Below are positions 1 to 64,000 of a DNA stretch of 64,000 nt, one piece after another. The first letter of the stretch is position 1. Each line of letters opens with the position of its first letter. The notes under the pieces are model-generated. The model was not told where the DNA came from and ran no database searches. It was given only the letters and a program-made list of their open reading frames with translations. The position numbers and the translations under genes are program-made. The stretch covers positions 1 through 64,000 of the forward strand of contig JAQGHU010000085.1 of the NCBI GenBank assembly GCA_028291515.1, read 5' to 3'. The stretch comes from Schlesneria sp. (GTDB lineage Bacteria > Planctomycetota > Planctomycetia > Planctomycetales > Planctomycetaceae).

Positions 1-108
1 GACTACGTTCGCTCCGCTCACTCCGTCCCTTCCACCCCCATTCCAGAGTAGAAGGAATGTGTCACCCATGTCCCCGAACACCTGTTACCCTTGACTCCGG
101 TCCAAACA

Positions 109-131
109 GCTTTGGGACAAGCAGTGCCGAT
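109..131. repeat. half copy of dispersed hairpin repeat (family A)
   Basis: This 23-base stretch (GCTTTGGGACAAGCAGTGCC then GAT) matches the loop and right arm of the hairpin repeats near 1081 and 2182, but no matching left arm precedes it. It is probably a truncated or diverged member. No gene is supported in the rest of 1-342. Confidence 0.55.
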
Positions 132-342
132 GGCGAGTCCGACTTTGTGGAAGTCTTCCGCCTGCATCGGGCACAGCGTTAAACCCGGTAGATCCAGAAA
201 ACCCGACCAGAAATCGGAAACAGCGTAGGTGATCCTCGCCTCGGTCGATGTTATTTAGGCCCGCATATTTTGTGCAGGTTACCTAAACAATCGCATCGAC
301 CGCCTGCGTTTGAGTTCCCGTCAAGCGCCGAGGAGCCCACAC

Positions 343-987
343 GTGTACCGAAACTGGACCTCTTTGATTTCTGCATCCCTGGCCACGGTCTGCTTCGCTC
401 TCGTCGCAGCATCCGCGCAGGCTCAGTGTTATCCCAACAATCTCTGCACCACGACCACGTGTCGCACGCCGTTGACCACCGTCGGTTACTGCGGTTCCGG
501 TCCGGGCCGCTGCTGCGGATATGGCTACCAGGGATACCCCGGCTATCAATACAGCTATGCGGCTGGCATGCGAGTCGGTTGTTCTCCCGGTTTTGAATCG
601 TGCGGGGAATACTTCTCCGGCATGAAAGCGATGTACGGCAACTGTCATCGAATGAATAACTGTGGCCAACCTGTTTGCGGAGGTAGTCACGGCTGCGCCT
701 GTCGCACGGGCTGCGGATCGGGTTGCGGCCTGGCCTCTCCTGTGATCGCACCGAACTGCTGCAGCCCATCGCCAAACTGCTGCGCCGTGATGTCCAACAG
801 CGCAGTGATGACTCGCCCAGCGAACGTCGCCCCGACTCCCACGACCACAGCTCCAATGCCGACCTACAACACCACCGCCGAACCCGCGACGGTCGAACCA
901 AAGCCAGCGTCCACCGAGCCCGCTCCCGCTCCCGCCCCCGCTGATGCAGCAGCACCCCAGGCCGATGCTCCCAAGCCAGGCATCTAG
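343..987 (+). CDS. Cys/Gly-rich secreted protein, paralogue of the gene at 2964
   Basis: A 214-residue exported protein of unknown function. The GTG start at 343 is chosen because a GAGGAG ribosome site lies just upstream and because the paralogue at 2964 starts at the equivalent GTG with the same site. The N-terminus (WTSLISASLATVC..AQAQ) is a signal peptide. The middle is rich in Cys, Gly and Tyr. Near the end is a CCSPSPNCCAVMSNSAVM block shared with the paralogue, followed by a Pro/Ala/Glu/Thr linker ending in PKPGI. The paired cysteines suggest a disulfide-linked envelope or surface protein; that is inference. No known family is recognised. The pair probably arose by duplication, with two minus-strand genes and repeats now lying between the copies. 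Confidence 0.85.
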   Translation: MYRNWTSLISASLATVCFALVAASAQAQCYPNNLCTTTTCRTPLTTVGYCGSGPGRCCGYGYQGYPGYQYSYAAGMRVGCSPGFESCGEYFSGMKAMYGNCHRMNNCGQPVCGGSHGCACRTGCGSGCGLASPVIAPNCCSPSPNCCAVMSNSAVMTRPANVAPTPTTTAPMPTYNTTAEPATVEPKPASTEPAPAPAPADAAAPQADAPKPGI

Positions 988-1066
988 TCGACCGCAATCG
1001 CCACCCGGGATAGCATCGGCTTTGAAGTCAAACTGATGTGGGGTGGCATTGCTCGAGCCCACGAAG

Positions 1067-1116
1067 TCAACGGGATGTGCCACTGGTTGGCCGCTTTGGG
1101 ACAACCAGTGCCGATC
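1067..1116. repeat. dispersed hairpin repeat family A, full copy
   Basis: Perfect inverted repeat: CACTGGTTG at 1081-1089 and CAACCAGTG at 1102-1110 around a 12-base loop, with conserved flanks GGGATGTGC and CCGAT. The copy at 2182 keeps the hairpin with a changed base pair in the stem. The rest of 988-1560 holds this repeat and the inverted element at 1161-1393 and no supported gene. Confidence 0.75.
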
Positions 1117-1160
1117 GCGAATCGACTTCTTCAGAGGCTCCGGAACGCCAAAGGCGTGGC

Positions 1161-1393
1161 CTATCGCAGCCCAGGGCAACGCCCTGGGTTGCCCCATATC
1201 ACAACTAGCAAAGCCCTGTAAGGGCGACCCAATTGGGGTGATGAATGGTGATGTGGATGTTGTGGATCGGAATCTCTCGCGACACCGCCAAACTGACCGT
1301 CTACCATATCAGTTGGTCGAACTAGGTCGCCCTTTCAGGGCTTTGCAGACGCGGCCGCGCGAGAACCAAGGGCGTTGCCCTGGGCTACGATCG
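1161..1393. repeat. compound inverted-repeat element
   Basis: Two nested pairs of arms. The outer pair is 1165-1189 (CGCAGCCCAGGGCAACGCCC..) with about 1367-1391 (..GGGCGTTGCCCTGGGCTACG). The inner pair is 1208-1229 with 1325-1346, matching at 21 of 22 positions (GCAAAGCCCTG..AGGGCGACC). The layout resembles a MITE-like element without a coding region. The spurious open frames here reflect base composition. Confidence 0.75.
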
Positions 1394-1560
1394 ATTGCCC
1401 CTTCAGGGCGGAAGAGAGAGTTTCTTAGCGCTCTCGGGCGGTTGGCACGCCATGACGCATCGGGAGGGGCGTGAACTTCTTGTTGATGCCACGCCCATCG
1501 AAGACTCTGGGCGTGGTACACGACTTCGGATGATATGCCGATTTGTTTGCCGCATGAATC

Positions 1561-2079
1561 CTACCGATTGTAGTGAATCACTTTCGTTCCCTTCCCCTTG
1601 TGCCCGGTATGAACAAAGCGAAATTCTTCCCCTTTGAGCATCGCATCGGGAAGGATCTTGTTAGTGAATTTCATCCCTGTCATGAAATCTCCGGCTTCGG
1701 CATTATTCTGAGGTCTCACGAAGGTCATGCCATCGGCTCGTTGATCGAGATCGTCTTTGCCCAGCACCATCGATGTCGACTTGGGTGGGTTCCACTGGGG
1801 ATGGCCTTCGCAGATGACACAGACCAGGACGTGTTCCAAGTCTCCGCCGTCCGCCTTGAACATCGACTGGGTTTCGCCTGGCTTAACGGTATAGGGACCG
1901 TTGATTTCGCGAGTCTGGTTTCCGTCGGCGCCGGTCCCCGTCCGTGCGGCGATGTACACTGTCACCACGTCACCCGTGTAATTTTTGAATTCCACGGTGT
2001 TTGGACCATTCGCCCATGCCTGGTTGGCATAGACGACAAGGCAAACGATAGCTGCCGCGAGTCGATGTGTTGTCGTCAT
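1561..2079 (-). CDS. secreted hypothetical protein
   Basis: A 172-residue protein of unknown function. The ATG start has an AAGGG site 8 bases upstream on the minus strand. Residues 1-23 (MTTTHRLAAAIVCLVVYANQ..) form a signal peptide cut after an AxA-like site (QAWA). The mature part is predicted beta-rich (NTVEFKNYTGDVVTVYIAAR) and has two close cysteines (VCVIC), which could form a disulfide or bind a metal. No family is recognised. It is transcribed against the two Cys-rich paralogues that flank it. Confidence 0.75.
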   Translation of the reverse strand: MTTTHRLAAAIVCLVVYANQAWANGPNTVEFKNYTGDVVTVYIAARTGTGADGNQTREINGPYTVKPGETQSMFKADGGDLEHVLVCVICEGHPQWNPPKSTSMVLGKDDLDQRADGMTFVRPQNNAEAGDFMTGMKFTNKILPDAMLKGEEFRFVHTGHKGKGTKVIHYNR

Positions 2080-2162
2080 TCAGTGGGCCCTTGATCAGCG
2101 AGTATTCAAACAACGAAGCGGCATGGAACGGACTGACGGCCGAGCGGCGCTGCTCGAACCTT

Positions 2163-2217
2163 CTCAGTCAAAGGGATGTGCCACTGCTTGGCCGCTTCGG
2201 GACAAGCAGTACCGATT
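2163..2217. repeat. dispersed hairpin repeat family A, second full copy
   Basis: CACTGCTTG at 2182-2190 pairs with CAAGCAGT at 2203-2210 around a 12-base loop (gccgcttcggga). Relative to the copy at 1081, a G in the left arm is C here and its partner C is G, so the stem is preserved. The flanking GGGATGTGC is identical. Confidence 0.75.
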
Positions 2218-2230
2218 GCGCGTCTTGAAA

Positions 2231-2282
2231 GTAGACGGCACACTCCGTGTGCCGCATTCAGCACACGGAGTGTGCTGTCGAC
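2231..2282. repeat. GTAGACGGCACAC inverted repeat (family B)
   Basis: Left arm 2231-2252 (GTAGACGGCACACTCCGTGT..) and right arm 2261-2282 pair at 20 of 22 positions around a short loop. Each arm is itself palindromic (GCACACTCCGTGTGC). A second member with nearly identical arms lies at 36025-36135. It directly abuts the family A copy. Confidence 0.8.
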
Positions 2283-2365
2283 ATGGATTGCACGAGTTCC
2301 AGAATCATCACACGGGGCCAACGCCCCTCAGAACGCTTCGCGGAATTCATCAGTGGACGAACCGA

Positions 2366-2605
2366 CTAGGCAGCCGCGCGCTCACGAATTCTCGCATGCT
2401 GCTTAGCTGGCGCCAGAATCGCTTGCACTCGCTTTTCGAATTCGATCTGTTCTTGGTCGGTAAGGACATCGACTTCCAATCGTCGACCGATCGTCGACGT
2501 GGGTCGGCTGACATCCTTGACGTACGCCGTGGTGTGCAGCGTGATCCGAACCACGATTTCAGTGGCTTGACGGATGTCTAAGTCTGAACATTCCATGGGT
2601 CTCAT
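2366..2605 (-). CDS. small hypothetical protein
   Basis: A 79-residue cytoplasmic protein without signal peptide or membrane segment. The ATG start is preceded by AAAGGA at good spacing, which supports it as real. The sequence (TEIVVRITLHTTAYVKDVSR) alternates hydrophobic and polar residues like beta strands, followed by a charged helix (TDQEQIEFEKRVQAILAP). No family is recognised. The region 2606-2963 downstream on the plus strand holds no other supported gene. Confidence 0.55.
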   Translation of the reverse strand: MRPMECSDLDIRQATEIVVRITLHTTAYVKDVSRPTSTIGRRLEVDVLTDQEQIEFEKRVQAILAPAKQHARIRERAAA

Positions 2606-2963
2606 CGCATTCCTTTGCAGAAGAGTTGGCTTCGATCTGAATCAGCAGTTCGTTCTCGGGTGTGGAACGATGGTTCACGGGTCATATCAGAAACTTTGGC
2701 AATCACCAAAGGATGACTTTTGACCAGCAACGAGGGTCCGAACTCCGCGAAGATGCTGGCCGTTTTCAGGCCATTTGGGCCTCAGATGTGAACGCTCGTC
2801 GCCGTCAAAATCGGCAAATTCGAAAAAATCGACGGCAAGCAGCGGAAATGCGAATTTTGTCGTCGCCGCGCCTGAATTGTCAGGATAGGATATTCTTTGT
2901 AAGCCCCCTAAATAACCATGCCTATTCCGGCACTGATTTTTCATTTGCTGAGGAGCAAGACTC

Positions 2964-3731
2964 GTGAATCGAAAGTGGACATCTCTGATTTGTGCTTCCC
3001 TGGCTCTCGTCTGCCTCGCTGGCAGCGGCAGCTCCGTGCATGCTCAAGTGTACGGAACTCCTTACAGTTACGGTGGTAGCAACGTTCCCGTCTACGGCGT
3101 CAGCGCCTATTCGAGCTACGGATACTCAGGCTACGGTGGCGGCGGCTGCTGTGGAACGGGCTATGGCGTCACCGCTTACCCAATGGGCGGCAATTCCTAT
3201 CCTGGTTACGGATCCAGCTATGCGGCCAGCTGTGGAGTTGGTTGCAATCCTGGTTATGGATGTGCTCCTCGAGGCTGCGGCCTGTTCAGCGGCCGGCTCT
3301 TCGGTCACGGAGCCCGCGGTTGTGGATCGGGCTGCGGCACCGGTTACGGAACTGGCTGCGGAAGTGCATATGGAACCGGATACGGACTCGGCTGCGGAAC
3401 GGGTTGCGCTCCCTATGGATATGGTGGCGGTGTGACGGCATACGGCTACAACACCTGTGGCATTCGACGCTGCCGCTCTTCATGCAACACCTGCTGCGGA
3501 GCTGCCGTTCCCGTCGTGACAGCTTCTTGTTGCAGTCCAGCCGCCAACTGCTGTGCCACGATGTCAACCAGTGCCGTCATGGCTCAACCAGTCATGACTC
3601 CACAGTCGGCAGTCGCTCCAGTGCCAGCTTACAATACGGCAGCAGAGCCAACGCCAGTCGCCATCGAACCAGCACCACAACCTGCCGCTCCGACGCCTGA
3701 AACACCTGAAGCTCCCAAGCCAGGTATCTGA
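2964..3731 (+). CDS. Cys/Gly/Tyr-rich secreted protein, paralogue of the gene at 343
   Basis: A 255-residue exported protein. The GTG start follows GAGGAG at standard spacing. The signal peptide (NRKWTSLICASLALVCLAGS..VHAQ) aligns with the paralogue. The central 150 residues are a low-complexity Gly/Tyr/Cys repeat with many GYG, GCG and CGTGCG units. They lead to a CCSPAANCCATMSTSAVM block and a Pro-rich tail ending PKPGI, both shared with the gene at 343. The central region is longer than in the paralogue, consistent with repeat expansion. It probably works outside the cell, perhaps as a cross-linked wall or surface component; that is inference. A strong intrinsic terminator follows. Confidence 0.87.
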   Translation: MNRKWTSLICASLALVCLAGSGSSVHAQVYGTPYSYGGSNVPVYGVSAYSSYGYSGYGGGGCCGTGYGVTAYPMGGNSYPGYGSSYAASCGVGCNPGYGCAPRGCGLFSGRLFGHGARGCGSGCGTGYGTGCGSAYGTGYGLGCGTGCAPYGYGGGVTAYGYNTCGIRRCRSSCNTCCGAAVPVVTASCCSPAANCCATMSTSAVMAQPVMTPQSAVAPVPAYNTAAEPTPVAIEPAPQPAAPTPETPEAPKPGI

Positions 3732-3781
3732 GATCAGAAATCGCCTAGTCCAATCTAATTGATGAGGCGGCTAGACTTATG

Positions 3782-3827
3782 AAGGTGTCGTGATCCGAAT
3801 TCGATTCGGCTCACGACACCTTTTTTT
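3782..3827 (+). terminator. intrinsic terminator of the Cys-rich gene
   Basis: Stem AAGGTGTCGTGA (3782-3793) pairs with TCACGACACCTT (3811-3822), then a run of seven T. It lies about 50 bases after the stop codon at 3731. Confidence 0.9.
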
Positions 3828-4079
3828 ACGCACGATGTACGATCAGTCGCCTGCATTGATTCGTGCGAATTTGTCCGATTCGTAGTCTCTCCCCCCTCTC
3901 TTCTTTTCGTGCCTTCTATGTGTTCCTTGGTGAACTCTCTTCTCCGCGACCTTCGAGTCTCCGCGTTTCAAATTGATCGCTCTCATCGCCACAAAAAATC
4001 TGCGATGAAATTCCCAAAATCTCCGAAATTGGGTTTGATCGAGTCACCCGTTTTATGGCACAAGAGAATCGCCGTTTTT

Positions 4080-4108
4080 GTAGCCAACCTCTTGGCAGCT
4101 TTGGCTAC
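4080..4108. repeat. short hairpin GTAGCCAA / TTGGCTAC
   Basis: Arms 4080-4087 and 4101-4108 are perfect complements around a 13-base loop. The surrounding 3828-4299 shows no convincing gene. A related CCAAGGTC hairpin occurs at 15508-15528. Confidence 0.55.
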
Positions 4109-4299
4109 GAAAACATGCGAGCCCGCACAGCGGGATAGCTCTTTCACAATTGAACGCCGATCCTCAGCGACCTTGGAGTGCGGTGGCTCGACGCCGCTTT
4201 GGCTCCAATCGCCAAAACCCCCTCGTCACGACTTGCCGAGCCCGTTTGTGCTTTGACAACGGACCCCGAATCTGCGACCACACTCTCAGTAGAATGGGA

Positions 4300-4577
4300 G
4301 GTTGTGTCACGCGACCCGGAGCGGAGGTTGTGTCACGCGACCCGGAGCGGAGGTTGTGTCACGCGTCCCGGAGCGGAGGTTGTGTCACGCGGCCCGGAGC
4401 GGAGGTTGTGTCACGCGGCCGGGAGCGGAGGTTGTGTCACGCGGCCGGGAGCGGTGGTTGTGTCACGCGGCCGGGAGCGGGGGTTGTGTCACGCGGCCGG
4501 GAGCGGGGGTTGTGTCACGCGGCCGGGAGCGGGGGTTGTGTCATGCGGCCGGGAGCGGGGGTTGTGTCATGCGGCCC
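4300..4577. repeat. 26-bp tandem repeat array (minisatellite)
   Basis: Eleven starts of GGTTGTGTCACGCG fall exactly every 26 bases (4300, 4326, ... 4560), giving about 10.7 units. The first units read CGACCCGGAGCGGA; later ones drift to CGGCCGGGAGCGGG, and the last two change CACGCG to CATGCG, so variants are ordered along the array. The unit contains no stop codon and is not a multiple of three, so all three forward frames stay open; this is not evidence of coding. It lies about 300 bases upstream of thrS. Confidence 0.95.
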
Positions 4578-4880
4578 ATCATACTGTACTGCGAACTGAG
4601 CACTCTGTACTGCGTACTCGATCCTCCCGCCCCAATCCTCACCGCAACACCCCTCAAAATCCGTGTTCATCGGTGTCAATCCGTGGCCACGCCTTCTCTT
4701 TAACCCGGACGCTTCGCGAACTTCCCCCACCGCGAACTTGTCAATCAGCACTGCCTCATGCAAGTTGCCGCCCGTTTCAGGCAGGTTGACGCTTGTTCCG
4801 ACAGTCCGTATAAACCGATGGCTTCGCCCCGAAGTATTTGGCGTGCCTTCACTTTGGTTCGTTTGAGGATAGTCTGAGTC
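4578..4880. other. thrS upstream region, no gene
   Basis: About 300 bases between the tandem array and thrS. I see no T-box leader, no clear stem-loop attenuator and no supported gene. Confidence 0.5.
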
Positions 4881-7067
4881 ATGCTCTCGATTCGTCTGCC
4901 GGACGGTTCTGTTGTCGAGCACCCCGATCACGCGACTGCGTTCGATGTCGCGCAAGCCATCAGCCCACGCCTGGCCGCGGCGGCGGTGGGGGCGATCGTG
5001 GACGGAACCACCGTCGATGTCATGCGACCGCTGGCGGAAGTCACCACCGAACGACCGATCCCCGTGCAACTGCTGACCGAGAAAGATGCTGCGTCGCTCG
5101 CCATTTTGCGGCACTCGTGCGCTCACATTATGGCTCGCGCCGTGATGCGGTTGTGGCCCGGTGTCGAACTGGCGTTCGGCCCGACCAAGGGCCACGGTTA
5201 CTACTACGATATCGCCTGCAGTCACAAGATCAGCGAAGACGACTTCCCGCGGATCGAAGCCGAGATGCAGAAGATCGTCGATGCCGGCGAACCGTTCGAA
5301 CGATTCATCTGTGATCGAGATGAAGCGGTGAAACTGGTCGATGGCATGTCGCAGAAGCTGAAGGTTGAGCACATCAACATCGGCTTGGCAACTCATCCGA
5401 CTGTCAGCTTCTATCGTCAGGGCGAGTTCGTCGACCTCTGTCGTGGTCCACACGTGCCCGACGCGAAGCGAGTGAAAGCGTTCAAGCTGCTCTCGATTGC
5501 CGGAGCCTTCTGGAAGGGTGACGCCAGCGGCCAGCAATTGCAGCGACTGTACGGCACCGCCTGGTTCTCACAGAAGGATCTCGACAACTACCTCGATCAG
5601 GTCAATGAAGCCAAACGCCGCGATCACCGCGTCCTGGGTAAGCAACTGGGGCTGTTCACCATCAGCCAGGAAGTTGGCCAAGGTCTGTGCCTGTGGCTGC
5701 CCAAGGGAGCGACCATCCGCTCCATCCTGGAAGACTTCATCAAGAAAGAACTGATCGCTCGCGGCTATCAACCGGTTTACTCACCGCACATCGGTCGAGT
5801 GGAACTGTACGAAACCAGCGGTCACTTCCCGTACTATCGAGATTCACAGTTCGCGCCGCTGTTCGGGCATGAGGGTGGGCAACTGGTCGACTTCTGGATC
5901 CGCAAGCTGCAAGCGAACGAGTTGACTGCCGAAGAAGAAGTTCATCTGTTGGCGAGTGCTCAACTGACCGGTGCGGATCTGTCCGACTTCCCGCACAAGG
6001 GAACGAACGAAGAAAAAGGTGCGTACCTGCGGACTTGGGAAAAGGCTCAGGAGCGATATCTTCTGAAGCCGATGAACTGCCCGCATCACATCCAGATCTA
6101 TAAGGCTCAACCACGCAGCTATCGCGATCTGCCCGTGCGACTGGCCGAGTTCGGGACCGTCTATCGCCACGAGCAATCAGGCGAACTGAACGGCATGCTG
6201 CGCGTGCGCGGGTTGACTCAGGACGACGCTCACTTGTTCTGTACTCCCGAGCAGGTCGTGCAGGAGTTCAAGGATACCCTTGATCTGGTCAAGTTCGTGC
6301 TGAGCAGCGTCGGCCTGAACGATTACCGCGTTCAATTGTCCTGCCGCGACTCGAAGAACAAAGACAAGTATGTCGGTGCGGACGAAGACTGGGAGAATGC
6401 CCAGAACGCTCTGCGGCAGGTGCTGCAAGAAAAGCAGATGCCGTTCATCGAATGCGAAGGGGAAGCCGCGTTCTACGGTCCCAAGACCGACTTCATGGTT
6501 CGCGACTGCATCGGCCGTGAGTGGCAACTGGGAACTGTGCAACTGGACTTCAACCTGCCGAAGCGATTCCAGTTGGAATACGTCGGTGCCGACAATCAGA
6601 CTCATCAGCCCGTGATGATTCACCGAGCCCCCTTCGGTTCGATGGAACGGTTCACCGGAATGTTGATCGAACACTTCGCCGGAGCTTTTCCATTGTGGCT
6701 GGCTCCGGAACAAGTCCGCGTGATGTCGATCAGCGACAAGTTCGAGGACTACGCGAAGCAAGTCGAAGCCAAGTTCCGCGCAGCAGGATTCCGAGTCGGC
6801 ACTGATTTGCGTGGCACCAAGATCAACGCCAAGGTGCGTGACGCTCAGTTGGAACTGATCCCCTACATGCTGGTCGTCGGCGGCAAAGATCAAGAAAACG
6901 GCACGGTGAGTGTGCGAGACCGCATCGACGGCGACTTAGGTGCGATGCCGATCGCCGATGCGATGGCCAAACTGCAGGAAGAAGTCAGCGAACGCCGCAT
7001 CCGCCAGGTCAGTGAAAAGAAGTTCCAGTCGTTCGAAGAAGAAGGCAGCGAAGCGAACGAGTATTAA
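4881..7067 (+). CDS. thrS: threonyl-tRNA synthetase
   Basis: Charges tRNA-Thr with threonine in the cytoplasm. Domain order: TGS domain (about 1-61); editing domain with zinc motifs HSCAH (78-82) and CRGPH (187-191); class II catalytic core with the zinc-ligand motifs MNCPH (about 398), YRHEQSGE and IHRAPFGS; and the anticodon-binding domain (from about 620). At 728 residues it is longer than the usual roughly 640. Much of the excess is an insertion of about 60 residues (about 328-392, [15 protein letters not shown] to RTWEKAQER) between the [10 protein letters not shown] segment and the NCPH zinc motif, a place where most bacterial enzymes have a short loop. Start chosen at the ATG followed by the typical TGS opening. 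The downstream gene is 256 bases away, so this is probably a single-gene unit. Confidence 0.97.
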
Positions 7068-7081
7068 ATGGGAAGACTTTC

Positions 7082-7180
7082 TCACGCGAAGCCGCGGAGA
7101 AAGAGGTAAGAGTAAGGATCGGCTCTTCCTGATTCTTCTTACCTAACTGCATTCCTTAGCGTCTTCGCGGCTTCGCGTGA
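7082..7180. repeat. inverted repeat downstream of thrS
   Basis: TCACGCGAAGCCGC (7082-7095) is the exact reverse complement of GCGGCTTCGCGTGA (7167-7180). The spacing is about 70 bases and there is no T-run, so it is more likely a dispersed element than a terminator. Confidence 0.65.
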
Positions 7181-7322
7181 AACATCTTGTTTTCTACCGG
7201 TTTGCACAAATGCGGTTGCGTTGCAAGCCGGAAATCGAATACACCACGGGAGATCGGATTGGGACTGGATTCCCGGTGGGCGCTGCGCGAGGCGTTTGCC
7301 GGCTCGATGGAGCGAGCGAGAC

Positions 7323-9500
7323 ATGATGGTGGGGCAACGCAAGAACCTGTGGCTGCTTGCTGGTTTGCTGGGGTTTTACCTCATCATGGCGGCGGTTTTG
7401 CCTGCCGCGGATGATGAGGTTTACTACTGGGCATGGGCTCGGCCTCTGCAGTTCAGCTATTACGACCACCCGCCTCTCACGGCCTACATGATTCGGCTGT
7501 CGACGGACATCTTCGGCGACAGCATCTTTGGATTTAGAGTCCCCGCCTGCCTGGCGACTGCGTTTGTGCTGTTGGTGATTGCTCATCTATCCAAGCCAAA
7601 GTCGCTGCTGCCGGGGATCGTGTTGACGCCCCTGTTTACGCTGGGGGCGGTGCTGATCACGCCGGATACTCCCCTGCTCTGCTTCTGGGCCGCGTATGTC
7701 TGGTGGCTGGTGGAGGTGCATCGCCGGTTGACTCCTGTTGTGGAAGAAGGTCAGGCCGAACCGGGACCGGCTTCGCTTCCGTGGTGGATGTGGCTGGTGG
7801 GTGGCGTCCTGCTCGGATGTGGGGTGCTCGGCAAGTACACAATGGCGCTCGCGGTCCCCTCGGGCTTCGTCAGCTTCTGCCTGGTGTGGCGACTGTGGAA
7901 ACGCTGGCTGCCGGGGTACATCGCGCATGGCGTGGTGGCATTTATCGTCGCCTCGCCGATTTTGATCTTTAACATCCAGCAGAACTTTGCTCCGCTGCTG
8001 TTTCAATGGCGGCACACCATGACCCACTCTCAACCCGGCATCAAACCGTTTGGCGAGTTCGTGGGCGTACAGCTCTTGCTGTTCGGGACGCTGCCATTCT
8101 TCCTGTATCCGTGGGTGCTGTGGAGCTTCCGCTCGCTGTGCACGAATCCCCGTTTGCGAGTCTGTGCCTGCCTGTACGCGTTCCCGATGACGTTCTTCCT
8201 GTATAAGGCGACTCAAGCGCCGTTGCAGGGGAACTGGGCGCTGGTCATGTTCGTCTCATTCTGGCCTTTAGCGGCGGCGTGGTATCAAACAGTCAGTGAA
8301 TCACGCTTCTGGCGCTGGTCGACCGCTTCGGCGTTTATCATCCCCGCCGTCTGTGTGGCGTTCCTGACCGTGCACCTGCTCTACCCGATTCCGTTCATCC
8401 CGGCCGAAGGGGATCGGGTCACTCGGCAATACGCGTTGAACGAAGCGACGCATCAGATCGCGGAAACGATTCACCAGCGCGGCGAGGCTCTGCCAGTCTT
8501 CACGACGACCTATCAGATCACGGCCTGGCTGCGATTTCAGTCGCTCGACGGCCGCCAGATCGATCAGATCTCGCGACCCAGCCACTTCACCCAGCACCCC
8601 GAACATCTGGCCGACGTGACTCGCGCCTATGTCGTTGCCGACTTCCCGCTGCCTCCAGAATTCGCCCCGGGTTTTGGGGAACCTGAACTTGTCGGAAATT
8701 TTCCAGTGAAGGTCCGCGGAGAAGCCGTTCGCGACTTCAAGCTGTACCTGTATTCCAAATCGATCGCCGCGAAGAGGCCGTCGTCGGGCGTGGCGATGGT
8801 CAATCATGAAGAACTCATCGCCGGTCCGACCCCACTGACTGAAATGCAGACTTCTGAAACACCAGCAGAGGACGAATTGAAACCGGCGACCGCAGCATCT
8901 GAGATGTCGCTGCGGTTGCAGATATTGAAGATGTCGCAATCGGCTTTCGATGAACTTGGGAGCCCGGAAAATAGAGCCATCCACATTTCCGCCAGGATGT
9001 ACGACGAGAAATTGAAGGAACTGATCGAGGCTGGCAAAGCGCAGGTGGTGGCCGAACCGGCGATGTTGCTGAAGCCCAATCAGCCCGCGCGATTCCTGAG
9101 CGGCGGCGAGTTTCCCGTTCCCATTCCGGTTGACGGCGCAGAACTCGATGTGGAATGGCGGCAATTTGGTACCGAAGCCGCAGTGACCGCGACTCCTGAA
9201 GCCGAAGGGCGAATCAAGTTGAAGCTGTTCTTCGCTGTGAGTGAGCTGGACATGGAAAACGCCGTTGAGTTCAACGGGATTAATATTCCGGGGGTTACCA
9301 GGCGTCAGCTTCAATCGACGGTCACCGTCGCGCTGAACGACCCGCGAATGTGGAGTTTGGAATCCGGCGAGGACCAATGGACCTTGTTTCGATACGAACT
9401 GGTGGCGAATGGCAGTCCTGCTCTACTGAAAGAGGCGGATGCCAATGCGAATGGAGTTACTCGCGAAGAGGCTCCGCCGGTGCGCTCGGCACCTGAATAG
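7323..9500 (+). CDS. GT39/ArnT-like membrane glycosyltransferase fused to a secretin-like domain
   Basis: A 725-residue membrane protein. Residues 1-360 carry about ten hydrophobic segments and the GT39 (PMT_2) first-loop signature: acidic DDE at 30-32 and FSYYDHPP (44-51). This family transfers a sugar from a polyprenyl-phosphate carrier to an acceptor outside the membrane. Residues 360-485 form the usual soluble tail. An acidic linker (about 490-528) leads to an unexpected segment, 529-695, that reads like a secretin beta-domain: VVAEPAMLLKPNQPARFLSG, GGEFPVPIP, EWRQFGTEAAV, AVSELD and NGINIPGVTRRQLQSTVTV. These match the order seen in PilQ/CpaC/GspD proteins; the rest of a secretin is absent. 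The ATG at 7323 is chosen because the hydrophobic protein begins there; the longer frame upstream is not protein-like. GGAG lies about 10 bases upstream. Confidence 0.85.
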   Translation: MMVGQRKNLWLLAGLLGFYLIMAAVLPAADDEVYYWAWARPLQFSYYDHPPLTAYMIRLSTDIFGDSIFGFRVPACLATAFVLLVIAHLSKPKSLLPGIVLTPLFTLGAVLITPDTPLLCFWAAYVWWLVEVHRRLTPVVEEGQAEPGPASLPWWMWLVGGVLLGCGVLGKYTMALAVPSGFVSFCLVWRLWKRWLPGYIAHGVVAFIVASPILIFNIQQNFAPLLFQWRHTMTHSQPGIKPFGEFVGVQLLLFGTLPFFLYPWVLWSFRSLCTNPRLRVCACLYAFPMTFFLYKATQAPLQGNWALVMFVSFWPLAAAWYQTVSESRFWRWSTASAFIIPAVCVAFLTVHLLYPIPFIPAEGDRVTRQYALNEATHQIAETIHQRGEALPVFTTTYQITAWLRFQSLDGRQIDQISRPSHFTQHPEHLADVTRAYVVADFPLPPEFAPGFGEPELVGNFPVKVRGEAVRDFKLYLYSKSIAAKRPSSGVAMVNHEELIAGPTPLTEMQTSETPAEDELKPATAASEMSLRLQILKMSQSAFDELGSPENRAIHISARMYDEKLKELIEAGKAQVVAEPAMLLKPNQPARFLSGGEFPVPIPVDGAELDVEWRQFGTEAAVTATPEAEGRIKLKLFFAVSELDMENAVEFNGINIPGVTRRQLQSTVTVALNDPRMWSLESGEDQWTLFRYELVANGSPALLKEADANANGVTREEAPPVRSAPE

Positions 9501-9609
9501 TAAGCGAATTTCGCCTGACGGTTTTCGTGAGTTGGTCAATGAACTAGAATCGAAGCGTTGGTGATCTGAATCCCAACGTCGCTTTATTCTCATAGCATTC
9601 GACTTCATA

Positions 9610-10098
<489 letters not shown>

Positions 10099-10150
10099 GT
10101 TCCTGTCGCCAAGACCTTGGGCGGGCGTTAATCGAGTTCGTCTCTGAATC

Positions 10151-10287
10151 CGTCATTCCCGCGCAGGCGGGAATCCAGCGAGTGAAGCTGGCAGTAGCAA
10201 TTGGAGAACGACGGCTCTCGATCAATGCCAAGCGAGAGTGATCATTTGGTGCTTAAAGACTGGATTCCCGCCTGCGCGAGAATGACG
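10151..10287. repeat. inverted pair of CGTCATTCCCGCG repeats
   Basis: Copy one at 10151-10178 (CGTCATTCCCGCGCAGGCGG..) faces copy two at 10260-10287 in reverse orientation. Each copy is itself an imperfect hairpin (TTCCCGC/GCGGGAA). Further copies lie at 17149, 17219 and 50967. The family is known as a widespread dispersed repeat in many bacteria. Confidence 0.85.
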
Positions 10288-10304
10288 GTAGGAGATATCG
10301 GCAA

Positions 10305-10859
10305 TTACTTGGCGAGGGCTGCTTTGACTGCGGCTTCGACTTGTTCGTGGGTGAATTCCTTGTCTTCGCCGCTTTCGAAGGTCTTGAACAGCTTGCCGTC
10401 CTTGCCGTAGATCTTGAAGTGTGGCAAGGCTCCATCGGGGATGGCGAAGACATCGGCACCGGTGTCGGAGATCTCCAGCGAGCTGACCAGGTTCTCGAAC
10501 TGGGCATCCTGCTTGACCAGGAACTCTTTCACCTTGTCAGGAACCTGACCTTTGACGGGATCATCGAAACACAGGGAGACGACGACGACCCCCTTCTTCG
10601 CGTAGGCCTTGCTCATTTCGACCGTCTTTGGGAAGGCTTTGCGGCAGGGGACGCACCAGGTGGCCCAGCAATCAACGACAACAACATTGCCCTTGTTCGA
10701 CGCGATGATTCGGTCGTAACCGGCTTTGTCGACCACGCGGACCGAGATCGCTTTAGCTTGCCCGAGGGCGATACTGGCGGAACCAGACAACGCCAGCACG
10801 GCGGCCATCGACGTGACATTCTGCATCCATTCACGGCGTGTCTGAGTATGACCTTCCAT
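10305..10859 (-). CDS. exported TlpA-like thioredoxin-fold protein
   Basis: A 184-residue thiol-disulfide oxidoreductase acting outside the cytoplasm. The N-terminus has a twin-arginine-like signal (TRREWMQNVTSMAAVLALSG) cut near GQA. The thioredoxin domain follows, with the active site CWATWCVPCRK (catalytic WCVPC) and a cis-proline region near AIPDGALPHFKIYG. TlpA-like proteins reduce disulfides for cytochrome maturation or signalling; the partner is unknown here. The start has AGAGGA at suitable spacing. The 398 bases upstream (10860-11257) hold no other gene. Confidence 0.88.
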   Translation of the reverse strand: MEGHTQTRREWMQNVTSMAAVLALSGSASIALGQAKAISVRVVDKAGYDRIIASNKGNVVVVDCWATWCVPCRKAFPKTVEMSKAYAKKGVVVVSLCFDDPVKGQVPDKVKEFLVKQDAQFENLVSSLEISDTGADVFAIPDGALPHFKIYGKDGKLFKTFESGEDKEFTHEQVEAAVKAALAK

Positions 10860-11257
10860 GATGATCCTCTTGGTTTGAAGTCTGGTCCTCTTGCGATGAC
10901 CAGCAGTCTACTCGACGACAAGTTTGGACGGAATGCCCGGTTGGAAGGGAATAGCGGGTGGGGAATAAGGAATAGCTGAAGAATGCGATCTTCCTGCGTC
11001 CTATGCCCTGTCTCGCGGTTTCGGAAATCCGTCTGAGGATCTGCCGCTACGTGACTTCATGCGGATGTCACACCTTAATTTGTAAGTGGCGACTGTCAAT
11101 ACTGTTGCAATCGCTACTTCGGGAAGACTCCTCTTGGACGGCAAAGTTTCCGGCATAACTTGGTTGACGATCCGGTCAGCCAATTGCTATCAATTAACAA
11201 TTGCCGATGCGAGATTGGTGGTTCTCCGGAACCGTCCTCCCCCGCAGGATCCCGCCG
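10860..11257. other. divergent intergenic region
   Basis: About 400 bases between the minus-strand thioredoxin gene and the plus-strand DUF1549 gene. It must hold both promoters, but I see no distinctive promoter or operator. No gene is supported. Confidence 0.5.
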
Positions 11258-14110
11258 ATGACATCCCGCCTGAAAAACTCCTTCCTGTTCTTGGCCTTGG
11301 TTAGCCTGCTCGCTGCTGGTGCGCCCGCGTCGGCCCAGGAGACACTGCATCAGCGAATCGATCAATTGATCGAATCCAACCTGATCGGTCCGGCGGCCGC
11401 CATTGCCAACGATGCCGAATTTGCGCGACGAGCCTTTCTCGATTTGACAGGGGCAATCCCCTCGTCGGCAGAAGCTCGGGCGTTTCTCGATGACGCCGCG
11501 CCGAACAAGCGTGAACTGTTGATCGATCGGCTGCTGGCCAGCCCGCGCTATGCGGTTCATCTGGCGACTGTGTTAGATGTCATGTTCATGGAACGCCGTC
11601 CCGACAAGCATGTTCCCGCACCCGAATGGCTGAAGTACCTGCAGGGATCGGTCGAGCAGAACAAGCCGTACGATCAGTTGGCTCGTGAGATCCTCGGTGC
11701 CGACGGGACCGATCCGGCGGTGCGACCAGCGGCGAAGTTCTTTCTGGATCGCGATGCCGAGCCTCATTCATCGGCACGTGATGTGGGACGGATCTTCTTC
11801 GGAATGGATCTGCAGTGTGCTCAGTGTCACGATCATCCGCTAGTCGATCATTATCTGCAATCGGACTATTACGGGCTGTACGCGTTCGTGAATCGGACAA
11901 ACGTCTTCACCGATGCCGCTCAGAAGAAGTCGTTCCTCGCCGAGAAGTCGGATGGTGATGCGAGCTACAAGTCGGTCTTCACCGGTGATGCAGCGGACAC
12001 GCGGCCTCAGTTGCCGGGTGAAGATGAAATCGAAGAGCCTCGGCATCGCCAGGGTGAAGACTATGTCACAGCTCCCGCTGCGACGGTAAGAGCCGTTCCG
12101 AAGTACAGCCGACGAGCGAAGCTGGCCGAGTTGGCGACGAATGGAACAAATCGGCAATTCAATGTGAACATTGCGAATCGATTGTGGGCGCAGGTGATGG
12201 GACGCGGCTTGGTCCATCCTGTTGACTTGCATCATCCCCTCAACACGCCGTCGCACCCTGCGGTGCTTGATCTGATCACGAATGAGTTCGTGGCCCAGAA
12301 GTACAATGTGAAGTGGCTGCTGCGGGAACTCGTGCTGACGCGAGCTTATCAACGGTCGATTGATCCCGCGGTCGAGATGAGCGGTCAGTTAGCTGCCGCG
12401 TCGCAACAAGTTCCTGCGGTCGACGCGGAATACAATCGCTTGAAGGGGGTGGCCGAAGCCTCTCGCCAGACAGCGAACACCATACGAGATGAAATGAAGA
12501 CGGCTCGCGCGGCATTGGAGCCGACCGAAGCAGCTTGGAAAAAGGTTGAAGTCGCGGTGACGGAAGCGAAGAAGCCTGTTGATGTGGCCGTCACGGCGGT
12601 TGCGAAGGCTCAGGGAGAAGCGGTCGCCAAGCAGGCCGTTCTGAATGTGGTCACGGAAGCCTCGACGAAAGTGGCCGAGGCCGCGAAGCTGTTGCCGAAT
12701 GATAAAGATGTTGTGGCCTCTGCTGCCACATTCACCGCCAAGCAACAGCAAGTAACCGGGGAACTGGCCGCGATTCAGAAGGTTGTGACCGATCAGACGG
12801 CGGCTCAAGCTACCGCACAGGCGAAGCTGGTCGAAGCGTATGCTCCTGCTGATGCGGCGTATGCAGCGATGGTGGAAGCTCGCAAGCCGGTCGATGCCGC
12901 CAAAGCAAAGGTGCTGGTCGTCTGGAACCAGCATAAAGCTGACTCGTTGGCTGCGGCGGTTCAGAAGAAGCGATTGGATGGCCTGCAGGGACATGTGGCC
13001 TTTGCAACAGTTGTCGCGAGTGTCGGTCCTGCTCAAGCCGCGATTGAACCTGCGAAGGCGGAACTCACCGCCGCCATTCAGTCCGTGGAGCAACAGCAGG
13101 CCGAATTGACTAAGCAGACGGCGGCTGTCGCAGAAATCGAGAAAACGATGACTGAGGCGACGAAGTCATTGGACGACGCCAAGTCGCAATTTGCGGCGAA
13201 GCAGGTGATCGCGCAATCGGTGAGCGAAGCACTGGCGAAGTCGGAAGCCGCACTGCAAAAATTACCCGGCGATGCCGAATTGACGGTGATCGTTCAAAAA
13301 CTGAAAGAGCGACAAGATCCGCTGGTGAAAGAGGCGACGACGTTTGAACAGGCGGTTACTGTCCGCGACGCGGCTGCGAAAGAAGTCGCGACGCAGATGG
13401 CCGCGATGAAGCAAACCCTGACGACGACGACCGCTGAAATGGCGGCTCGGCAAATGGTCGTGACCGCGAAGACCAATACCGTGAACCTGGCGACGGCGGC
13501 TGCTCAGGCGGCGCAGGGTGCCATTGAAACAGGAAAAGCGTCATTGGTCGACTCGTGGACTTCGGGATCGGGTGTGCGACCGCTGAAGCATCTGACTCCC
13601 GAACAACTCGGTTGGGCCGTGATGCAGGCGACGGGCGTCATCGAACCACAGCGTGCTGGCGTTGATGCCGAAATCGAAAAGACGAATCCGAAAGCGAATG
13701 TGGCGAACGATGCCGCGAAAACACGTAGTCGAGATTTCGAAGTCGAGGCGCTGTTGCACGAGAAGAATCGCGGCAACCTGAATGTGTTTGTTTCGATGTA
13801 CGGCCAGTCGGCAGGGCAACCGCAAGACGATTTCTTCGCGACGCCGGATCAGGCATTGTTTGTGGCTAATGGCGGCTCGGTCATCGGCTGGGCTTCAGGC
13901 GGCCAATTGGCTCAGCGACTGAATCCGATGGAAGATCCGAAGGGACTGACGGAAGAACTCTATCTCAGCCTGCTGACTCGTCGGCCGACTGAAGCAGAGA
14001 TTAACGACACCACTCGCCTGCTGGCAGCACGTCCGACAGAAAAAGGAATCGTCGTTCGCGATATGATCTGGGCGCTCGTGACGTCAGCGGAATTTCGGTT
14101 TAACCATTGA
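11258..14110 (+). CDS. DUF1549/DUF1553 secreted protein with long coiled-coil insertion
   Basis: A 950-residue protein of the planctomycete PSCyt2/PSD1 type. The start is the ATG at 11258, with AGGA upstream and a signal peptide directly after it (LKNSFLFLALVSLLAAGAPA). The DUF1549 part (about 30-250) includes RRAFLDLTGAIPS and a CAQCH motif (187-191) of the kind that can bind heme c. DUF1553 begins at about 290 (NRQFNVNIANRLWAQVMGRG) and is interrupted at about 380-760 by an Ala/Lys/Glu/Gln-rich stretch predicted to be coiled coil. It resumes at GVRPLKHLTPEQLGWAVMQA and ends with the hallmark LYLSLLTRRPTEAE and FRFNH. In this phylum the family is usually paired with DUF1501, as here (93 bases downstream). 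Function is unproven. Confidence 0.92.
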   Translation: MTSRLKNSFLFLALVSLLAAGAPASAQETLHQRIDQLIESNLIGPAAAIANDAEFARRAFLDLTGAIPSSAEARAFLDDAAPNKRELLIDRLLASPRYAVHLATVLDVMFMERRPDKHVPAPEWLKYLQGSVEQNKPYDQLAREILGADGTDPAVRPAAKFFLDRDAEPHSSARDVGRIFFGMDLQCAQCHDHPLVDHYLQSDYYGLYAFVNRTNVFTDAAQKKSFLAEKSDGDASYKSVFTGDAADTRPQLPGEDEIEEPRHRQGEDYVTAPAATVRAVPKYSRRAKLAELATNGTNRQFNVNIANRLWAQVMGRGLVHPVDLHHPLNTPSHPAVLDLITNEFVAQKYNVKWLLRELVLTRAYQRSIDPAVEMSGQLAAASQQVPAVDAEYNRLKGVAEASRQTANTIRDEMKTARAALEPTEAAWKKVEVAVTEAKKPVDVAVTAVAKAQGEAVAKQAVLNVVTEASTKVAEAAKLLPNDKDVVASAATFTAKQQQVTGELAAIQKVVTDQTAAQATAQAKLVEAYAPADAAYAAMVEARKPVDAAKAKVLVVWNQHKADSLAAAVQKKRLDGLQGHVAFATVVASVGPAQAAIEPAKAELTAAIQSVEQQQAELTKQTAAVAEIEKTMTEATKSLDDAKSQFAAKQVIAQSVSEALAKSEAALQKLPGDAELTVIVQKLKERQDPLVKEATTFEQAVTVRDAAAKEVATQMAAMKQTLTTTTAEMAARQMVVTAKTNTVNLATAAAQAAQGAIETGKASLVDSWTSGSGVRPLKHLTPEQLGWAVMQATGVIEPQRAGVDAEIEKTNPKANVANDAAKTRSRDFEVEALLHEKNRGNLNVFVSMYGQSAGQPQDDFFATPDQALFVANGGSVIGWASGGQLAQRLNPMEDPKGLTEELYLSLLTRRPTEAEINDTTRLLAARPTEKGIVVRDMIWALVTSAEFRFNH

Positions 14111-14202
14111 ACGAGATTTGATCGACGAATGAGGATGTTCGTCGAGGATCGACAACCGATTTTCGGCGGTCGAGTGATTTGATCAGAAACGGAGCAGATG
14201 CC

Positions 14203-15483
14203 ATGCGATGTGACTATGCGTGCGGTTCGAACGAACACCGGATGGCTCGACGACAGTTTCTGGGAACGCTGGCAGCGGGTGGCTCGATGATGGGCCTGTC
14301 GGCCTTGGCGCAGCCCGCCGCAACGGCCGAACTGGCTCAACAGCAGAAGCGAGTGCTGGTCTTCAACATGGCGGGTGGCCTCAGCCAATTGGAGAGTTGG
14401 GACCCCAAACCGGGCACGCCCACAGGCGGGCCATTTCGCGCTATTTCGACTTCGGTGCCGGGGACACAGATTTGCGAACTGCTTCCGGAAACCGCGAAGC
14501 AGATGCATCGGTTGGCCATCGTTCGTAGCGTGAACACCAAAGAGGGTGACCACGGCAAGGGGGCCTATATGATGTTCACCGGTCGCAAGCAGACCCCGGC
14601 TGCGGACTATCCGCGCATTGGTGCGGTGGCGGCGAAGGCGCTGGCACCAGACGCAGGGGGGTTGCCCGGCCATATTCAGATCACGGCCAGTGGGGGCGGT
14701 CGCGCCAATGACGCCGCATATCTGGGTCCGAAGTACGCTGGTCTGCTGATGGGCAACGGCCAACCGCCGCAACATACGACACGGCCGGATGGGATCAGCG
14801 AAGTCTCCGATGTGGAACGCAACGCGATGCGTCGCGCGGTCAATGATCGGTTTCTCTCGCGCCGCCGCACGGCCATGACGGACGCCTACACTTATAGCTA
14901 CGAGCAGGCTCAGCAGTTGATGGCTCGTCGCGAGATCTTCGATGTGACGAAAGAGTCTGATCAGGATCAGGCTCGCTATGGCAAGCATGACCTGGGGCGG
15001 CACTGCCTGCTGGCTCGTCGCTTGTTGGAAAAAGGGATCACCTACGTTCAGGTCAGTCATTCCAACTACGACTCACACAACGAGAACTTCAACTTCCATC
15101 TCGAGCAACTGGGCGAATTCGATCATCCGTTCGCGACGATCGTCGGGGATCTGGCCGATCGCGGCATGCTGGAGAGCACGCTGATCGTGGTGTTGTCTGA
15201 ATTCGGCCGGACTCCGAACATCAATCACCTGTTTGGTCGCGATCACTGGGGCAATGCGTGGTCTGTCCTGATGGGAGGGGCTAGAGTTCACCCCGGTGCC
15301 GTGATTGGCAAGACGAACGAGAATGGGACCGCCGTGGTTGACCGCGAAGTCGATCATGGCCATTTGTTCCATACGTATCTGCAGGCCGTGGGGGTCGATT
15401 CGACGAAGTCATTTGATATCGACGGCCGTCCGATTCCGATTGCTGATCCTGCGTATAGCGCGATCAAGGAATTACTGGTCTGA
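14203..15483 (+). CDS. DUF1501 family protein, Tat-exported
   Basis: A 426-residue protein of the sulfatase-like alkaline phosphatase fold family DUF1501, exported folded. The ATG at 14203 has GGAG upstream. A twin-arginine signal follows (MARRQFLGTLAAGGSMMGLS). Family motifs visible are KRVLVFNMAGGLSQLESWDP, HGKGAYMMFTGR, YVQVSHSNYDSHNENF, LIVVLSEFGRTPNIN and DHWGNAWSVLMGG. It forms a likely operon with the DUF1549/DUF1553 gene. The substrate is unknown; the pair is often found beside polysaccharide-related genes in planctomycetes. Confidence 0.93.
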   Translation: MRCDYACGSNEHRMARRQFLGTLAAGGSMMGLSALAQPAATAELAQQQKRVLVFNMAGGLSQLESWDPKPGTPTGGPFRAISTSVPGTQICELLPETAKQMHRLAIVRSVNTKEGDHGKGAYMMFTGRKQTPAADYPRIGAVAAKALAPDAGGLPGHIQITASGGGRANDAAYLGPKYAGLLMGNGQPPQHTTRPDGISEVSDVERNAMRRAVNDRFLSRRRTAMTDAYTYSYEQAQQLMARREIFDVTKESDQDQARYGKHDLGRHCLLARRLLEKGITYVQVSHSNYDSHNENFNFHLEQLGEFDHPFATIVGDLADRGMLESTLIVVLSEFGRTPNINHLFGRDHWGNAWSVLMGGARVHPGAVIGKTNENGTAVVDREVDHGHLFHTYLQAVGVDSTKSFDIDGRPIPIADPAYSAIKELLV

Positions 15484-15507
15484 CCTGCTGGCCACCGATT
15501 CTTGTAG

Positions 15508-15528
15508 CCAAGGTCGCCAAGACCTTGG
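15508..15528. repeat. CCAAGGTC hairpin in an otherwise empty 400-base gap
   Basis: CCAAGGTC (15508-15515) pairs with GACCTTGG (15521-15528). The GTCGCCAAGACCTTGGGC half also occurs at about 10107-10124. It sits soon after the DUF1501 stop and could act in termination, but lacks a T-run. The rest of 15484-15883 holds no supported gene. Confidence 0.55.
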
Positions 15529-15883
15529 GCAAGCGTCGTGCGATATTGTTGGCGCATCGACTTCGCCCAATCGCTTGGCGAGATTGGTTACGTTGGAACG
15601 AGGTATCGCAGTTCGATGACTTGGCGATTTCTAGCCATTTGGATCACCGCTCCATTCTCTATTTTCTCGTTTTGGCGATCTGGCGAGATTCGTCGGCCAT
15701 TTTTCGTTGAAGGCTGATCGAGAAGCCGGATTCTTTCTTCGCGTTATTTCAGATTCTGGCGGTCCCATTTGCCCGGCGGTGATAGCCAAATCTGGCTGGT
15801 TTTGTGTATCTTTCAGCCGCGGGTTTCGTGAAGCGCTCGTCCGGCTGTTGCAGCCGATTCCCTCCAGCGAAGGTTCTTACGTG

Positions 15884-17086
15884 ATGAAGTGTTTTCGATT
15901 AACGTTGGCTGTACTACTGACTCTTTCTTTGGGATTTACACCGCTGATGTCGCATGCCGCTGATAAAGCTGAACCGGGCGTTCAGGACAAGGACGCTCCG
16001 AAGGAATTCACGACCACGAAGAGCGGTCTGAAATACCGAATTCTGCGCAAGTCCAACAAAGAGAAGCCCAAAGAATCCAGCACGGTCAAGGTCCACTACA
16101 AGGGGACACTCGACAACGGTAAGGTCTTCGATAGCTCGTACGAGCGTGGCGAAGCGATCGAGTTTCCGCTGAACGGTGTGATCGCCGGTTGGACGGAAGG
16201 GATGCAACTGGTTGGCGAAGGGGGCATGATCGAACTGGAGATCCCCTATCAACTGGGCTATGGCGAACGGGGGACTCAGGGAATTCCCGGCAAGTCGACG
16301 CTGCACTTCATCGTCGAATTGCTCGAAGTTCAGAAGCCGCTGGAACCGGGACCAAATGACGCCGATGCCCCGAAGGAATTCAGTGAGACCAAGAGCGGCC
16401 TGAAATATCGTGTGTTGCGCAAGGGCAAAGGCCCCAAGCCAGGACCGACCACGACCGTGGAAGTACATTACAAGGGCTGGCTGGATAGCGGCGAAACCTT
16501 TGACAGTTCCTACGATCGTCGCGAGCCGATCAAGTTCCCGCTGAACCGCGTCGTCAAAGGCTGGACGGAAGGGATGCAGTTGGTTGGTGAAGGTGGCAAG
16601 ATCGAGCTGGAGATTCCTTACGAATTGGGATACGGCGAAGCGGGCCGACCTCCGAAGATTCCTCAAAAGGCGACGCTGCACTTTATCGTCGAGTTGCTCG
16701 AAGTTCAGGTTCCTGCGGAACCTGGTGCTGTCGATAAGGATGCGCCTGAGAAGTTCACCACAACCAAGAGCGGCTTGAAGTATCGCATTCGTCGCAAGAC
16801 GGAAGGTGCCAAACCGGTCGGGGACAACGTCGTCAAAGTCCATTACAAGGGTTGGCTGGATGGCGGCAAGGTCTTCGATAGCTCGTACGATCGCGGCGAG
16901 CCGATCGAGTTTCCACTCGGGGGCGTGATCAAGGGCTGGACGGAAGGGATGCAGTTGGTTGGCAAGGGTGGGATGATCGAACTGGAGATTCCCTACGATC
17001 TGGCCTACGGCGAAGAAGGCCGTCCCCCCGTGATCCCTGCCAAGGCGACGCTGCACTTCATCGTTGAGTTGCTCGACGTAAAGTAG
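15884..17086 (+). CDS. three-domain FKBP-type peptidyl-prolyl isomerase
   Basis: A 400-residue exported foldase. A signal peptide (MKCFRLTLAVLLTLSLGF to SHA) is followed by three tandem FKBP domains at about 38-150, 161-275 and 283-400. Each has VHYKGxLDxGxxFDSSY, GWTEGMQLVGxGGxIELEIP, an LGYGE/LAYGE block and ATLHFIVELL. The domains are highly alike, indicating internal triplication, and each opens with DAPxxFxxTKSGLKYRxxRK. Start: ATG at 15884 (GTG at 15881 is possible) with GAAGG upstream. An intrinsic terminator follows closely, so the gene is probably monocistronic. It likely helps protein folding in the periplasmic space. Confidence 0.94.
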   Translation: MKCFRLTLAVLLTLSLGFTPLMSHAADKAEPGVQDKDAPKEFTTTKSGLKYRILRKSNKEKPKESSTVKVHYKGTLDNGKVFDSSYERGEAIEFPLNGVIAGWTEGMQLVGEGGMIELEIPYQLGYGERGTQGIPGKSTLHFIVELLEVQKPLEPGPNDADAPKEFSETKSGLKYRVLRKGKGPKPGPTTTVEVHYKGWLDSGETFDSSYDRREPIKFPLNRVVKGWTEGMQLVGEGGKIELEIPYELGYGEAGRPPKIPQKATLHFIVELLEVQVPAEPGAVDKDAPEKFTTTKSGLKYRIRRKTEGAKPVGDNVVKVHYKGWLDGGKVFDSSYDRGEPIEFPLGGVIKGWTEGMQLVGKGGMIELEIPYDLAYGEEGRPPVIPAKATLHFIVELLDVK

Positions 17087-17111
17087 GTGACTTGTTCGAT
17101 CTGAATGAATG

Positions 17112-17142
17112 AACCACAGCCAGTGATGGCTGTGGTTTTTTT
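17112..17142 (+). terminator. intrinsic terminator of the FKBP gene
   Basis: Stem AACCACAGCC (17112-17121) and GGCTGTGGTT (17128-17137) with a 6-base loop, then a T-run. It lies 25 bases after the stop codon. Confidence 0.93.
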
Positions 17143-17148
17143 GTGGAT

Positions 17149-17246
17149 CGTCATTCCCGCGAAGGCGGGAATCCCGTGATCTCACGACGATGACAGATCG
17201 TGGTTCGCTCTGCCGCTGCTGGATTCCCGCCTGCGCGGGAATGACG
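17149..17246. repeat. inverted pair of CGTCATTCCCGCG repeats
   Basis: Copy at 17149-17176 (CGTCATTCCCGCGAAGGCGG..) faces a reversed copy at 17219-17246. Same family as at 10151 and 50967. It lies immediately behind the FKBP terminator. Confidence 0.85.
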
Positions 17247-17311
17247 AGTCCTCCGCGGGTGAGGATCACAAAGCAGGCACCGGGCCTTGGACGTTGTTGT
17301 CGGACCAACGA

Positions 17312-17393
17312 CAATCACGGCTCGGCAGGAGCCTCGCCCTCCCAAATACGAAGACACGGCTATGTCGAGGACTCCGAGTCCGTGGCACCCGCG
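17312..17393. repeat. partial member of the GTGGCACCC repeat family (family C)
   Basis: The right half (CGAAGACACGGC, TATGTCGAGGACTCCGAG, CCGTGGCACCC) matches the right arm of the repeat at 26618-26703. The left half differs (GGCTCGGCAGGAGCCTCGCC, itself a small hairpin). It lies between the FKBP gene and the 3' end of the minus-strand esterase. Confidence 0.6.
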
Positions 17394-17446
17394 AAAGGAG
17401 GCCAGGGGCTTACGCCGCCTCGCTCAGAAGGCGAGTTGGAACTGTG

Positions 17447-18415
17447 CTATTTCGCGGGAGGCTTGGCAGTCGAATTGAAGAAGTCCCACAGTGTGTCGGT
17501 CGCGTTTAGGGTGGTGGTGTTGGGGCCCATTGCGGCCAGCGGCGCGAAGGACTTGCTGCCGGGCCATTGATGTCCCTGGCCTTTCAACATGAGCACGGTC
17601 AGCGTCGGGCCGTTCGACTTCGACGGGTATTCCTCTTTCTTGATCCCGTCCTTCTCCGAGATGACTTTTGGTTCCGTCTCACAACCGATGGCTTTGGCCC
17701 AGGCTGTCAGTGGTTCGGCGACCGGAGGATTGTGTTTGTTGCCCCAGGGGAGGCGAACTTCGCCTCCATCGAGGGGGACCAGCGGATCCTTCGTTCCCAG
17801 GATGCACAAGGTCGGTAGCGGGTGCTTTGGTTGTGGATCAGCCACGGCCAACAAGCCGGCGACTGCTCCCACAGCTTGAAATCGGTCGGAGAGTTCCGCG
17901 GCGAGTTTGAAAGTCATGCCGCCACCGTTGCTATGGCCGCAGCAGTAGACGCGATTGGTGTCGTAGGGGAGGCGATCTTTCAGCATCTCCAGGAGATCAC
18001 TGACGTAGGCCACATCATCAATCGCCGCTCGGGGAGATCGGCTGTTCAATTGACCTGAATTCCACAATGCGGGATTCGTGGCAAAGTTGGCTGGCTCACG
18101 AGGCCGCGCAGGCAAGCCGTCTGGCGCGACAACCAGAAACCCATTCTTCTCCGCTTTCGCGGCCCAACTGTTATGATCGAGGACGATACGACCGTTTCCG
18201 CCCGCGCCGTGCAGTGCCAGCACCAATGCTGGCGGGGCTTCCATGCTGTATCCCTTGGGGATCTGCACATGGGCCGCGCGTTCGTAGTTGCCGGATGTGA
18301 TCGTTACCGAGAATCGGCCGGGCATCGGTGGCGACGGGAGCGGTGCATCCTGCGCGATCACGACCGAAGAGGTGAGAAACAGCAGAAGCAGAGCGACTTG
18401 AGATGAACCGGCCAT
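17447..18415 (-). CDS. secreted PHB depolymerase/feruloyl esterase-like hydrolase
   Basis: A 322-residue alpha/beta hydrolase with signal peptide (MAGSSQVALLLLFLTSSVVI..AQ). It has the oxyanion region LVLALHGAGGNG, nucleophile elbow GHSNGG (serine), a likely acid in LGTKDPLVPLDGG and the histidine in GQGHQWPGS. The closest pattern is the esterase PHB depolymerase family (LpqC/feruloyl esterase type), which cuts ester bonds in polyhydroxybutyrate or plant-cell-wall esters. The true substrate cannot be read from sequence. It is transcribed toward the FKBP gene and diverges from the helicase gene. Confidence 0.88.
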   Translation of the reverse strand: MAGSSQVALLLLFLTSSVVIAQDAPLPSPPMPGRFSVTITSGNYERAAHVQIPKGYSMEAPPALVLALHGAGGNGRIVLDHNSWAAKAEKNGFLVVAPDGLPARPREPANFATNPALWNSGQLNSRSPRAAIDDVAYVSDLLEMLKDRLPYDTNRVYCCGHSNGGGMTFKLAAELSDRFQAVGAVAGLLAVADPQPKHPLPTLCILGTKDPLVPLDGGEVRLPWGNKHNPPVAEPLTAWAKAIGCETEPKVISEKDGIKKEEYPSKSNGPTLTVLMLKGQGHQWPGSKSFAPLAAMGPNTTTLNATDTLWDFFNSTAKPPAK

Positions 18416-18564
18416 GAATTGTCGATACCCTGCGATGTTGATTGAACGAGCGCGATCAAATCAGCTACGACGATAAACACCGATCAGGCCGCAGAGCAGC
18501 GAGACATATTGTCTTTTTCGCTTTGTTGTCCACTGAAGTGCATCAGAACCATAAGGAACACGAC

Positions 18565-20463
18565 GTGTCTGCCGAGTACTTCCAGCGACTGATCCGCTGC
18601 CTGGATCATGAAGGGGCCGAGGAAGCTCGTGAGGTCGTGCGACGCCGCCAGCAGGCAACAGGTGCTGCCGCAGAACGCAGCGGGACCACCTTGTTGGGGC
18701 TGGCCATCCGGGATGAAGTTGGTGGGTTTGGCGGACGCGTCGCGGTGACATTCGGCAAGCGAGACCGCCGCGTGGATCTCCCCTGGTCCCGGCTTGGTGC
18801 GGGGACGCCGGTCATTGTTTGCGAAGAAAATGTCAACGATCCCACCGGCTGGCGCGGCGTGGTGACCGATCGCGATCGGTCGACCATCACCATTGCGTTA
18901 CTGGAATCGCCCGAATCGACGAACGATCGCCCGACGTATTGCGTCGACGTATCCTCTGATGAAGTGGCTCGACAGCGACAACGAGATGCCTTGCGGAAGG
19001 CGAGCGCAGCCGAGCGAGGCCGACTGGCGGTGCTGAAGCGCAGACTACTCGGTGAAGAGCCGCCTGTGTTCTCGGAACGTCGAATTTGGGTGCCGCTGAC
19101 TCTGCTGGATAGTTCGCAATGTGCTGCTGTCGATCTCGCCTTATCAGCCGAAGATGTGGCGATCATTCATGGGCCGCCGGGGACTGGTAAGACGACGACG
19201 GTCGTGGAACTAATCAGGCAAGCGATTCGTCGTGGCGAGAAGGTTCTGGCGTGTGCTCCCAGTAATCTGGCGGTTGATAACTTGCTGGAGCGATTGTTGG
19301 CGTTTGGAGAACGGGCGCTGCGAATCGGACACCCCGCGCGAGTCATGCCGGCGTTGCGCGAGCAGACGCTGGATATCCTGGTGGAATCGCATCCCTCGCT
19401 GAAGTTGGCTCGCGAATGGACGAAGGAAGCGTTCGCACTTCGCCGACAGGCGGGCCGATACGTTCGCACCGCCCCCGTTGCAGGAGCCCGTCGTGACTTG
19501 CGAGCTGAAGCGAGGAAGCTGCTGGACGACGCTCGTCAGATGGAAACGGGTCTGGTCAATCATTTGCTCGATTCCGCGACCGTGATCTGTGCCACGTTGA
19601 CCGGCCTGAACGACGACATCCTGGGTGATCGCCAATTCGATCTGGTGGTGATCGACGAGGCGGCTCAGTCGACCGAGCCGACCTGCTGGATCCCCCTGCT
19701 GCGTTCGCGACGCCTGGTGCTGGCGGGTGATCATTGCCAGTTACCGCCGACGGTCCTGTCGCAAGATGCCCGTCGAGAGGGATTTCACACGAGCCTGATG
19801 GAGAAGCTGGTGGCGCGTCTGGGCGCGACTGTTTCACAACGTCTGACGACTCAGTACCGAATGCATGAGCAGATCATGCGGTTCTCGTCGGATGAGTTCT
19901 ATGAGTCTTCGCTGATCGCCGCCGAGTCGGTGCGCGAACATCTGCTGGCGGACCTGCCAGAGATGATCGCCAGTCCGCTGACGGAGTGCGCGGTGCGATT
20001 CTTTGATACGGCGGGATCAGGCTGCGAGGAGCAATCGGAAGCGGGCGGCAGCAGTCTGCAGAACCAGGGCGAAGCGGACTATGTCGCTAGACAGGTGGCA
20101 GAATTGCTCGCGGCGGGTGTGAAGCCGACGGAGATCGCGGTGATCACCCCTTACGCCGCGCAGGCTCGGTTGCTGCGAGATTTGATTGCGTCTCAAGGGG
20201 TGGAGGTGGATACCGTCGACGGATTCCAAGGCCGCGAAAAGGAAGCGATTGTCATTTCGCTGGTTCGATCCAATTCGAAAGGTGAAGTCGGTTTTCTGGC
20301 TGACACGCGACGTACGAATGTCGCACTGACCAGAGCCAGGCGGAAGCTGATCGTGTTTGGAGACAGCAGCACGCTGGCCAATCATGAGTTTTATCTGCGG
20401 TTGCTGGATTACTTCGAACGCGAAGATGTCTACGGGACAGTGTGGGAATTAGGCGCGGAGTGA
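18565..20463 (+). CDS. superfamily 1B helicase, IGHMBP2/UPF1-like
   Basis: A 632-residue nucleic-acid helicase. The GTG start at 18565 is preceded by AAGGA and opens directly into folded sequence; the longer upstream frame is poor. The N-terminal beta-barrel region (1-170) is followed by Walker A GPPGTGKTTT (203-212), Walker B with VVIDEAAQS, motif III LAGDHCQLPPTV, motif IV QYRMHEQIM, motif V TVDGFQGREKEAIVISLVRS and motif VI NVALTRARRKLIVFG. The order and wording fit the SMUBP-2/UPF1 group of 5'-to-3' helicases acting on RNA or DNA. Its role in bacteria is not established. It stands alone between the divergent esterase and a convergent membrane gene. Confidence 0.92.
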   Translation: MSAEYFQRLIRCLDHEGAEEAREVVRRRQQATGAAAERSGTTLLGLAIRDEVGGFGGRVAVTFGKRDRRVDLPWSRLGAGTPVIVCEENVNDPTGWRGVVTDRDRSTITIALLESPESTNDRPTYCVDVSSDEVARQRQRDALRKASAAERGRLAVLKRRLLGEEPPVFSERRIWVPLTLLDSSQCAAVDLALSAEDVAIIHGPPGTGKTTTVVELIRQAIRRGEKVLACAPSNLAVDNLLERLLAFGERALRIGHPARVMPALREQTLDILVESHPSLKLAREWTKEAFALRRQAGRYVRTAPVAGARRDLRAEARKLLDDARQMETGLVNHLLDSATVICATLTGLNDDILGDRQFDLVVIDEAAQSTEPTCWIPLLRSRRLVLAGDHCQLPPTVLSQDARREGFHTSLMEKLVARLGATVSQRLTTQYRMHEQIMRFSSDEFYESSLIAAESVREHLLADLPEMIASPLTECAVRFFDTAGSGCEEQSEAGGSSLQNQGEADYVARQVAELLAAGVKPTEIAVITPYAAQARLLRDLIASQGVEVDTVDGFQGREKEAIVISLVRSNSKGEVGFLADTRRTNVALTRARRKLIVFGDSSTLANHEFYLRLLDYFEREDVYGTVWELGAE

Positions 20464-20470
20464 TTCGCTG

Positions 20471-20971
20471 TCATTGAAGCGGCAGCATCAGGTCATCTGC
20501 CCATTCGTAAACCTGCCAGGGATCGTGCTGAGGTGGCAGGAACGACAGGCTGAGGTAGGCGACGCCGACCGAGAGCAAGTTCGCCAGTAGCAGACTTCTT
20601 AGCAGATTCTTCTGCGGACCGACGACCAATCTTAGTGGGACGCTTTCGACGACGTTCGTCAGCAGCCAGGCCATCAGGCAGGTTTCGGCCCAGGTCAAAG
20701 GGTTGAATGTTCCCCAACCATTACTGTGGTTGCGAGCCGCCACCGAGTATTCCCAGTACCAGCCCCAGGCTGGCAGAATCAGGATGCCGGCCAAAGTCGA
20801 GACGACGTTGATGATGCACGCGGCACTAAACGCATGTCGCCAAGTGATCTGGAAAAAGTGGCGAAATAGCGATGCTTCAATGGCCAAACCGATCAGAATC
20901 ACGGGGATGGCCGCGATCCGATCAAGCAAAAACAAGGCTGGCCAGACCACATCGGCCAGTACCAGATACAT
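20471..20971 (-). CDS. small integral membrane protein, unknown
   Basis: A 166-residue protein with about four hydrophobic segments (MYLVLADVVWPALFLLDR, AIPVILIGLAIEASLF, ACIINVVSTLAGILILPAWG, LLLANLLSVGVAYLSLSF). The ATG at 20971 is chosen because the upstream extension looks non-coding and overlaps the divergent cbiM promoter region. A conserved-looking WGTFNPLTWAETCLMAWLLT segment is present. No family is recognised. It converges on the helicase with an 7-base gap and diverges from cbiM, so a link to metal transport is possible but unproven. Confidence 0.7.
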   Translation of the reverse strand: MYLVLADVVWPALFLLDRIAAIPVILIGLAIEASLFRHFFQITWRHAFSAACIINVVSTLAGILILPAWGWYWEYSVAARNHSNGWGTFNPLTWAETCLMAWLLTNVVESVPLRLVVGPQKNLLRSLLLANLLSVGVAYLSLSFLPPQHDPWQVYEWADDLMLPLQ

Positions 20972-21179
20972 GGTGACGCTCTTGATGGGAGATTTTGAAA
21001 TGGAGAGCGTACAGCTTAGCGACTCCACTGCTGGGTAGCACAACGCAAACTGGTGTCGGTGGATCAATTTTGTCTGACTGAAAGCGTTAATTGGCGAGAC
21101 TTGCGTCAAGCGAACCGTGCAGGCAGACTTGAGGGCTGACAATGGACGATTCAATCAATCAATCAGGTTGCGCTCATTC

Positions 21180-22169
21180 ATGCATATTCGAGACGGAATT
21201 CTGGCACCCGAAGTCTGCCTGGCGGCGGGGGCAATCAGCCTGGGGGCGATTACGTATTCGCTGCGGCGGTTGCGGTTTGATCTGGAAGATCGCGCGGTCC
21301 CGTTGACGGGGATGATGGCGGCGATCGTGTTCGCTGGCCAAATGGTTAATTTCCCGTTATTCGGTCTGCCGGTCTCGGGACATCTCCTCGGCGGGGTGTT
21401 GGCGGCAGTCATGCTGGGGCCGTGGGCTGGCTGCCTGGCGATTTCGATGGTGCTGATCGTGCAAGCGGTCCTCTTCAGCGACGGCGGGTTGATGTCGCTG
21501 GGAGCGAACATCTTGAACATGGCGGTAGTCGGGGCGTGGGGTGGCTATGCCGTCTACGCCACGATTCGGCGGATACTCGGCAACGGCGCTGCGGCGACGG
21601 TGTCGGCGGCGGTGATTGCCGCGTGGCTGTCGGTGTTGGGAGCGGCGGCTCTGTTCTGTGCAGAGTTTCTCTGTTCGTCTCGATCGGCGGGTGTCGATCC
21701 GCGCGGGGTGCTGTCGTTGATGGTGCTATATCACTCGTTGATCGGGGTCGGAGAGGCTTTGATCACAGGGGCGGTGTTGTCATTCGTGTTGGCTCGTCGA
21801 GGTGACCTTGTTCCGACTCCGAATGCACCGGGATCGGTCGGTACGATTGGACGCTTTGCCGCGACCGGCCTGATGGCGGCTTTGGCTGTCGCGGCGATTG
21901 TGGCTCCGTTCAAGTCGGAATCGCCCGATGGACTGGATGCTGCGGCGCAGGATCTGAAGTTCGACAAACTGGAGGTTGAGCGACCCGCGTTGGTGCTGGA
22001 TGACTACGCGATTCCTGTTGCCGAATCCGCCTGGTGGCCGGCGCTTCCCGTTTCATTGGCCGGGATTGTGGGGACGCTGGTCGTGTTCATCGCGGCGGTC
22101 GTGTTGGCGGGAATCACGCGACGGAACGTGGTGCCGATTCGAGTTGCGGATGGTTCCCATGGGAACTAG
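21180..22169 (+). CDS. cbiM: ECF cobalt/nickel transporter substrate-binding membrane protein CbiM with PDGLE tail
   Basis: A 329-residue membrane protein that selects Co2+ or Ni2+ for an energy-coupling-factor importer. The N-terminus MHIRDGILAPEVCL fits the family rule that Met1-His2 helps bind metal, which fixes the start. It has about seven membrane segments, the GHLLGGVLAAVMLGPWAG motif and LMSLGANILNMAVVG. After the transporter core, a SPDGLD motif (about 243-248) and a last membrane helix near 300-320 match the PDGLE/CbiN-like tail, so a separate cbiN may not be needed. No cobalamin or NiCo riboswitch was seen upstream. Cobalt and nickel cannot be separated from sequence alone. It overlaps cbiQ by 11 bases. 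Confidence 0.93.
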   Translation: MHIRDGILAPEVCLAAGAISLGAITYSLRRLRFDLEDRAVPLTGMMAAIVFAGQMVNFPLFGLPVSGHLLGGVLAAVMLGPWAGCLAISMVLIVQAVLFSDGGLMSLGANILNMAVVGAWGGYAVYATIRRILGNGAAATVSAAVIAAWLSVLGAAALFCAEFLCSSRSAGVDPRGVLSLMVLYHSLIGVGEALITGAVLSFVLARRGDLVPTPNAPGSVGTIGRFAATGLMAALAVAAIVAPFKSESPDGLDAAAQDLKFDKLEVERPALVLDDYAIPVAESAWWPALPVSLAGIVGTLVVFIAAVVLAGITRRNVVPIRVADGSHGN

Positions 22170-22818
22170 TGGGATCGGTTCCGACACGGGTTCGCACTCC
22201 ATTTGCCACGCCCTTCCTGCGGGAATGAAACTGCTGCTGACACTGGGGATCATCCTGGTGGCTGGCCTGATTCCGCTCGAACATTGGCCGGCTCAGGGGT
22301 TGTTGCTCGCGCTGGTTTTTGTGGGGCTGAGTCTGGCTGGCGTGACGATGCGCTATCTTGTCCGACGGTTGGCGTTGTTCCTGCCGCTGCTGCTGGTGTT
22401 TGGGCTGTCGGTGCCGATGGCGCGTTCGAACGATGCAGCCTGGAGTTGGACGCTGTCGCTCTGGCTACGGTGTACGGTGTCGTTTATGGCGGGGTTGTGG
22501 CTGGTGCACGTGCTGCCGTTTCGTGATTTATTGACGACGTTGCGGTACTGGCACTTCCCGCCCGCGTTGATTGCGATGCTTGGCTTCATGTATCGCTATA
22601 CATTCATTCTGTGGGATGAACTGCGACGACTTCGCAATGCTCGGGCCGCCCGGGATTTTGGTGGTGGGCCGTGGTGGCGCGTCTGGTCGATCAATTCCCA
22701 GGTCATCGGTCTGCTGTTGCTGCGCGCGATGGAGCGGGCCGAGCGGACTCATCGGGCGATGCTGGCTCGGGGGTGGGATGGGTCGATTCGGTTTCTGGAT
22801 GGCAAGGATGCTGGCTGA
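22159..22818 (+). CDS. cbiQ: ECF transporter transmembrane protein CbiQ (EcfT)
   Basis: A 219-residue membrane component that couples ATP hydrolysis to metal transport. The ATG at 22159 lies inside the end of cbiM, suggesting translational coupling. About five hydrophobic segments are present. The EcfT coupling motifs appear as RRLRNARAARDFG and ERAERTHRAMLARGWDG (the A-R-G motifs that dock on the ATPase). It sits between cbiM and cbiO as in known cobalt transporters. Confidence 0.92.
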   Translation: MGTSGIGSDTGSHSICHALPAGMKLLLTLGIILVAGLIPLEHWPAQGLLLALVFVGLSLAGVTMRYLVRRLALFLPLLLVFGLSVPMARSNDAAWSWTLSLWLRCTVSFMAGLWLVHVLPFRDLLTTLRYWHFPPALIAMLGFMYRYTFILWDELRRLRNARAARDFGGGPWWRVWSINSQVIGLLLLRAMERAERTHRAMLARGWDGSIRFLDGKDAG

Positions 22819-22912
22819 GGGCCGAGCGACAGAATGGAAAGCGGATCAGGCCAAAGACGCGCGGGGCGTTGCCCACGCGGTTAAACGAATGCATTGAGAG
22901 ATTTGACTTCGA

Positions 22913-23671
22913 ATGGCTAACTCCGATCAGCCCGCGATGGAACTTCGCCGACTGTCGTTTCGCTATCCCAATGGCCGACTGGCGTTGGAAGAGATCACAT
23001 GCGCCGTGCCTCACGGTGAGCGCGTGGCGATCGTGGGGCCCAGTGGTGCGGGCAAGTCGACATTGCTGATGCACTTGAATGGTCTGCTCCCCTCCCCTTC
23101 CCTGTCGAAAGACGATGACGCACAAGTCGCGATTGAGGGGCAAGCAGTGACTCGGTCGCGACTGCAGCAGATTCGTCGGCAAGTTGGCTTTCTGTTTCAA
23201 GACCCCGACGATCAACTGTTCTGTCCGACTGTTCAAGACGACGTCGCGTTTGGGCCGTTGAACCTGGGCCTGGATCGCGCGGAAGTGCTGGCTCGTGTGG
23301 AACAGGGGCTGGCTGCTGTGGGCATGGCAGACTGCCTGACTCGCAATCCGTCCGAGTTGAGTACGGGCGAACGCAAACGAGTCTGTCTGGCGGGGATCCT
23401 GGCCTGCGGTCCTTCGATCCTGGTCCTGGACGAGCCGACCAGCAATCTGGACCCGCGTGCCCGGAGACAGTTGTTACACATCCTGCGCGAATTCGCGGGG
23501 ACGCTGATTGTGGCGACGCATGACCTGGATTTTGTGATCGATCTTTGCAGCCGAGTCCTCGTGCTGGAATCGGGCAAGGTCCAGGCTGATGGTCCGACGG
23601 AACGAGTGCTTTCGGATCCCCTGATCATGGATCGCCACGGGTTGGAAGTGCCGTGGCGATTGCGCAGGTAG
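22913..23671 (+). CDS. cbiO: ECF transporter ATP-binding protein CbiO
   Basis: A 252-residue ABC ATPase that powers CbiMQ. It has Walker A GPSGAGKST, Q-loop FLFQDPDDQLF (typical of ECF ATPases, with the DPDDQ stretch), Walker B ILVLDEPT and the switch histidine in VATHDLD. The signature reads LSTGERKR where most relatives have LSGGQKKR, a noticeable change at the ATP-contacting loop. It lies 94 bases after cbiQ and is the last gene of the unit; inverted repeats follow. Confidence 0.93.
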   Translation: MANSDQPAMELRRLSFRYPNGRLALEEITCAVPHGERVAIVGPSGAGKSTLLMHLNGLLPSPSLSKDDDAQVAIEGQAVTRSRLQQIRRQVGFLFQDPDDQLFCPTVQDDVAFGPLNLGLDRAEVLARVEQGLAAVGMADCLTRNPSELSTGERKRVCLAGILACGPSILVLDEPTSNLDPRARRQLLHILREFAGTLIVATHDLDFVIDLCSRVLVLESGKVQADGPTERVLSDPLIMDRHGLEVPWRLRR

Positions 23672-23699
23672 AGCAACTATGAAGCGTCTACCTTTCGTA

Positions 23700-23814
23700 G
23701 TTATGCTTCAGCATATCTCTTCGAAGTTGAAGGTTGAGAGGCTCAATGACTACTCCCTTCTCGAAGCGTCAGGAACGTGGCACGCGCCCAAAGAATGTTA
23801 TGCTGAAGCATAAC
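23700..23814. repeat. pair of GTTATGCTGAAGCATAAC palindromes between convergent genes
   Basis: GTTATGCTTCAGCATATC (23700-23717) and GTTATGCTGAAGCATAAC (23797-23814) are near-palindromes in opposite orientation about 80 bases apart. They sit between the convergent ends of cbiO and glpK. They could stop transcription in both directions, but lack T-runs. Confidence 0.7.
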
Positions 23815-23823
23815 CCACGTCCT

Positions 23824-25314
23824 CTAGTCGGCCCAGGACTTTGATCGTTCGGCGGCTTGTTGCCACTTGGTGTACATCTGTTCTCGCTTTGTGGATTCCA
23901 TTTGTGGGACGAATTCGCGATCGAGCACCCAGTTTTGGCGGAGGTCATTGAGGTCAGACCAGTACCCAACAGCCAGGCCAGCCAGATACGCTGCGCCGAG
24001 GGCCGTGGTTTCCTGGACGACCGGTCGATGGACTCGGGTGGGCAGGATATCGGCTTGAAACTGCAGGAGCAGGTTATTGGCCGTCGCGCCGCCGTCGACT
24101 TTCAACTCGGCCAAGGGGACTTCAGCGTCCTGCTGCATGGCGTCGAGGACATCGCGAGTTTGGTACGCCATCGCTTCGAGGGTGGCTCGAGCGAGATGGG
24201 CGCTGGTGGAACCTCGCGTCAGGCCGACGATGGTTCCTCGCGCATGGGGATCCCAGTAGGGGGCACCCAGGCCGGCGAGGGCTGGAACAAAATAGACGCC
24301 GCCGTTGTCGGGGACCGAGGCGGCCATCGCTTCGATATCGCTGGCCTGCCGGATTAGGCCCAGCCCATCGCGCAGCCACTGGACGGCTGCCCCGGCGATG
24401 AAGATGGAGCCTTCCAAGGCATAGACGGTCTCGTTACCAATTCGCCACGCGACTGTTGTCAGCAATCCTGCTGTCGAGGCGACCGGCTTAGTGCCGGTGT
24501 TCATTAAGAGGAAACAGCCTGTGCCATAGGTGTTCTTGGCAGCGCCGGGATCAAAGCAACACTGTCCGAAGGTGGCTGCCTGTTGATCGCCAGCGATGCC
24601 AGCCAGGGGGATCGTCTCACCAAAGATCGAGGCATCGATGTTGCCATACACTTCGCTGGAGGCTTTCACTTCAGGAAGCATCGCGCGAGGGACATCGAAC
24701 AGCTTGAGCAGTTCGTCGTCCCACTGTCCCGTATGAATGTTGAATAGCAATGTGCGGCTGGCGTTGCTCGGATCGGTGATGTGCAGCTTTCCAGCGGACA
24801 ATCTCCAGACGAGAAACGAATCGACTGTCCCGAACAAGATATCGCCCCGGTTCGCGCGATCGCGAAGTCCTGGGGTGCGATCGAGCAGGTACTTAATCTT
24901 GGTTCCCGAGAAATAAGGGTCGATCACCAATCCGGTCTTGGACCGTACGAACTCTTCGGCTCCATCCGATTTCAATTGCTGGCAGATATCGGCGGTGATT
25001 CGGCTCTGCCAGACGATGGCGTTGGTGACGGGTTTTCCCGTGTGTCGATCCCACAGCACAGTCGTTTCGCGTTGGTTGGTGACGCCGACCGCGGCGATGT
25101 CGGCCGCGGTCAGGCCGGCGTGCAGGAGCGCGTTTTTCGCGGTTTGCAGCTGCGAGTTCCAGATGTCTTCGGGATTGTGTTCCACATGCCCTGGCTGCGG
25201 GTAATGCTGAGGAAACTCCTGTTGAGCGGAGGCGACGACGCGGCCGTCGCGACCGAACACGATCGCTCGACTGGACGTGGTTCCTTGATCCAGGGCCAAG
25301 ACATAACGAGACAT
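23824..25314 (-). CDS. glpK: glycerol kinase
   Basis: Phosphorylates glycerol to sn-glycerol 3-phosphate in the cytoplasm. At 496 residues it has normal length. FGGY-kinase motifs: [18 protein letters not shown] (phosphate-1), [66 protein letters not shown], and the C-terminal [19 protein letters not shown] and [16 protein letters not shown]. The start at 25314 matches the family N-terminus; the frame continues upstream without family sequence. No glpF or glpD is in the window. Confidence 0.97.
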
Positions 25315-25507
25315 CGATGCTCTTTCATCAGTGTGGCAGGGAGTCAATCCGCAGGATTTGTGCGGGTTTGGGATTTTCTCCGACGAGGTGTCCCACGATA
25401 CTACCTCGAATGATTCACCGTCAGTAGCCAAAGCTGACGTCGACTTTGCGGAAACGAGGCACTGCATCGCCATGCGGCGGCGGGATAGCGAATAGGACCA
25501 ACGAGAG

Positions 25508-26293
25508 ATGCTTTTCAATTGGCTGAAAGATCGGCGGCGGAGCAAGCTGGCAACAGAGACGTTTCCGGCCGCGTGGTTACAGATCGTGCATCACAATTGC
25601 CGCCACTTCGCGACGCTGGACTCTGCAGAGCAATCGCGATTGCTGCGCGACATTCGCTGGTTTCTCGACGAAAAGTCGATTGAAACGGCGATCGGATTGA
25701 AGCTGACTGACGAGATGCGAGTGACCGTGGCGGCGCATGCGTCATTGCTGGGCCTGGGATTTGAAGGGCCGCCATTTGATCGGTTGAGGTCTGTCATCAT
25801 CCGCGCCGACAGCTATGTGGGGACGCAAGTGCAGCGGGGTTCGTCGGGACTGGAACTGCATTCGGAGACCGCGCGAATCGGTGAGACGACTCGGAATGGG
25901 CCGGTGCTGCTGTCATGGCGCGATGTCGAGCAGCAGTGTCGCGATGCTCCCTATGGTCGGAATGTGATCCTGCATGAGTTTGCTCATCTGCTGGACATGG
26001 TCGATGGCGATGTCGACGGAGTTCCGCCCCTGCAGAACGAAGAGCAATACAAGACCTGGAAAGATGTGACGCGGATCGAGTACCGACGCCTGGTGAACGA
26101 AGCCCAGTTTGGTATTCCGTCACTGCTCGATTGGTATGGGGCGACGAATGAAGCGGAATTCTTCGCCGTGGCGACGGAATCGTTCTTCGAGCAACCGACC
26201 GAGATGCGAAAGCTGCACCCGCGGCTGTACGATGTGTTGCGAGTCTTCTACAAGCAAGATCCGGCCAACCGGTGGATGCGAAACGTTGCGTGA
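25508..26293 (+). CDS. MtfA-like zinc metallopeptidase (family M90)
   Basis: A 261-residue protein of the MtfA family. In E. coli MtfA affects the Mlc regulator of glucose uptake and has zinc-dependent peptidase activity; whether that holds here is unknown. The key motif is [21 protein letters not shown] with zinc histidines in HEFAH. A third ligand is likely Glu in [17 protein letters not shown]. The N-terminal helical half ([16 protein letters not shown]) also fits. No signal peptide, so cytoplasmic. Length is near the E. coli protein (265). moaD starts 43 bases later. Confidence 0.9.
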
Positions 26294-26336
26294 AGACGTG
26301 TTCGTTGTTCTGGTCCGGTGCCGACATTGGTGTTTC

Positions 26337-26579
26337 ATGCTGACAGTCAAGCTATTTGCGAAAGCTCGTGATCTGGTGGGGAGTCCGATCATCCAGATAC
26401 CTTGGTCCGATGGCGATACGGTCGGCCGCTTGAAGCTGGCTCTTAGTGAACGGCATCCTTCGCTGCTGCCGCTTGTTCCAAGGTTATTGGTTGCTGTAAA
26501 CAACGACTATGCGCCGGACTCGCTAAAAGTCCGTACTTCAGATGAGGTTGCCTGTTTTCCGCCGGTCAGTGGTGGCTGA
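26337..26579 (+). CDS. moaD: molybdopterin synthase small subunit MoaD
   Basis: An 80-residue ubiquitin-like sulfur carrier. Its C-terminal Gly-Gly (ending CFPPVSGG) is adenylated and thiocarboxylated, then donates sulfur to precursor Z with MoaE. The core (MLTVKLFAKARDLVGSP, LLVAVNNDYA) fits. The ATG at 26337 gives the correct family N-terminus. moaE lies 146 bases downstream, separated by an inverted repeat. Confidence 0.93.
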   Translation: MLTVKLFAKARDLVGSPIIQIPWSDGDTVGRLKLALSERHPSLLPLVPRLLVAVNNDYAPDSLKVRTSDEVACFPPVSGG

Positions 26580-26617
26580 ATGAGCCGGCGCGATGATTGG
26601 AATTTTGGACTTGATCT

Positions 26618-26703
26618 GGGTGCCACGGACTCACCGTCTTCGGGGTGGCCGTGTCCTTCGTCAAAGACACGGCCATGTCGAAGACTCCAAGACCGTGGCA
26701 CCC
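26618..26703. repeat. GGGTGCCACGG inverted repeat (family C) between moaD and moaE
   Basis: A long imperfect hairpin. GGGTGCCACGG, GTCTTCG and TGGCCGTGTC on the left are answered by GACACGGCCA, CGAAGAC and CCGTGGCACCC on the right. Related members lie at 17312-17393, 29838-29915 and 38600-38628. It ends 22 bases before the moaE start and would fold in a moaD-moaE transcript. Confidence 0.85.
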
Positions 26704-26725
26704 GAACACTCTTGACGGTACTGCC

Positions 26726-27157
26726 ATGATTCTGCTGACCCAAGATGCGATCGACTATCACGCTTTGACCGAATCCGTTCGGTCGCCGAATTCGGGTGCC
26801 GTGGTCCTCTTTCTGGGGACCGTTCGCGAGATGACTGGCGGGCGGCGGACCGTGGCGCTGGACTACGAGGGCTACCCGGAGATGGCTCAGGCCAAGCTGG
26901 CGGAACTTGAGACCGCTGCCAGAGAGCGGTGGCCGATCGACCGTGTTGGCATCGTTCACCGGTTGGGACACTTGGAGTTGGGTGAGATTAGTGTCGCGGT
27001 GGCTGTCAGTTGTCCGCACCGGCAGCAGGCGTTTGAAGCCGGAAAGTTTCTGATCGATGAGCTGAAAGTCTCTGTTCCGATCTGGAAAAAAGAGAATTGG
27101 GATGACGGATCGACCGAATGGGTTCATCCGAGTGGTGAATTGCCGCCGCCGGTGTGA
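26726..27157 (+). CDS. moaE: molybdopterin synthase catalytic subunit MoaE
   Basis: With MoaD, adds two sulfurs to cyclic pyranopterin monophosphate to make molybdopterin. At 143 residues it has family length when started at 26726; a longer frame runs back into the repeat and is not protein-like. Motifs: GAVVLFLGTVREMTGGR, LDYEGYPEMAQAKLAELE, VAVSCPHRQQAFEAGKFLID and VPIWKKENWDDGS, whose lysines are near the catalytic site. Confidence 0.94.
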   Translation: MILLTQDAIDYHALTESVRSPNSGAVVLFLGTVREMTGGRRTVALDYEGYPEMAQAKLAELETAARERWPIDRVGIVHRLGHLELGEISVAVAVSCPHRQQAFEAGKFLIDELKVSVPIWKKENWDDGSTEWVHPSGELPPPV

Positions 27158-27265
27158 CGCAAAGCAGGCTGGTTCCGCATAGAATGCGATCAGTTGGGCG
27201 ACAATTCCCGCCTCATTCTCCATTGGTCCGATTGGCCGCGAACTCGCTGCCAGATGACGAGCAAG

Positions 27266-28267
27266 ATGTCTGAACTGCTACCTCTTATCGATTCCTTTGG
27301 CCGGTTGCATAACAACCTGCGCATCAGCGTGACGGACCGCTGCAACATTCGCTGCTTCTATTGCATGCCAGCCGAAAATGTTGAGTTCATGGACAAGCAG
27401 GAATTACTGACGTTTGAGGAGATCGAACGCTTTGTCCGCGTTGTCGTGCCGCTGGGGATCAACAAGCTGCGACTGACGGGGGGCGAACCGCTGGTTCGTC
27501 GCGATTTGGATCAGCTTGTTTCGCGGCTGGCTGCGATCCCGGGGATTGAAGATATCGGTCTAACGACCAACGGCATCCTGCTGGCTGAACAGGCTGAGGC
27601 TCTTCATGCCGCAGGATTGCGGCGGATCAATGTCAGTCTGGACGCATTGACGCCGGGGAAGTTTAAGCAGTTCACTCGGCGCGACGGGTTCGAAAAGGTG
27701 ATCGAAGGGATCAAGGCGGCTCAGCGAGTCGGCTTTGACCCGGTGAAAGTGAACGCGGTTTCTGTGCGTGGCTTGACCGAGGAAGAAATCGTCCCGTTCG
27801 GTGACTTCGCGCGAAATACCGGCGTGGAGGTTCGGTTCATCGAATACATGCCGCTGGACGCCGACAACGCCTGGGAGCGCGAGAAGGTCTTGTTCGCTCA
27901 CGAAATCATCGAACGGCTCTCGGCCGAAATCATGCCGTTGATTCCCGAAGGAAATCAAGAACCGCATGCTCCGGCGACCGACTTTGTTTTTGAAGACGGG
28001 ATTGGGCGGATCGGCTTCATCGCGTCCATCAGCCAGCCATTTTGTATGAGTTGCAATCGGATCCGCATCACGGCGGATGGCAAGCTGCGCAATTGCCTGT
28101 TCAGCCTGGAGGAAACCGATCTTCGCTTGCTACTGCGAAGGACAGGAAGCGACGCCGAGATTGCCGCCGCCGTTCGAGCCAGCGTCGCCGCCAAGAAAGA
28201 GGGTCACGAGATCAACACGGCTCGTTTCATTCAACCCGAACGACCCATGTACTCCATCGGTGGATAG
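27266..28267 (+). CDS. moaA: GTP 3',8-cyclase MoaA
   Basis: Radical SAM enzyme that starts molybdenum cofactor synthesis by rearranging GTP. 333 residues from the ATG at 27266 (27254 is also possible). It has the N-terminal SAM cluster CNIRCFYC, the GGEPL motif, a C-terminal second iron-sulfur cluster in CMSCNRIRITADGKLRNC, and the C-terminal double glycine (YSIGG) needed for catalysis in the family. It follows moaE by 108 bases. moaC, mog and moeA are not in this window. Confidence 0.95.
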   Translation: MSELLPLIDSFGRLHNNLRISVTDRCNIRCFYCMPAENVEFMDKQELLTFEEIERFVRVVVPLGINKLRLTGGEPLVRRDLDQLVSRLAAIPGIEDIGLTTNGILLAEQAEALHAAGLRRINVSLDALTPGKFKQFTRRDGFEKVIEGIKAAQRVGFDPVKVNAVSVRGLTEEEIVPFGDFARNTGVEVRFIEYMPLDADNAWEREKVLFAHEIIERLSAEIMPLIPEGNQEPHAPATDFVFEDGIGRIGFIASISQPFCMSCNRIRITADGKLRNCLFSLEETDLRLLLRRTGSDAEIAAAVRASVAAKKEGHEINTARFIQPERPMYSIGG

Positions 28268-28279
28268 GAATTAGTCTCG

Positions 28280-28453
28280 ATGAACTCACAGAGCTTTTTC
28301 GTCGGGTGGGGAACTCTGACTCTAATCAACGCGGGGTTGGCTCAGGGAAAGAACCGCAGCGGACTGAACTGGTTTCTGATCTCGCTACTGCTAGGGCCGA
28401 TCGCGACATTCGTGTTGGTCGCGCTGTGTCCAAAGTTGCCGTCACAGATCTAA
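28280..28453 (+). CDS. 57-residue membrane protein downstream of moaA
   Basis: A short gene starting 12 bases after the moaA stop. The translation begins MNSQSFFVGWGTLTLINAGL and continues with AQGKNRSGLNWFLISLLLGP and IATFVLVALCPKLPSQI. It has a first hydrophobic segment, a short loop with a KNRSGLNWF turn, and a second hydrophobic segment. The GRSG-x-x-WF-x-x-x-x-LGP pattern is common in small two-helix membrane proteins of unknown role. The close spacing suggests cotranscription with moaA. No function can be assigned. Confidence 0.65.
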   Translation: MNSQSFFVGWGTLTLINAGLAQGKNRSGLNWFLISLLLGPIATFVLVALCPKLPSQI

Positions 28454-28778
28454 TGCCCTGTTCGTGTCTGATTTTCGAGGCATCAACGCCTACGAATGTT
28501 GCATCGACTTCCTGCGAAACCGCGATGGACTTGGTGACAACTGCTTCATCTAAGACTGTCGTTGATTTTTTGAGACGAGTCTTCTTAGTGGACCTTGTCG
28601 ATCACTCGCGATGCCAAATCGATACCGGTGCAATTCACACATCCTGATGGCGGACTAGAGTTTCTAGATTGGTTGACGCGCGACGACTCTCGTTCGCACT
28701 CGCCCCGATCTGTATCCGGAATAAGACGGACTAGATCCGTTGATCGCGGACTCAATCTTCGGGCTGCCACAACCTCGC
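28454..28778. other. intergenic, no gene seen
   Basis: About 325 bases without a supported gene, followed by the sigma-54-like promoter of the DUF1559 gene. Open frames here are short and lack ribosome sites. Confidence 0.5.
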
Positions 28779-28794
28779 TGGCACTTGGTTTGCA
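28779..28794 (+). promoter_or_regulatory. sigma-54-type promoter upstream of DUF1559 gene
   Basis: TGGCACT-TGGT-TTGCA matches the sigma-54 consensus TGGCACG-N4-TTGCA at every consensus position but one, with exact spacing. It lies 93 bases upstream of the pilin-like gene start at 28888. Control of pilin genes by sigma-54 is established in other bacteria (PilS/PilR). Confidence 0.6.
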
Positions 28795-28887
28795 TTTCGT
28801 TCAATAAGCAGATCTGCGCGCTCACATAAAGATGCATGTCCATTCGTTATCGATGTTGTTCTCAGTCTTATCTGAAGGGACGGAACC

Positions 28888-29805
28888 ATGGCGGCGAGAC
28901 GGCGGCAAGTTGGGTTCACGTTGATTGAGCTGTTGGTGGTCATCGCGATAATCGCGGTACTGATCGCCTTGTTGTTGCCGGCGGTTCAGCAGGCGCGGGA
29001 GTCGGCTCGGCGGACTCAATGCAAAAACAACTTGAAGCAGATCGGGTTGGCGCTGCACAACTACCACGATACGTTCAGCACTCTTCCTCCCGGAGCGATC
29101 CAGGACTTCACTGGAAACGCGCAGAACGAAGCGTCCTGGATTTCGATGATTCTGCCCGGTATCGATCAAACTCCGCTCTACAACCGGGCCAACTTCAGTT
29201 CCTGTTTTGGTTGTACCGCTGCTCCCGGCAATCCCTCCTATGAGATCACCAGCCCCACGATTCCGATGATGTTGTGTCCCTCTGATGTCGATGCGGGGTT
29301 GGTCTACAACGCCTATCGCCGCGGTAATTACGCTGCGAACACCGGGATCGGTCCCCTGCACAGTGTGAATGATCCCAACGATCCGACGCGGACCGCGATT
29401 GGGCCATTCACGATGAATAGCAAGAAAAGTCTGCGAGACTTTCTGGATGGGACGACCAATACCATCGTCGTTGCTGAACTGTTGAAGTCGCCAGGTGCGG
29501 ATTTTCGTGGGGTAATGCACTATCCGGAGGGGCCGCTCTATCAGCATGATCAAACCCCAAACAGCAGTGTGCCCGATCAGTTCCGCAGCGGATTGTGTGT
29601 TTCAATACCTCGAGCACCCTGCGTCGGTGTCTATAACGCCTACAACGATCGAGCGATCGTTCTGGCCGCGAGAAGCCTGCATGTGGGTGGCGTACACGTG
29701 CTGATGGGGGATGGTTCCGGCCGATTCGTCAGCGACAATGTCCATCGCCCGACATGGCAGGCACTATCCACGCCCGGCGGCGGCGAGACAATCGGCGAGT
29801 TCTAA
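28888..29805 (+). CDS. DUF1559 pilin-like (pseudopilin) protein
   Basis: A 305-residue protein of the large planctomycete DUF1559 family. The N-terminus has a prepilin-type leader and methylation motif, [20 protein letters not shown], with cleavage expected before Phe and the usual Glu five residues on. It is followed by [20 protein letters not shown] and NLKQIGLALHNYHDT. The C-terminus has the family block HVLMGDGSGRFVSDNVHRPT and ends near GGGETIGEF. It probably assembles in a pilus- or secretion-like fibre at the cell envelope. A ribosome site (AAGGGACGG) precedes the ATG. The lipoprotein gene follows after a family C repeat. Confidence 0.95.
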   Translation: MAARRRQVGFTLIELLVVIAIIAVLIALLLPAVQQARESARRTQCKNNLKQIGLALHNYHDTFSTLPPGAIQDFTGNAQNEASWISMILPGIDQTPLYNRANFSSCFGCTAAPGNPSYEITSPTIPMMLCPSDVDAGLVYNAYRRGNYAANTGIGPLHSVNDPNDPTRTAIGPFTMNSKKSLRDFLDGTTNTIVVAELLKSPGADFRGVMHYPEGPLYQHDQTPNSSVPDQFRSGLCVSIPRAPCVGVYNAYNDRAIVLAARSLHVGGVHVLMGDGSGRFVSDNVHRPTWQALSTPGGGETIGEF

Positions 29806-29837
29806 CTGACCGTTCGCGATGATGGCTGTTTTGGATT

Positions 29838-29915
29838 GGGTGTCACTCGTCCTCGGTGTGGCCTGGCCTCAGTTCAAGTACGGCCATGTCGAAGACTTCA
29901 AGTCAGTGGTAACCC
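29838..29915. repeat. diverged family C inverted repeat
   Basis: GGGTGTCACT near 29838 and AGTGGTAACCC near 29905-29915 are the outer arms; the inner CGGCCATGTCGAAGACTTCA matches the member at 26618. It lies between the DUF1559 gene and its lipoprotein partner. Confidence 0.65.
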
Positions 29916-29976
29916 TGTTTTCGATTCGGCGCATTCGAATTTCTCTTCGTGCAATTTGTACTCGGGAGGCGACTGG

Positions 29977-30450
29977 ATGATTGATCGAGCAGCCGTTTGG
30001 TTGAGGAGATGTTTCTGCGCATGGATGTCGGCAACTTCGATCATGATTGTCAGCGGTTGCGGTGCGAAGAGCGGCCCTGAGCGAGCTAACGTCTCAGGTG
30101 AAGTGACGCTCGACGGGCAACCGGTCGAAAAGGGTGTCATTGCCTTCGTTCCGGATGGAGCGACACAAGGTCCGACGGCCGGTGCAGCCATCCTGGGCGG
30201 GAAATATGCCACGCCGCCCGGTTCGGGGCCAGTGTTGGGAACTCATCGCGTGGAGATTACCGCTCACCGGATGGCCATGGTCGTCGAGGGTGCTGGCATC
30301 GGTGGCGGCGGCGTTGGCCCATCCGGGGGCGTGGCCATGGAGAAATCCCAAATGTACGTGCCGACCCAATACAACAAAAACAGCACGCTCACGTTTGAGG
30401 TGAAGTCGGGCAAAAACGTTCAGGACTTTCCGCTGAAGTCGGCCCCCTAA
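29977..30450 (+). CDS. small lipoprotein paired with DUF1559 protein
   Basis: A 157-residue lipoprotein. The ATG at 29977 follows GGGAGG. The signal ends in the lipobox IVSGC, so Cys near residue 28 should be lipidated. The mature protein opens with [20 protein letters not shown], a transthyretin/carboxypeptidase-regulatory-like strand pattern common in planctomycetes, then a Gly-rich loop ([13 protein letters not shown]). It is linked to the DUF1559 gene upstream; the same two-gene module recurs at 48807-50261. Its role is unknown. Confidence 0.87.
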
Positions 30451-30581
30451 GGTTAGGCTGTGAAGCATTTGCGGAAGTCGTCGACAGGCCCCTGCCCGAT
30501 TGCCCTCGTGACGGTGATGGACTAAAAGCATGGCGGCAAATCAAAGAGTCGCCGCCACTGCGAATCCAACGAGTCACCGTC

Positions 30582-31031
30582 ATGCGCGCCGTCGTTCAAC
30601 GAGTTAGTCGAGCCAAAGTCACTGTCGCCGGGGAAATCTCGGGCGAGATTGGAAGCGGCCTGCTGATCCTATTGGGAGTCGCCGATGATGATGCATCGCC
30701 CGACGCCGAGTTTCTGGCCGACAAACTGGTTGGGTTGCGAATCTTTCCCGATGATGAAGGGAAGATGAATCGGTCGTTGGCCGATATCGCGGGCGCGATG
30801 CTGGTGGTGAGTCAGTTCACGCTGCTGGGTGATTGCCGCAAAGGGAAACGTCCCAGCTTCATCAAGGCCGCTCGCCCGGAAGTGGCCGTCGGTCTGTACA
30901 ACATGTTTGTCGCCGAGGTGCGAGGTCGAGGAATCACCGTTGCCACGGGTCGGTTTCAAGAGCACATGGATGTCGAACTGGTGAACGACGGGCCCGTGAC
31001 GCTGCTTGTTGATAGTCGCAAAGAGTTTTAA
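30582..31031 (+). CDS. dtd: D-aminoacyl-tRNA deacylase
   Basis: Hydrolyses D-aminoacyl-tRNA to recycle tRNA and keep D-amino acids out of protein. At 149 residues it is full length. Hallmarks: [17 protein letters not shown], the [17 protein letters not shown] catalytic segment (Thr in SQFTL) and the [11 protein letters not shown] cross-subunit GP motif that enforces chirality. It ends 28 bases before the stop of the convergent peptidase gene. Confidence 0.97.
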
Positions 31032-31059
31032 TTCTAGCGCGGGTCCATCGTGGGTTGAA

Positions 31060-32454
31060 CTATATTTGCTTGATCGATTCGCGGAAGGGTTGACCCGCTT
31101 TATAAAGTATCTGACGTTCCCGACAGTGGGGACGTTCTTCTTCGGGCGCGATCTCCATGGCTTCTTTCTCCCAGCGCCGGGCGTCTTCAAAGTCGCCCAG
31201 TTGAGCACACGTTGCTGCCAGGGTGTCGAGGAACTCCCAGTATGCATAACCAGACAATTCACACGCTTGATTCGAAAGTTCAAAGGCCCGCTGGCCATTG
31301 AGAAACGTCTCATCCGGGCAAGTCGCCAGCGTTCTCGCCAGATAGTTCATTGCCGAGAAATCGTTTGGGTTCAATGCGATTGCGTGTTCGAAGTCCGCAA
31401 TGGCATCAGCGTAATTCCCTAACTGGCGATGCAAGAATCCTCGATGGACGTAGGTGTCGCCAAACAATGGATCTATTCGAATTGCTTCGCTGAAGTCATC
31501 CATCGCGTGCTCATGGTTTTCCCGGCTGACACGAAGACCCCCGCGCCGACAGAACGCGGACGAGTCTACCGGCACCGGTTCCCAATCGCCTGGCCCCAGA
31601 AACTGCTTCGCGAATTCTGCGACCCCTTTTCCGAAGCACTTTCGGGCGGCACTGTCTCCGGCATCATCGACATGAGCTTCACGAACGAATGCGGCGAGTT
31701 GTCGACGGTGATCAGCAAGTATCAACCTGAAAACAATCTGGGCCAGCTCGTAGTTTCTTCGTTGACCATCCAGGTTATGGAAGCCGGTTCCCCACCAGAA
31801 ATCGCTTAACCCTTTATCTCGCCAATAGCTTTTGATGTCCGCCGCAGTTGCGACATCGAGTGTGAAACGGGACCAGTGTGGCATGGCCATTTCCTCGGCC
31901 AATTGGGTGATTCCCTCCTCGAACCAAAGTGGCAAATGGAGATGGGCCACACAGGCATGTGTCAATTCGTGCAAGAACGTTCGCTCCAAGGACTCGAGTG
32001 GCCCCGGTCGCATGGCGATTCGCAGGTAGCCCTCTTGGAAGCAGACGCCCGCCGACCTGAGATGCTCGAATTCAGGCTCATGTGGACGAACGAACCGACC
32101 GTAAGTCGAATTGTCCGCTGCGAGAAAAACGATGATCGGTCCTGCTTGGGCTTCGCCCGCCAGGTTCCCCAGTGACGCCTCAATTTGGGATAACCCGGTC
32201 TCGCCGAAATTGAGTAGTGATTTCGTATGCTCGTAGTCTCTTGGCGACAGCAGGAGCAGATGCTTGCTGCGCGTGAGTTGATATGAATTCCCTAGAGCGG
32301 TATCGACGGATTCCAGCCATTGCGTTGCGACATCGTTCCAAGCTTCGGCATGCTGCTGTTGCGGAACCTTCTGGTCGATCCAGCGCCGTATCACTTGCCA
32401 ATCAAGCTGCGGCAATTGAAAGGCTGCAGGAACCTCGGCCAGATTCAGAACCAT
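31060..32454 (-). CDS. HExxH peptidase-like protein with C-terminal TPR repeats
   Basis: A 464-residue protein. The central part has the gluzincin-like motif FLHELTHACVAHLHLPLWFE EG..(HELTH with a downstream Glu in WFEEGITQLAEE), suggesting a zinc metallopeptidase. The C-terminal third has TPR-like repeats (DDFSEAIRIDPLFGDTYVHR and ADAIADFEHAIALNPNDFSA). AAGG precedes the ATG at good spacing. No clear signal peptide is seen, so its location is uncertain; a missed upstream start is possible. Similar proteins are frequent in planctomycetes but unstudied. The substrate is unknown. Confidence 0.8.
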   Translation of the reverse strand: MVLNLAEVPAAFQLPQLDWQVIRRWIDQKVPQQQHAEAWNDVATQWLESVDTALGNSYQLTRSKHLLLLSPRDYEHTKSLLNFGETGLSQIEASLGNLAGEAQAGPIIVFLAADNSTYGRFVRPHEPEFEHLRSAGVCFQEGYLRIAMRPGPLESLERTFLHELTHACVAHLHLPLWFEEGITQLAEEMAMPHWSRFTLDVATAADIKSYWRDKGLSDFWWGTGFHNLDGQRRNYELAQIVFRLILADHRRQLAAFVREAHVDDAGDSAARKCFGKGVAEFAKQFLGPGDWEPVPVDSSAFCRRGGLRVSRENHEHAMDDFSEAIRIDPLFGDTYVHRGFLHRQLGNYADAIADFEHAIALNPNDFSAMNYLARTLATCPDETFLNGQRAFELSNQACELSGYAYWEFLDTLAATCAQLGDFEDARRWEKEAMEIAPEEERPHCRERQILYKAGQPFRESIKQI

Positions 32455-32607
32455 TTCGACACCTTGATCGGCGAATGGAAGCTGTGATCAATATGGCAAC
32501 GAGGTTATCGGCCGCACCGCGGCGTTTCAATTGGATGAAACCAACTGCATCTGCGATTGAGTCGCCTCATTCATGGCGGGCTCGCATTGTCTATAGGAGC
32601 TAAAGTA

Positions 32608-35600
32608 TCAATCGAACTTGAGCAGCCCGAAGGAACTCGGCTTTGGACGAGTTGTCGCCGGGTGAACCCAGGTCTGCATCCCCACGGTTGGTGTCGTGCG
32701 AGTGATCGCCGCGCCCCAGAAATTGCCGCGTTGTGGTGGACTGGCGACGAGTTCGTTCCAGGGGATCGCGGCTTCGACGCGCCAGTGCGTATCGTCCGCA
32801 TCGGTTGCCACATACCAGGCAGGATTCCAGCGGCGGTCTTCCCAGCAGGCTTCGCAGGTCCAGCCCCGCTGATCGACCTGGAATTCGTACCACGTCGTGT
32901 AGTCGCGATCGACATCCAGGCAGATCGTGACGCGGTCGTGCCGGCCCAGGTCGGCATCACGCGTTCGGCCCGGCTGAGGTCGATCGAGCGAAGCCCCTTC
33001 CAGTCGGGGGACGCTAATTCCGACGTACAGGAATTCAGAATCGTACGCCAACATCATCATCGCCGCCTGCGGGTCCGAAGGGTTCTTGATTTCGTCGGTA
33101 GGTGCCTCTGTCGTCAGCCGGATTTCACGAGCCGCCTCCCAGCAGGAGTCGGCCAGGATGCCGTCAAGCTGTGGTTTTGAATCGGTCCGCTGGCAGACGG
33201 CCATCGCTTGCGGAGCGCTGGCCGTGGCGAACATCAGCCAAATTTCGCGCTCGGCGAGCAGCTTGATCGAAGGGTCGACGGAACGATTGACGTAGCTGCG
33301 AAAGATGGAGTCGGATTTTGACATCGACCCTGTGGTTCGTTGCAGAGTTGCCAGTGGAAACTGAATGTCAGGCGTGCGAAAGAGTCCCGGTGACTGCATC
33401 TCCAACTGAGTGGCCAGTTCGGCGGCACGTTTGTGCCACTCTCGCATTTCGCCGGTTCGCCATTCATTTTGAACGGTCGTCTGCCGTGGTGCGTTGCCCT
33501 CGCGGCCGGGTTGGCGCATCCCGGGGTCCGAACCTTGAGGCAGGTTGACTCGATTCAATTGACCGGGTCGCGTGGTCTGCTTGATCGCGGGCGCTTCTTC
33601 CGTGTAGTTCGCCGTGTTGACCCCGCCGATGCCATTGGTCAACGTGTCCGCCGCCTGCTGAATCAGCCGTGCGTTGGCTTGAATATTGCCGGTGGACTGG
33701 ACTGTTTCATTCTTCATCCGCCGCATCCGTTGCCAGGCCGTTTCGCTGCTGATCCAGAATTGATACAGCCACCGCATCGCATCGAGAGCCGCGGGCTCTT
33801 GCGGGTATCGCCTGATCAGTTCGACGTTGGTTGCTTCCACGAGATCGAACAGTGAGCGTTCGCGGTATTCATCGGCCAGGCCGCGCAGCAGTTCGGCCCC
33901 TTGCCGCGAATCCATGTCTCGCACCAGTCCGCCCAGTTGTCCGATCATCTGACCGGCCATGCGAGGATCGTCGAGCGATCGATCGGCGATCGCCTGGAAG
34001 TTGCGATGTCGTTCAACCAGTTTCTGCATTCGTGCCAGATCGGTCTCATCAATCATGGCGAGTTCGCGCCGCGCATCGGACGCGGGACTGATGGAGAGGC
34101 CCGCGAAGAAGTCTCGTTTCAATGCTCCATCCGCGGCCGGGCGACCATCGACACCAATCCAGCGGTATGTGACATGCCGAGCCTTGCTGGGCTCGATGGT
34201 GTCGCTCTTCCGCATCAAGGCTTCGCTGAACGAGGCTGCCAGTCGCACGGACATCCGCCGGCGCGGCAGGTATTCGTCGAGATCAAGGACGGCATCGCCC
34301 CCGCTGCCAGCACCGAGTTGCAGATAGACGCGATCGACCTTCCAGGCGGGCAAGCCAGTGAATTCGCGCTGTTCGGTATAACGCGTGGAATCAGCCGCTT
34401 GATCGATCGCCTTCAACGCGGCATCGAACAACAACTGGGCCGCGGCATCGTTCTTCGCGGGCTGGTCCAGGATCACGATGTTCGGTCGCCACGTTCGTAG
34501 CTGTCGAACGAGGACGCTGAGCAGTGACGGAGCGAGCTTGCCTTCCGTGCGTTTCTGCCATTCGGCGATCAGTTTATCTGACGAGTACTCGAGGCCTGGA
34601 ATCATGACTGGTAGCTGCCAATAGATGTCGCCTGTGTTACCGCCCGCCTGCTGCACGGCCGCTTGCAATTTCGAGTCGACATCGCCGCCTGCTGCCGCTG
34701 GACCCAGGTCCTGACGATTGGCCACCCAGACGGCACTGCGATAACCTTGCTCACCCGACAACTTCGCGGTCCAGGCGGGCGTCAGTTGTGACGGTCGCGA
34801 TTGCAGCGACAAGATCGCCGCACGTCGATTGGTGCCACGTGCTGGTTGCCACGAACGGCCGCCGTCTTCGGTGCGAATGATCGCTCCGAATTCGCCAACT
34901 GCGACCCCCAGCGCGTCGTTCATGAATCGCAATGAATTAAGCGGCGCTGTTTGGCCGGTCAGGTAACGCTGCCAATTTCGCCCGCCATTGGCACTATGCC
35001 AGACGACACTCCCCGGTGAGCCGATCAACCAGACATTGGTACCGCGTGATTCGACCGCACGGAAGTCCATGCCGATTCGCAATTCGTCGGGAAGCAGCGT
35101 CTCGGGAGATTCCCAGACAACACCGCCGCTGCTGGTTCGTAGCACCAATCCGCCATCTCCGGCTAGCCAGCCGGAATCATCCGGTAGAACGGTGACGGCG
35201 CGGATGGTCCGCAGTCCTTGCTGCGGCAGTTTGGATGTCAATAACTGTTCGCCACCGACCAGGGAGAGTCGTCCTTCAGGCCCGGCAACTGCACCCATAT
35301 CAGGTTCGACGAAGCAGGCTGCTCGCCAAGGTGCGTTCGTCGAACCGATGACCGGTTGCCAGGTCTTGCCGCTGTCCTTGGTCTTCATGATGCCCGAAGG
35401 AACATCTGTAGTAGGGCGACCGACGATCACACCCTCTTCAAGTCCGAAGAAGCGGACGTATGTGATCGGCGGAAGATTTCCGTCGCCCAATCGACGCCAA
35501 GTGGTGCCCGCGTTTTCGGTGAACAGCAGCACACCGGTATCGAGGCCCGTGAATGGTGAGATCTCGCTGCCAGCGACCCAGCCGATTTGATCGGTCAAGA

Positions 35601-35862
35601 AGCAGACGCTGTTGAATTGACTCGTCACGCCGCTGGCGACAGGTTGCCAGGTGAGACCGCTGTCGGATGTTCTCCAGATGGCTCCTTGTGCGCCGACGGC
35701 ATAGCCGTTTTTGGAGCCGACGAAAAAGACGGAGTTCAGCGAGGCATCGTCACGCCAAGTGGATGCGAGATCGGCGGCTGGAGCCACTGATGACAAGCCC
35801 AACCCGATAAAGAGGGCGACGATCAGTTCACGAAATCCATACCGTCGGCTGCATCCGTGCAT
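32608..35862 (-). CDS. secreted Ycf48-like propeller protein with C-terminal CBM9-like domain
   Basis: A 1084-residue exported protein. The ATG at 35862 has GGAGG six bases upstream and opens a signal peptide (RELIVALFIGLGLSSVAPAA). Residues to about 350 form BNR/Ycf48-like repeats with the pattern GxxGxIxRTxDxGxxWQ (AQGAIWRTSDSGLTWQPVAS, GEFGAIIRTEDGGRSWQPAR). A central region (about 365-560) includes LVRQLRTWRPNIVILDQP and could be a degenerate PIG-L-like fold, but lacks the HPDDE zinc motif; this is a guess. A helical region follows. The end (about 905-1084) looks like a CBM9/DOMON-type fold: PQLDGILADSCWEAA, MMLAYDSEFLYVGISVP, WYEFQVDQRG and WRVEAAIPWNEL. It may bind carbohydrate at the cell surface. 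Function unknown. Confidence 0.85.
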   Translation of the reverse strand: MHGCSRRYGFRELIVALFIGLGLSSVAPAADLASTWRDDASLNSVFFVGSKNGYAVGAQGAIWRTSDSGLTWQPVASGVTSQFNSVCFLTDQIGWVAGSEISPFTGLDTGVLLFTENAGTTWRRLGDGNLPPITYVRFFGLEEGVIVGRPTTDVPSGIMKTKDSGKTWQPVIGSTNAPWRAACFVEPDMGAVAGPEGRLSLVGGEQLLTSKLPQQGLRTIRAVTVLPDDSGWLAGDGGLVLRTSSGGVVWESPETLLPDELRIGMDFRAVESRGTNVWLIGSPGSVVWHSANGGRNWQRYLTGQTAPLNSLRFMNDALGVAVGEFGAIIRTEDGGRSWQPARGTNRRAAILSLQSRPSQLTPAWTAKLSGEQGYRSAVWVANRQDLGPAAAGGDVDSKLQAAVQQAGGNTGDIYWQLPVMIPGLEYSSDKLIAEWQKRTEGKLAPSLLSVLVRQLRTWRPNIVILDQPAKNDAAAQLLFDAALKAIDQAADSTRYTEQREFTGLPAWKVDRVYLQLGAGSGGDAVLDLDEYLPRRRMSVRLAASFSEALMRKSDTIEPSKARHVTYRWIGVDGRPAADGALKRDFFAGLSISPASDARRELAMIDETDLARMQKLVERHRNFQAIADRSLDDPRMAGQMIGQLGGLVRDMDSRQGAELLRGLADEYRERSLFDLVEATNVELIRRYPQEPAALDAMRWLYQFWISSETAWQRMRRMKNETVQSTGNIQANARLIQQAADTLTNGIGGVNTANYTEEAPAIKQTTRPGQLNRVNLPQGSDPGMRQPGREGNAPRQTTVQNEWRTGEMREWHKRAAELATQLEMQSPGLFRTPDIQFPLATLQRTTGSMSKSDSIFRSYVNRSVDPSIKLLAEREIWLMFATASAPQAMAVCQRTDSKPQLDGILADSCWEAAREIRLTTEAPTDEIKNPSDPQAAMMMLAYDSEFLYVGISVPRLEGASLDRPQPGRTRDADLGRHDRVTICLDVDRDYTTWYEFQVDQRGWTCEACWEDRRWNPAWYVATDADDTHWRVEAAIPWNELVASPPQRGNFWGAAITRTTPTVGMQTWVHPATTRPKPSSFGLLKFD

Positions 35863-36024
35863 GACCGCCTCCACTGATTCAGACAAAAAGATCTAAGCCG
35901 TGGGATTGTATGTATTTCGGCAATCGGCAGAAGGGGAGTTTTGTTCGGGGGAAGACCAAAGGCGAAATCGGTATTGCAGTATCGGTTTCGGATGATGGCG
36001 TAGGCGATTACATCGGTCCTATTG

Positions 36025-36135
36025 GTAGACGGCACACTCCTTGTGCCGAACTCTTTTCTGTTTGCAACCACTCGATTGGTCACGAAATCTTCCACAAAGA
36101 TGCAAAGCCTTCGGCACACGGAGTGTGCCGTCTAC
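36025..36135. repeat. GTAGACGGCACAC inverted repeat (family B)
   Basis: Left arm 36025-36048 and right arm 36112-36135 pair at 23 of 24 positions. Nearly identical to the member at 2231 but with a longer internal spacer (63 bases). It lies between the FG-GAP gene end and the Ycf48-like gene start; 35863-36167 holds no other feature. Confidence 0.85.
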
Positions 36136-36167
36136 ATTGGGGGAAGAGCCCATGCGATAAGCGATGA

Positions 36168-38507
36168 TCACTTGCCGCCGCCATCTTGCGGGTACAGGAT
36201 CAGTCGATCGTGGGTCAGCAGCAGCAGATCCTGCAAGCCGTCGCCGGTGACATCGACTGCCATTCCTTCACGCGGATCCGAGCCACCCGCTTCGTCTTCG
36301 TTGCGGAAGCTCTTCTGTTCGAAGATCCGGAAGTACAATGCGTGTTTCAGTCCTGTGGCTGGCCGGTACTGGATCAACTCAACGAAATGCGACCGCGTAT
36401 CCGTCATGACTAAATCGACTTTGCCATCTCCATTCAGATCTCCGGCGATGAGGTCTGTGGGATAGATCTTGTCGAGTTGACTTTCGAACGACGCCAGTTC
36501 TTTGATGGCCGGCGCGGTGGCTCCCGCGTAGAGGACTGCCAGCTTGTCGGCGGCGAACAGTAGCAGATCGTCGCGCTTATCGCCGTTTAGATCCGCAACT
36601 CGCAGAGCCTTGAACGCGAAGTCTCCCAGATCGATTTCTTTCCACTGTGTGTAACCGCTGTCTGTCTTGCGCAGCACGCGCAACTTTTTCACGCCCGCAT
36701 CTACCAGCGCGATTTCAGGGCCAGGATTGCCATCGAGTTCGATCTGTGTGGCACCGACGATCTTCGAATTCGATTCGCCGGAATTGAATTGCTCGTCCAC
36801 TTGCCAGCGGTTGTTTGTTCCCAGCACCATATGTCGCGCAAAGTTTTCTTGTGCGACCAACAGGCCTGGCTTGTCTCCCAGCTTGGCGAACGAGACGGCG
36901 CCTGGTGCGATCGCTCCCAATCCCAAGTTGCCTGTCGTCACGATCTCGACAGGAACCCCTTCTTTATTCAAACCGAAAAGCTGCGGCGGCTTGGTTGTTC
37001 CCTGAAACACCAGGAACTCAGGTCGCTGATCGCCGGTGATGTCCGCCTGCATCAAGACCTCGGGAGTCCCCTTCAGATCGAGGACCACGGCGGTCTTGCT
37101 GCCGAAGGGATAAGGCTGCCATTCATTCTTATCGGATCGCTTCAGGGCTTGCAGCGCGTATTCAGTCGATCGGTCCTTCTTCGTCTTGGCGATATAGACG
37201 ATTTCCGGGCGACCGTCGCCATCCAGGTCTGTCAGTTCCAGGCCGTTGGTGTCCCCTTCAATCGGCAGCGATTCGGGGAAGATCAACTTTCCGTCGGCAT
37301 AACGGCTGAGGCCGAGAGTCTTTTCGGGACCGCTGTGAACGACGATTTCGGCCTTGCCGTCTGCATCCAAATCGGCACTGCGAATCTGATCAGCGCCGCT
37401 GAGGCCTGGGAACGGTGTTCCTAAATCGAGCCCGCTCCCTTTTTTCTGTCGGAACAGCAGCACGCGTGAGGCATCTGGATCGGTGACCACGACGTCGTTC
37501 AATCCGTCGCCATCCAAGTCCCCAATGGCCAAGTCACGTTCGCGACCGGACCCCTGCTTGCCGAAACCGAATTGGATCAGCCGCTCGGGTAATTCGTTCG
37601 CTTCGGGCTTTCGTCGTTCGATCTGCAGCATCTTTACGCGACCGGTTCGCGAGTCGATCGTCAACACTTCCTGGCCTGGCTTGCCATCGACATCTCGCAG
37701 CGTAACGGATCGAGGACGCTCCAGATCGAAAATGTATTCGGGACCGAGTTGGCCGTCTTCCAATTGCAGTCGCGCACCTAAGGCACGAGTCAATCCTTCA
37801 CCTGCCAGGTAGCACAGATCGTTGCGACCATCTCCATCCAAATCGGCGACCTGCGCCAATCCGAGCTTGTCGGAGGTATTCATCAACTTCTTGGGAAGCC
37901 CCAGCTTGCCCTTAGTTTCCTGGTAGAAAATGATCGTCTCGTGTTTGCCGAGAATCACGAGATCGTCGAGTCCATTGCTATCGAGATCACCAGCGGCGAG
38001 AAACCACGGTGAAGGGGCGACATCGGGAACCCGTTGTTGCGTCTTCTGGGTCCATTCCCCCTTCTCGGGCTGATACTTGATGATCAGTTGATCGGGATTG
38101 CCAAAGTACGCGATGTCGGTGCGACCGTCGCCGTTGAAATCACCCAACGTCAATGCCGAGACTTCGCGGTCGACCGGCATCTTGCGATGTTCGAATCGCC
38201 AGTGATCTTCTACGGAATTGACATCGCTGCTGCCAATCGGCACGTCCTTGACCTTCGGCTGCTCTTTGCGCTGAATCAGTAGATCGAGTCGATTGTGACC
38301 GTTGTCAATCAGGATCAGGTCGGTCAGTCCGTCATGGTTCAAATCGCCGCTCAGCAAGTTGGTGGCGCGTTCTGACAGCTTGAAGACTTCAATCGGCTTG
38401 AAGCCGTAGTACTGCGAGATCGTGGCTTCGTCGGCTCGAGCGAATCCAGTCGCAATCAACAAACCTGTTAAGGTCAGCCAACTCAGTCGACGTCGTGAGC
38501 GTTTCAT
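36168..38507 (-). CDS. secreted FG-GAP/VCBS repeat beta-propeller protein
   Basis: A 779-residue exported protein. The ATG at 38507 opens a signal peptide (SWLTLTGLLIATGFARAD); the TTG upstream is unlikely. About twelve calcium-loop repeats follow, for example DLNHDGLTDLILID, DFNGDGRTDIAYFG, DLDGDGRNDLCYLA, DLDGDGLNDVVVTD, DLNGDGKVDLVMTD and DVTGDGLQDLLLLT. These match FG-GAP/VCBS repeats that fold as integrin-like propellers with bound calcium. No catalytic domain is seen. It may be an adhesion or scaffold protein on the cell surface. It lies in the same direction as the Ycf48-like gene, separated by a family B repeat. Confidence 0.88.
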   Translation of the reverse strand: MKRSRRRLSWLTLTGLLIATGFARADEATISQYYGFKPIEVFKLSERATNLLSGDLNHDGLTDLILIDNGHNRLDLLIQRKEQPKVKDVPIGSSDVNSVEDHWRFEHRKMPVDREVSALTLGDFNGDGRTDIAYFGNPDQLIIKYQPEKGEWTQKTQQRVPDVAPSPWFLAAGDLDSNGLDDLVILGKHETIIFYQETKGKLGLPKKLMNTSDKLGLAQVADLDGDGRNDLCYLAGEGLTRALGARLQLEDGQLGPEYIFDLERPRSVTLRDVDGKPGQEVLTIDSRTGRVKMLQIERRKPEANELPERLIQFGFGKQGSGRERDLAIGDLDGDGLNDVVVTDPDASRVLLFRQKKGSGLDLGTPFPGLSGADQIRSADLDADGKAEIVVHSGPEKTLGLSRYADGKLIFPESLPIEGDTNGLELTDLDGDGRPEIVYIAKTKKDRSTEYALQALKRSDKNEWQPYPFGSKTAVVLDLKGTPEVLMQADITGDQRPEFLVFQGTTKPPQLFGLNKEGVPVEIVTTGNLGLGAIAPGAVSFAKLGDKPGLLVAQENFARHMVLGTNNRWQVDEQFNSGESNSKIVGATQIELDGNPGPEIALVDAGVKKLRVLRKTDSGYTQWKEIDLGDFAFKALRVADLNGDKRDDLLLFAADKLAVLYAGATAPAIKELASFESQLDKIYPTDLIAGDLNGDGKVDLVMTDTRSHFVELIQYRPATGLKHALYFRIFEQKSFRNEDEAGGSDPREGMAVDVTGDGLQDLLLLTHDRLILYPQDGGGK

Positions 38508-38599
38508 CAATGGCGTTCTTTCCGTGTCCAGCTTCAAAAATGATATCGCGATGAGATTGTTCTGCGAATTGACCTTGCGCGGCGTCGGCTATTTTGGAT

Positions 38600-38628
38600 T
38601 GGGTGCCACGGTGAGACAGTGGCACCCA
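38600..38628. repeat. minimal family C hairpin
   Basis: TGGGTGCCAC (38600-38609) is the perfect reverse complement of GTGGCACCCA (38619-38628). It is the outer stem of the family C repeat without the inner part. It could act as a terminator for the RicT gene which ends at 38633, but no U-run is present. Confidence 0.7.
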
Positions 38629-38632
38629 GACG

Positions 38633-39688
38633 TCATGAGTCCCCTGAGGGTGGGCGGTCGGGATTCGGTTTATCACGATTCTCGCCAGAGCCCTCGGAGC
38701 GCGGAGGGCCCGAGCGTGGACCTCGTCCGCCGCGACGATTGGAATCGTCACGAGGCCGGTCCTCTGATCGGTTGTCAGGTGAAGGTCGATTGTCGCGGCG
38801 TGGTGCGCCTGGTGACTCGTCGCGTTCGCCAGTCGGAGCTTGGGGCGGTTTGCTGCTCTTCGTGCTGACGACGGTGAGAATCTCTTTCTCATCGGTCATG
38901 ACCTGGCGTTGACCCTCATACGCCACCATCAGCTTGCGGGCGAGCAGTTCCTGTCCGATGACGCGGCCTGTGCCCTGCTTGGTGACAACAGTTGCGCCGA
39001 CTGGCGGCAGTTCGCGGCGATGCTCTTCGTAGGTGTCGTACTCATAGCGCAGGCAACATTTCAAGCGGCCACATCGACCGGAAATCTTCGACGGATCGAG
39101 CGTCGCCTTTTGCAGCTTGGCCATCTTCATCGAGACCGGCGGCATCTCGCGCAGGAACGTATTGCAGCAGACGGGCTGGCCGCAGTCGCCATAGTCGGCC
39201 AGCAGCTTGGCTTCGTCGCGGATCCCGATCTGGCGCATTTCAATTCGCGTCTGGAATCGTTTGGCGAGCGCTTTGACGAGTTCGCGAAAGTCGACGCGGT
39301 CTTCGGCCAGGTAATAGAAAATCAGCCGTTCGCCACCGAAGACTCGTTCAATGTCGATCAACTGCATCTGGAGGCTGCGTTCGCGAACCATTTCCTGGCC
39401 ACCGGCAAACGCTTCTTTCTCGGACGCGATCAATCGATCACGTTCCGCTTCATCCTCGGCCGTCGCCAATCGCATGACGCGACCGTGTTCGTCGGCGGTG
39501 CCAAGGTAAGTTCGCGATTGCTCGGTCGCGGGACACAGCACGGTGCCCCATTCATGTCCGCGATCGCTACGTATGATGACGGAAGCTCCGCGGCTGATGG
39601 GGCCAAGCCCCCGCGCCGAGAACTCGCCCACCACGCGTGAGACTCCATAGCGGACGACATAAGATGAATCTGTGACAGGTGTATCCAT
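38633..39688 (-). CDS. PSP1/RicT-family protein with long basic disordered tail
   Basis: A 351-residue cytoplasmic protein of the RicT (YaaT) family, whose Bacillus member acts with RicA and RicF in RNA processing and regulation. The PSP1 domain is clear: VVRYGVSRVVGEFSA, RGASVIIRSDRGHEWGTV, VFGGERLIFYYLAEDRVDFR, IEMRQIGIRDEAKLLADYGD, CGQPVCCNTFLREMPPVSMK and GRCGRLKCCLRYEYDTYEE. The cysteine sets could bind an iron-sulfur cluster. After residue 275 the protein becomes Arg/Pro/Gly/Ser/Asp-rich, a low-complexity tail of about 75 residues that could bind RNA. GAAGG precedes the ATG. Confidence 0.92.
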   Translation of the reverse strand: MDTPVTDSSYVVRYGVSRVVGEFSARGLGPISRGASVIIRSDRGHEWGTVLCPATEQSRTYLGTADEHGRVMRLATAEDEAERDRLIASEKEAFAGGQEMVRERSLQMQLIDIERVFGGERLIFYYLAEDRVDFRELVKALAKRFQTRIEMRQIGIRDEAKLLADYGDCGQPVCCNTFLREMPPVSMKMAKLQKATLDPSKISGRCGRLKCCLRYEYDTYEEHRRELPPVGATVVTKQGTGRVIGQELLARKLMVAYEGQRQVMTDEKEILTVVSTKSSKPPQAPTGERDESPGAPRRDNRPSPDNRSEDRPRDDSNRRGGRGPRSGPPRSEGSGENRDKPNPDRPPSGDS

Positions 39689-40059
39689 ACGGCCTTCAAT
39701 GGGCGTTCGATGCGAAGCGAAAGGGAATCCTGATTTGGCCCGATTTTCGGGAGGCCAGATTATAGACCGCGACCCACGTAGCTGTCAGCCGTCAACTAGC
39801 GGCGAATAGGCAAGAAGGACAAACCAACTGGAGAATTCCGGGCTTGGGTTTAAGGCGGGGCGAGGGGCGGAAAGAGGGTCTCTGAGGCCGCAGCGTAATT
39901 CTCGCGGGGATCCAGCGCTTCGCGAAGGGGTGATATTCGTGGTCGCCTGACACGACTGCGATCGCGGGAAAAGTGGTATTCGGACGCTGTTCCTGCCATG
40001 CTGTCCTCACACATGAGTTGAATGATCTCCACTTCCCGCATCTTTGTTCGAGGGCGTTC
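39689..40059. other. divergent intergenic region, no gene seen
   Basis: About 370 bases between ricT-like and the plus-strand gene at 40060. A minus-strand frame here is Arg/Pro-rich with no ribosome site and is not supported. No promoter motif stands out. Confidence 0.5.
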
Positions 40060-40968
40060 ATGAGACAATTAAAAGGACGCTTGTGGCGAGTCAGTGCCGT
40101 GGGGGCCGTTTTCATCGCGCCGATTGTTTCTGGTGCCGACGATGACGTTGAAGTTGCTCCGCAGGCGAAGGTTCTCGTTGAGGTCGCGGAAGATCTCAGT
40201 GTTGATCGGTGGATTTTCCGTGATCTTAACCCAATCGGTGGAATCCAGATTATCTCAGCGGCCGGTGGTCGAGCCCGGATCGATTCCCAGTTGAAACAAC
40301 TAGTTGACGAACTTGTGCAGGGCTGCGAATTGAATGCGGCTCAACAGCAAAAACTCAAACTCGCTGCAAGCGGTGATATCAAGTTGTTCTTTGATCAGGT
40401 TGAAGGCGCACGCAAAAAATATCTCACGCTGAAAGACAATAGGGACGCATTGAATCCATTTTACCAAGAGAAGATCGCTCCACTTCAAATGCAGTATTCG
40501 AAGGGACTGTTCGGCGAAGGATCCATGTTCCGCAAAACGCTTCGAAACACCTTAACTGCGGATCAACAGGCCAAATACGACGACGTGATGCTCAACAGTC
40601 GTCGGGCGGCCTACCGAGAGCGGATCAAATCGTTGTTATCCAAAGTTGAGGGTGGATTTCGAGACAACCAAATCGAAGTGCTGCGGGAACTCCTTCTGGA
40701 ACATACCCAGTCGCCGCTCCAGTATGGCCCGTACGACCAGCAGGTCATCATGCTCAAGTTGAGCCAGCTTCCAGCGGCAAAGCTGAAGGAAGTGCTGGAC
40801 AAAGACCAGTGGAAACAGCTTCAACCGCGTCTGCTGCAAGCCAGCGGGACCGAAGACTTATTAGCTCGCTATGGCGTGATTGAGGAGACCATCCAGAAAT
40901 CGCCCGTCATTCTCCGGAGCGTGCGCACTGTCGTCGAAACTCCCGCTGCCAGAACGAAGACGGACTAG
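40060..40968 (+). CDS. secreted hypothetical protein
   Basis: A 302-residue protein with signal peptide (RLWRVSAVGAVFIAPIVSGA). The ATG at 40060 follows GAGGG. The mature part is helical and charged, with segments such as LNAAQQQKLKLAASGD and NTLTADQQAKYDDVMLN. These recall the LTxxQ-type helices of periplasmic Spy/CpxP-like proteins, but the resemblance is weak. The protein converges on the EF-hand gene with a 6-base gap. No function can be assigned. Confidence 0.8.
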   Translation: MRQLKGRLWRVSAVGAVFIAPIVSGADDDVEVAPQAKVLVEVAEDLSVDRWIFRDLNPIGGIQIISAAGGRARIDSQLKQLVDELVQGCELNAAQQQKLKLAASGDIKLFFDQVEGARKKYLTLKDNRDALNPFYQEKIAPLQMQYSKGLFGEGSMFRKTLRNTLTADQQAKYDDVMLNSRRAAYRERIKSLLSKVEGGFRDNQIEVLRELLLEHTQSPLQYGPYDQQVIMLKLSQLPAAKLKEVLDKDQWKQLQPRLLQASGTEDLLARYGVIEETIQKSPVILRSVRTVVETPAARTKTD

Positions 40969-40974
40969 GACCCG

Positions 40975-42972
40975 TTACTTGATGCTCAAATACACGAATG
41001 TCTGGCCATCGCGGGACCAGGAGACACAGATGTTGCTGCGATCCGCGGGTTGTTTCGGGTAGCGAAAGGATGGCTTATCTCCGTCCGGGTCGATTTCGAA
41101 GATCTGAATTCGTGGTGATCCTGCCGGAATTCGCGCGAACATCAGACGTTTCTCCTCGGAAAGCCACGAGAAGTCGGAACTGACGTCCTTCGCGTCGCAC
41201 AAGACTCGCAACTCAGGATCGCCTTTGGTCGTATTCACGATTCCAACATCGAGAATGTTGTTGTCTCGGTGTCCCTTGAAGCAGATTCGTTTGGAATCGG
41301 GAGACCATGCGAAATTGTGCTCGATGTACCGATATGGACTTTGACCCTCAGCGAAGACGGGCCGCGTTTCGTTTGTGGTCAGGTCGTGGATGACGAAGTT
41401 ATTGCTCCCTTGGACATAGGCCGTCTGCTTTCCATCGGGTGAGAACGCGATCGCCCACCCGTTCGGGTCGATCGAGCGTTCTTCGGCGTCCCCTTCAAAG
41501 TTTCGGATGAAGACACCTCGGCCATAGCGGGAATAGCCGATCTTGGTGCCATCCACAGACCACTGGGGAATGCAGCCGATTCCCAAGTCGCGCACCTCGT
41601 CTGTCTCCACGCTGGCGATCAACAAATGAGCGGCGACATTGCGTTGCCCGCGCTTCCAGCCATCGACGGCAATCCACTTGCCGTCAGGTGAAATCTCGGG
41701 TGAGTAGATGTTCGGATAGTCCGGAATTGCGATCTTCACCGTCTTGCCGTCGGCAGATTGCACATGGATTTCGTTTGGGGGCACGTGTGTTGTCGAGAAT
41801 GGGTATTCTTCGAGCGATAACGAATGATCCTGATTCACATCCAGGCGCCGGAAGTACTCGGCACTGATTGCTGCGAGCGGCACTCCGCGACGGAAACGGA
41901 ATTCTTCCGGTTGCAGCAGCCCATCATCATCTTCGTCCTTCGCTCCATGCCAAACTGCCAGCAAGTTGACATGCGGGATTAAAAGGAATTCTCGTAGCGA
42001 ATAAGTGCCGTCGCGATCGTCGTCGAATCCTTTGAGCCAGTTGATCCCAGGAGGCCCCCAACCGACTGGCAATCCTGCTAACTCTTTCTGAGACAACAGG
42101 CCATCAATGTCAGTATCAATATGCAAGAACACGTCGACCGGGTTCGTTCGATGCGCACTGGTTGCGTACTGTGCGATTCCGAACAACTCCATTCCGGCCT
42201 TGTTAATCGTAGGGAACCATTTCTCGGCCACCTCGGGCGATCCTCCCATCGTCTGGATATAGATCTCGCGTTTCACTTTGCCTTTGGGGTCGGGGTTCAT
42301 GGCTTGGAATGACCTCAGATCGACGACCCGCCCGATATGATCCCGCAGGAGTTCACCGCCCGGCATGCGCACGCCGTAGGCCATGTCGAGCACATGCGCA
42401 AGCTCTTCGAGTGAAATCTGTCCATTGCGATTCAAATCCCAATCGCGAAAGCTGGTCGATTCCAAGCCCGGAACATGCTTCGAAATCGCCGCAGCCTGGA
42501 ACTCCGGCTGGTCCAGTTGGTCGTCGCCGCTTTGATCCCATTCCTTCCAACGGTGGCCCAATTCCGTCAGTTTCGTCTGCTTCAGGACAGTCACTGGATC
42601 GGACAGCGTGCCACGCAGTTCCTCGGGTTGCCCGACAGGGACAGTGACAAATTCCGCCAGGCTGATCTTGCGATCACCATCCAGGTCGAACATCTTAAAT
42701 TCCCGAAGCAGCACGGACCTTTCCCTCCCGGTGCGGTGCAGATACTCCACCTCGGTGAGCAACCCATCGCGATCGGAATCGCACGCCGCGAACTCTGACG
42801 CGAACGGATGCTTGGCTAGCGGTACGACGACGGCGGCGGACGGCGCTTCCACAGGCCGAGCCTGACATAGCGCGGAACCAATCGTGTCGATCGTCATCAC
42901 AACGACGACCAGGACCATGCGTCTGGAAAGACGATTAGTCGGATAAGTTGTCGACGGATCTGTCGAAAACAT
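40975..42972 (-). CDS. EF-hand protein with C-terminal PD40/TolB-like propeller
   Basis: A 665-residue exported or membrane-anchored protein. The ATG at 42972 has GGAG at good spacing; a hydrophobic segment (MVLVVVVMTIDTIGSALCQA) follows. Residues 65-390 carry eight EF-hand loops at about 65, 96, 146, 179, 286, 317, 346 and 378 (DSDRDGLLTEVE, DLDGDRKISLAE, DQSGDDQLDQPE, DLNRNGQISLEE, DTDIDGLLSQKE, DDDRDGTYSLRE, DEDDDGLLQPEE, DVNQDHSLSLEE). From about 420 come PD40-type blades (YSPEISPDGKWIAVDGWK, AFSPDGKQTAYVQGSN, AWSPDSKRICFKGHRD, SWSRDGQTFVYLSIK). It probably binds calcium outside the cytoplasm and interacts through the propeller. No catalytic residues are seen. Confidence 0.88.
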   Translation of the reverse strand: MFSTDPSTTYPTNRLSRRMVLVVVVMTIDTIGSALCQARPVEAPSAAVVVPLAKHPFASEFAACDSDRDGLLTEVEYLHRTGRERSVLLREFKMFDLDGDRKISLAEFVTVPVGQPEELRGTLSDPVTVLKQTKLTELGHRWKEWDQSGDDQLDQPEFQAAAISKHVPGLESTSFRDWDLNRNGQISLEELAHVLDMAYGVRMPGGELLRDHIGRVVDLRSFQAMNPDPKGKVKREIYIQTMGGSPEVAEKWFPTINKAGMELFGIAQYATSAHRTNPVDVFLHIDTDIDGLLSQKELAGLPVGWGPPGINWLKGFDDDRDGTYSLREFLLIPHVNLLAVWHGAKDEDDDGLLQPEEFRFRRGVPLAAISAEYFRRLDVNQDHSLSLEEYPFSTTHVPPNEIHVQSADGKTVKIAIPDYPNIYSPEISPDGKWIAVDGWKRGQRNVAAHLLIASVETDEVRDLGIGCIPQWSVDGTKIGYSRYGRGVFIRNFEGDAEERSIDPNGWAIAFSPDGKQTAYVQGSNNFVIHDLTTNETRPVFAEGQSPYRYIEHNFAWSPDSKRICFKGHRDNNILDVGIVNTTKGDPELRVLCDAKDVSSDFSWLSEEKRLMFARIPAGSPRIQIFEIDPDGDKPSFRYPKQPADRSNICVSWSRDGQTFVYLSIK

Positions 42973-43215
42973 GAGACATCTCCGTGGGTCGTATCCATCA
43001 CTATTGCGAGGGCAAAGTAAAGACAAGCACACTGACTTAATCTCACTTCGGCGTCAACATCGCCAGAGCTTTTGATGTGGAGGTGGGAAGTCCACTCAAG
43101 ACATTCTCTGTCAAGGTGGGTGGCACCGCAGGCTGTGAGACCAAGCGAGGACGCAACTGTCAGAGATAGCGAATCCGTTCGAAGAGTGAATTGATAGACT
43201 CCGCTCAGTTTTGTC

Positions 43216-43256
43216 TTGACTCTACTGTTTTAGCAGTAGATACTGTGTAGGCAGTA
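43216..43256 (+). promoter_or_regulatory. blaI promoter with two BlaI/MecI-type operator dyads
   Basis: -35 TTGACT (43216-43221), a 17-base spacer and -10 GATACT (43239-43244). Two dyads TACTG-N6-CAGTA lie at 43223-43238 and 43241-43256, 18 bases apart centre to centre. They cover the spacer and -10 region. This arrangement fits self-repression by the BlaI-like product of the next gene. Confidence 0.75.
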
Positions 43257-43278
43257 CGTCTGATACAGGAGAGGCAGC

Positions 43279-43683
43279 ATGGCGAAGAAAAAAGCAGTGG
43301 TGGCTGAGCCCGCCGAGTTTGAATTGCAGGTTTTAGGGACTTTGTGGGAACACGGGCCGGGGACGGTTCGGCAGGTGATGGAACGGCTTTCGGATGGGAA
43401 AGAGCGGGCTTACACGTCGGTGTTGTCTGTAATGCAGGTGATGCAGAAGAAGGGGCTGTTGGAAGTGGCCGTTGAGCGCGACGGGTTGGCGCATATCTTC
43501 AAGCCACTGGTCAGTCGCAAGCAGGTTGCCGTTCCGCTGCTGCGCGGATTGGTGACGAAGATTTTCGGCGGAAGCACTAAAACTGCGATGCAACATCTGC
43601 TGGCGGAGACGGTCGATCGCGACGAAATCAACGAGATGCGTAAGCTGCTGGACGAGATCGAAAGGGGGAAGAAGAACCCATGA
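43279..43683 (+). CDS. BlaI/MecI family transcriptional repressor
   Basis: A 134-residue winged-helix repressor. The family core is clear: FELQVLGTLWEHGPGTVRQV, RAYTSVLSVMQVMQKKGLLE, HIFKPLVSRKQV and a C-terminal dimer helix (AETVDRDEINEMRKLLDEIE). In the classic system the partner membrane peptidase inactivates the repressor when a signal is sensed. AGGAGAGG lies before the ATG. The stop overlaps the start of the M56 peptidase gene (ATGA), so the two are translationally coupled. The N-terminal basic extension (MAKKKAVVAEPAE) is typical of planctomycete members. Confidence 0.95.
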   Translation: MAKKKAVVAEPAEFELQVLGTLWEHGPGTVRQVMERLSDGKERAYTSVLSVMQVMQKKGLLEVAVERDGLAHIFKPLVSRKQVAVPLLRGLVTKIFGGSTKTAMQHLLAETVDRDEINEMRKLLDEIERGKKNP

Positions 43684-46600
43684 CACAGTCGCAGTTCGTC
43701 TTCAGTGAGACTTTGGCGATGGTCCTGGGCCATTCGCTATGGGAAGCGACCGCCATCGCGATGCTGGTGGGAATCGTGCTGCGCGGGCTTCCGGCGAAGC
43801 ATGCCAATCTGCGTCATCTGGTCGCCGTGGCGGGACTGTTTGGAGTTGTGGTATCTGCGTTTGTCACGTGGTCGATCTTGCGATTGGACCGTGGTGAGCA
43901 GGCGGTGCGAGATTCCGGCGATGTCGTCGCGAAGACATTTGAAAAAACTTCCGAACCGGCACTGGCCGCTACGTCTACGCCGACTGTCGTCGCTACCCCA
44001 GCAGTTCCTCTGAGCGTGACTGGGACGCCACCATCTAAGCAAAGCCCTGTTGCTGCTGCCAAGTCGGCCTGGTTCACAGCGGAGCGGCAGCGGTCACTGG
44101 TTCCAGCATTGACGATCGCTTGGGCGATCGGCGCGGTGCTGATGCTGGCTCGCGGTGTCGTCGGGCAAGTCACTGTTCGAAAATGGCTGGCTGAATCCGC
44201 ATTGGAATCGACTGGTCTCGACGATTTGAGGCGACTGGTTGCGGAGTTAAGCGATCGTCTCGGATTGCGACGCGTCGTGCAGATCGTAGTCAGCAATCGG
44301 CTGTCGGTGCCCGCGGTCGTTGGCATCTTATCGCCGGTGATTCTGGTTCCTTCAGCGATGTTGACCGGCATTCCTGTCGAGCAGTGGCGAATTATCCTGG
44401 CGCATGAGTTGGTTCATGTGCGTCGCTGGGATGCGGTCGTCAATGTTGCTCAACTGATCGTTGAGTCGTTGCTGTTTTTCAATCCGGCCGTCTGGTGGTT
44501 GAGTCGTCAGATTCGGATCGAACGTGAAGCGTGCTGCGACGCACTGGCGGTGAAGGTCTGTGGTGAGCCACTGTCCGTGGCGTGGGCCCTGGTCGATGTG
44601 GCCACAGTTGCCACGAGTGGTCGTTCACAATTCAATCCCCACGGGGCTCTCGCATTCGCAGAACCGGCGAACGAGGGAGAATTGACCGATCGCGTCCGTC
44701 GGCTGATCGATCCGAACCGGACGCCTCGATCGAAAGTGTCTTGGCTGAGTTTCGCAGCTGTATTGCTGGCAATCTGCTGTGTGGCCGTGGTGCTAAACCG
44801 CAGCACGGACGTGGCGGTCCGGACGGCGGCAGCGTGGATGTCGCCGAAAGATCGCATTGACAAACTGGTGCAGTTGGAAGCCGAGCAAAACGGTATCTTC
44901 CTGCCATCAGCCAACCTTGCCAATGCATCGTCCGCGACTTCTGATGGTGGCAGGGATAGCGGAACGGAGCCGAAAATTTCGGTCGAGCTAATCGTCAAAA
45001 TGGAGGACGGCAGCGACGTCACTCGGAAGTTAGATTTGAGGGCGATCTACCAGAGCGGCAATTCTTCGACCAATACCAGCCTAGAGCCACCTCAAGAGGA
45101 TGCACCCGAGTACCGCAAGATTTTCACGTTTCCGCCATGCCAACTGCGGATCGGGGCTTCACTGCGAGGGCAAGCCGCGGCCGCAACTGAATTGCTTTCG
45201 CTGCTTCCTGATAGCCGTGAAAGAACTGTCGAGCTCGTACTGAGCCGAGGAGTTTCTGTTCCGGTGTCCGTTCAGAATGAATTGGGACAGCCAATTCCGG
45301 AAGCTCGCGTCAGAACGGGGTTCCTCATGAACGTGCGTGGTTCGGGTTCGACGCTTACTGTCGCGGATCAGCAGTCGGATAGCGATGGCCGTGTAGTTGT
45401 CGAGCATATCATCGAAGGTGGCTATTCGTTTGAGCTGCAGGCCTCTGGCTATCAGCGAATGAATGTCCGCCAGGACTTCGGTGGATCGAAGGCGCATACC
45501 GCTGAGACTCCGCTGGTCCTGAAGATGCGATCGGCACGCCCGGCATTCGTCAAAGTTATTGATGCGAAGAGTGGTGAACCGCTCAAGGATGCGAGGTTTC
45601 GGATTGTCCGTCTTCAAGAGCCAACTGGCGGCATGAACTATGGAATCAACTATGGATTCACTCGTCGCTGGTATTCGCCCGACCTTTGGAGCGACTATGG
45701 GACTACAGATGCTGATGGACGTGCGGTGCTGAACCAATTGCGCAACAACGCCACGTATTCGTTCGCGATCGTTGTACCGGAATACGCGACCGCTCTGATG
45801 ACTGTTAGAGCGGGCCAGCCTGAGCAGACCGTGGCAGTTGGTCGGCCGCTGACGATCTCGGGAGAACTGACGGGGGCACTGGACCGCTTGATGAAACGGA
45901 CTGATGGTAAACCGGGCTACCAGTTCTCGGCCGCCTCACGTCTTAGCGACCACGTCAATGACAACACTTGGGTGCTGGTCGACAGCGAAGGCCACTTCAC
46001 GACCGTATCCTTCTCGCCAGGCGAGCGGGTGACTCTGCTGTTACCGGACGAACGACACGACTTCGTCATGAAAGAGTCGTTGACCGACATAACGTATGAA
46101 ATCCGACCTGCGAGCGGCCCGAGCAGCGTTCCCCGACGAGAGGTGGTGATCCGGCTCACTGGAGTCTCGATAGAGGCACCGGCAAGGGGCTTGATGTATG
46201 TCAGTTGGCAGCACCCGACGATTCAAACCGGGGTCCAGAATGGTCCGCTGCCGATTAGTGGGAATGAAATCCGGCTGCAGGTCCCCGTGGGAGCACAACT
46301 CAATTTCCACGAGCAGGAAATCGCCGGCTATCGCGTCAGTGAGCGGAGTCAGATTGAGATCGGCGCTGGTGATGATGCAATGGTCATCGACGCGCCTGCG
46401 GTGGTTATGGGAGGAATCTATGGATCGCTGAAACATGCAGATGGCAGTTCCGCAGACGGAGCATTCGTTAGGATTTTTCCGATCAAGCTGCCGCTTACTG
46501 AGAAGAATGATCATCAGATCAACCCCTCAGTCTCTTCGGGCGGATCACAGTACCTGCGCGAAGTGCCGATTGGAGGAAGTTATCGAGTGTTAGCTACTGA

Positions 46601-47318
46601 GAAATCCGCGACCGGCTATGTCTGGGCGGTCAGCGAAGTGGTCACCATTGATGGGAGTGACCCTATTGTCCGGGCAGACATCAATCTGCCGAAGGGGCGC
46701 GATCTGAGCATCAGAGTTTTGGACGAGTCAGGGAAACCGGTTGCAGACCAACCGCTCGAACTGGAGTTGAGTTTCCAACTGAAAGGATCGTCGTCCAGAT
46801 CATCCTCGAGTATCTCGGCGACCACAGACCCGTCAGGGATCGCGACGTTCCGGGGTTTAGCTCTCGATCAAAAGCTTGACCCGTTGACGTGGTCATTGTC
46901 TGCCGTCATCAAGCCGAATTCCTATCGTGGAGTCATGATCCCCATTGAGAAGAATGGATCGTCCACGATTCGACTGAAGAAAGGAGTTTCGGGGGGCGGA
47001 GTTGTGATTGATGTCAAATCGCGGAAACCGATTCCCGATGTTGAGGTTCGACTGATCCCGCGACATTTCGAACAGGCCTCATACAAAGGAGAGGCGGTCA
47101 CCCGAACAGATGCCGAAGGGAGATTCCATTTCGCGGGACTGGAGCCGATCGAATACACCGGCTATGTCTCGGATACGAGCCCGAAAGGAACGATCATCGA
47201 ATCGTATGGAAACGGCGGCTATCGTTTTAAGTACCCAACAGGGGTCGAGCAGCATGCCTTGACCGGCGGAGGCAAAGACGTTCGATGGGAAGTGATGATT
47301 AATTCCGACAGCCACTGA
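43680..47318 (+). CDS. BlaR1-type M56 peptidase with carboxypeptidase-regulatory-like repeats
   Basis: A 1212-residue membrane sensor-protease. The N-terminal 375 residues have several membrane helices and the M56 signature: zinc motif AHELVHVRRWDAV (HELVH at 242-246) and EREACCDALAV (Glu about 281), followed by a last helix near 353-372 (FAAVLLAICCVAVVLN). In BlaR1/MecR1 the outer domain is a penicillin-binding sensor; here no SxxK-type sensor is seen. Instead about 800 residues of beta-rich repeats follow, with carboxypeptidase-regulatory signatures at about 565 (SDSDGRVVVEHI), 677 (TDADGRAVLNQL), 1049 (TDPSGIATFRGL) and 1142 (TDAEGRFHFAGL). It is coupled to the BlaI-like repressor. The sensed signal and the target genes are unknown. 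Confidence 0.92.
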   Translation: MTQSQFVFSETLAMVLGHSLWEATAIAMLVGIVLRGLPAKHANLRHLVAVAGLFGVVVSAFVTWSILRLDRGEQAVRDSGDVVAKTFEKTSEPALAATSTPTVVATPAVPLSVTGTPPSKQSPVAAAKSAWFTAERQRSLVPALTIAWAIGAVLMLARGVVGQVTVRKWLAESALESTGLDDLRRLVAELSDRLGLRRVVQIVVSNRLSVPAVVGILSPVILVPSAMLTGIPVEQWRIILAHELVHVRRWDAVVNVAQLIVESLLFFNPAVWWLSRQIRIEREACCDALAVKVCGEPLSVAWALVDVATVATSGRSQFNPHGALAFAEPANEGELTDRVRRLIDPNRTPRSKVSWLSFAAVLLAICCVAVVLNRSTDVAVRTAAAWMSPKDRIDKLVQLEAEQNGIFLPSANLANASSATSDGGRDSGTEPKISVELIVKMEDGSDVTRKLDLRAIYQSGNSSTNTSLEPPQEDAPEYRKIFTFPPCQLRIGASLRGQAAAATELLSLLPDSRERTVELVLSRGVSVPVSVQNELGQPIPEARVRTGFLMNVRGSGSTLTVADQQSDSDGRVVVEHIIEGGYSFELQASGYQRMNVRQDFGGSKAHTAETPLVLKMRSARPAFVKVIDAKSGEPLKDARFRIVRLQEPTGGMNYGINYGFTRRWYSPDLWSDYGTTDADGRAVLNQLRNNATYSFAIVVPEYATALMTVRAGQPEQTVAVGRPLTISGELTGALDRLMKRTDGKPGYQFSAASRLSDHVNDNTWVLVDSEGHFTTVSFSPGERVTLLLPDERHDFVMKESLTDITYEIRPASGPSSVPRREVVIRLTGVSIEAPARGLMYVSWQHPTIQTGVQNGPLPISGNEIRLQVPVGAQLNFHEQEIAGYRVSERSQIEIGAGDDAMVIDAPAVVMGGIYGSLKHADGSSADGAFVRIFPIKLPLTEKNDHQINPSVSSGGSQYLREVPIGGSYRVLATEKSATGYVWAVSEVVTIDGSDPIVRADINLPKGRDLSIRVLDESGKPVADQPLELELSFQLKGSSSRSSSSISATTDPSGIATFRGLALDQKLDPLTWSLSAVIKPNSYRGVMIPIEKNGSSTIRLKKGVSGGGVVIDVKSRKPIPDVEVRLIPRHFEQASYKGEAVTRTDAEGRFHFAGLEPIEYTGYVSDTSPKGTIIESYGNGGYRFKYPTGVEQHALTGGGKDVRWEVMINSDSH

Positions 47319-47349
47319 ACCAAGCGGAATGATGGCCGCAGTTGAAATC

Positions 47350-47385
47350 AAAAAAGCCCCCGCAGCCGATGACGACTGCGGGGGC
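47350..47385 (-). terminator. intrinsic terminator of the frameshifted secreted-protein gene
   Basis: GCCCCCGCAG (47356-47365) pairs with CTGCGGGGGC (47376-47385); on the minus strand a U-run follows (A-run 47350-47355 on the plus strand). It lies 60 bases past the stop at 47446 and close to the convergent M56 gene end. Confidence 0.88.
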
Positions 47386-47445
47386 CTGGTGCGACAATTC
47401 AAGGGCAGGATCGTCGATGTCTGCCTGTAGAGATTGATGCATGGC

Positions 47446-48371
47446 TCACGGAAGTTGCCCCGAGTCTTCCAAGGCAAATCTCCAGCTGAAGATCCCATCA
47501 CTGATCAATTCGCCGCTTCCGGAGTTCGGATAGTCGTCATATGAAAGTCCATTGTCGAATTCGTAATAGACATCGATATCGTAGGATATGATGTCGCCGT
47601 CAGCCGCCCAGAACCCGACCAAGTTGTTGAGACCGACTTCGCCGAAAGTCCAATCTCCGTCGATGTCGACCGACCCAGAACTTGTGATACTCATGCCATC
47701 GTAACCGATGTAGTCTAGTCCATTTGCAGTGCCAACAATTGATACTACCAGGAAGTTATTTCGATAGACGTTAATGTTCGCCGAGTAGCTTCCGAACGTC
47801 GTGTGATCGGTTTGCTCGGAATCCCCGGTGTACATGCCGCCAGACGTCCAGTCGGATTCCCAAGTAACATCGATCCACTGGACACCATTGCCATCAATCG
47901 ACACGTCCAAATGCCCTTCGACGGCGTCGCTGTCGTGGATGCTTCTTTGACTGATTCCAGCTGGAGCGTAGTCGACCCCATCAAATGTGATATCCGAAGT
48001 GTACTCGGAGATGGCAGCATGATCGATCACAGGTTGGTGATCATAAGTGCCAGACATAGTGCCCGAGTACGTTGCTGTGACCGTCCCTGCTGCAGCAGTT
48101 GGGGGTACTCTACGTCGACTTCCTGGTCACCTCCATCAGCGAGTGGAGCAATCACCGATGGCAGTCCATCGTCGATGTCAGAGTCAACGCCGTCATTAAG
48201 GGCCCAATAATCCATCCTCACAATCAACGTGGTCTCGCCTAATCGATGCCAATTCCCTGTGGATCTTCTGACGAAAGTGACGTTGCCTCCCTCGGATGGA
48301 AGGAACCATCCGAAAGTGAGGAGAACGAAACAGCTGCCGATAATTGCCAAGTTCAATCGCGGATTTTTCAT
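47446..48371 (-). pseudogene. secreted beta-rich protein gene split by a frameshift
   Basis: Two overlapping frames appear to be one gene. The 5' frame (48371-48027) begins MKNPRLNLAIIGSCFVLLTF, a signal peptide, and reads well to DGGDQEVDVEYP. The 3' frame (stop at 47446) reads well from PPTAAAGTVTATYSGTMSGT onward and is acidic, Tyr/Asp/Gly-rich and beta-like (VQWIDVTWESDWTSGG). The two join cleanly if one base is added to the run of five G on the plus strand at 48101-48105; without that the 5' frame runs into the unlikely LLQQGRSQQRTRALCLA and the 3' frame has only an internal ATG. Causes could be a sequencing error, a real inactivating slip, or phase variation. No family is recognised. 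A proper terminator follows, suggesting the gene was recently functional. Confidence 0.7.
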
Positions 48372-48748
48372 GCGACGTTCCTAATGATGCTTGATTCAGA
48401 AACCACCATCAATCATGAATCATTCGCAGCTACGAATAAGTTGAAATAGTACCGCGGTGATTCAGTGTGTCAAACAAAATGTATTATAAAAATAGAAATG
48501 TTTTGCATTGTTCATGAGTGCTGTTTTGTGCAGTGCAATATGCAGCGACAGATCTCATCGCCGATCGCTCACGAGCCGCTCAACCGAGTGTTCGAATCAA
48601 AGTCTCGAGCGCTGCTGGAAGCGATATCGGCAGCTCAAGGCTTGGCGAGCGGCCACTTTCCACAGGACCCTGAAGGGCCACGGAGCGGGCTCATAATGAA
48701 TTCTCGCAGAGTCATCTTGGTTGTGATATTGGATCGAGGGTAGAAATG
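48372..48748. other. AT-richer intergenic region, no supported gene
   Basis: About 375 bases; 48430-48530 is visibly AT-rich against its surroundings (AAAATGTATTATAAAAATAG). It may carry the promoter of the minus-strand gene. A 92-codon plus-strand frame is present but has Cys-rich, atypical sequence and no ribosome site. Confidence 0.45.
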
Positions 48749-48783
48749 AAAAAGGCCCCGCAGTCGACAGTGACTGCGGGGCC
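48749..48783 (-). terminator. intrinsic terminator of the second DUF1559 module
   Basis: GGCCCCGCAGTC (48754-48765) pairs with GACTGCGGGGCC (48772-48783), loop of six; on the minus strand a U-run follows. It lies 24 bases past the DUF1559 stop. The stem resembles that of the terminator at 47356. Confidence 0.92.
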
Positions 48784-48806
48784 TGGCTTCGAGGTTCAGA
48801 TGGCGA

Positions 48807-49733
48807 TTAGAAGTCGCCGACGACGTTCCCTTCTTGCATTCCGGACAGGCTACGCCATGTGTTAACGTCGATGTTGTTGGATACGAAGCGGATTGCTCCG
48901 TCGCACATCGCCACGTGAACGCCGCCCGTATGCATGCTGCGGGAGGAGAAAATCAACGGATTCGTTGTGTCACCTAAGCCGCCGGGTCCGTATGCTTGAC
49001 ATGGAAAACTCGTAGTCGATTGGCAGAATCCTCCGTTGAGTGCATCTGGCGACGTGGTGTTCGGTGTATAGAAGGCTGAAACGCCAGATCCTGGTCCCCA
49101 CCAAGTCAGGCCGCGAAGATCTTGATTGGTACGGCCTTGGCGCACTTCCATCATCAGCAATGTGTTCGAAGTCCCGTCGCTGATGTCTGCGAGACGATAG
49201 GCAACGCCAGCAGCACCTGCATTGTTTTCGTTGTGAAATGGCGAGCGGTTAAACGTAACAGAGTTAAAAGGGCTGACACGCACCGATGAAGTGTTGCCTA
49301 GATTCACCGCGTAATTATACTGGCAAATTGCATTGTACCAAGACGTGGGCGAGTCACTCGGGCAGGTCATCGCGGCCATTCGAATCCCACAGAGCTTTTG
49401 GTTGTTCCCGCCATCGTTGTAGTTCTGTGCTTCAATCCACTGGGCAAATACCGCCGCTTGATCGATATAGGGCAGGATTCCCTTAATCCATCCGTCGCCG
49501 GTCACGTCGCCGCAGTAACCAATCGGCAATCGATTGGTCGTATCGTGGTAGTTGTGCATGGCGAGGGCGAGTTGCTTGAAGTTGTTCTTACAACTGGTGC
49601 GTCGCGCTGATTCCCGTGCTTGTTGAACCGCGGGAAGCAAGAGGGCGATCAAAACGGCAATGATCGCGATCACGACCAGCAGTTCGATCAACGTAAACCC
49701 TGCTCTAAATCGACGAGTGTTTCGACTTGGCAT
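48807..49733 (-). CDS. DUF1559 pilin-like protein, second copy
   Basis: A 308-residue member of the same family as the gene at 28888. The ATG at 49733 has GGAG six bases upstream, better than upstream ATGs. The N-terminus [20 protein letters not shown] carries the prepilin motif with a basic leader; then [20 protein letters not shown] and [20 protein letters not shown] follow. The end has [20 protein letters not shown] and [10 protein letters not shown]. It follows its lipoprotein partner by 87 bases on the minus strand, reversing the gene order of the first module. Confidence 0.95.
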
Positions 49734-49820
49734 CTGAGACTCCATGAGAACAGAACAGAACAGGAAAATAACGCATCCCAACCCGACTGAAAGCATTCCG
49801 CGTGATCGCGGTCGATATTC

Positions 49821-50261
49821 CTATTTCTCGCCGGTGACTGCGAAATCGGCGACATTCGGCGAGTTCGATTTAATAGTCGCCTTTAGTTCGGTGTCTTTAT
49901 TGAATTTGGCTGCCACTCGTTCCTTCGACGGCGTGGCCGATGGATTATTCATCATCTCATCGGCGCTACGTTTTGCTTCTGGCTCCGGCGACAGAATGAC
50001 GACCCGGTATTCACCCGGTGCCAGTCCACTCTCGGCGGGGATCTTGTACTGCCCCGATGTGATGACGGCACCAGAGGCCGTCGCGGGGCCCGATTCGGCA
50101 ATTGGCTGAAATGAGATTGAGCCTGCGTCGATGGGCTTTCCGTCGAGTGTGACTTTGCCTGTGACGGCTTGTCTTCCGAGAGGGTCTTTCGCTGGGCTTC
50201 CGCAGCCACATAAAACACAAATTGACATGGTCATCAAAACGGCTGAAATAAGATGGCGCAT
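49821..50261 (-). CDS. small lipoprotein paired with DUF1559 protein, second copy
   Basis: A 146-residue lipoprotein. The signal (ISAVLMTMSICVLCGC) ends in lipobox LCGC, giving a lipidated Cys. The mature protein starts AVTGKVTLDGKPIDAGSISF, matching the beta-strand block of the first lipoprotein, and has YKIPAESGLAPGEYRVVILS, a typical carboxypeptidase-regulatory-like end. It is the first gene of a two-gene unit with the DUF1559 gene. No sigma-54-like site was found upstream, unlike the first module. Confidence 0.87.
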   Translation of the reverse strand: MRHLISAVLMTMSICVLCGCGSPAKDPLGRQAVTGKVTLDGKPIDAGSISFQPIAESGPATASGAVITSGQYKIPAESGLAPGEYRVVILSPEPEAKRSADEMMNNPSATPSKERVAAKFNKDTELKATIKSNSPNVADFAVTGEK

Positions 50262-50618
50262 CAGGTGAGAATTCCTAAACTATCGAAATCAAGGACTGCC
50301 AAGACGCGAATTCGATCGACGACTAAAACGGACATTATCAAATTCAGTTTATACGGTTTCCCGTAGTTTTTAGAATCCCATCAGGAGAAACTAAGGTGTG
50401 CAAAAGACATGTTGTCTTGATCGCGTTGTTGAACTAGTTCAGTTACTTGCGGACCTATGGGAGTCAGCGATAGGTCACGACTCCACAGCCATTCGCGTGC
50501 GCGCGTGGGACCATGTTAGATGGCCACATTACGGACATTGACGCCTGATGGGGATTCGCGGCAAGGTGGCGAAGTCGTAGGTTACATCTCAGTATTTTCC
50601 GGCCGACAGAACAGAAAG
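50262..50618. other. promoter region of the second module, no gene seen
   Basis: About 350 bases with no supported gene. The AT-rich stretch 50330-50380 may hold the promoter of the minus-strand lipoprotein gene, but no motif is clear. Confidence 0.45.
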
Positions 50619-50949
50619 GGGTGGCCGGGCTGGAGCGGGCTGGAGCGTTTCGCGATGCCCCGGTGCGGTACTCAGTTGGGGCCTGAGCGAATTTTCGGCT
50701 ATTATTTGAACTCTGTTCGCGATCGCGTCGTCAATCTGGCTCAAGACTGGAAATGATCCAGGGCCGGATGGATTGAAGGCGCACGATGGAATGGCCTGTC
50801 CCGGATCCGATTTGGTGGGATTGGCTGGAAGACGCCGAAGAGTAAGAGAGCCGCCGTGTGACAGAGATCGGTCGTGAAGAATTGAACGATGCGGGCTAGT
50901 ACCGCACCGGGGCTTCGCGAAACGCTCCAGCCCGCCGCTCCGGCCACCC
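50619..50949. repeat. 330-bp element with long terminal inverted arms
   Basis: Left arm 50637-50672 and right arm 50898-50933 are reverse complements with one mismatch in 36 (GGGCTGGAGCGTTTCGCG.., ..CGCGAAACGCTCCAGCCC). GGGTGGCC (50619) and GGCCACCC (50942) extend the symmetry. The 225 bases between the arms have no convincing gene. The structure resembles a MITE-like element. Confidence 0.82.
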
Positions 50950-50966
50950 TGCCGTCTCACAACTCG

Positions 50967-50994
50967 CTGGATTCCCGCCTCCGCGGGAATGACG
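50967..50994. repeat. single CGTCATTCCCGCG repeat
   Basis: CTGGATTCCCGCCTCCGCGG then GAATGACG; the same family as the pairs at 10151 and 17149, here unpaired. It lies just outside the 330-bp element. Confidence 0.8.
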
Positions 50995-51010
50995 GGATGA
51001 GGCCAGAGGA

Positions 51011-51056
51011 TAACAACAAAGCCACGGCCGAGTGGAGTTCTCGAGGTCGTGGCTTT
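51011..51056 (-). terminator. probable terminator of the sigma factor gene
   Basis: AAAGCCACG (51018-51026) pairs with CGTGGCTTT (51048-51056) on the minus strand, followed by the U-rich stretch GUUGUUAU. It lies about 37 bases after the stop. Confidence 0.7.
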
Positions 51057-51092
51057 GGAAGTCTGCTGCGGTTGATCAAACCGAATGGCGAA

Positions 51093-51938
51093 TTACTCGC
51101 CCAGGATTCCCTTGGCCAGCTTCTTCAACGCTTCGTTCTCGATTTGGCGGACGCGTTCGCGGGTGAGGCCCATCGATTCGCCGATTTCTTTCAGCGTGCG
51201 TGGTTCTGCGTCGTCCAGGCCGAATCGCATCCGCAGGATTGTCGCTTCGCGGGGGTCCATCGTGTCGAGCATACGGAAGACGTGCTTGAGATTGTCGGTA
51301 TCGAGCAATTCGTCATCCGGGGCCTTGGCTTTGTCGTCGGCGACCATGTCGCTCATCGTCCAGCCTCCCTCATCATCGTCTGTCTGTGGCGTGGAGTTGT
51401 AGAGCTGGATCGCGGCCCGAACGATGCTCAGCTTCTTTTTGGGCAGGCCCAGTTCCTTGGCGACTTCTTCTTGCGTGGGGGGACGACCGAGTTCATCGTC
51501 GAGCTTCGCGGTGGCGCGTCGCCATTTTGTCAGTAGCTCGACCATGTAGGCAGGAATGCGGATCGTCTTGGCCGAGTTGATCAGCGAACGCTTGATGGAC
51601 TGCTTGATCCAGTAGCTGGCATACGTACTGAACCGCGTGTTCATGTCGGGGTCGAAGCCTTCGACCGCACGCAACAGGCCCAGGTTGCCTTCTTCGATCA
51701 GATCCTGCAGCGGTAGCCCCTTCCCGGTGTAGGCCCTCGCGATGTTGACGACGAGCCGCAGGTTGGCGCGGACCATGCGGTCCCGGGCTTCCTTCTCGCC
51801 ATTGGAGATCCGGTTGGAGAGCTCCTTCTCTTCACGGGCGGTCAACAACGCTGTTTCATTGATCTCGCGAAGATAGGTTTCGAGAGGTGTTTGAACCGCT
51901 GCTGAGGAGATCGGGCGGACGCGGGTCGCTTTGGCCAT
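51093..51938 (-). CDS. sigma-70 family RNA polymerase sigma factor (RpoD-like, no region 1.1)
   Basis: A 281-residue sigma factor. It has region 1.2 (TPLETYLREINETALLTARE), region 2 (RANLRLVVNIARAYTGKGLP, LIEEGNLGLLRAVEGFDPDM, FSTYASYWIKQSIKR), region 3 (KLDDELGRPPTQEEVAKELG) and region 4 (ILRMRFGLDDAEPRTLKEIG, LTRERVRQIENEALKKL). It lacks the region 1.1 and large non-conserved spacer of long primary sigmas, so it resembles the shorter group 1/2 type. The start at 51938 (MAKATRVRPISS) is favoured; a GTG at 51980 is an alternative. Whether this is the main housekeeping sigma cannot be told from the window. Confidence 0.93.
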   Translation of the reverse strand: MAKATRVRPISSAAVQTPLETYLREINETALLTAREEKELSNRISNGEKEARDRMVRANLRLVVNIARAYTGKGLPLQDLIEEGNLGLLRAVEGFDPDMNTRFSTYASYWIKQSIKRSLINSAKTIRIPAYMVELLTKWRRATAKLDDELGRPPTQEEVAKELGLPKKKLSIVRAAIQLYNSTPQTDDDEGGWTMSDMVADDKAKAPDDELLDTDNLKHVFRMLDTMDPREATILRMRFGLDDAEPRTLKEIGESMGLTRERVRQIENEALKKLAKGILGE

Positions 51939-52109
51939 CGTGAGGTTCTGCCAGTTTGGGGGGTGGGGTTCCGATGCCACCTCCTGTGGCGATGGTCGAG
52001 CTGCCTGTTGCAGCGATGTTCACTTTATTTATCGGAAGTCGACACCAGAAATTCCAAACTGAGAGACCCGATTCGGGAGGAACGATCAGGAAAAATAGGA
52101 AGACGGCGC

Positions 52110-52144
52110 AATAATAACGGCCCTCCGGAACATACCGGAGGGCC
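52110..52144 (-). terminator. terminator downstream of rpsA
   Basis: GGCCCTCCGG (52119-52128) and CCGGAGGGCC (52135-52144) form a strong stem; on the minus strand a UUAUUAUU stretch follows. It is 120 bases after the rpsA stop. Confidence 0.85.
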
Positions 52145-52227
52145 GCAAGGTTTTCCAAATTGTTCTTGCTTACAGTCCTTGACTTTTGATGATCTTGAAC
52201 TAGTTAGCGATTGATTCAGCAAACGAA

Positions 52228-52255
52228 GCAGGACGGATTGTGACGCCCGTCCTGC
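52228..52255 (-). terminator. hairpin directly after rpsA
   Basis: GCAGGACGG (52228-52236) pairs with CCGTCCTGC (52247-52255), followed on the minus strand by UUCGUUUG. It is a weaker terminator or an RNA 3'-end stabilising stem, 9 bases after the stop codon. Confidence 0.6.
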
Positions 52256-52263
52256 CTGTGGTG

Positions 52264-54054
<1,791 letters not shown>

Positions 54055-54325
54055 TCTGATCCCATCATGTTGCCACGGCGTCCGGCAGACATCTTTGTGT
54101 CATGCCCCCGGCTCGAACCGCCGAACACTGCCATCCTGAAGGAGGGACGTTCGTAGAAAAAAGAGGTGCAATCAACCTGCCGGAGTAGAAACAATCTACC
54201 CTGTTCGGAAGGCCGAAGCGGGTGATTGTAGCAGAGTTTACGGTTTTTCATCCAGCAAGGATGTCATCATTTTCGGCGTTTTTATGCTTTCTAAACCGGA
54301 AATTCATCGAGCTCGGCTCAGTCGG

Positions 54326-55741
54326 CTAGCTGTGTGTTTCAGCCAATTTCAGTTGCTCGACAAGTTCCACAAACTGCTGGCCGCGGTCGGCAAAGTTGCG
54401 GAACCAGTCATAACTGGCGCATCCGGGGGAAAGCAGGACCACGTCGCCCGGATCAGATTGAGCGACGGCCCAGTCAAATGCTTGGCGAAACGAATCAAAT
54501 TCGGGAGATGTCAGACAGGTTAAAAGAGGATTTCGGTCGATTAACTCGCGTATAGTCCCCGCAGTTTGCCCCACCAAGGCCACTGCCTTGGTGCGGCGAC
54601 TGATAGCAGCGGCCATTTCGGATAGGTCCACCTGTTTGTCGTAGCCCCCTGCCAGAAGGATGACTGGTCGCTCAAACGCCTCCAGCCCGACGATGGCAGA
54701 TTCTGGAGTCGTCGCAAGTGAATCGTTGTAGAACGATCGCCCGTTGATGTCCGCGATCCACTGCAAGCGGTGTGGCAACGGCTGATATCGCTCAATGCCC
54801 CGCTGAATATCCTCACTGTTCGCACCACATTCCAGAGTCGCGCACGTTGCCGCCAACCCATTGGCCAAGTTGTGACGACCGGGAAGTTTCAGCCATTGTT
54901 TCAGCGGGAGCGACAGCTGTTTGCCGTCAGTTCGGACGATCGCGTCGCCGTTAGTATCGCTAAAGACTCCGTCGGTGCCATGATCAGCCAGGCCAAACAA
55001 CAATCGCCGCCCCTGACAGCGCCACTCCCGCACATCGGCGTCGTCGCCATTAAGGACAGCGACATCGTTTGGCTGCTGCCAACGCAACATCGTCCGCTTG
55101 GCCCAGCGATAATGATCGAGCGAATCGTGCCAATCGAGATGATTCGGGGCGAAGTTCGTAATCACTGACACGGCGGGACTGACCTGGAGTCGGTCAAGAT
55201 CGGTGAGTTGAAAACTGCTCAACTCCAAAACCACGATGTCTTCGGGCTGAATTTGATCAACCAGAGGCAGCAGGCTGATGCCGATGTTTCCTCCCAGCCA
55301 GGCCTGGCGACCAGCCTGCTGCAGGATCGTGTGAATCATCGCGGTTGTCGTCGATTTGCCATTGCTGCCCGTGACGGCGACGATCGGAGCGGGGTTCCAT
55401 TGCCAGAATAGGTTCATTTCGCTGGTGAGCGGCACTCCCGCTACACGAGCGAGTTGCAAGTAAGAATTGTCAGGGCGGATCGCCGGGTTCACGACGATCA
55501 AATCGGCGCTGCGGAAATCGGCTTCGTGATGCCCTCCCAGCTTGAACTGCAGGTTGTCGATACTTTGCAACTCGGCGAGTGACTCCGTCAGCTTCTCGGC
55601 GGGGCGTGTGTCAGTGATGGTGATTCGTGCGCCGCGGTCGTTCAGGAATCGGACTACTCCCAGCCCACCCCCAAACGAACCCAGTCCCATGACCAGGACA
55701 TTGAGGTTGCGGTAGTCGCGTTGAGGGTGATCGGGAATCAC
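54326..55741 (-). CDS. murD: UDP-N-acetylmuramoyl-L-alanine--D-glutamate ligase
   Basis: Adds D-glutamate to the peptidoglycan precursor in the cytoplasm. 471 residues. N-terminal Rossmann-like LNVLVMGLGSFGGGLGVVRF; ATP loop AVTGSNGKSTTTAMI; LGGNIGISLLPLV; LELSSFQL; ITNFAPNHLDWHDSLDHYRW; and the C-terminal LLAGGYDKQVDLSEM. The N-terminal loop reads GSFGGG, where many MurD have GxTGxS. It starts with GTG overlapping the TGA of the HAD gene by four bases, so they are coupled. Other mur/fts genes are not adjacent. Presence supports peptidoglycan synthesis in this planctomycete. Confidence 0.96.
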   Translation of the reverse strand: MIPDHPQRDYRNLNVLVMGLGSFGGGLGVVRFLNDRGARITITDTRPAEKLTESLAELQSIDNLQFKLGGHHEADFRSADLIVVNPAIRPDNSYLQLARVAGVPLTSEMNLFWQWNPAPIVAVTGSNGKSTTTAMIHTILQQAGRQAWLGGNIGISLLPLVDQIQPEDIVVLELSSFQLTDLDRLQVSPAVSVITNFAPNHLDWHDSLDHYRWAKRTMLRWQQPNDVAVLNGDDADVREWRCQGRRLLFGLADHGTDGVFSDTNGDAIVRTDGKQLSLPLKQWLKLPGRHNLANGLAATCATLECGANSEDIQRGIERYQPLPHRLQWIADINGRSFYNDSLATTPESAIVGLEAFERPVILLAGGYDKQVDLSEMAAAISRRTKAVALVGQTAGTIRELIDRNPLLTCLTSPEFDSFRQAFDWAVAQSDPGDVVLLSPGCASYDWFRNFADRGQQFVELVEQLKLAETHS

Positions 55742-56334
55742 GGAACGAACCCATTAAGGAAGGCGCCCTGGATCTGCTCGATCGCCGTGTGATAAGCACG
55801 CAACACCAAGTCAGCCTGATCCGCGAATTCTGGCAGGTTCCCCGGTGCAAACAAGATCGTCCGCATGCCGGCGCGGCGTCCGGCTTCCAGATCGAACAAA
55901 TAATCTCCGCAGAACACGACTTCTTCTGGAGCCAGATCCCAGTGCAGGCAGATGGCCAGCAGTCCAGCGGGATCAGGCTTTGGCGCGGCGTCTTCCCGAG
56001 TCAGCACATGGGAGAACTGCAGATTCAAACGGCTGATGACAAGGTCCGTACAGATACGAGAATTCCGCGTCAAAATCGCTTTGGGGATCGGAATCTCATC
56101 GATCCACTGCAGTAGATCGAGCACTCCTTCGAACAGAATCGCGCCGTGTGCGGCCTTCAATTCATGCTGATGCAGAACCGCCTGCATCCGATCCAGTTCA
56201 GGACCAGAAGAGATCTTGCCCATCGCTTCCAGAATCGGGGATCCTGATGCCAGCCCCATATCACGCCGGATGGCTTCGAAATCCAGCCGGGAATCGACCA
56301 GCGTTCCATCAAGATCAAAGATGATGCCGCGCAT
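55738..56334 (-). CDS. HAD-superfamily phosphatase (phosphoglycolate phosphatase-like)
   Basis: A 198-residue HAD hydrolase. Motif I FDLDGTLVDS with nucleophile and acid Asp; motif II in AILTRNS (serine/threonine); motif III Lys in AAPKPDPAG; motif IV CGDYLFDLEAGRRAG. The helical cap follows motif I. Substrate is unknown; phosphoglycolate is typical of the subgroup. It is the first gene of a coupled pair with murD. Confidence 0.92.
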   Translation of the reverse strand: MRGIIFDLDGTLVDSRLDFEAIRRDMGLASGSPILEAMGKISSGPELDRMQAVLHQHELKAAHGAILFEGVLDLLQWIDEIPIPKAILTRNSRICTDLVISRLNLQFSHVLTREDAAPKPDPAGLLAICLHWDLAPEEVVFCGDYLFDLEAGRRAGMRTILFAPGNLPEFADQADLVLRAYHTAIEQIQGAFLNGFVP

Positions 56335-56344
56335 AGGGAATCAA

Positions 56345-56481
56345 AGTGACGAGGGGAAAGGGGTGAGTAACGAGTGACGAGTACTGAGGCGAAAGTGATG
56401 AGTGATGCTGGTTAACCCGAAATGAGCGTCACGAGCGTTTGTAAGTCTTCCTCGTCACTCGTCACTTTCACCTCGTCACTC
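56345..56481. repeat. nested GTGACGAG inverted repeats
   Basis: Outer arms AGTGACGAG (56345-56353) and CTCGTCACT (56472-56480); inner arms GAGTGACGAG (56372-56381) and CTCGTCACTC (56451-56460). The right outer arm touches the end of the histidine phosphatase gene. No gene lies in between. Confidence 0.7.
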
Positions 56482-57141
56482 ATTATCCAAGTGCCAGATC
56501 GAGTTAATGGTGGTCACGTCAGTAGCCCCTTCGCTGTGCTGTAGGACATTGATGCAGCAATTCGTTTGCTTGATCTTACGAGCATGACTCAGGTCCATCT
56601 CCAGTAATGTGGCCAGCAGCACACGGTTCACCATGTTATGTGCCATGATCAGGATGTTCTGCCCTGTGTGCCGACTGACGATTTCGTTGAACGCCGGGAT
56701 GACTCGAGCCTGCAGATCGAGATACGATTCGCCATCGGGATGCTTTTCGACCGCCGGGTTCGCGAGGAACTTCGCGACGCGTTCGGGATCGCGTTCGCGG
56801 ATCTGCTCCCACGACAGTCCTGCCCAGCGACCGACATGGCACTCTCGCAACCGCTCGACCACCTGAATGTCCAGGGACCGTGTTGCGGCGATTTGACAGA
56901 CAGTTTCCAGTGCTCGCTGCATCGGGCTGGCATAGACGGCAGACAGTGAAACGCTGGCCAAAGCCGCGGTCACAGCGGCCGCTTGTCGTCGGCCGGTGTC
57001 ATTGAGCGGCCCGTCGATCTCGCACCCTTGCAGCACAAAGGGACGCTTGATGTTGTGTTCCGTGGCACCATGTCGAATCAGAAAGATGCGCGAGAGGGGA
57101 GATTGTGGCGGTTGATCGAAGGGACTGCTGGTCGGGGCCAA
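56476..57141 (-). CDS. histidine phosphatase family protein
   Basis: A 221-residue phosphoglycerate mutase-like phosphatase. Catalytic motif FLIRHGATEHN (RHG), second Arg in YASPMQRALETV, Glu in ECHVGRWAGLSWEQ, and second His in LIMAHNMVNRVLLATLL. Members include CobC and broad phosphatases; the substrate is unknown. No ATG precedes the RHG motif, so the start appears to be TTG at 57141, with no strong ribosome site; the exact start is uncertain. Confidence 0.88.
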   Translation of the reverse strand: MAPTSSPFDQPPQSPLSRIFLIRHGATEHNIKRPFVLQGCEIDGPLNDTGRRQAAAVTAALASVSLSAVYASPMQRALETVCQIAATRSLDIQVVERLRECHVGRWAGLSWEQIRERDPERVAKFLANPAVEKHPDGESYLDLQARVIPAFNEIVSRHTGQNILIMAHNMVNRVLLATLLEMDLSHARKIKQTNCCINVLQHSEGATDVTTINSIWHLDNE

Positions 57142-57183
57142 TTCGGGGTGGTCTTTCTACGACGCGAAATCGTCTGTCATCCC

Positions 57184-57219
57184 AAAAATCACAGCCGCAG
57201 AATACTCTGCGGCTGTGAT
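57184..57219 (-). terminator. intrinsic terminator of the PilM-PilN platform cluster
   Basis: ATCACAGCCGCAG (57188-57200) pairs with CTGCGGCTGTGAT (57207-57219); on the minus strand a UUUUUGGG run follows. It lies 21 bases after the stop at 57241. Confidence 0.92.
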
Positions 57220-57240
57220 TGGGTTCAAGATTCGAATCGG

Positions 57241-59508
57241 TCACGCTCGTCGACGGCCTTTTGGTGGCGAGGTAGAACCAGGTTCACCACCGGGGGCGCC
57301 ACCATGTCCTCCACCAGGACCGCCAGCACCATCTTTGCCGCCACCTTTCTTGCGTGGATTTGCTCGTATTCCAGTAGCAGATGTCGTCCCACCTGGGCCC
57401 GGCGCTCCCATTCCTGGCATTCCAAACCCTCCATCCAGAGCACCCTTGTTCTCGGCAGGCTGATCTTTCAAATACTGGAAGTTCTTGCGTTCTTCATCGA
57501 CCTGTTGCTTCAACGTTCGTTCCTCACGCGCTTCGGACAAGGGGTCAAGCTTTTTCAATTCTCCGTTACCGGTGACCACCAGAGCATCGGGAAGCAATCC
57601 AATGCGAATATCCTTGCGTCCCTTTTCGGGTTTGAGCTGCAAATCGGGATGCAACTCTGGCAGGATTTCCAAGTCACCCGAGGCGTCGATCAGCATGTCC
57701 TCAGTGGCGAACACAACATCTTTTTCTTCGAATGTCGGAGTGCCTGGATCGAGGACCCACGACTTCTTCTTTTCCGCGACGAATTGGCCCACATTCAGGA
57801 TTCTGAGGGTGTCCGCCAACATCGTTCCGAAATTCGCATCCCATTCAAACATCGCGATAGTTGCGACCGGTTTTTTGCCGTGCTTTTCCTCGCGAACCGG
57901 ATCGCGTTCGACATCCTTCAGGAAGTAATTGGTTGTATCGGGAACAACTGTCGGGTTGGAGATGTTGCTCCAACCGGTTTCTCGATACGGCGACTTCGTA
58001 ATTGTCTGATCTTCAACCTCTTCGTAGGGGCGTTCAAAGTTGGGGTTTCTTAATTCCAACTTCAGGCGATAGCGATAAGCCATACCGGGTTGAACGTCGA
58101 AATCAAAATAGCGGAACAGGTACAGACGACCGCTGGCCGACATCCGATCCTTCAGATCGGCTCCAGCCATGTGTGCCCCATTCGCTCCGTTGGAATTCAT
58201 GAAGCTGGTCATCTCTTTGCTGCCCGCAGTCGTTGAGAACACAACCTTACTGATGCCTCGCAAGTCATTCACCGCCGAGGTGAGTCCCTTTCGTTTGACC
58301 TTCGGTTCTGCTTGCACCTGCAGCTTTTCTGCTTCTTCAAGCAGTTTGTCGTACACCAATTTCTCGCGTTCCATCTCCGCTTCGGTCAGCTGAAAATTCT
58401 TAATGTTCGGATGCGTGGCATGATCGCCCCAGTATCGCAGCAATCGATAGGGCAACGGCATGGTAAAGACCGCGTCCTGCAAGTCGGCGGGGACTGGATC
58501 GGGATCGAAATCAGCGCTGTTCTCCAGCACTTCCAGGGCGTACTTCTTGTCGACAGTCTCCCACTCGCCACTCCAGGGGTCCGCTCCTGCGAGAGCCGTC
58601 TGACGTTGCAAGGTGAAGTCGGTGTATTCGATCGCCGCACTGGCATCGGCGTAGCTCATGTTCAGAGCTCGCCGGGCTCTCTCAATTTGTTCTTTGATTG
58701 GGACGATGGCCCGCACAGCGACATAGCGCTTCCCTTTGGCCGTCATACCGCCGGCCATCCCGGCACCGCCACCATACATTTCCTGCATTCCCGGCATACC
58801 GCCAGGTCCGTGCGCACCTGGTCCTGGTGCAGCACTGGTTCTCGTTCCTGGGCCAGGCCGTGGCCGTGGACCGCTGGCGGGCGCCCCAGGTGGCGGGCTA
58901 CCATGACCTCCACCCGGACCAGGGCGGGTTGCCGAGGCGGTTGGAATCCCGAATCCCGTTGTTCCTGGGCCTCCGGGAGTATTTCCGGCTGCTGCCCCTG
59001 GCTTCAGCGTCGAGTCTGGATCGACTGGCATTGCGGCAGGGTCGGTTCCGTCGGCCGTCTCCATCAAGCTCGCCGTCTTGACGCTCGTGCCCAGCGAACT
59101 GACGCCAGAGCCCGCAATCAAAAACAGCGGAACATTGAATTCTGGTTCGCGAGCCTTCTCTTTCTTGCGATACAGCGGCCAGAACATGGGCGTTGTGAAT
59201 TCGTACTTCGCGGTATTCATCCCAGTGAAGACGTCGCGCGCCTGACCGTTGAAGTCGATCGTCGCGTACTGCTCGGATTTTGCCAACGGCCACGTATTCG
59301 ACGGGGCTTCAATCCGCGCTTTCGCGTCTTTGACTTGCTTATCGAGGTCGGTCGGAGATCCCTTGACCTTGTCGCTGGTCTTCCAGGCACCCGAGGTCAA
59401 TTCGGAGCCCAGGACAGCCAGCACCACGAACGCGATCAACGCCATGCCAATTTTTTCGCCGTGGTTGATGAACAACCCTTTGAAGTCGATACTTTTGAGC
59501 TTTTTCAC
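57241..59508 (-). CDS. third gene of pilus/secretion platform cluster, membrane protein with Gly/Pro linkers
   Basis: A 755-residue bitopic protein of unknown family. The start is taken as GTG at 59508 (AAAGGA upstream; begins VKKLKSIDFKGLFINHGEKI); a TTG 51 bases upstream is less likely. One N-terminal helix (IGMALIAFVVLAVLGSEL) places the rest outside the cytoplasm. Central and C-terminal low-complexity linkers are rich in Gly, Pro and Ala (GPRPRPGPGTRT; GGKDGAGGPGGGHGGAPG). Between them is a folded region with YRYRLKLELRNPNFERPYEE. Position and topology suggest a platform component in place of PilO/PilP, but no sequence family is recognised. It is 92 bases downstream of its neighbour. Confidence 0.85.
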   Translation of the reverse strand: MKKLKSIDFKGLFINHGEKIGMALIAFVVLAVLGSELTSGAWKTSDKVKGSPTDLDKQVKDAKARIEAPSNTWPLAKSEQYATIDFNGQARDVFTGMNTAKYEFTTPMFWPLYRKKEKAREPEFNVPLFLIAGSGVSSLGTSVKTASLMETADGTDPAAMPVDPDSTLKPGAAAGNTPGGPGTTGFGIPTASATRPGPGGGHGSPPPGAPASGPRPRPGPGTRTSAAPGPGAHGPGGMPGMQEMYGGGAGMAGGMTAKGKRYVAVRAIVPIKEQIERARRALNMSYADASAAIEYTDFTLQRQTALAGADPWSGEWETVDKKYALEVLENSADFDPDPVPADLQDAVFTMPLPYRLLRYWGDHATHPNIKNFQLTEAEMEREKLVYDKLLEEAEKLQVQAEPKVKRKGLTSAVNDLRGISKVVFSTTAGSKEMTSFMNSNGANGAHMAGADLKDRMSASGRLYLFRYFDFDVQPGMAYRYRLKLELRNPNFERPYEEVEDQTITKSPYRETGWSNISNPTVVPDTTNYFLKDVERDPVREEKHGKKPVATIAMFEWDANFGTMLADTLRILNVGQFVAEKKKSWVLDPGTPTFEEKDVVFATEDMLIDASGDLEILPELHPDLQLKPEKGRKDIRIGLLPDALVVTGNGELKKLDPLSEAREERTLKQQVDEERKNFQYLKDQPAENKGALDGGFGMPGMGAPGPGGTTSATGIRANPRKKGGGKDGAGGPGGGHGGAPGGEPGSTSPPKGRRRA

Positions 59509-59600
59509 GATGGCTTTCCTTTGCTCGATAATCGCGGTGACTTCATCGCGTGCAGGCAAACTCTGGACTGGATTCAGGGACGAAACTTGGCGAAGTCATG

Positions 59601-61430
59601 CTACGGGGATTTCGGAGTCTCTGGCGACGCTTCCGTTCCCGCTGGCGGGGTTGCTATCTCGCCAGGGGCATCAGGTGGTGTCGTCGCTGACGGATCAACC
59701 GGCTTGGCAGGATTGCTTTCGGTCGGTGTGTCTCCTTCGGCGGGCGTTCCTTCTGGTGAACCTTCCGGCGTGGTGACGTCCGGATCAGCCGACATCGCTC
59801 CCGGTGCTGCCGGGGTCGTCCCGGCTGGTGCTGCAGGAGCACCCGGCGTTGTCACTACGGGTTCCGGCTTCACCTCTTTGTAGAGAGTAATGAATCCACA
59901 AATCGCCACTCGTGCCATGAACGGATCTTGCAGCGCACTTTCCAAAGCGGCCAACCCTGCAGCTGCAGGGCTGGTTGTTAAATTGGCACCCGCTGCACCT
60001 GGCTGGCCGTAACCAGGACTGCCAAGAGTCGACGACGCTGGTGCTCCCGCGAAATTGCTTTCATCATAGGATGGGCTGGTGCCGCCAAAACCAGGGCCGC
60101 TACCGCCACTGCCGCTCAATATGCTCGACAGTGAAGAGCCTCTGCCTGAGCTGCCACCGCCTGGATAGCCCCCCCCTGGACCGGAACCGCCACCGCCACC
60201 AACTCCGCTGCCGATGTCATCGTCGTGCAGACGAACCATCTGAATGCGAACCACTTCGACCGGCCAAGCCGATTTTTCGCTGGCCGACAGTTCTGCGATC
60301 AAACTGGGGATCTTCCGGTGATCCATGATCAAAGTCATGTAGAATCCGCGAGTCTTGAACGGCGACGCCGCATCATCTTCGATATACCGTTTAATGGTAT
60401 TCGCGGCTGCCGTTCCCCCAGTTCCGCCGGATCCGCCAGGGCCAGGCATGCCGCCACCACTACCGTGTGAAGCTGCCGGCCCGCCGCCAGGACCGCCACC
60501 AAATCCACCGGTACCTCCCAGACTATTCCCTTTTCCGGAACCGTCATCTCCGAATTCATCGCGACGATCAAAATCGACCGAGGCCAGTGCTTGCGCTGCC
60601 GAGCGACCGCCCCCTAAGCCTTCGCTGCCGCCGGGACTCCCACCAAATCCGCCACCAAGACCGCCAGGGCTCCCACCACCACCACTACCACTACCGCCCA
60701 TGCCATGCGCACCTCCCGGTGTCATCATTCCGCCACCAGGGCTACCAGCGGATGCCGCCGGTGCCGTTTTGCGTTGAGCAGCCGGGATCCCGCCAAACAG
60801 TTCCAATTTTTCAATGGCATGAATCGATGCATCACCGCGCTGGGCTTCACGTCCGCCATTCACATCAACAATGGATTGCAGCAGCGATTCCATCAACCAG
60901 AGATCTTCTTGAGCGTCCCACATGTCGGCAGAGGAAGGAGCCAACGCGCCCCACTTCTTTTGTTGCAGCACATGTGGGCCTGTTCCGAACACCACGATGC
61001 CTGTTCCTTCGGCCTGGATGTAGGGGCGTACCGATTCCCAGACTCGCTTCACATCCCAACTGTAATCGATTCGATAGTTTTCGCGTGCCGCCAGCGGGAT
61101 TTCCCCACGGTAGGGAACATTGCGTGTAAAGGTCGCAATGTTGCTGGGCCAGGCCATTCGCGAGAGTTGGCGTTCCCACAGGAGCGACGCCGTGTTGCGA
61201 ACAGCACGATCTTGTTCGGTGTTCCGCGCGGCCAGCTTGGTGGACCAGTCGTTATTCGGAATCTCTCCCGATGGAACTTTACCAAACGCGCCGTTCACCT
61301 TTTCAACTCGAGCCTTCACCGTGGCGGCCAACGTTCCCGTTGCCAGCCACCAACCTGTAAAGGTCATCACGAGGCCGACACCAAGCAGGATCCAGAACTT
61401 TTGCTTGATGATAGGGGCGAGCTTTTCCAT
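59601..61430 (-). CDS. second gene of pilus/secretion platform cluster, PilO/GspM-like topology
   Basis: A 609-residue bitopic protein. The ATG at 61430 with AAGG upstream begins MEKLAPIIKQKFWILLGVGL and a single membrane helix to about 32. The exterior part has a coiled segment (TVKARVEKVNGAFGK), a long Gly/Ser/Pro-rich linker, then a small domain FYMTLIMDHRKIPSLIAELS with WPVEVVRIQMVRL, resembling the ferredoxin-like domain of PilO/GspM. The tail is Pro/Ala/Thr-rich. It is 64 bases from the PilM-PilN fusion. The PilO-like reading is inference from topology and position. Confidence 0.85.
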   Translation of the reverse strand: MEKLAPIIKQKFWILLGVGLVMTFTGWWLATGTLAATVKARVEKVNGAFGKVPSGEIPNNDWSTKLAARNTEQDRAVRNTASLLWERQLSRMAWPSNIATFTRNVPYRGEIPLAARENYRIDYSWDVKRVWESVRPYIQAEGTGIVVFGTGPHVLQQKKWGALAPSSADMWDAQEDLWLMESLLQSIVDVNGGREAQRGDASIHAIEKLELFGGIPAAQRKTAPAASAGSPGGGMMTPGGAHGMGGSGSGGGGSPGGLGGGFGGSPGGSEGLGGGRSAAQALASVDFDRRDEFGDDGSGKGNSLGGTGGFGGGPGGGPAASHGSGGGMPGPGGSGGTGGTAAANTIKRYIEDDAASPFKTRGFYMTLIMDHRKIPSLIAELSASEKSAWPVEVVRIQMVRLHDDDIGSGVGGGGGSGPGGGYPGGGSSGRGSSLSSILSGSGGSGPGFGGTSPSYDESNFAGAPASSTLGSPGYGQPGAAGANLTTSPAAAGLAALESALQDPFMARVAICGFITLYKEVKPEPVVTTPGAPAAPAGTTPAAPGAMSADPDVTTPEGSPEGTPAEGDTPTESNPAKPVDPSATTPPDAPGEIATPPAGTEASPETPKSP

Positions 61431-61494
61431 GATGTCTACCTTCTCAAAACCATCGATCTGACGTGTCGCGACGGAAGTCAATCAATTCATTGAA

Positions 61495-63783
61495 CTACTT
61501 TGCCGGAGCCACCGCACCAGGTGGCATCTGTCCTGGCAACGCTTGGCCCGGGGCATGAGCACCCGGAGTCGTTGTCATTGGTGCCGGAACGCCAGGAGCC
61601 CTTGGAGCGACAGCACCAGGATTCATTGGCGCGGGGCCACCAGGCAAACCGGGTTGACCCGTCGGTGCCGTCGCGACAGGCTCAGGTGGTCGTTGCTTAC
61701 GGTTGGCTAGCAATGTCGGTTGCCAGGCGAATTGCACGATACAGGTCGTCTGCGGAATTCTAATGGACGTGCTCGGGCCCTTGTCTTCTTCGCCGAAGCC
61801 AGGTCGTACTCCTCCAATGCCGCCGGGCCCTCCTGAACCACCTGGGCCTCCCGGACCTGGGCCGAAGACAGGGGCCGGACCGCCGCCACCTGGCCCGAAG
61901 CCTTGTGCTCCACCTGGTCGGTTCACCCTGTCTGTCGGACGCCCGTTCGGCCAGAAATGGATGAATTCGAGCGGAGTTGAATCTGATATTGTCGCGTGGC
62001 TGATACCGATAGATCGAACAGGTGTCTCGATGATTGTGCCATTGGCGTCGATTCGTTTGACGCTCCAATCCTGCAGATTCTTCAGCATGGTCGTTCGGAC
62101 GTAATTTAAGCCACGCTCTTCAGACGTGTTCTGTTCACTGTCGTGGTAATGAACGCAGTTCAAAGTGAAAACGTATCCTGGTCCCTTCGGCGGAGTCTTC
62201 AGATCATCAGGAGTCATGTAACTCTTGATTGCCTCAGCGCTGCCAGCTTTGAATTCATTGATCCACGCACCAAGATCATCGTACTTCTTGCAGGTCATGC
62301 CCCGAATCGTGATCCGGGCCATCTTCGAGATTTCAGTCTCATCGAGTTTGTTGCCTTCGTCCCGTGGCAGCGATTCGTCGATGGCCTTGTAGACTTCCAG
62401 CCAGTTCTCGCGGGTATCCAGCATCCCCACGAGTTTCTTGCCCGCTGTTCGCAAGGTGTCGTTCTTCTTTTCCTCGGCGTCGTACTTGCTCTTTAAGCCC
62501 GTCGCTTCCCCAGCGATTCCGTCGGCCGCTTTTTCCTGCTCCCCGAAGCGATCCTCGCTGACCGACATGTACGCCGCGCCATATCCAGCGGCGGACATCG
62601 ACAAACCCACCAGCAGCGTTGCCGCAGTTGCCACGGCCCACGGTTTCTTGCGGCGCACTTTACGAGCGATCGTGATTTCCGGTGGCAACAACGACGTATG
62701 AATATCGGTCAGCTTCAACGTCTGCAGAGCCAGTCCATATGGGACGCAGAACGTCAGCAGGTTGTCCTGGAACAATGGTGCATTCAGCACGTGGTCCCCG
62801 GCCAACCCCTTGAACGTGTCGACGCGTTCCACATCGTATTGCAGATTCTGCTGCAAGAACTTCTGAAGTCCCGCCAGTCGGAAGCCATTGCCGACGCCGA
62901 TCAAACGGCCAATCTTCGCACTGCGATTCACGCTCGAGAAGAACCCGATTGATCGCTGGATTTCGGCCACGTAATCGTTGAAGACGGGCCGCAAGGCCTG
63001 GAAGACCGCTCGCGGATCGGGCGACTTGGTCGCGTTGCACTTCAGGTGTTCAGCCTTCGCGAACGTCAGCTTCATTTCCTTGGTCAAGGCGCGGGTGAAG
63101 TGATTCCCGCCGACCGGCATATTTCGAATCCAGATCTTCTTGCCGTTGGTCACCATCAACGTCGTGTTATCGCAACCCATGTCAACGACGACTGAGTACT
63201 CGTCCGCTTCTTCGCGTGGCGCTCCCAGTCGCATCCCCAGCCAGTCGTAGCACAGGAAGTTGTACAGGGCCAGCGGCGCGATCTGAACAATTTCGACTTC
63301 CATCTTCTTCGCGAGATACGGATTCAGGTGATGTTGCACCTGTTCGCGCTTCATCGCGAACAAGCCGACTTCACCGTCGAGCACGAATCCGCTTTCTTCG
63401 ACACCGCCACCCAGCGTCTGATAGTCCCAGATCACTTCTTCGAGCGGGAATGGGATCTGTTGCCGGGCTTCGTACTTGACGATCTCTTTGACGCGGCTGG
63501 CTTCCACAGGAGGCAATTGAATGAACTTCGCCAAGGCTGTCTGCCCCGGCAAACTGATCGAGATCAAATCTCCGGCGATCTGATTGCGCGAGAGGAAGGT
63601 ATCGAGTGCCTGACGAATCAACTCATCGGGAACAGCATCCGGCTGACTAAGCAACTTGGGGTGCGGGACGTAATCGAAGGCGACTGCCACAACTTGCTGG
63701 GCCGCTTCCGCGTACCGCAACTTAATCGCCTTCAGTCCGGCCTGGCCAATCTCGATGCCCCATGCCGATTGTGCGTCTGCCAT
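61495..63783 (-). CDS. PilM-PilN fusion (GspL-like), type IV pilus/secretion platform protein
   Basis: A 762-residue inner-membrane protein. Residues 1-355 are a PilM actin-like ATPase domain: WGIEIGQAGLKAIKLRY, KYEARQQIPFPLEEVIWDYQ, VVVDMGCDNTTLMV, the RNMPVGGNHFTRALTKEM loop and GRLIGVGNGFRLAGLQKFL. At about 362-372 is IHTSLLPPEITIA, which resembles the INLLP-type segment by which PilN normally docks onto PilM. A membrane helix follows (about 382-406), then a coiled coil and a PilN-like ferredoxin-type domain (about 420-600), so the two subunits are joined in one chain, like GspL. The final 120 residues are a Gly/Pro-rich tail. The start at 63783 (MADAQSAWGIEIG) is preferred over GTG at 63792. 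No pilus ATPase or secretin gene is in the window. Confidence 0.9.
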   Translation of the reverse strand: MADAQSAWGIEIGQAGLKAIKLRYAEAAQQVVAVAFDYVPHPKLLSQPDAVPDELIRQALDTFLSRNQIAGDLISISLPGQTALAKFIQLPPVEASRVKEIVKYEARQQIPFPLEEVIWDYQTLGGGVEESGFVLDGEVGLFAMKREQVQHHLNPYLAKKMEVEIVQIAPLALYNFLCYDWLGMRLGAPREEADEYSVVVDMGCDNTTLMVTNGKKIWIRNMPVGGNHFTRALTKEMKLTFAKAEHLKCNATKSPDPRAVFQALRPVFNDYVAEIQRSIGFFSSVNRSAKIGRLIGVGNGFRLAGLQKFLQQNLQYDVERVDTFKGLAGDHVLNAPLFQDNLLTFCVPYGLALQTLKLTDIHTSLLPPEITIARKVRRKKPWAVATAATLLVGLSMSAAGYGAAYMSVSEDRFGEQEKAADGIAGEATGLKSKYDAEEKKNDTLRTAGKKLVGMLDTRENWLEVYKAIDESLPRDEGNKLDETEISKMARITIRGMTCKKYDDLGAWINEFKAGSAEAIKSYMTPDDLKTPPKGPGYVFTLNCVHYHDSEQNTSEERGLNYVRTTMLKNLQDWSVKRIDANGTIIETPVRSIGISHATISDSTPLEFIHFWPNGRPTDRVNRPGGAQGFGPGGGGPAPVFGPGPGGPGGSGGPGGIGGVRPGFGEEDKGPSTSIRIPQTTCIVQFAWQPTLLANRKQRPPEPVATAPTGQPGLPGGPAPMNPGAVAPRAPGVPAPMTTTPGAHAPGQALPGQMPPGAVAPAK

Positions 63784-64000
63784 AACGATCACCCCCGAAA
63801 TCCAGAACGACCTGAGCCTCTTCCATCAAAAGAAAGGAACCAGATTGTCTATCATCCCGAAATCAAAAGTTGAAAATCTGCGAAGTGCCCTGCAGCGAAC
63901 TTGAACCGCCCGCTCGCGACATGAATCTGACCAATTCCGATGTGCTGAATCTGGTGAATGGTGAATTCCGATCACGAATCGCGGACCAATCGTTCAACCA
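63784..64000. other. window edge; possible gene start or end
   Basis: 217 bases upstream of the platform cluster. An ATG at 63921 opens 26 codons to the window end on the plus strand (MNLTNSDVLNLVNGEFRSRI..), and a minus-strand frame is open from the edge to a stop at 63863. Neither has enough sequence to be called. The cluster promoter must lie here or beyond. Confidence 0.3.

What the first reader, a model, noticed from the sequence alone, without database searches (positions are those of the whole stretch)
8907..9408. Secretin-like beta-domain fused to a GT39 membrane glycosyltransferase
Residues 529-695 of the ArnT-like protein read as the core of a secretin: AEPAMLLKPNQPARFLSGGE, FPVPIP, a WRQFGTEA strand, AVSELD, and NGINIPGVTRRQLQSTV. 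This follows the order found in PilQ/CpaC/GspD secretins, but GT39 enzymes are not known to carry one. The reading frame is continuous with no sign of a junction error. It could link sugar transfer to an outer-membrane secretion or pilus complex, or be a secretin-derived recognition module. Together with the pilin-like proteins and the PilM-PilN cluster in this window it hints at glycosylation of a pilus system. I know of no described example.
Basis: partly seen in the sequence, partly recalled or inferred. Interest (0 to 1): 0.78.

Follow-up and report, generated by a model that had tools for sequence, protein, structure and literature searches.

The report
Sugar transferase carrying a secretin domain
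A membrane sugar-transferring enzyme of a planctomycete bacterium carries, on a flexible tether, a shortened copy of the domain that normally builds outer-membrane secretion pores, which suggests that this domain can be moved between proteins as a non-pore attachment module.

Summary
Window ORF 7323-9500 is one 725-residue protein: a GT-C (PMT_2/GT39-type) membrane enzyme, a soluble domain, a disordered linker of about 45 residues, and a secretin beta-domain (residues 527-697). Pfam Secretin E = 1.9e-11; the AlphaFold model's best structural matches are secretins (Z up to 12.7). An independent genome of the same genus (Schlesneria), G011, has the same fusion (GT 78%, domain 36% identical), so it is not an assembly error. 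The nearest relative, G012 (GT 96%), lacks the domain, most simply by loss. The domain is not a whole secretin: it has no N-domains and lacks the conserved lip segment. Its closest kin are secreted, free-standing secretin beta-domain proteins found patchily in the family. In Schlesneria such a gene stands before a DUF1573 gene in 7 of 15 genomes; in both fusion-bearing genomes the gene at that place stops before this domain. Best reading: the domain moved from a secreted carrier to a membrane enzyme and serves as a periplasmic docking module. Gene context does not support pilus glycosylation. The binding partner is unknown.

The parts
7323..9500 (+). fused GT39-secretin protein, 725 aa plus stop (frame open from TTG 7221)
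7323..8384 (+). GT-C membrane core, residues 1-354 (PMT_2)
   Evidence: Pfam PF13231 4.7e-15; helices 4-353 in the full-length model; Foldseek matches AglB, AftB, OST, Pmt1-Pmt2
7410..7418 (+). first-loop acidic motif D30-D31-E32, presumed catalytic; D31 and E32 invariant in 14 orthologues
   Evidence: catalytic role recalled from PMT/ArnT, not tested
8415..8762 (+). soluble alpha/beta domain of the GT, residues 365-480
   Evidence: full-length model
8766..8900 (+). disordered linker, residues 482-526
   Evidence: segment with pLDDT under 50 in the full-length model
8901..9413 (+). secretin beta-domain, residues 527-697, without the lip segment
9099..9128 (+). SGGEFPVPIP motif
   Evidence: aligned with RcpA and with secretin-domain relatives
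9273..9293 (+). NGINIPG motif
4881..7067 (+). thrS, upstream neighbour; thrS-GT39 order shared with G011 and G012
9610..10098 (+). smpB, downstream neighbour (also in G012, not in G011)

Best explanation
Shown: the gene encodes a GT-C membrane enzyme with its acidic motif intact, followed by a soluble domain, a disordered linker and a folded, shortened secretin beta-domain of the kind found in free-standing secreted planctomycete proteins; the frame is kept open in two lineages beyond neutral expectation, and a third, near relative lacks the domain. Supported but not proven: the domain came from the Schlesneria gene of that kind that stands before DUF1573, whose copy in the fusion-bearing genomes now stops before the domain. 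Inferred: the enzyme's C-terminus lies in the periplasm, so the enzyme took over from the signal peptide the job of placing the domain there. Without lip and N-domains the domain should not make an outer-membrane pore by itself; it works as a docking module that pairs with other beta-domains or a periplasmic scaffold and holds the sugar transferase near its acceptor. The partner is not known: the genome's Tad-type secretin is one candidate, the truncated helix protein of the DUF1573 locus another.
For: Domain identity and fold. Independent fused orthologue in G011. Linker and separate domain. Missing lip segment: present in 47 of 50 classic rows, 3 of 28 free-standing rows, 0 of 2 fused rows by a pattern of mine that misses some variants (alignment). 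Kinship with free-standing proteins: fused pair plus the G007 protein, SH-aLRT 91 (80 rows) and 96 (70 rows); fused pair plus all seven Schlesneria free-standing proteins, 94 (76 rows); fused pair plus classic secretins rejected at p-AU 0.0125. Relocation: full-length free-standing gene in 7 of 15 Schlesneria genomes (G001, G002, G005, G006, G007, G008, G014), truncated gene of about 120-130 aa at the same place in 5 (G000, G010, G011, G012, G013). Selection.
Against: All branches concerned are long and support is moderate; with six further Schlesneria rows the rejection of a classic origin weakens to p-AU 0.063. Classic secretins as one clade apart from the rest are rejected too (p-AU 0.031), and some free-standing proteins (L091, L134) fall among the classic ones, so the free-standing state is not one clean group. 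In six of the seven full Schlesneria genes the domain is too diverged to match PF00263 at E <= 0.001 (also for G005); their identity rests on 36-44% matches to the G007 protein and on position. Three genomes (G010, G012, G013) have the truncated gene and no fusion was seen in them, so truncation and fusion need not be one event; in G013 no GT was found at all. The domain diverges fast (36% against 78% for the GT) and G012 lives without it. No binding partner was shown. Four of the seven genomes with a full free-standing gene have no PF13629 match, against a general need for a Tad secretin. Periplasmic placement rests on the GT-C fold and a crude loop-charge count.
Confidence: 0.5

Rival explanations
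1. The domain helps assemble or decorate the Tad pilus secretin of the same cell, and the enzyme glycosylates pilus parts.
For: G000 and G011 both encode PF13629-bearing secretins; the domain's best PDB sequence match is the Tad secretin RcpA; the fused pair and G007, whose domains keep the hallmark motifs, all come from genomes with PF13629, while four of the six genomes with degenerate free-standing domains have none.
Against: The gene is not near any pilus gene; free-standing relatives occur in genomes without PF13629; the motif/PF13629 association rests on nine genomes, four of them near relatives.
Confidence: 0.17
2. The domain is an oligomerisation module: it forms rings or edge-strand pairs with itself and gathers several transferases into one cluster.
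For: It keeps most strands of the secretin beta-domain and its most conserved motifs.
Against: No multimer was modelled; 10 of the 12 Schlesneria GT orthologues with a visible C-terminus lack it.
Confidence: 0.18
3. The domain is a passenger left by a recombination accident, with little function and on its way out.
For: Fast divergence (36%) and absence in G012; found in only two genomes.
Against: Open frame and secretin motifs kept in both lineages although synonymous sites are saturated; module dN 0.60 against GT dS 1.65.
Confidence: 0.13
4. The fusion is an assembly or frame artefact.
For: The window comes from a genome in 119 contigs.
Against: The same architecture in an independent genome with the thrS-GT39 order.
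Confidence: 0.01

Closest known systems
RcpA/CpaC secretin of the Tad pilus (PDB 8odn)
   Same: beta-domain fold (Z 11.6, 27% identity over 130 aligned residues) and the GGEFP.P and (V/I)PG-type motifs
   Different: RcpA has an N-domain, an inner lip with AHL and an S-domain and forms C13/C14 channels (PMC10499894, passages read); here there is no N-domain, no lip segment, and a membrane enzyme in front
Free-standing secretin beta-domain proteins of Planctomycetaceae (grouped here; known to Pfam only as PF00263)
   Same: beta-domain without N-domains, mostly without the lip segment; nearest in trees
   Different: they have an apparent signal peptide and a helical region instead of the GT-C enzyme
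GT39 / PMT_2 / ArnT-like GT-C transferases
   Same: PMT_2 match, first-loop DE motif, C-terminal soluble domain
   Different: no secretin domain in the other 10 Schlesneria orthologues whose C-terminus was seen; only a weak match to the ArnT model (0.0022)

Membership tests
Secretin (PF00263) | profile match above the curated cut-off | tested here: met
   44.3 bits against 27.5; positions 3-112 of 169
Secretin (PF00263) | secretin beta-domain fold | tested here: met
   top 28 VIA rows are secretins or complexes holding one, Z 9.4-12.7
Secretin (PF00263) | conserved lip / amphipathic segment of the P.LG.IP.LG..F type | tested here: not met
   absent from both fused proteins; its equation with the AHL is recalled
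Secretin (PF00263) | periplasmic N-domains (N0/N1/N3, or PF13629/BON in the Tad type) | tested here: not met
   only PMT_2 and Secretin match at E <= 1; the three classic Tad-type proteins scanned all show PF13629
Secretin (PF00263) | forms an outer-membrane multimer pore | not testable with these tools
   no multimer prediction or experiment
GT39 / PMT_2 | PMT_2 profile match | tested here: met
   56.6 bits against 26.1
GT39 / PMT_2 | GT-C fold | tested here: met
   AglB E 5.2e-4, AftB E 9.9e-4, Pmt1-Pmt2 E 5.2e-3
GT39 / PMT_2 | sugar-transfer activity | not testable with these tools
   only the invariant D31-E32 pair was seen
ArnT (NF009784) | equivalog cut-off 567 bits | tested here: not met
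   16.7 bits
Free-standing planctomycete secretin-domain proteins | beta-domain groups with these rather than with classic secretins | tested here: inconclusive
   support 91, 96 and 94 in three quick trees; the classic alternative has p-AU 0.0125 but 0.063 with more rows; long branches throughout

The most novel reading that the evidence does not exclude
In Planctomycetaceae the secretin beta-domain has left the secretion pore and become a mobile, non-channel periplasmic adaptor. One copy was cut from a secreted helix-plus-beta-domain protein and relocated to the end of a membrane glycosyltransferase, leaving the helix half behind at the old locus, so that a pore-building fold now aims an enzyme at its acceptor.
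Probability: 0.35. Interest if true: 0.72.

Novelty: new variant of a known kind. Interest (0 to 1): 0.55.

Why it matters
Secretins are known as giant outer-membrane pores. A set of secreted proteins with only the beta-domain, mostly without the membrane-contact segment, and a transferase that has taken over such a domain, would show that the pore fold can be used without a pore. It gives a small version of the domain on which oligomerisation can be tested apart from membrane insertion. It also gives a natural with/without pair (G000 and G012, GT 96% identical) for asking what the domain does for the enzyme.

Tried and rejected
Rejected: assembly artefact (independent fused genome); chance resemblance; a separate secretin gene behind the GT (in G012 smpB follows the GT directly; none behind the GT of G009). 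The module used as a query found nothing at E <= 0.001 in six Schlesneria genomes with a plain GT (G001, G002, G003, G005, G006, G014), but this is weak evidence, since it also missed the diverged free-standing gene that five of these six hold. A pilus gene cluster around the GT was looked for and not seen.

Led nowhere: a sequence profile of the GT family against the PDB gave no match at E <= 0.01. A tblastn search of plasmids gave 180 records, all under 60% identity and none covering 80% of the query; of the 20 rows listed, five bear a pilus-assembly name, one a type II/III secretion name, the others 'hypothetical', 'membrane protein' or none. Paper searches for secretin with Planctomycetes or Planctomycetota, Tad pili, domain architecture, 'orphan secretin', and secretin domain with glycosyltransferase fusion listed nothing that I recognised as this architecture (titles and abstract starts only); this covers open-licence PubMed Central papers only. 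The phylum-wide searches scored few candidates per genome (two, up to seven), so their misses are weak evidence.

Dropped rows: ten rows with very long branches were left out of the 70-row tree and the 76-row tree; rows under 60 bits were left out of the 80-row tree from which both derive. Three proteins of 471-665 aa were labelled free-standing by hand (L018, L112, L138) because of their layout. All three trees used the short search with SH-aLRT only. Signal peptides were judged by eye. The lip pattern is my own and misses variants (for instance in L020).

Full report
What is there. Pfam finds PMT_2 at E 4.7e-15 and Secretin at E 1.9e-11, the latter only over profile positions 3-112 of 169. 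The PDB sequence search gives RcpA of the Tad pilus (8odn, 5.8e-13) and a type II/III secretin (8jvb, 9.3e-5). The full-length AlphaFold model (14-row alignment, mean pLDDT 74.5, pTM 0.63) shows membrane helices to residue 353, a soluble domain 365-480, a linker 482-526 under pLDDT 50, and a beta-domain of strands and short helices at 528-695. A second model of residues 510-725 with 70 rows reaches pLDDT 83.8 and pTM 0.71. Its 39 PDB matches at E <= 0.001 are, by title, secretins or secretion complexes that contain one, and so are the 28 best VIA-align rows, Z 9.4 to 12.7, against 6.7 for the next row. The Foldseek TM-scores of those 39 are low (0.33-0.47 of the query); the VIA alignments give 3.0-4.4 A over 128-155 residues in 23 of the 28 rows and 6.8-7.7 A in the other five (several of these are open-state or needle-complex T3SS structures).

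Is it real. G011, a different Schlesneria genome (its contig has the length of JAFEBS010000066.1), encodes the same architecture in about 690-707 residues depending on the start. Its GT part is 78% identical and its domain 36%. Both lie behind thrS. Because G011 branches outside the G000-G012 pair in the DUF1573 tree and carries the domain, loss in G012 is the simplest reading.

How widespread. Within the order, 14 of 170 genomes have a GT orthologue at E <= 1e-30, and the match runs into the domain only in G000 and G011. In the genus 13 of 15 genomes have a GT; in G007 it runs off a contig end, so 2 of 12 visible C-termini carry the domain. In a sample of 392 phylum genomes, which did not return G011, only the window's own matched over both parts. 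In the scan of 84,980 named genomes, 10 loci matched and only L064 (the G011 contig) matched past residue 515; that scan used two GT peptides, so it reaches only near relatives.

What the domain is. Searching with its end of the protein gave matches in 84 of 99 genomes. Many are in long ORFs of the ordinary secretin kind, but several are in short ORFs. These encode proteins mostly of about 250-430 residues with an apparent signal peptide, a helical stretch (in many HLR.AAE.LE..G) and a secretin beta-domain. Thirteen of them were scanned with Pfam: twelve show Secretin (one of these below the curated cut-off), one shows nothing, and none shows PF13629, BON or another N-domain; the three classic proteins scanned beside them all show PF13629. 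NCBIfam gave no match over its cut-off for the six free-standing proteins scanned. They form a graded series: some keep the whole domain (L020, L107), others lose the P.LG.IP.LG..F segment between the last two strands (L062, L026 and the fused pair). By pattern the segment is in 47 of 50 classic, 3 of 28 free-standing and 0 of 2 fused rows. The amphipathic helical loop has been seen in all structurally characterised secretins and is thought to start membrane contact (PMC6532946, passages read); that this loop is the missing segment is my recollection.

Where it came from. In the 80-row tree the fused pair groups with the free-standing protein of Schlesneria G007 (SH-aLRT 91); without ten long rows support is 96, and a clade of the fused pair with classic secretins is rejected at p-AU 0.0125. 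Adding six more Schlesneria proteins puts all nine together at 94, but the classic alternative is then only at p-AU 0.063. Classic secretins as a clade of their own are also rejected (p-AU 0.031), and two free-standing proteins of another family (L091, L134) sit among them, so the free-standing layout probably arose more than once. Long branches are in play throughout. The Schlesneria free-standing gene stands directly before a DUF1573 gene. Of 15 genomes, 7 have the full gene (G014's is split over two contigs). In six of these seven the domain is too diverged to match PF00263 at E <= 0.001; only the G007 copy keeps the hallmark motifs. Five genomes (G000, G010, G011, G012, G013) have at the same place a gene that shares the QRVSP.LL motif and the helix but stops before the domain (the G013 motif reads QRVSPKVL). 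G003 has DUF1573 but no such gene was found; in G009 the stretch upstream of DUF1573 was cut short and shows none; in G004 the locus was not found. The DUF1573 tree of 14 genomes splits the genus into two groups with full support, the five truncated copies in one and the seven full copies in the other. The fused domain begins about where the truncated gene stops. I read this as relocation, but G010, G012 and G013 have the truncated gene and no fusion was seen in them, so the order of events is open.

Is it kept. Between G000 and G011 the GT has dN 0.15 and dS 1.65; the domain has dN 0.60 with dS saturated. Under neutral drift the simulated chance that 200 codons stay open is 0.001 or less per lineage at 0.5-0.75 substitutions per site, and 0.14 at 0.1. 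So the domain is kept, under looser constraint than the enzyme.

How it most likely works. GT-C enzymes have their active site and C-terminal soluble domain outside the inner membrane (recalled); loop charges agree (a crude hydropathy analysis that finds only 7 helices, so it cannot fix the orientation). The domain then hangs in the periplasm on a flexible tether, the compartment that the free-standing relatives would reach by a signal peptide. Lacking lip and N-domains it should not make a pore by itself. Its core strands and most conserved motifs are kept, which suggests that it still pairs with beta-domains or a scaffold. I commit to a docking module. A Tad secretin as the general partner is unlikely, since four of seven genomes with a full free-standing gene (G001, G002, G005, G006) have no PF13629 match, although all 15 genomes have other PF00263 proteins. 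The three proteins that keep the hallmark motifs best (G000, G011, G007) do come from genomes with PF13629; with so few, related genomes this is only a lead.

The pilus reading. The window holds a PilM_2 gene at 61495-63792 and two DUF1559 proteins with pilin-type N-termini at 28888-29805 and 48807-49796, but none is near the GT, and the GT's neighbours are thrS and smpB. The contig shows no other PF00263 place at E <= 0.01.

Noticed in passing
L062 1216-2121, L020 901-2016, L016 1327-2412, L023 946-2004, L026 1441-2349, L011 1018-1956 and others: A patchy set of apparently secreted free-standing secretin beta-domain proteins in Planctomycetaceae (28 rows in the tree), without detected N-domains and mostly without the lip segment.
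   Followed up: partly
L172 994-1428, L170 1001-1423, L168 210-665, L173 1041-1457: Small apparently secreted helix-only proteins before a DUF1573 gene, probably the remains of the free-standing secretin-domain gene.
   Followed up: yes
L112 382-2376: A 665-residue protein with a long proline-rich N-terminal part and the helix-plus-secretin-domain unit at its C-terminus: a further carrier of the same unit.
   Followed up: partly
L010 250-2166: A 638-residue protein of the window's own genome with a partial secretin match at 418-517 and two weak stretches by my own profile.
   Followed up: no
L109 231-1163 and 1345-2544 (G522:C631): Two different free-standing secretin-domain genes side by side in one genome.
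   Followed up: no
window 11201-14110: A DUF1549/DUF1553 protein with a long alanine-rich, possibly coiled-coil insert; the DUF1553 model matches in two stretches.
   Followed up: no
window 15707-17086: Three FKBP-like repeats in one apparently exported protein, seen by eye in the translation.
   Followed up: no
window 21117-23671 and L174 6823-9240: The cbiM-cbiQ-cbiO cluster lies about 12 kb from the GT in the window but directly beside it in G011.
   Followed up: no
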